Positions 1 to 15,854 of a stretch of DNA of 15,854 nt are shown here, one piece after another. How positions within the stretch are numbered: position 1 is the stretch's first letter; the number at the start of each line of letters is the position of its first letter. The stretch comes from Altererythrobacter sp. (GTDB lineage: Bacteria; Pseudomonadota; Alphaproteobacteria; Sphingomonadales; Sphingomonadaceae): NCBI GenBank assembly GCA_023299945.1, contig JALZVZ010000191.1, positions 1 to 15,854 on the forward strand, read 5' to 3'. The notes under the pieces were generated by a model. The model searched no databases. It saw nothing but the letters and a program-made list of their open reading frames with translations, and was not told the DNA's origin. The translations under genes were made by a program, and so were the position numbers.

Positions 1-1
1 A

Positions 2-1099
2 GTGGAAGGCGGACCGATTGGCGTCGTTTTCAAAATGCTCGGCGCGCTGATCCCTGAATATGCCAGCCTCGCGATCCCCTTGGGCCTGTTGCTGGGCATT
101 TTGCTTGCCTTTCGCAAGCTTGCAACCTCTAGCGAATTGGATGTGCTGCGCGCGGTCGGCATGAGCTATAACCGGCTGCTGCGCGTGCCCTATGCGATCA
201 CTCTGGTGCTGGTCGCTGTGAACGTCGCGCTGGTGTTTTATGTCCAGCCGCTCAGCCGCTATTATTACGAACAGATGGAATATGAGCTGCGGTCCGGCGC
301 ATTGGGCGCATCGATTAAGGTTGGCGAGTTCACCACATTGAAAGACCGTATGGCCTTGCGGATCGAAGCCAGCGAGGACGAAGGACGCAAGCTGAAAGGG
401 ATTTTCGCCCGCGTCGCCAACGCCAAGGGCCAAGTGCTGTCAATCTCTGCGCGCGAGGGATCATTCCTCGCCACCAGCGACAGTCCCGACACTATTATCC
501 TGCGCCTTACCGACGGAACCATTGTGCAAGATACAGGCAGCAAGACGCCGCGCGTCCTCAGCTTTAGCCGCCATGATTTGCCAATCGACCTGCCGCGTAT
601 CGATGAATTTCGTGATCGCGGGGATGCCGAACGCGAGTATATTCTGCCTGAATTGCTGAAGATAGGGTGGAGTGATAATACGACCGAGGCCAAGCGCGAT
701 GCCTCTCAGGCCAGTTTCAACTTCAGGCTGGTAGAGGTGGTTATGATGCTGCTTTTACCGCTTCTAGCAGTGGCGCTCGCGATCCCGCCCAAAAGGTCCA
801 CCAGCGCGCTGGGCGTGTTCATATCGATCATTATGGTCGTGGCCTATCACAAGATCAATCAGTCGGCAGAGGACATCGCCGCATTGGGCCGGGTTGATCC
901 GATCCTTGCGCTTTGGGGCCCGTTTTTGGTCTTCGCGGCGCTGATATTATGGATGTATTACCGCGTTGCTTATGTACCCGGCGGCCAAGCGATTGGCGCA
1001 TTGGAGGCGACTTTTGCCAAAATATCCAAGCAGCTTGGCAAATTGTTTCAGAGGCGCAAGCCGCTCATCGATACGCCCGAACCAGTACCGGCTGAGTAG
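2..1099 (+). CDS. lptF: LPS export ABC transporter permease LptF (5' end outside window)
   Basis: Inner-membrane permease that with LptG and the LptB ATPase extracts lipopolysaccharide and pushes it onto the LptC/A/D bridge. About 365 residues are visible. The frame is open to the window edge, and the first transmembrane helix expected before the visible residues is absent, so the true start lies upstream; the GTG at position 2 is probably internal. Visible parts are hydrophobic helices near residues 20-40 and 60-80, a long periplasmic beta-rich stretch (about 95-205), then three C-terminal helices (about 240-320) and a basic cytoplasmic tail. The identity is supported by lptG following 6 bases downstream, the usual lptF-lptG pairing. 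LptF and LptG are homologous to each other, and the order is the main reason to call this one LptF. Confidence 0.88.
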   Translation: MEGGPIGVVFKMLGALIPEYASLAIPLGLLLGILLAFRKLATSSELDVLRAVGMSYNRLLRVPYAITLVLVAVNVALVFYVQPLSRYYYEQMEYELRSGALGASIKVGEFTTLKDRMALRIEASEDEGRKLKGIFARVANAKGQVLSISAREGSFLATSDSPDTIILRLTDGTIVQDTGSKTPRVLSFSRHDLPIDLPRIDEFRDRGDAEREYILPELLKIGWSDNTTEAKRDASQASFNFRLVEVVMMLLLPLLAVALAIPPKRSTSALGVFISIIMVVAYHKINQSAEDIAALGRVDPILALWGPFLVFAALILWMYYRVAYVPGGQAIGALEATFAKISKQLGKLFQRRKPLIDTPEPVPAE

Positions 1100-1105
1100 A
1101 TAGAT

Positions 1106-2203
1106 ATGTCCTTCGACTTTTTCCCTTCCAGCACGCTGACGATGTATCTGGCCAAGATGTTCGTCATCCGCATTTTTGCCGTATTGGTGATGTTGGTACT
1201 GGTACTAATGATGCTCGATTTGCTGTCGACCAGCGGCGAGATTTTGGCGGTTGAGGGCAATGGTCAGGGCGAATTGCTGACCTATGCGGGCCTGCGGATA
1301 CCCCAGCTTATATCGCGCTTTCTGCCTTATTCGGTGCTGCTGGCGACGCTAATCACTTTGGTGACGCTGAACCAAAACTCCGAAGTGGTCGCTATGAAGG
1401 CAGCTGGCCTGTCTGCACACCAAGTGCTGGCACCGCTTTTGCTGACCGCAGCCTTCGTGGCAGTGGCTAGCTTTGGCTTTAACGAGCGCGTTGTGACCCG
1501 CGCGACCGCTACGCTCAAAGTGTGGGAGGCGAGCGAATATGGCTCCATCCCGCCCAGTAGCGAGAGCAAGGCCAATGTTTATTTGTCCGATGGCGAGGAT
1601 ATTATCTCCGCAGCGACCATCACTGGCTCAGGCAAGGACATCGTGATGCAAGATGTCGCTTGGTATAATCGCGGCGCGAGCGGCATGATCCAGCAGCAGG
1701 TTAGTGCTGAAAGGGCCGTTTATGCAGCACCTGGCTGGAGGCTGACCAATGCGACCAGCTTCGATGTCACCAGCGCAGAAACACAGGAAATTGCCAATAT
1801 CACCGTGGGAGAGGCGCTGACGCCGGATAAGATTGACCTGCAAGCGGTTGACCCCGACGCGTTGTCTTTTGCAGAGCTCTATCAATCGATAAAGGCCTAT
1901 GAAGCCGTTGGCCGGCGGACCGCAGAAATGCGCGCGAAATGGTGGCACAAATTGTCTGGTCCTTTGTCTACATTCCTAATGCCATTGCTGGGCGCGGTAG
2001 CTGCCTTTGGCCTTGCGCGTTCGGGCCAATTGCTGGTGCGCGCAATTGTCGGCATGGCGCTGGGCTTTGCCTATTTCGTGGTCGATAATGCAGCACTGGC
2101 GATGGGCAATTTTGGCGGTTATCCGCCGTTTCTGGCCGCATGGGCGCCATTCTTTCTGTTTATCCTAATCGGTGAGACAGTCCTTATTCGAACCGAAGAA
2201 TGA
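1106..2203 (+). CDS. lptG: LPS export ABC transporter permease LptG
   Basis: Partner permease of LptF in the LptB2FG complex that drives lipopolysaccharide transport to the outer membrane. The 365-residue length is normal for the family. The N-terminus carries the usual first helix, with motifs TLTMYLAKMF and VLMMLDLLSTSGE, then helices at about 60-80 and 100-120. A periplasmic domain follows (about 125-270), and three helices occupy the last 90 residues (KWWHKLSGPLSTFLMPLLGA and onward). The ATG is 6 bases after the lptF stop, so the genes are probably co-transcribed. The stop overlaps the next start in an ATGA, which suggests translational coupling to the downstream acetyltransferase. Confidence is high from sequence style and context. 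Confidence 0.92.
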   Translation: MSFDFFPSSTLTMYLAKMFVIRIFAVLVMLVLVLMMLDLLSTSGEILAVEGNGQGELLTYAGLRIPQLISRFLPYSVLLATLITLVTLNQNSEVVAMKAAGLSAHQVLAPLLLTAAFVAVASFGFNERVVTRATATLKVWEASEYGSIPPSSESKANVYLSDGEDIISAATITGSGKDIVMQDVAWYNRGASGMIQQQVSAERAVYAAPGWRLTNATSFDVTSAETQEIANITVGEALTPDKIDLQAVDPDALSFAELYQSIKAYEAVGRRTAEMRAKWWHKLSGPLSTFLMPLLGAVAAFGLARSGQLLVRAIVGMALGFAYFVVDNAALAMGNFGGYPPFLAAWAPFFLFILIGETVLIRTEE

Positions 2204-2727
2204 AACCGCAAAACGATTGGTCCCTTCGCCTGGCCAAGTCAGCAGATGCAGATCAGATGCCCGCAATCGAAAAGGCAGCATCAAGCCTGTTCGCGGACGA
2301 TCCAGACTTAGACAAATTCGATTTTGATGACCTTTGGAAACCAACCGAATTGCGCAAGTTCATTCGGCGCGGGCATTGTTTGGTCGCACACGTGGGCGAG
2401 CATTTTGCTGGATTTTTGGTTTCAGAACCTTTTGGGCGCGAGCTGCATATTTGGGAAATGGACGTACATCCCGATTTCCAGCAGCGCGGTATTGGTGCAG
2501 GACTTATCCGTGCCTGTCAGATCGACGCGCGCAATACCGGTTTTCGCGCACTAACGCTGACAACATTTCATGATTTAGCGTGGAACGGACCGTTTTATGC
2601 CAAGCTGGGCTTCGACGAAGTCACCGCCTTGGATGCGCACCCAAGGCTCGCAAGCGAACTGGCGAATGAGGCTGATGACGGCCTGCCAATAGACCGCCGC
2701 TGTGCGATGATTTACTTTCTCGATTAG
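2200..2727 (+). CDS. GNAT family N-acetyltransferase
   Basis: Predicted acetyl-CoA-dependent N-acetyltransferase of 175 residues, substrate unknown. The acetyl-CoA binding motif A is clear at residues 88-102 (DVHPDFQQRGIGAGL, with the Q-x-x-G-x-G/A signature at 95-101). A later WNGPFYAKLGF segment matches the conserved C-terminal strand and helix of GNAT enzymes. The start ATG overlaps the lptG stop (ATGA), so it probably belongs to the lptFG transcript. No link to lipopolysaccharide can be read from the sequence. Its TAG stop shares bases with the stop of the converging desaturase gene, so there is no room for a terminator between them. The family call is firm; the biological role is open. 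Confidence 0.85.
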   Translation: MKPQNDWSLRLAKSADADQMPAIEKAASSLFADDPDLDKFDFDDLWKPTELRKFIRRGHCLVAHVGEHFAGFLVSEPFGRELHIWEMDVHPDFQQRGIGAGLIRACQIDARNTGFRALTLTTFHDLAWNGPFYAKLGFDEVTALDAHPRLASELANEADDGLPIDRRCAMIYFLD

Positions 2728-3836
2728 CGGGCGGGATCTCGCGCAATCATTGTGCTTTTGGCAATCCTAGCGACGAGCACAAACATGCCTGCATGGTTCG
2801 CCCCTTCATAAGTGGAACCAGCGCCCAATTCGCTGCGCAAACGCCGATGCGCCTCTGGCAGATCATGGTAAGGCATGGAGGGCATCAGATGATGCAGCGC
2901 ATGATAGCGCAGACCAACAGGCGCCCAAACCTCTGCAATCATGCCAGGCGGTGGCACGTTTACACTGTCTAGGAATTGCGCAGTCACCGTCATCGGATCG
3001 CCCTCATTCTCCCACAAATGCGCCACCAAAGTGCGCAATTGGTTGAGCAAGGCGGTCACCGAAACGATCGCCAGCGCGATGAGCAACGGCCGCCAACCGA
3101 TCATTTGCGTGGAGGCAAGCACGGCCCATGCCCAAAGGAAGCCAGCACTTTCCTGCCACAACATCAAAGTCCGCACAGCGCCCGTTGCAGGCTTGCGCCG
3201 GAAATCAGGATTGATCGCCAGCGATGATGCCCGCTGCCACAACAATGTACGCAGAGGCGGGATAATCGCGCTCAATGGCACCAGCACAGCAAAGCGCAAT
3301 ATCAGCGCGATGGGCGCGAGCAATGCAGCGATCACAAACAGCGGTAGGCTCCAAGGTTTCATCAGCGCCAACGGCAAATACTCAGGATCTTCAATCGTGC
3401 CATATTGCGTGCGCTTGTGGTGCAGCGTGTGGACGCCTTCATACATAAAGCTGGGCGTCAAAAGCGGAATACCCACCAGCGCATTCCAGACGAGGCGAAA
3501 GCCGGGAACCGCATCACGGTGCAGATGTGTGAGCTCATGATTAAACATCAGCGCGCGGTACAGCGCGAGCGATGCGATCAAACCACTCAGCAGCGCCAAA
3601 GGCAGGCTATCGGCCAGGACCGCGCCCGCAATACCGCTATAACCAAGACCGGCTGACAACAGCATGTCGGGCCAATAATAGCGCCCCTTTGCGGAGCCTA
3701 GATCGCGGGTCAGCTCACGCACCGCGCGCAGCATCGCCTTGTCATCAGTATCCATAAATTGCGCTCGGTGCGCTGGTCCGCCCTCCCGCAAGCTAGCAGG
3801 CGTAGACGTCAAAGAAGGATCAATAGTACCGGACAT
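2724..3836 (-). CDS. Membrane fatty acid desaturase (type 1)
   Basis: Integral-membrane di-iron desaturase of 370 residues. It carries three histidine clusters: HELTHLH at residues 100-106, HTLHH at 136-140 and HALHH at 312-316, with an extra His at 273 (VAHLWENEGD). Hydrophobic stretches lie around 58-95, 115-130 and 160-195, and again at 230-270, as expected for two hairpins that place the His clusters on the cytoplasmic face. The likely role is introducing a double bond into acyl chains of membrane lipids; a different lipid-like substrate cannot be excluded. I chose the ATG at 3836. A GTG at 3863 would add nine residues. No good ribosome binding site supports either start. The gene converges on the GNAT gene with a four-base stop overlap and is divergent from the gene at 3974. 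Confidence 0.85.
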   Translation of the reverse strand: MSGTIDPSLTSTPASLREGGPAHRAQFMDTDDKAMLRAVRELTRDLGSAKGRYYWPDMLLSAGLGYSGIAGAVLADSLPLALLSGLIASLALYRALMFNHELTHLHRDAVPGFRLVWNALVGIPLLTPSFMYEGVHTLHHKRTQYGTIEDPEYLPLALMKPWSLPLFVIAALLAPIALILRFAVLVPLSAIIPPLRTLLWQRASSLAINPDFRRKPATGAVRTLMLWQESAGFLWAWAVLASTQMIGWRPLLIALAIVSVTALLNQLRTLVAHLWENEGDPMTVTAQFLDSVNVPPPGMIAEVWAPVGLRYHALHHLMPSMPYHDLPEAHRRLRSELGAGSTYEGANHAGMFVLVARIAKSTMIARDPAR

Positions 3837-3973
3837 AGTTTTCAGCTTTACCGCAAAAGGCACAAAAGGCGCAAATGCTCAGTTTTCGTCAATTTCTCAT
3901 CACTGTGATCGCCGCGCGTGCTTGACTTCGTATCTTGACCATCGCCACAGATACGCTTTGGTTTAACCGGAGT
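3837..3973. promoter_or_regulatory. Divergent intergenic region with an 11-bp palindrome
   Basis: This 137-base gap separates two divergent genes and must hold both promoters. It contains a perfect short palindrome ATCAC-T-GTGAT at 3899-3909 and a tandem CAAAAGGC repeat near 3854-3870. TTGAC hexamers occur at 3922 and 3935 on the plus strand and near 3892 on the minus strand, but none has a convincing -10 partner at 16-18 bases. The palindrome could be an operator. This is weak evidence from symmetry alone. Confidence 0.3.
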
Positions 3974-5137
3974 ATGCAATTGTCTAGCGCTGAAGTGGTG
4001 ATTGAAGCGGTATTTGGCAAGCAGGGCCGCGCCGCCTTTGTTGATTGCGGGCGCGCATTTGCCGCGCGCCTGCCCAATAGCGTCCCGCAATTACGCAGCG
4101 AACTAATGGAATTGGTCGATCCGGATAAGAACCCGTTTTTCGGCCATGCCCGCGCGCAGCTTTTCCTTGCAAAAAGCGGCGGCAAAACCGTTGGGCGCAT
4201 ATCTGCGCATATCGACGAATTGGCGCTGACCATGCCGCCTGAGCAGGGCTTTGGCCCTGGCACTGGCAATTTCGGCTATTTCGATGCTGAGAATGCGAGC
4301 GTTGGCGCAGCCTTGTTGGAAGGGGCGGAAAATTGGCTGCGCGAGCAAGGCATGAGCCGCTCTTTGGGCCCAATATCCCTTTCCATCTGGGAGGAACCTG
4401 GTCTGCTTGTACGCGGGCAAGATCATGCGCCTATGATCATGATGGGCCACCATCCTGCATCCTATCGCGGGTGGATTGAGAGTGCAGGATATACGCCTGC
4501 CAAAACGCTCTTCACCTATGATGTGCCAATCGACAGACCGTTCCCCAAGCTGGTGCAACGGATAGCCAAATCCGGCCAAAAAAATGAGCGTGTGACCGTG
4601 CGCCGCGTCGACAAATCGCGCTGGGACGAGGAGGCGGCCTCGGTTCTGGCGATCCTCAACGACGCGTGGTCTGACAATTGGGGTTTTGTCCCGCTAACTC
4701 CTGAAGAGATTGCATATACGGGTAAAAAGCTGAAACCGATCATTTTTGAACCGATCAATATGATTGCAGAACTGGATGGTGAGCCGGTCGCCTTCATGCT
4801 CACCTTCCCAGACATTAATCACGTGCTGCAGAAGATCGATGGAAAGCTCTTTCCCTTTGGTTGGTTCCATTTGCTGCGCTGGCTGCGCAAGCCCAGCCGA
4901 TCAGGCATGCGTGTGCCTTTGATGGGCGTAAAGAAAGAACTGCACAATTCCCGGCTCGCCAGCCAGCTGGCTTTTATGATGATCAGCGATATTCGCGAAG
5001 CGTCGGTTGCAGAGTTTGATTCAAAACGCGGTGAGCTCGGCTGGATCCTCGATGACAATAAGGGGATGGTCGCGATTGCCAATACGATCGAAAGCACATG
5101 CAACCGCGAATATGTGATCTTTGAAAAAGCCCTTTAG
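3974..5137 (+). CDS. Conserved protein of unknown function, possible GNAT-fold acetyltransferase
   Basis: A 387-residue soluble protein of a type common in Alphaproteobacteria, where I recall relatives being called N-acetyltransferase or, less plausibly, dATP pyrophosphohydrolase. I see no Nudix box, which argues against the second name. The N-terminal half has a pattern (FLAKSGGKTVGRISAH, then GNFGYFDAENASVGAALLEG) that looks like GNAT strands, and the C-terminal half has IAELDGEPVAFMLTFPD, which looks like a second such strand pair. A duplicated GNAT-like fold is therefore a reasonable guess, not a demonstration. No signal peptide or membrane segment is seen. The start is uncertain: the ATG at 3974 is preferred, but a TTG at 3935 is in frame and GGAG lies too close to the ATG to serve as a normal ribosome binding site. 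The gene is followed by a terminator-like hairpin and stands alone. Confidence 0.6.
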   Translation: MQLSSAEVVIEAVFGKQGRAAFVDCGRAFAARLPNSVPQLRSELMELVDPDKNPFFGHARAQLFLAKSGGKTVGRISAHIDELALTMPPEQGFGPGTGNFGYFDAENASVGAALLEGAENWLREQGMSRSLGPISLSIWEEPGLLVRGQDHAPMIMMGHHPASYRGWIESAGYTPAKTLFTYDVPIDRPFPKLVQRIAKSGQKNERVTVRRVDKSRWDEEAASVLAILNDAWSDNWGFVPLTPEEIAYTGKKLKPIIFEPINMIAELDGEPVAFMLTFPDINHVLQKIDGKLFPFGWFHLLRWLRKPSRSGMRVPLMGVKKELHNSRLASQLAFMMISDIREASVAEFDSKRGELGWILDDNKGMVAIANTIESTCNREYVIFEKAL

Positions 5138-5172
5138 CCGCGAAACCCTCCATATCTTTTGATCTCGCGCAG

Positions 5173-5256
5173 AAAAAGGCCCCTGCTCATCAGAGCAAGG
5201 GCCTTAAAATCGTGTCACCAGCCGCTTGGACGGAAGGGGGGCTCGGCGGTGACATT
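5173..5256 (-). ncRNA. Candidate stress-response small RNA, GsrN-like in design
   Basis: Read on the minus strand, this stretch has the layout of a small RNA of about 80-85 bases. A 5' hairpin (5254 to 5213) has an 11-pair stem, UGUCACC-GCCG with CGGC-GGUGACA and one bulged U. Its 19-base loop contains CCCCCCUUCC, which could pair with purine-rich ribosome binding sites. A second hairpin (5205 to 5176) follows after seven bases, with a 13-pair stem, a UGAU loop and then a run of five U. Strand choice is supported twice: the U run lies on the minus side, and the only imperfect pair is a G.U wobble on the minus strand but an A.C mismatch on the plus strand. An EcfG-like promoter lies just upstream. 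The alphaproteobacterial small RNA GsrN has a C-rich 5' loop and an EcfG-family promoter. The resemblance is in design; homology is not shown. Confidence 0.55.
5176..5205 (-). terminator. Strong intrinsic terminator, minus-strand orientation
   Basis: Inverted repeat AAGGCCC-x-TGCTC with a four-base loop and GAGCA-x-GGGCCTT. On the minus strand the stem runs straight into TTTTT (5177 to 5173). On the plus strand the stem is followed by TTAAAAT, a poor U tract, so any termination of the gene ending at 5137 would be weaker. No protein gene on the minus strand ends here, which is why I link it to the candidate small RNA. Confidence 0.75.
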
Positions 5257-5260
5257 AAAA

Positions 5261-5285
5261 AATGCAGAAACCGGCAATCGGTTCC
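5261..5285 (-). promoter_or_regulatory. EcfG-like promoter for the candidate small RNA
   Basis: On the minus strand a GGAAC box (5285 to 5281, preceded by G) is followed after exactly 16 bases by CATT (5264 to 5261). The EcfG-family consensus is GGAAC, 16-17 bases, CGTT, so the -10 box has one mismatch. The spacing equals that of the nepR promoter in this window. A start around 5256-5254 would place the RNA 5' end at the base of the C-rich hairpin. Confidence 0.45.
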
Positions 5286-5493
5286 CAAAATTCTGACAAA
5301 AATGCAGCAACCTTGTGAAATTCACAAAATGCTTAGATTTTCATAAATTATTACTTTAATTATTTTGTTCACGGGAGCAATTTTTAAGACTAGTATAGTA
5401 ATTCGTTTAAAAAATGAACTTTTACTGATTGGAACAACATCAATTACTTTTATAATACATATTTTTTCATAAATTTTGGGGTAAGTTCGTCAG
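5286..5493. other. AT-rich spacer with a 15-bp palindrome upstream of phyR
   Basis: About 200 bases with no gene and far higher AT content than the rest of the window. It contains a perfect palindrome TTGTGAA-A-TTCACAA at 5313-5327, which looks like a binding site for a dimeric regulator. Its distance from the phyR start (about 165 bases) and from the small RNA promoter (about 28 bases upstream of the GGAAC box) would allow it to act on either. No protein-coding sequence with plausible codon use is seen here. Confidence 0.5.
5429..5456 (+). promoter_or_regulatory. Possible housekeeping promoter of phyR
   Basis: TATAAT at 5451-5456 matches the -10 consensus exactly, with TTGGAA at 5429-5434 as a four-of-six -35 box and a 16-base spacer. 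The phyR ATG is 37 bases further on. GGAAC also occurs at 5431-5435, but no CGTT follows at the right distance, so I do not call an EcfG promoter here. The high AT content raises the chance of a spurious -10. Confidence 0.4.
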
Positions 5494-5985
5494 ATGTCGT
5501 TAAGTAACCGTGTTGCAGCGAATTTGCCGTATTTGCGTCGTTATGCGCGCGCACTCACCGGATCGCAGGAAAGCGGCGACACTTTTGTCTGCGCAACATT
5601 GCAGGCTTCCTTAGATAATCCGTCCTTTAAAAACATGCTCGAAGATGGCCGTACGGGCCTCTACCGTGCTTTCACCATTGTCTGGGCACAAACTCACAAG
5701 GATACAGGCGCATCCGGCCCAGACAATGAAACACATGCAACCGCCCACGAAGCGGCGGCGCGAAGACGGCTGAGCGCGATTACGCCGCTGAATCGGCAGG
5801 CATTATTGCTGATGATATTAGAAGAATTTAGCACTGATCAAGCCGCGGAGATCTTGGGGCTACGCAGTGATGAAATCGGCGATCTGGTGCAGGATGCGAT
5901 CGGCGAAATTGATCATGAGTCTGCGACAAATGTTCTGATAATCGAGGATGAACCGCTGCCATATCAAAGACTGGGACCAAAATAA
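5494..5985 (+). pseudogene. phyR: Truncated phyR: sigma-like domain without receiver
   Basis: PhyR is the anti-anti-sigma factor of the alphaproteobacterial general stress response, normally about 260 residues: an EcfG-like domain followed by a receiver domain. Residues 1-140 here give a complete sigma-like domain, with LPYLRRYARALTGS at 11-24 and the region 4-like EEFSTDQAAEILGLRSDEIG at 110-129. The receiver opens normally (TNVLIIEDEPL, 145-155, with the acidic cluster E151-D152-E153) and then stops matching. Eight unrelated residues follow before TAA. The phospho-acceptor Asp and the rest of the receiver are absent, and no other frame downstream restores them. The bases after about 5958 read as antisense of a CHASE domain. 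The retained domain is undamaged and could still bind NepR, so this may be an active fragment and not a dead gene. A sequencing frameshift does not explain it, because the downstream DNA is something else. Confidence 0.85.
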
Positions 5986-6386
5986 GAAAGCCCAAGCCTT
6001 TGCTTTTGGGGCGGTTCGCCGGCTGCAATTTACCCGACGCACTGGGCTTGCCGGTCGTCGCAGCGATATCGATAGCCTCGCGTCGAATGGCTTCTGAATA
6101 GAGGTCAAAACCCAGACTACGCTGATTGCCCTCGCCCGGAAGTTCTAGAAAAACAACAGGCACTTTTATAGCGCCGGGTTTTTCCTGTCTAATGACCTTG
6201 GCCCAGCCAACGCCTTGTGAACCGGCAGAATCATCAGCGGGAGGCAGAGCCTCTACAAAGCTAGCAAAGACTGCTTCATCGACCTCGTCCACCAGTGAAA
6301 ATAGCGTTGCACCGGCACCCAAAAAGGCCAAATGATTGCTAACCCGCCTCTCGCGTCGCCAGATCGGCCGTCTTTTGGGTCATTTT
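5962..6386 (-). pseudogene. CHASE-domain fragment of a sensor histidine kinase
   Basis: On the minus strand a frame from about 6358 to 5964 encodes much of an extracellular CHASE sensor domain. Seen in order are RRVSNHLAFLGAG, FASFVEALPPAD, GSQGVGWAKV, PVVFLELPGEGNQRSLGFDL and TGKPSASGKL, ending in GLGFLILVPVFD. The GN..LGFDL block and the closing GFL..VPV are typical of CHASE. Both ends are missing. No start codon plus first membrane helix precedes it (the frame hits a stop at 6382-6380), and after VFD the frame runs into antisense phyR, so the second membrane helix, dimerisation and ATPase domains are gone. Short ATG-led frames at 6393 and 6383 may be remains of the original N-terminus in shifted frames. 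Such CHASE proteins are often HWE/HisKA_2 kinases, the class that acts on PhyR. The fold call is by pattern, the kinase identity by inference. Confidence 0.65.
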
Positions 6387-6418
6387 GAGTCATCAAATCC
6401 TAACTAGCACTTCAATTG

Positions 6419-6443
6419 GGAACCAATCAGATTTATTGTCGTT
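6419..6443 (+). promoter_or_regulatory. EcfG (general stress sigma) promoter of nepR-ecfG
   Basis: GGAAC at 6419-6423, preceded by G, then exactly 16 bases, then CGTT at 6440-6443. This matches the known EcfG-family consensus at every conserved base. It lies about 85 bases before the nepR ATG, so ecfG is expected to activate its own operon, as is known in other Alphaproteobacteria. Confidence 0.85.
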
Positions 6444-6507
6444 TTTAGGTAGTTGAAAAAGTATAGGTGTTCCCGCCAAGCTGCGGCACTAAGTATAATA
6501 CACCAAT

Positions 6508-6524
6508 TAGGAAAGAACCTCCTA
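6508..6524 (+). promoter_or_regulatory. Small hairpin in the nepR leader that may cover the ribosome binding site
   Basis: TAGGA (6508-6512) and TCCTA (6520-6524) can pair around a seven-base loop, immediately before the nepR ATG at 6529. The only AGGA in the leader is inside the stem. Five pairs is a weak structure and the AGGA lies rather far from the start, so a regulatory role is only a possibility. Confidence 0.25.
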
Positions 6525-6528
6525 GAGC

Positions 6529-6720
6529 ATGGCCAAACAAGGCAAAGATACAGTCCCTTCCAAGAAGAAGGGGGAAAGTCGCCCTTCACCGAAGGAGGCC
6601 CGCGATCCAGACTGGGCCAATGGCCTGCGCCAGCTTTATGATTCCGTAGTCGATGAGCCTCTGCCTGATAGCTTCAAAGATCTTCTCGACAAGCTCGATG
6701 ACGAGAGCAAAAGCACCTAG
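6529..6720 (+). CDS. nepR: Anti-sigma factor NepR
   Basis: A 63-residue protein that binds and inhibits EcfG until PhyR displaces it. The core signature is complete at about residues 31-58: LRQLYDSVVDEPLPDSFKDL followed by LDKLDD, the two helices that wrap around the sigma factor or the sigma-like domain of PhyR. The lysine-rich N-terminus (1-25) is the usual disordered tail. The size is typical for the family. The gene lies behind an EcfG promoter and is followed after six bases by ecfG, so anti-sigma and sigma are made together. The start at 6529 is the first ATG after the promoter; no strong ribosome binding site at normal distance is seen. Confidence 0.95.
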   Translation: MAKQGKDTVPSKKKGESRPSPKEARDPDWANGLRQLYDSVVDEPLPDSFKDLLDKLDDESKST

Positions 6721-6726
6721 CTTGCC

Positions 6727-7329
6727 ATGCCTCAAATCGAACGCACGGCAGCAACACAAGCCGATTTCAAGCGCGAATTGACCGAGGTCATTCCGCATTT
6801 GCGGGCATTTGCACGTGGTCTTTGCGGGCGACCAGATTTAGCCGACGATCTCGTTCAAGAAGCGATGCTGAAGGCATGGGCTGCGCGCGACAGGTTTGAG
6901 CCGGGAACCTCAATGCGTGCTTGGATATTTGTGATCCTTCGCAATGCCTATCTTACCGATATGCGGCGCAATAAATTTCACGGCGATTATGATGAGATCG
7001 TTGCAGAACGCATTCTTACCGCTCCCGCTGGCCAAGAGGAACCGCTTCACCTTTCCGACATGCATCGCGCTCTGCAAACCCTTCCGCCGGAGCGGCGCGA
7101 GGCATTGCTGCTCGTGGGGGCTGGCGGCTTTTCCTATCAAGAGGCAGCGCAAATTTGCGGATGCGCTGTTGGCACGATCAAAAGCCGCGTTGGCCGCGCC
7201 AGAGCCACTATTACGGAAATGCTCGAAGAAGATTCTATTCCAGCTCGCTCTAGCAGCGACAGCGTCGCTCATACTGCAATCCTCGAGGAGCTCGATATTA
7301 TCTCTAACAGGCAGTCAAACCACAATTAG
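6727..7329 (+). CDS. ecfG: General stress response sigma factor EcfG
   Basis: Extracytoplasmic-function sigma factor of the EcfG type, 200 residues, that directs RNA polymerase to GGAAC-N16-CGTT promoters. The sigma-2 region lies at about 20-85, with RPDLADDLVQEAMLKAW at 35-51 and TSMRAWIFVILRNAYLTDMR at 61-80. A linker and the sigma-4 region follow at about 112-162, with LPPERREALLLVGAGGFSYQ and a helix-turn-helix ending GTIKSRVGRAR. Both regions are intact. The start is six bases after the nepR stop and the operon ends at a strong terminator. With PhyR truncated upstream, how EcfG is released from NepR in this strain is the open question of the locus. Confidence 0.95.
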   Translation: MPQIERTAATQADFKRELTEVIPHLRAFARGLCGRPDLADDLVQEAMLKAWAARDRFEPGTSMRAWIFVILRNAYLTDMRRNKFHGDYDEIVAERILTAPAGQEEPLHLSDMHRALQTLPPERREALLLVGAGGFSYQEAAQICGCAVGTIKSRVGRARATITEMLEEDSIPARSSSDSVAHTAILEELDIISNRQSNHN

Positions 7330-7360
7330 GCTTTGGTTCTCCCAGCACTTTAAAAGACAC

Positions 7361-7399
7361 AAAAAACCCGCCAGTATATCGCATCTGGCGGGTCTTTTT
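7361..7399 (+). terminator. Intrinsic terminator after ecfG
   Basis: ACCCGCCAG (7366-7374) pairs with CTGGCGGGT (7385-7393) around a ten-base loop and is followed by CTTTTT. A run of A precedes it, so it may also stop minus-strand transcripts coming from sodB. Confidence 0.9.
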
Positions 7400-7471
7400 A
7401 TGCGTGGTCTCTGATTTGGAGGCGAGGTCTAGGCATTTAACCTCATCATCTCGCCCCATCTCAAAACAGCT

Positions 7472-8080
7472 TTAGGCGTATACCCAAGCCGTGCCGCGTG
7501 CGAGATTTTCCGACGCAAATGCAAAGTTGAGCTTGTGATCGATGACCGCCGCCAAATAGGCAGGGCGCGCATTTTGATGATCGAGGTAATAGGCATGTTC
7601 CCATACATCGACGGTCAGCAGTGGGTTAAAGCCGCTGTCTGCCAACGTGTCACCATCATGCGTTTCTTCGATTGAGAGCTTACCGTCTTTTTCTGCAAGC
7701 CAAACCCAGCCGCTGGCGAAATGACCAAGGCCGCGCGCTTTCAATTGCTCTTTAAATTCAGCCATCGAACCAAAAGCTTCATCGATTTTTGCAGCCAAAT
7801 CAGACGAAGGCGCGGTTTCTGAAGCAGCCATAGAATGCCAGTAAAAGCCGTGGTTCCAGCTTTGCGCAGCATTGTTGAAAAGGCCTTGGTTCGACCCACG
7901 AGCCGCCGCTACGATCGCTTCCATCGATGCATCAGCGTGGTCGGTGCCATCAATCGCTGCGTTCATTTTGTCGATATAGGCTTGGTGGTGCTTGCCGTAA
8001 TGGAAAGACAAAGTGTTGGCCGAAACGGCTGGTTCCAGCGCATCATCGGCATAAGGGAGGGACATCAATGCAAAAGCCAT
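7472..8080 (-). CDS. sodB: Iron superoxide dismutase
   Basis: Cytoplasmic superoxide dismutase of 202 residues, converting superoxide to oxygen and hydrogen peroxide. The metal ligands are all in place: H27 (SFHYGKHHQAYI), H77 (AAQSWNHGFYW), D158 and H162 (DVWEHAYYLD). Q73, four residues before H77, is the feature that usually separates iron from manganese enzymes, and here it points to iron. The start at 8080 (MAFALMSLPYADD) is preferred over a start at 8167, because upstream residues are not family-like and GGAG lies five bases before this ATG. It is transcribed away from the symporter, with a 123-base gap that could hold its own promoter. It faces the ecfG operon across a terminator. Confidence 0.95.
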   Translation of the reverse strand: MAFALMSLPYADDALEPAVSANTLSFHYGKHHQAYIDKMNAAIDGTDHADASMEAIVAAARGSNQGLFNNAAQSWNHGFYWHSMAASETAPSSDLAAKIDEAFGSMAEFKEQLKARGLGHFASGWVWLAEKDGKLSIEETHDGDTLADSGFNPLLTVDVWEHAYYLDHQNARPAYLAAVIDHKLNFAFASENLARGTAWVYA

Positions 8081-8203
8081 GGGAACTCCAATAGTTGGTC
8101 GGTGTAAGAAATTGTCAATTCGCCTCTTCCTACTGAACGACAAGCGCTCAGCGAGCAAGGGTTTCAAATGCTAGGTGGGCGCGGGCGTGGCGATTTCAAG
8201 CCA
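8081..8203 (-). promoter_or_regulatory. sodB upstream region
   Basis: The gap between the symporter stop and the sodB start contains an exact TTGACA on the minus strand (8118 to 8113). The best -10 at 17 bases is only ACTATT, and it would put the transcript start on top of the ribosome binding site. A sodB promoter is expected here but I cannot place it. Confidence 0.2.
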
Positions 8204-9460
8204 TCATTTGGGCGCATGGTCTGGGGCACGCCGATCCACCGCCGATGTCACTGCGACATTCATCGTTACATTGGCTAGGGTGCGCATAATATCAGGCATC
8301 ATCTCCACCGCCACCAGCAGCGCCAGTGGCTCTATCGGCACTCCCATCGCCAGCGCAATCGGGCCGATCGACACAACAAAGCTGATCGAGCCCGGCAGGC
8401 TAACTGAACCGATGGAGATAATCACAGCCACCGCAATTCCGAGCAGCATTAGCGGCCAAGTCACGGCGATACCCGCCAAATCCGCGACATATAGCGCCAC
8501 CGCCATATTCATCGCTACGCTGGTTGCGCGGAAAATTGCGACCGCCAAGGGCAGGACAAATTCCGATGTCTCATCACGCAATTTCAGCCGGTTCGCACTG
8601 TCGAGCATAGCCGGCAGGCTGGCGAGCGAGCTCTGCGTGGATACAGCCACCGTTTGTGCAGGCAAAATCGCCTTGGCAAACCGCAGCGGGCTAACCCCGC
8701 CAAGGCCCCATGCAATCCCGTATGCTAGCAACAAAATAAATGCGCCCATTGCCGATACCACCGCAATATAATGCAGCAGGACCAAAAATGCCCCGCCGCC
8801 GCTCTTCAGGCCGACACCAAATGCCAGCGCGAAAACGCCCACCGGCGCCACTTTCAAAACCCAGCCGATAATCATCAGCATTACATTGGCGAGCGCATGG
8901 AAAAAGCCGAGCATTCGCGCCGATTGCTCCGATGGCAAGCGCGATACAGCCACCGCAAATAAAGCGAAGAAAATGGTCAGTGGCAGCATGGCGGTCTCTG
9001 CCGCTGCCGCGACAATATTGGGTGCAATGAGCGAGGCCAGAAAAGCGAAAATGTCGGGCACTTCACCGGCGTCCTGCGGCCCGTCTGCAATGAAGAATGC
9101 CGCGTCTTTGGAGATATGAAATGTCTCCAGCACAATCGGCATCATCACAGCTGTGAACAAGCCGCCCAGCACCAATACCCCGAACACCAGAGCAAGAAAC
9201 TTGCGCGCCGCCGCTCCTGCCCGTGCCGCCTCTGCCATTTGCGCAATGCCCAGCACCAGCAAGGCTGCGACCAGCGGAATAATCGTCATCTGCAATGCGC
9301 GCAGCCACAAGCTGCCTATCAGCGCAATGCTCTGTACCAAACGCTCGTTTAGATCCCCACCCGACAGCAAAGCTCCGATCAGCAATCCGCCAATCAACCC
9401 AGCCAAAGTCAGGCCCACTGGCAAGCGGATCGCCACCAATTCAAACCGCTCAGATGTCAT
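8204..9460 (-). CDS. Dicarboxylate/amino acid:cation symporter (DAACS family)
   Basis: Inner-membrane secondary transporter of 418 residues in the family of glutamate, aspartate and C4-dicarboxylate carriers. The first half has several hydrophobic helices beginning [20 protein letters not shown]. The serine-rich re-entrant loop is recognisable as [17 protein letters not shown], and the following helix as [18 protein letters not shown]. In well-studied members this helix carries NMDGT, which helps bind sodium; here the position reads FRATS, so ion coupling or substrate may differ. The substrate cannot be named. The ATG at 9460 is chosen; a TTG at 9469 would add three residues, and neither has a clear ribosome binding site. 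It is divergent from glmM. Confidence 0.85.
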
Positions 9461-9597
9461 TTGTGTCAAAACTGTTTACCCCATTTGCGCGACTTGCGCC
9501 TTCCCAAGCTGCGATAACCTCGCCAAGGCCTGATGACAAATGGCGCCAAACGTCTAAAGCAATACACCAAGTGAAGACACGGCAGGGAAGAGCCACA

Positions 9598-10947
9598 ATG
9601 GCCACAAGCAAAGCACGCAAATTCTTCGGCACTGATGGGATCAGGGGCCGCACCAATTCTGATGTGATGACATCGGAAATGGCGATGAAAGTCGGCCAGG
9701 CGGCTGGCGGGCACTTTATGCGCGGCGCACACCGCCACCGTGTCGTAATCGGCAAAGACACGCGCTTGTCAGGCTATATGATCGAAAGCGCACTTGTCGC
9801 AGGCTTCACCAGTGTCGGCATGGATGTGATCATGACCGGCCCGCTGCCCACCCCGGCAATTGCCTTGATCACCCGCGAGATGCGTGCGGATTTGGGCGTG
9901 ATGATTTCGGCCAGCCACAATCCTTATGAAGACAATGGGATCAAATTGTTTGGCCCCGATGGCTTTAAATTGTCCGACGAGGACGAGCTGGAAATTGAAA
10001 AACTGCTCGAATTGCAGCCTGCACTAGTGGATGCCTCACAAATTGGGCGCGCACGCCGGATCGAAGATGCAAGCGGACGCTATATCCATGCTGTCAAACA
10101 ATCGGTGTCGGACGATATACGGTTCGATGATCTGAAAGTCGTGGTCGATTGCGCCAATGGCGCGGCTTATCAGGTCGCTCCCTCAGCAATCTGGGAACTC
10201 GGCGCAGAAGTTATTACTCTGGGCGTCACGCCCAATGGCACCAATATCAATGATGGCGTTGGCTCGACGGCCATTGAGGCGCTGCAAGCCAAAGTCGTGG
10301 AAGAAGGCGCAGACATTGGTATCGCTTTGGACGGAGATGCGGACAGGCTGATCGTGGTCGATGAAAAAGGCCGCGCGGTCGATGGCGACCAGTTGATGGC
10401 CCTGATCGCGGGCCGCATGCATGAAAAGGGCCAGCTAACAGGCGGCGGCGTTGTCGCCACCGTCATGTCCAATTTGGGGCTTGAGCGCTATTTGCAAAGC
10501 CTTGGCCTGACGCTGGAACGGACAAAAGTCGGCGACCGCTATGTGCTGGAAAAGATGAAAAGCGGCGGCTTCAATATTGGCGGTGAGCAATCGGGACATA
10601 TGATCCTGCTCGACCATGCGACAACCGGCGATGGCACGGTAGCGGCCTTGCGCGTGCTCGCCAGTCTGGTGCGATCCGGCAAACCTGCATCGCAGCTATT
10701 GCATGTGTTCGATCCAGTGCCGCAATTGCTCAAAAATGTGCGCTATGAAGGGGCCAACCCTTTGGACAATGATGCGGTGAAATCCGTGATCGCTTCAGCT
10801 GAGGCAGAGCTAGAGGGCAAAGGCCGACTGGTCATCCGTAAATCGGGCACAGAGCCGCTCATCCGCGTTATGGCAGAGGGCGATGATAGTGCCCAAGTAG
10901 AGGCGGTGGTTGACCGCATTTGTGGCGCTGTAAAGGCCGCTCTTTAA
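9598..10947 (+). CDS. glmM: Phosphoglucosamine mutase GlmM
   Basis: Converts glucosamine-6-phosphate to glucosamine-1-phosphate on the way to UDP-N-acetylglucosamine, needed for peptidoglycan and lipid A. It has 449 residues, a standard length. The N-terminus reads [14 protein letters not shown]. The phospho-serine loop is [13 protein letters not shown], with S106 as the catalytic serine. The metal-binding DGDADR is at 245-250, and the C-terminal phosphate loop [12 protein letters not shown] starts at 414. The start at 9598 is set by a good ribosome binding site (AGGGAAGAG) and by family length; the frame is open further upstream without family similarity. The stop overlaps the next ATG (TAATG), starting a run of four coupled genes. 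Confidence 0.96.
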
Positions 10948-11171
10948 TGCTAGAAATGCGACCTGACTGCGAGGGCTGCGGCGCGGATTTGGCAGCCGAG
11001 GCGCCCGGCGCTTTCATTTGTAGTTTTGAGTGCACTTTTTGCGTTGGATGCGCTGAAAAAACCGACGATGCCTGCCCCAATTGCGGCGGCGAATTGATGG
11101 ATCGGCCCACACGCAGCAAGCTTTCCCAAGAGAAATATCCAGCCTCCACCAAACGGATGTTCAAAACCTGA
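10947..11171 (+). CDS. DUF1272 zinc-ribbon-like small protein
   Basis: A 74-residue protein with eight cysteines arranged as four pairs: C8/C11, C25/C29, C32/C35 and C43/C46 (CEGC, CSFEC, CVGC, CPNC). This is the pattern of the DUF1272 family and implies two tetra-cysteine metal sites, probably zinc. Function is unknown for the family. Its ATG overlaps the glmM stop by one base, and its stop overlaps the thiD start (TGATG), so it is likely translated by re-initiation within one transcript. The tail after residue 50 is basic and without obvious structure. The family call is firm; no role can be inferred beyond a possible nucleic-acid or protein contact. Confidence 0.85.
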   Translation: MLEMRPDCEGCGADLAAEAPGAFICSFECTFCVGCAEKTDDACPNCGGELMDRPTRSKLSQEKYPASTKRMFKT

Positions 11172-11992
11172 TGGATACACTTATTCCACCCCGCATTCTT
11201 ACCATTGCAGGCTCGGATTCCAGCGGCGGCGCAGGCATTCAAGCTGACATCAAAACGATCACTATGCTGGGCGGCTATGCGATGAGCGCGCTCACCGCTG
11301 CGACCGCGCAAAACAGTGTCGGTGTGCAAGCTATCGCGCCGATGTCGCCGGATTTCGTAGCTGAGCAAATCCGCTCCTGCGTCAGCGATATTGGCGTTGA
11401 TGCGGTAAAAATTGGCATGCTGCATGATGAAGGCATTATCGCCGCTGTTGCCACTGAAATTGACAAGCTGGCGGACACCATCCCCGTCATTCTCGACCCC
11501 GTCATGATCGCGACATCGGGCGCTGCGCTGATCTCTGAAGGCGCGATCGCGGCAATGCGCGAAGCTTTATTCCCCCGCGCCACCATGCTCACCCCCAATT
11601 TACCGGAACTGATTAAATTAACCGGCGCAAACCCGCAAACGACCAAGGATATGGACGATGCGGCGATGACACTGGCCCAGCAATATGATTGCTATGTCCT
11701 TGCCAAAGGCGGGCATACCGCCGCAAAAGGCGAAGAGGCACGGATCGTCGATGTACTGGTGCGCGGCGGGACGCAGGCGATTGCCTTCAACAATGCGCGG
11801 ATCGACACGCCCCATACGCATGGCACAGGCTGCACTTTATCCAGCGCGATCGCGTGCTTAATGGGCCACGGACAAAGCGCAGAGCACGCCGTCAGATTGG
11901 CGCGCCGCTTCGTCTATCAAGCCATTCTGCATGCTCCTGGCTTTGGCCAAGGTGGCGGACCTCTGGGCCATCAAGCAGTCCGCAAATTGTGA
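11171..11992 (+). CDS. thiD: Hydroxymethylpyrimidine/phosphomethylpyrimidine kinase ThiD
   Basis: Thiamine biosynthesis kinase that phosphorylates HMP and then HMP-phosphate. It has 273 residues with a ribokinase-type fold. The N-terminal substrate loop GSDSSGGAGIQADIKT lies at 14-29, the VILDPVM strand is in the middle, and the C-terminal anion hole GTGCTLSSAIA carries the catalytic region. The start at 11171 is fixed by the TGATG overlap with the preceding gene and by the family N-terminus; upstream in-frame codons are not family-like. Its own stop overlaps the next ATG in the same TGATG fashion. Context with glmM and a desaturase says nothing about thiamine; the grouping looks like shared transcription of housekeeping genes. 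Confidence 0.95.
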   Translation: MDTLIPPRILTIAGSDSSGGAGIQADIKTITMLGGYAMSALTAATAQNSVGVQAIAPMSPDFVAEQIRSCVSDIGVDAVKIGMLHDEGIIAAVATEIDKLADTIPVILDPVMIATSGAALISEGAIAAMREALFPRATMLTPNLPELIKLTGANPQTTKDMDDAAMTLAQQYDCYVLAKGGHTAAKGEEARIVDVLVRGGTQAIAFNNARIDTPHTHGTGCTLSSAIACLMGHGQSAEHAVRLARRFVYQAILHAPGFGQGGGPLGHQAVRKL

Positions 11993-12885
11993 TGGAACCA
12001 GTGCTCCGCGTTAATGGCGCTGGCGCTGACCCTTTGACCGGCACGGTGCGGCTGGATTGGAAAAAATCAATCTGGAATACAGGCATGCTCGTTGGCACAG
12101 TTGCGGCGCTTTTCACTGCGACATTGCAGGCTGTTTTGCTTTTCCTTGTTCTGACCTACGTTACCCTTCTTGTTGGGCATAGCGTTGGCATGCACCGCAT
12201 GATGATCCACCGCAGTTTCAAGGCAAAGTCATGGCTCGCCAAGGCGTTGGTATATGTGGGAACAATTGTCGGAGTGGCAGGTCCGCTAGGGATCATTCGC
12301 ATTCATGACACTCGCGATTGGGCGCAAAGAGAAGCGGCATGTCATGATTTCTTCGCTCACCGCCGATCATTTTTCCAAGACCTCTGCTGGAACTTATTTT
12401 ACCGCTTTGAATTCCTCCATCCACCGAAAGTCACCATCGAGGCAGCGATAGTCAGCGATCCCTTCTACCGCTTTTTAGAGGGAACCTGGCGCCTTCAACA
12501 GATCCCACTTGGGTTGCTACTTTACGTTTGGGGCGGCTGGTCTTTCGTCCTTTGGGGCATATGCGCGAGGGTTTTCGTTAGCACTGTTGGCCATTGGAGC
12601 GTCACCTATTTCTGCCACAATCCTGGCCCTGGCCGGTGGCATGTGAAAGGCGCAGGTATTCAGGCATCTAACCTCAGAGGCCTTGGCTTAATCACCTATG
12701 GTGAGTGTTGGCACAATAACCATCATGCCTTTCCCGAAAGCGCCAAGATTGGTCTTGAAAAAGGGCAGCCTGATCCCGGTTGGTGGATCATAAACGCATT
12801 GCACAACGCTGGCTTAGTTTACGAAGTTCGATTGCCTAGAGAGAGCGGCAAACAAAGCGATCTTATCGATCACAAAGCACTTTAG
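11992..12885 (+). CDS. Fatty acid desaturase, acyl-CoA delta-9-like (type 2)
   Basis: Integral-membrane di-iron desaturase of 297 residues. Histidines fall into groups: H63, H68 and H73 (GHSVGMHRMMIH); H105, H118 and H123 (IHDTRDWAQREAACHDFFAH); H201; and the typical last box WHNNHHAFPE (H241, H244, H245). The last box is that of delta-9 acyl-CoA or acyl-lipid desaturases. The middle box is unusual: the standard HRxHHxxxD form is replaced by a widely spaced set, which may mark a sphingomonad subfamily. Hydrophobic segments lie at about 33-62, 83-103 and 172-200. The start at 11992 is set by TGATG overlap with thiD. The stop overlaps that of the converging LOG gene. Not closely similar to the other desaturase in this window. 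Confidence 0.85.
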   Translation: MEPVLRVNGAGADPLTGTVRLDWKKSIWNTGMLVGTVAALFTATLQAVLLFLVLTYVTLLVGHSVGMHRMMIHRSFKAKSWLAKALVYVGTIVGVAGPLGIIRIHDTRDWAQREAACHDFFAHRRSFFQDLCWNLFYRFEFLHPPKVTIEAAIVSDPFYRFLEGTWRLQQIPLGLLLYVWGGWSFVLWGICARVFVSTVGHWSVTYFCHNPGPGRWHVKGAGIQASNLRGLGLITYGECWHNNHHAFPESAKIGLEKGQPDPGWWIINALHNAGLVYEVRLPRESGKQSDLIDHKAL

Positions 12886-13754
12886 CCGTCCAGCTCGTAA
12901 AATTCTGAAATATACGCCCACGCCTCATCGGCTGTTTCGCACCAATGGATGAGGTCGAGATCCTTTTTCGAGATCGTGCCCTCTTCCGCAATCGCCTCGA
13001 AATTCACAACCCGCGTCCAGAAGTCCTTGCCGAACAGGCAAATCGGAATGGGCTTCATCTTGCCGGTTTGGATCAGTGTCAGCAGCTCAAAGAATTCATC
13101 GAATGTGCCGAAGCCACCGGGGAACACCGCCACCGCCCGTGCCCGCAGCAAAAAGTGCATTTTGCGCAAAGCGAAATAGTGGAAGTTCAGCGATAGATAG
13201 GGCGTCACATATCTATTGGGCGCTTGCTCATGCGGGAGGATAATATTCAGGCCGATGCTTTCAGCGCCGGCATCAGATGCACCGCGATTGGCCGCCTCCA
13301 TGATCGATGGGCCACCGCCTGAACACACGACAAACTGGCGCTTGCCGTCTTCTATGATCGCCTTTTCGCCAACCATCTTGGCCAGCTTTTGCGCCTCGGC
13401 ATAATATTTCGATTTGGCCGCAAGATTGGCAGCGACCTTTTGCTCGTATTCCGTGCCGTCTTTAGCCGCTTCAATTTTGGCGTCCGCCTCATCCGGCGAA
13501 GGAATGCGCGCCGAGCCATACATTACCAAGGTTGAACCAACGCGGGCTTCGTCCAGCAGCATTTCTGGTTTCAACAATTCCAGTTGGAAACGCACTGGAC
13601 GCAGCTCTTCGCGCAGCAGAAAGTCGGTATCAGCAAAGGCCAGCTTATAGGCTGGATGCTGCGTCTGCGGCGTGTGCTCTGGCCCCTTCTTAACGAAGTT
13701 AGCCTCTTGTTGGGCGGGATAGAATTTGCGGTCTGTAAGGTCTTTTTCTTTCAT
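12882..13754 (-). CDS. LOG-family protein (TIGR00730 type, Rossmann fold)
   Basis: A 290-residue protein with the LOG-family signatures CSGGGPSIMEAANRGA at 144-159 and PGGFGTFDE at 212-220. LOG enzymes release cytokinin bases from their nucleotides in plants; bacterial members have nucleotide-5'-monophosphate phosphoribohydrolase activity or unknown roles, and older lysine decarboxylase names are wrong. This is a long form, with about 70 residues before the core, including a charged N-terminus and the segment LREELRPVRFQLELLKPEML. The start is the ATG at 13754 with only a weak GGA before it. It converges on the desaturase with a four-base stop overlap and is divergent from ppx. Confidence 0.88.
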   Translation of the reverse strand: MKEKDLTDRKFYPAQQEANFVKKGPEHTPQTQHPAYKLAFADTDFLLREELRPVRFQLELLKPEMLLDEARVGSTLVMYGSARIPSPDEADAKIEAAKDGTEYEQKVAANLAAKSKYYAEAQKLAKMVGEKAIIEDGKRQFVVCSGGGPSIMEAANRGASDAGAESIGLNIILPHEQAPNRYVTPYLSLNFHYFALRKMHFLLRARAVAVFPGGFGTFDEFFELLTLIQTGKMKPIPICLFGKDFWTRVVNFEAIAEEGTISKKDLDLIHWCETADEAWAYISEFYELDG

Positions 13755-13925
13755 TCCGATCTTCTAGGGGCAGCTTCAGTGCGGGGCAAGCAGCAAGCAG
13801 CGCCTGCGCTACAAACAACCGTCAGGCTTGCTCACAATGCGTCAAGGCGCTAGCGTCACCGTCAGGTCCTCGTCCGGCCTGCATTTGGGCTAAGCGGCGA
13901 GAGGAAAAGAAAGATACTGTTTGAA
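13755..13925. promoter_or_regulatory. Divergent intergenic region between LOG gene and ppx
   Basis: This gap of 171 bases should hold both promoters. I see two copies of CCGTCAGG about 40 bases apart (near 13819 and 13859) and an 8-bp palindrome CGCTAGCG between them. No convincing -35/-10 pair is visible on either strand. The repeated octamer could be a regulator half-site; evidence is weak. Confidence 0.25.
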
Positions 13926-15131
13926 ATGGCGGAATATTCTCCGCCGGGCAAAGATAAAGGTGCTGGAAAAAAGAGGAACAATAAGTCCGGCAAGGTAGCC
14001 GATTTTCGCTACAAGCGTTCCTCCCAGCCAAATCCAAAACGCGGCAATTCTGCGAGCCCTCAGGGCAGCAGTGTGCCCGAAAAAATTAGCAAGAAAAATG
14101 GTCAAAATTCCAAAGGCAAACCCGGCCCAAGACAGGCCTATGCTGCGCTCGATCTAGGCACAAACAATTGCCGCCTGTTGATCGCGCGACCTTCAGGCGA
14201 AAATTTCACCGTTATTGATGCCTTTAGCCGCGTGGTAAAACTGGGCGAAAATCTGGCCACCACTGGGAAACTCTCAGAAGCGGCAATGGAGCGCACCTTG
14301 GGCGCATTGAAAGTGTGCAGCGATAAACTGCGCCGGCGCAATGTGCATCTCGCCCGCTCGGTTGCAACAGAAGCCTGCCGCAGGGCCAGCAATGGCGCTG
14401 CTTTCATTGAGCGCGTGCGCGAAGAAACCGGCATTGTGCTCGACATTATCAGCGCCGAAGAAGAGGCGCGGCTGGCGGTTTTAGGCTGCCATATTTTGCT
14501 GGAACATGGTGACAGTCCAGCGATTATTTTCGACATTGGCGGCGGTTCAACAGAGCTGGTTTTGCTAGAGCAAGGCGGCGAAACCGTGCCGCGCATTTTG
14601 GATTGGTTGTCTGTCCCTTGGGGAGTTGTTTCGCTCACTGATACTGTTCACCGCACAGGTTCAAGCGATGAAGAGCGCTTGGCACGATACACCGAAATGC
14701 GGCGTGTCGTGTTGGAAAGCCTGCAGCCCTTTGCGCAGCGTGTCAGCGAAGCCGCAAAAGCTGACGACATCCGTCTGCTCGGCACCAGCGGCACTGTGAC
14801 AACATTGGCCAGCCTACATTTGGAATTGCCCCATTATGACCGCAAAGCTGTCGACGGGCTGATCGTGCCTTCAAAAGCCATGCGCGATATTAGCGAGAGA
14901 TTGTCGCACATGTCACGCGGGGAGCGCGGCGACTTGCCCTGCATCGGGCAAGATCGGTCAGAACTTGTGGTGGCAGGATGCGCTATCCTTGAATCGATCC
15001 TCGATATTTGGCCAGCGGAAAAGCTGGGCGTTGCAGATCGCGGCATTCGTGAGGGCATTTTGCGCAGCTTAATGGCCATACCCGGAGTGCCCGACACTGG
15101 CCGCAGCAAACATGAAGGGAAGCGCGCATGA
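13926..15131 (+). CDS. Ppx/GppA family phosphatase with basic N-terminal extension
   Basis: Exopolyphosphatase or guanosine pentaphosphate phosphatase of the ASKHA fold, 401 residues. The catalytic part begins at about residue 72 with ALDLGTNNCRLLIA (phosphate loop 1) and continues with the ISAEEEARLAVLG segment around 176-188, IFDIGGGSTELVLL at 201-214 (phosphate loop 2) and GTSGTVTTLA. It lacks the extra C-terminal HD-like domain of long Ppx proteins. Residues 1-70 are low-complexity and rich in Lys, Arg, Asn and Ser, probably disordered, and could bind RNA or polyphosphate. There is no later in-frame ATG before the core, so the extension is probably real. The stop overlaps the rlmE start (ATGA). 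Whether the substrate is polyphosphate or pppGpp cannot be told from sequence. Confidence 0.88.
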   Translation: MAEYSPPGKDKGAGKKRNNKSGKVADFRYKRSSQPNPKRGNSASPQGSSVPEKISKKNGQNSKGKPGPRQAYAALDLGTNNCRLLIARPSGENFTVIDAFSRVVKLGENLATTGKLSEAAMERTLGALKVCSDKLRRRNVHLARSVATEACRRASNGAAFIERVREETGIVLDIISAEEEARLAVLGCHILLEHGDSPAIIFDIGGGSTELVLLEQGGETVPRILDWLSVPWGVVSLTDTVHRTGSSDEERLARYTEMRRVVLESLQPFAQRVSEAAKADDIRLLGTSGTVTTLASLHLELPHYDRKAVDGLIVPSKAMRDISERLSHMSRGERGDLPCIGQDRSELVVAGCAILESILDIWPAEKLGVADRGIREGILRSLMAIPGVPDTGRSKHEGKRA

Positions 15132-15793
15132 GCAGGTCAGGCGGCGATCCCAATCGGCGGGTCAAAACAGGCAAGAAGCGCAGCGAATCCTCGATCAAAT
15201 GGTTGGAGCGTCAACTCAATGATCCTTATGTGAAAAAGGCAAAGGCTGACGGCTATCGCAGCCGTGCCGCCTACAAAATCCTTGAGCTCGACAAGCGTTT
15301 CAAACTCATTCGCGGATCGAAGCGCGTGGTCGATTTGGGCATTGCGCCGGGCGGCTGGGCGCAAGTTGTGCGCAAGCTGGCGCCAAATGCTGGGATCGTT
15401 GGGATCGATCTATTGCCGACGGAGCCGATCGAAGGCGTGACCATCTTTGAGATGGATTTCATGGATGATAAAGCGCCCGCAATGCTTGAGGCGGCGCTAG
15501 ATGGTCCGCCCGATCTGGTGCTGTCGGATATGGCCGCCAATACTGTGGGCCACAAACAGACCGATCATTTGCGCACTATGGCATTGGTTGAGGCGGGCGC
15601 TTGGTTTGCAACCGAAACGCTGGAAAAAGGCGGCGCGTTTGTTGCCAAGGTTTTGGCAGGCGGCACCGATGCCGAATTGCTGAAAATGCTCAAAGCCCAT
15701 TTCAATAGCGTAAAACACGCAAAACCGCCTGCGAGCCGCAAGGGTTCATCGGAATGGTATGTGGTCGCGCAGGGCTTTAAAGGGCGCGAGTAA
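15128..15793 (+). CDS. rlmE: 23S rRNA (uridine-2'-O)-methyltransferase RlmE (FtsJ/RrmJ)
   Basis: Methylates the 2'-OH of U2552 (E. coli numbering) in 23S rRNA during late assembly of the large ribosomal subunit. It has 221 residues. The SAM-binding loop VDLGIAPGGW lies at 68-77, and the K-D-K-E catalytic tetrad is readable as K50 (RAAYKI), D134 (VLSDMAAN), K174 (FVAKVLAGG) and E209 (SSEWYVV). The basic N-terminus (RVKTGKKR) is typical. The ATG overlaps the ppx stop, indicating co-translation. A hairpin with a T-rich tail follows the stop by 12 bases. Confidence 0.95.
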   Translation: MSRSGGDPNRRVKTGKKRSESSIKWLERQLNDPYVKKAKADGYRSRAAYKILELDKRFKLIRGSKRVVDLGIAPGGWAQVVRKLAPNAGIVGIDLLPTEPIEGVTIFEMDFMDDKAPAMLEAALDGPPDLVLSDMAANTVGHKQTDHLRTMALVEAGAWFATETLEKGGAFVAKVLAGGTDAELLKMLKAHFNSVKHAKPPASRKGSSEWYVVAQGFKGRE

Positions 15794-15805
15794 AACGGCG
15801 CCCGG

Positions 15806-15837
15806 CGAAGGAGCGTTATGCGCCGCCTTCGTTTTCT
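15806..15837 (+). terminator. Probable terminator after rlmE
   Basis: CGAAGG (15806-15811) pairs with CCTTCG (15826-15831), with an inner GCG/CGC pairing and a TTATG loop, followed by TTTTCTT. The internal asymmetry makes it less than perfect. It overlaps the possible end of a converging gene. Confidence 0.5.
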
Positions 15838-15854
15838 TCAGCCGCAGCATCTTC
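15816..15854 (-). CDS. Possible C-terminus of a converging gene (partial)
   Basis: On the minus strand the last 36 bases read as EDAAAEENEGGA followed by TAA. An acidic, alanine-rich end like this is common at bacterial protein C-termini, and the position would make a normal convergent pair with rlmE. Twelve codons are too few to name a product or be sure it is coding. Confidence 0.3.
   Translation of the reverse strand, partial: EDAAAEENEGGA

Follow-up and report, generated by a model that had tools for sequence, protein, structure and literature searches.

Genomic context

The window (the whole stretch of 15,854 nt analyzed here) carries a nepR-ecfG stress locus on its plus strand. An open reading frame without a Pfam match (3935..5137), which we take to encode an acyltransferase-like protein, is followed by the sigma-like part of phyR (5494..5985; PF22029 and PF22233), nepR (6529..6720; PF18557), and ecfG (6727..7329; PF04542 and PF08281), and sodB is also found in this neighborhood. 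A motif scan located the nepR-ecfG promoter, GGAAC-N16-CGTT, at 6419..6443 on the plus strand, 110 bp before nepR. On the minus strand, a predicted small RNA gene (5285-5173) lies between phyR and the first open reading frame, which is convergent with it; its T-run ends 35 bp beyond the stop codon of this convergent gene.

The phyR gene of the window is, as read here, truncated. Full-length PhyR proteins of five relatives aligned to the window up to 5958 only, their few weak matches elsewhere falling for the most part on ecfG. Downstream in the window (5494-6528), no receiver domain was found. The distance from 5958 to nepR is 571 bp, versus a median of 2326 bp and a minimum of 927 bp at 56 loci among the matches listed. 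Because this gap is short compared with those of relatives, a gene between phyR and nepR, presumably encoding a sensor kinase, seems to be absent from the window by loss or misassembly. Since phyR is truncated, PhyR control of the RNA may have been lost in this genome.

Architecture of the minus-strand RNA gene

The RNA gene begins with an EcfG-type promoter, GGAAC-N16-CATT (5261..5285, minus strand), read directly from the sequence, in which the -35 element GGAAC (5285-5281) and the -10 element CATT (5264-5261) are separated by a 16-nt spacer. A search of both strands of the window for GGAAC-N16-[CT][AG]TT returned two sites, namely this one and that at 6419 on the plus strand ahead of nepR. 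The predicted small RNA (5173..5256, minus strand), which is based on a match to covariance model R1, would start at about 5256-5252. The match of R1 at 5172-5261 (90.9 bits) was the sole strong one in its own genome.

A 5' hairpin of 11 pairs with one bulged U (5213..5254) was recognized from sequence, folding, and pair counts on the alignments A1 and A3 described below. Its left arm is TGTCACCGCCG (5254-5244), and its right arm consists of CGGC (5224-5221), the bulged T (5220), and GGTGACA (5219-5213). The stem encloses a C-rich loop of 19 nt with six C, AGCCCCCCTTCCGTCCAAG (5225..5243; AGCCCCCCUUCCGUCCAAG as RNA), the proposed target-pairing site. A linker of 7 nt, CGATTTT (5206..5212; CGAUUUU as RNA), which is CGAUCCCGA in most A1 relatives, leads to an intrinsic terminator of 13 pairs and five U (5173..5205), identified from sequence, folding, and pair changes in A1. 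The terminator arms AAGGCCCTTGCTC (5205-5193) and GAGCAGGGGCCTT (5188-5176) flank TGAT and contain a single U-G pair (5198-5183), and the five T occupy 5177-5173. An earlier, sequence-only reading of this DNA had proposed the promoter, an 11-pair hairpin with a C-rich loop, a short linker, and a terminator of 13 pairs, one of them non-canonical, ending in five U; all of these were found on the minus strand, and the bulged T at 5220 is a feature that it had not mentioned.

The minus strand folds with -41.7 kcal/mol (z -6.1), and none of 200 dinucleotide shuffles was equally stable. The plus strand also folds strongly (z -5.1, 0 of 200 shuffles), so folding alone cannot pick the strand. A scan of the window against Rfam returned no family at gathering score. 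The evidence that the RNA gene goes beyond chance comes from its conservation.

Conservation, covariation, and strand

BLASTn with a 118-nt stretch gave a match in 21 of 24 other genomes of the same genus, the exceptions being G006, G013, and G020; the RNA of G020 was later found by R1 with 68.6 bits. Outside the genus, one of 16 genomes of other families gave a match (G031, locus L023), which was taken as chance given the lack of locus proteins nearby. Alignment A1 consists of 22 sequences including the window and holds only members found by BLASTn, with L023 dropped. Alignment A3 consists of the window and 97 named loci; it was taken from 109 R1 matches, obtained when 99 of the 118 listed named loci and the window were given, by leaving out 10 matches below 30 bits and the truncated locus L130.

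GGAAC-N16-CATT precedes the RNA in all 22 A1 sequences, with a spacer of N17 once, and the promoter is kept outside the hairpin core even though most BLAST matches span only this core. Standard pairs make up 98.4% of the 503 paired cells of A1, a share that falls to 28-55% when the partners are slid. Two-sided changes were found in 8 of 23 pairs, a number reached by 3 of 500 shuffles; the covariation score was reached by no shuffle, and the observed value for further pair types by 24 of 500. Seven of the eight two-sided pairs lie in the terminator (7 of its 12 counted pairs) and one in the first stem, where covariation is thin, with one two-sided pair in one sequence. Within this limit, both stems put forward by the sequence-only reading are conserved in the relatives aligned.

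One pair of the first stem is GU in 13, AU in 6, and GC in 3 of the 22 A1 sequences, and GU in 63, AU in 20, and GC in 15 of the 98 A3 sequences among the matches listed, and is never broken in either set. A GU pair here corresponds to CA when read from the opposite strand, so the minus strand is the RNA strand, which agrees with the strand-specific sign that had been claimed from the wobble pair of the terminator. Wobble pairs, together with the lack of a T-run on the plus strand, led to the rejection of an RNA read from that strand.

The loop core is near-invariant in A1, where the non-C part of the loop, CCGUCCA, is conserved to the same degree as the C-run. Loop conservation in A3 is partly circular, as the named scan selected for CCCTYCCGTCCAA, a bias of which A1 and the model search are free. 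The C-run varies in length from 4 to 7 in A1 and from 5 to 9 in A3, and the ATG of the window at 5255 is absent from most relatives, so the RNA gene is not coding. Judged by these comparisons, the minus strand carries a conserved RNA gene.

Two further features were noticed around the gene. In most members, an A/T tract of the AAAATTTT type, seen by eye, lies shortly ahead of the GGAAC box and is perhaps an UP element. In genome G009 (L004, 1392-1472), a long G+C-rich inverted repeat with sub-threshold Rfam microRNA matches adjoins the RNA gene.

Distribution and linkage to phyR

R1 matched 135 of 396 Sphingomonadales genomes with at least 60 bits, all of them in one GTDB family, and reached E-values of 8.7e-4 or worse in other families. 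A PhyR search of the same genomes gave 289 matches at E<=1e-20, and every one of the 135 genomes has a PhyR match, partial in that of the window; these genomes are related, and the counts are not independent events. Among the 134 genomes with a strong match besides that of the window, 133 have the RNA and phyR on one contig, 130-1567 bp apart (median 223), the RNA always being upstream of phyR and on the opposite strand; in the remaining genome, it is on another contig. The position beside the nepR-ecfG stress locus asserted by the earlier reading thus holds within 1.6 kb of phyR in these 133 genomes, and the constant neighbor of the RNA is phyR.

In the genus Erythrobacter (in the GTDB sense), the RNA was present in 39 of 41 other genomes from one draw. 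Three genomes of this genus (G153, G006, and G013) have neither the RNA nor a PhyR match, and their R1 matches of 20-29 bits were rejected as terminators or coding sequence lacking an EcfG-type promoter and locus proteins. Genome G324 has a full PhyR and no RNA; its convergent gene and phyR are separated by about 170 bp. A named scan yielded at least 118 loci, and the genera among those listed include Erythrobacter, Porphyrobacter, Qipengyuania, Novosphingobium, Croceicoccus, and others. All 108 listed named loci showing phyR have the RNA upstream on the opposite strand at 111-1404 bp, and in all 100 in which the convergent gene is visible as well, the RNA lies between the two genes. In 61 of these 100 loci, the convergent gene is more than 500 bp, and up to 2.5 kb, from the promoter end of the RNA, and the RNA is kept. 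A match in Olivibacter (L118) was taken as chance, having neither phyR nor the convergent gene and no R1 match.

Seven weaker R1 matches (32-45 bits) came from one genus (g29), which is probably Novosphingobium. They are oriented opposite to phyR and lie 168-228 bp upstream of it, a place by which these members were partly recognized. After GGAAC-N16/17, six of their promoters show CGTT and one shows TGTT. The stem is retained, as is mostly the linker CCGAUCCC, and the C-runs are longer, for example CCCCCACCCCCCCC. Four other weak matches (L179, L183, L184, and L185) were taken as chance in view of the lack of an EcfG-type promoter, though L185 is near ecfG and phyR.

Other RNAs with C-rich loops near phyR

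In about 10.8 kb around phyR in 15 genomes without a strong R1 match, 29 GGAAC-N16/17-C[AG]TT sites were found, nine of which are followed by a hairpin loop with at least six C, versus 19 of 3000 random windows. These nine define a second, unrelated RNA family in other genera (alignment A4; L303, 7841-7946, plus strand, and eight further loci), with two hairpins, the first with a loop of C6-C9 and the second with one of C8-C11. A model built from these nine sequences, R2, matched 100 of the 396 Sphingomonadales genomes at E<=1e-6. Among these 100 is a tenth genome from the set of 15 (G070, L306), with AGTT as the -10 element; in the remaining five, no RNA of this kind was seen around phyR. At the ten loci that were read, this twin-C-loop RNA is oriented opposite to phyR and lies about 2 kb upstream of it. 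Some weak R2 matches (G088, 49 bits; G306) lie off the phyR contig. One member compared with Rfam gave no match at gathering score. The twin-C-loop RNA resembles the window RNA in its EcfG-type promoter, its place on the opposite strand upstream of phyR, and its C-run hairpin loops, but differs in sequence, in having two C-loops, and in its distance from phyR.

At the thresholds used, R2 and R1 (at least 60 bits) never occurred in one genome (0 of 100). Together, the two families were found in 242 of 289 genomes with PhyR (235 without the seven divergent members) and in none of 107 without PhyR, counts that are uncorrected for relatedness. Neither family was found in 47 PhyR genomes. Among those read, locus L293 (G320) shows an R1-like form by eye, and L294 and L297-L298 showed no C-run hairpin RNA. 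In genus g34, C-rich hairpins of other sequence (minus strand; L296 1676, L295 1802, and L300 1842), located upstream of phyR in the opposite orientation, are preceded by a GGAAC..CGTT promoter. Locus L205 of genus g24 (1460-1310, minus strand) has an EcfG-type promoter just downstream of phyR, an eight-C loop, and a strong terminator; R1 gave this RNA 19.7 bits, no more than neighboring chance matches.

Relation to GsrN and other known RNAs

GsrN, encoded by ccna_R0081 of Caulobacter crescentus, pairs with katG mRNA, as described in PMC5869019. In the same paper, GsrN-like genes outside Caulobacteraceae were surveyed by an EcfG promoter, locus proximity, and intergenic transcription. The window RNA is like GsrN in its EcfG-type promoter, stress-regulator neighborhood, exposed C-run in the 5' hairpin, intrinsic terminator, and similar size; a place near stress regulators is typical of GsrN in Caulobacteraceae, but not in C. 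crescentus itself. The promoter and locus proximity by which, along with intergenic transcription, GsrN homologues were predicted in Rhizobiaceae (PMC5869019) are also seen for the predicted window RNA. In contrast, the window RNA is a simple stem-loop, whereas the probable gsrN genes that we found carry an inner hairpin, and the loop of its family, CCCCCCUYCCGUCCAAG, differs from that of GsrN, CGCCCCCCCGAC.

These probable gsrN genes come from family f70, where RNAs just downstream of phyR have a loop, GACGCCCCCCCGAC, complementary to GUCGGGGG-type GsrN target sites given in PMC5869019. Because of this complementarity, and by their position, the f70 RNAs are probably gsrN and f70 is probably Caulobacteraceae. 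Of the 27 class loci that were scanned (L266-L292), just these two gave a clear gsrN-like case, and three other flagged promoters lie in L272 and L273 or lack a convincing hairpin. With filters off, R1 gave no match over the probable gsrN 5' hairpin in L267 and L268, its scores of 11.4 and 8.1 bits falling at terminators. The claim of a GsrN-like RNA made by the earlier reading is therefore retained for the promoter, the proximity to phyR, and the C-rich 5' loop; the RNA appears GsrN-like by anatomy, and homology to GsrN is unsupported.

The Caulobacter sRNA CC1840 (RF01521) is a lead only. Its whole model aligns, with 19.0 bits for the window and 30.7 bits for a relative (L131), but these scores are below the gathering score of 50, and the same search gave unrelated families better E-values. 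RF01521 itself matched only Caulobacter vibrioides among 14 controls and none of 289 class genomes. Relaxed Rfam matches were rejected as being below gathering score and mixed with clear chance families. In the open-licence literature, no paper was found that reports the window RNA in its title or the start of its abstract.

Target searches

In the genome of the window, the loop complement GGACGGRAGGG is found at the RNA gene and nowhere else. In 25 genomes, it occurred 45 times, many of these being the RNA gene itself, versus 79 times for a reversed control. Pairing of the loop with upstream regions, rather than mapped mRNA leaders, at 18 of 24 katG-family loci gave z of -0.65 to 1.24 against mononucleotide shuffles, with a simple start-codon rule that is wrong for some, and the upstream region of the genome's own katG (L255) gave z -0.28 against such shuffles. 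The leaders of phyR, nepR, ecfG, and sodB likewise paired no better than shuffles. The proposed pairing of the loop with upstream or leader regions found no support in these comparisons for any of the five genes.

Of the 18 katG-family upstream regions, 11 share a motif ATTGGAC, often as ATCGATTGGAC, which at L255 stands about 90-100 bp ahead of the gene and may be a regulator site that overlaps a -35 box. As a target (it contains the loop complement UUGGAC), this motif was rejected, since by eye it resembles a promoter -35 element and would then lie outside the mRNA.

Proposed function and alternatives

The promoter, hairpins, terminator, conservation at the RNA level, and linkage to phyR are read from the sequences, and the prediction of an EcfG-driven small RNA is well supported. 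We consider it probable that it is a stand-alone RNA acting in trans, with its C-loop pairing with several mRNAs. Upon release of EcfG from NepR by PhyR, EcfG would transcribe an RNA of about 80-84 nt away from phyR, which would end at its own terminator. The stem would hold the 19-nt C-rich loop open, and the loop would most likely pair with G-rich stretches of several mRNAs, by analogy with GsrN, possibly using Hfq. Such pairing may alter the translation or stability of the mRNAs, as GsrN does in Caulobacter.

Two alternatives accept the RNA and differ in its partner or its sigma factor. The C-run could bind or titrate a protein, the surrounding sequence mattering little; the different-sequence RNAs that share a promoter type and C-run hairpin loops at the phyR locus of other genera are consistent with this, as is the failure to find an mRNA target for the loop. 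We regard it as rather improbable, because the invariance of CCGUCCA in A1, equal to that of the C-run, suggests sequence-specific pairing, and GsrN pairs with katG (PMC5869019). It is also unlikely that another ECF or the housekeeping sigma factor drives a small RNA by phyR that is not part of the general stress response. The -10 element CATT instead of CGTT would fit this, but CATT also occurs in one probable f70 gsrN, CGTT follows the same GGAAC and spacing at the nepR promoter and in six of the seven divergent members, and PhyR is present in every genome that has the RNA at 60 bits or above.

Two others do without a non-coding RNA. The short distance between the T-run and the convergent stop codon would suit a mere gene end, a bidirectional terminator beside a chance hairpin; this is very unlikely given that the plus strand has no T-run after the hairpin, the loop is conserved like the stems, all 22 A1 sequences retain the promoter, and the RNA persists where the convergent gene is more than 500 bp away (61 of 100 listed loci). 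A short coding sequence of 21 codons from the ATG at 5255, a frame that is open in the window by eye, is extremely unlikely, as most relatives lack the ATG, the C-run length shifts the frame, and the pair changes are two-sided.

Tentatively, and with considerable doubt, we suggest that a phyR-linked small RNA is a usual part of the general stress response in Sphingomonadaceae and has been repeatedly replaced or rewritten, the C-run loop itself being selected. If so, at least two unrelated families, along with further forms in other genera, would have in common no more than their EcfG-type promoter, their position upstream of phyR, and their C-run hairpin loops, and the C-run would act on a general partner, such as G-rich leaders at large or a protein, and not on a fixed target. 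The GsrN-like survey names Erythrobacter litoralis as being without an apparent gsrN-like gene (Figure 9 legend of PMC5869019), and the RNA described here is present in 39 of 41 other Erythrobacter genomes in one draw. This gives many loci at which to test whether the general stress response of Alphaproteobacteria has a C-loop RNA among its standard outputs.
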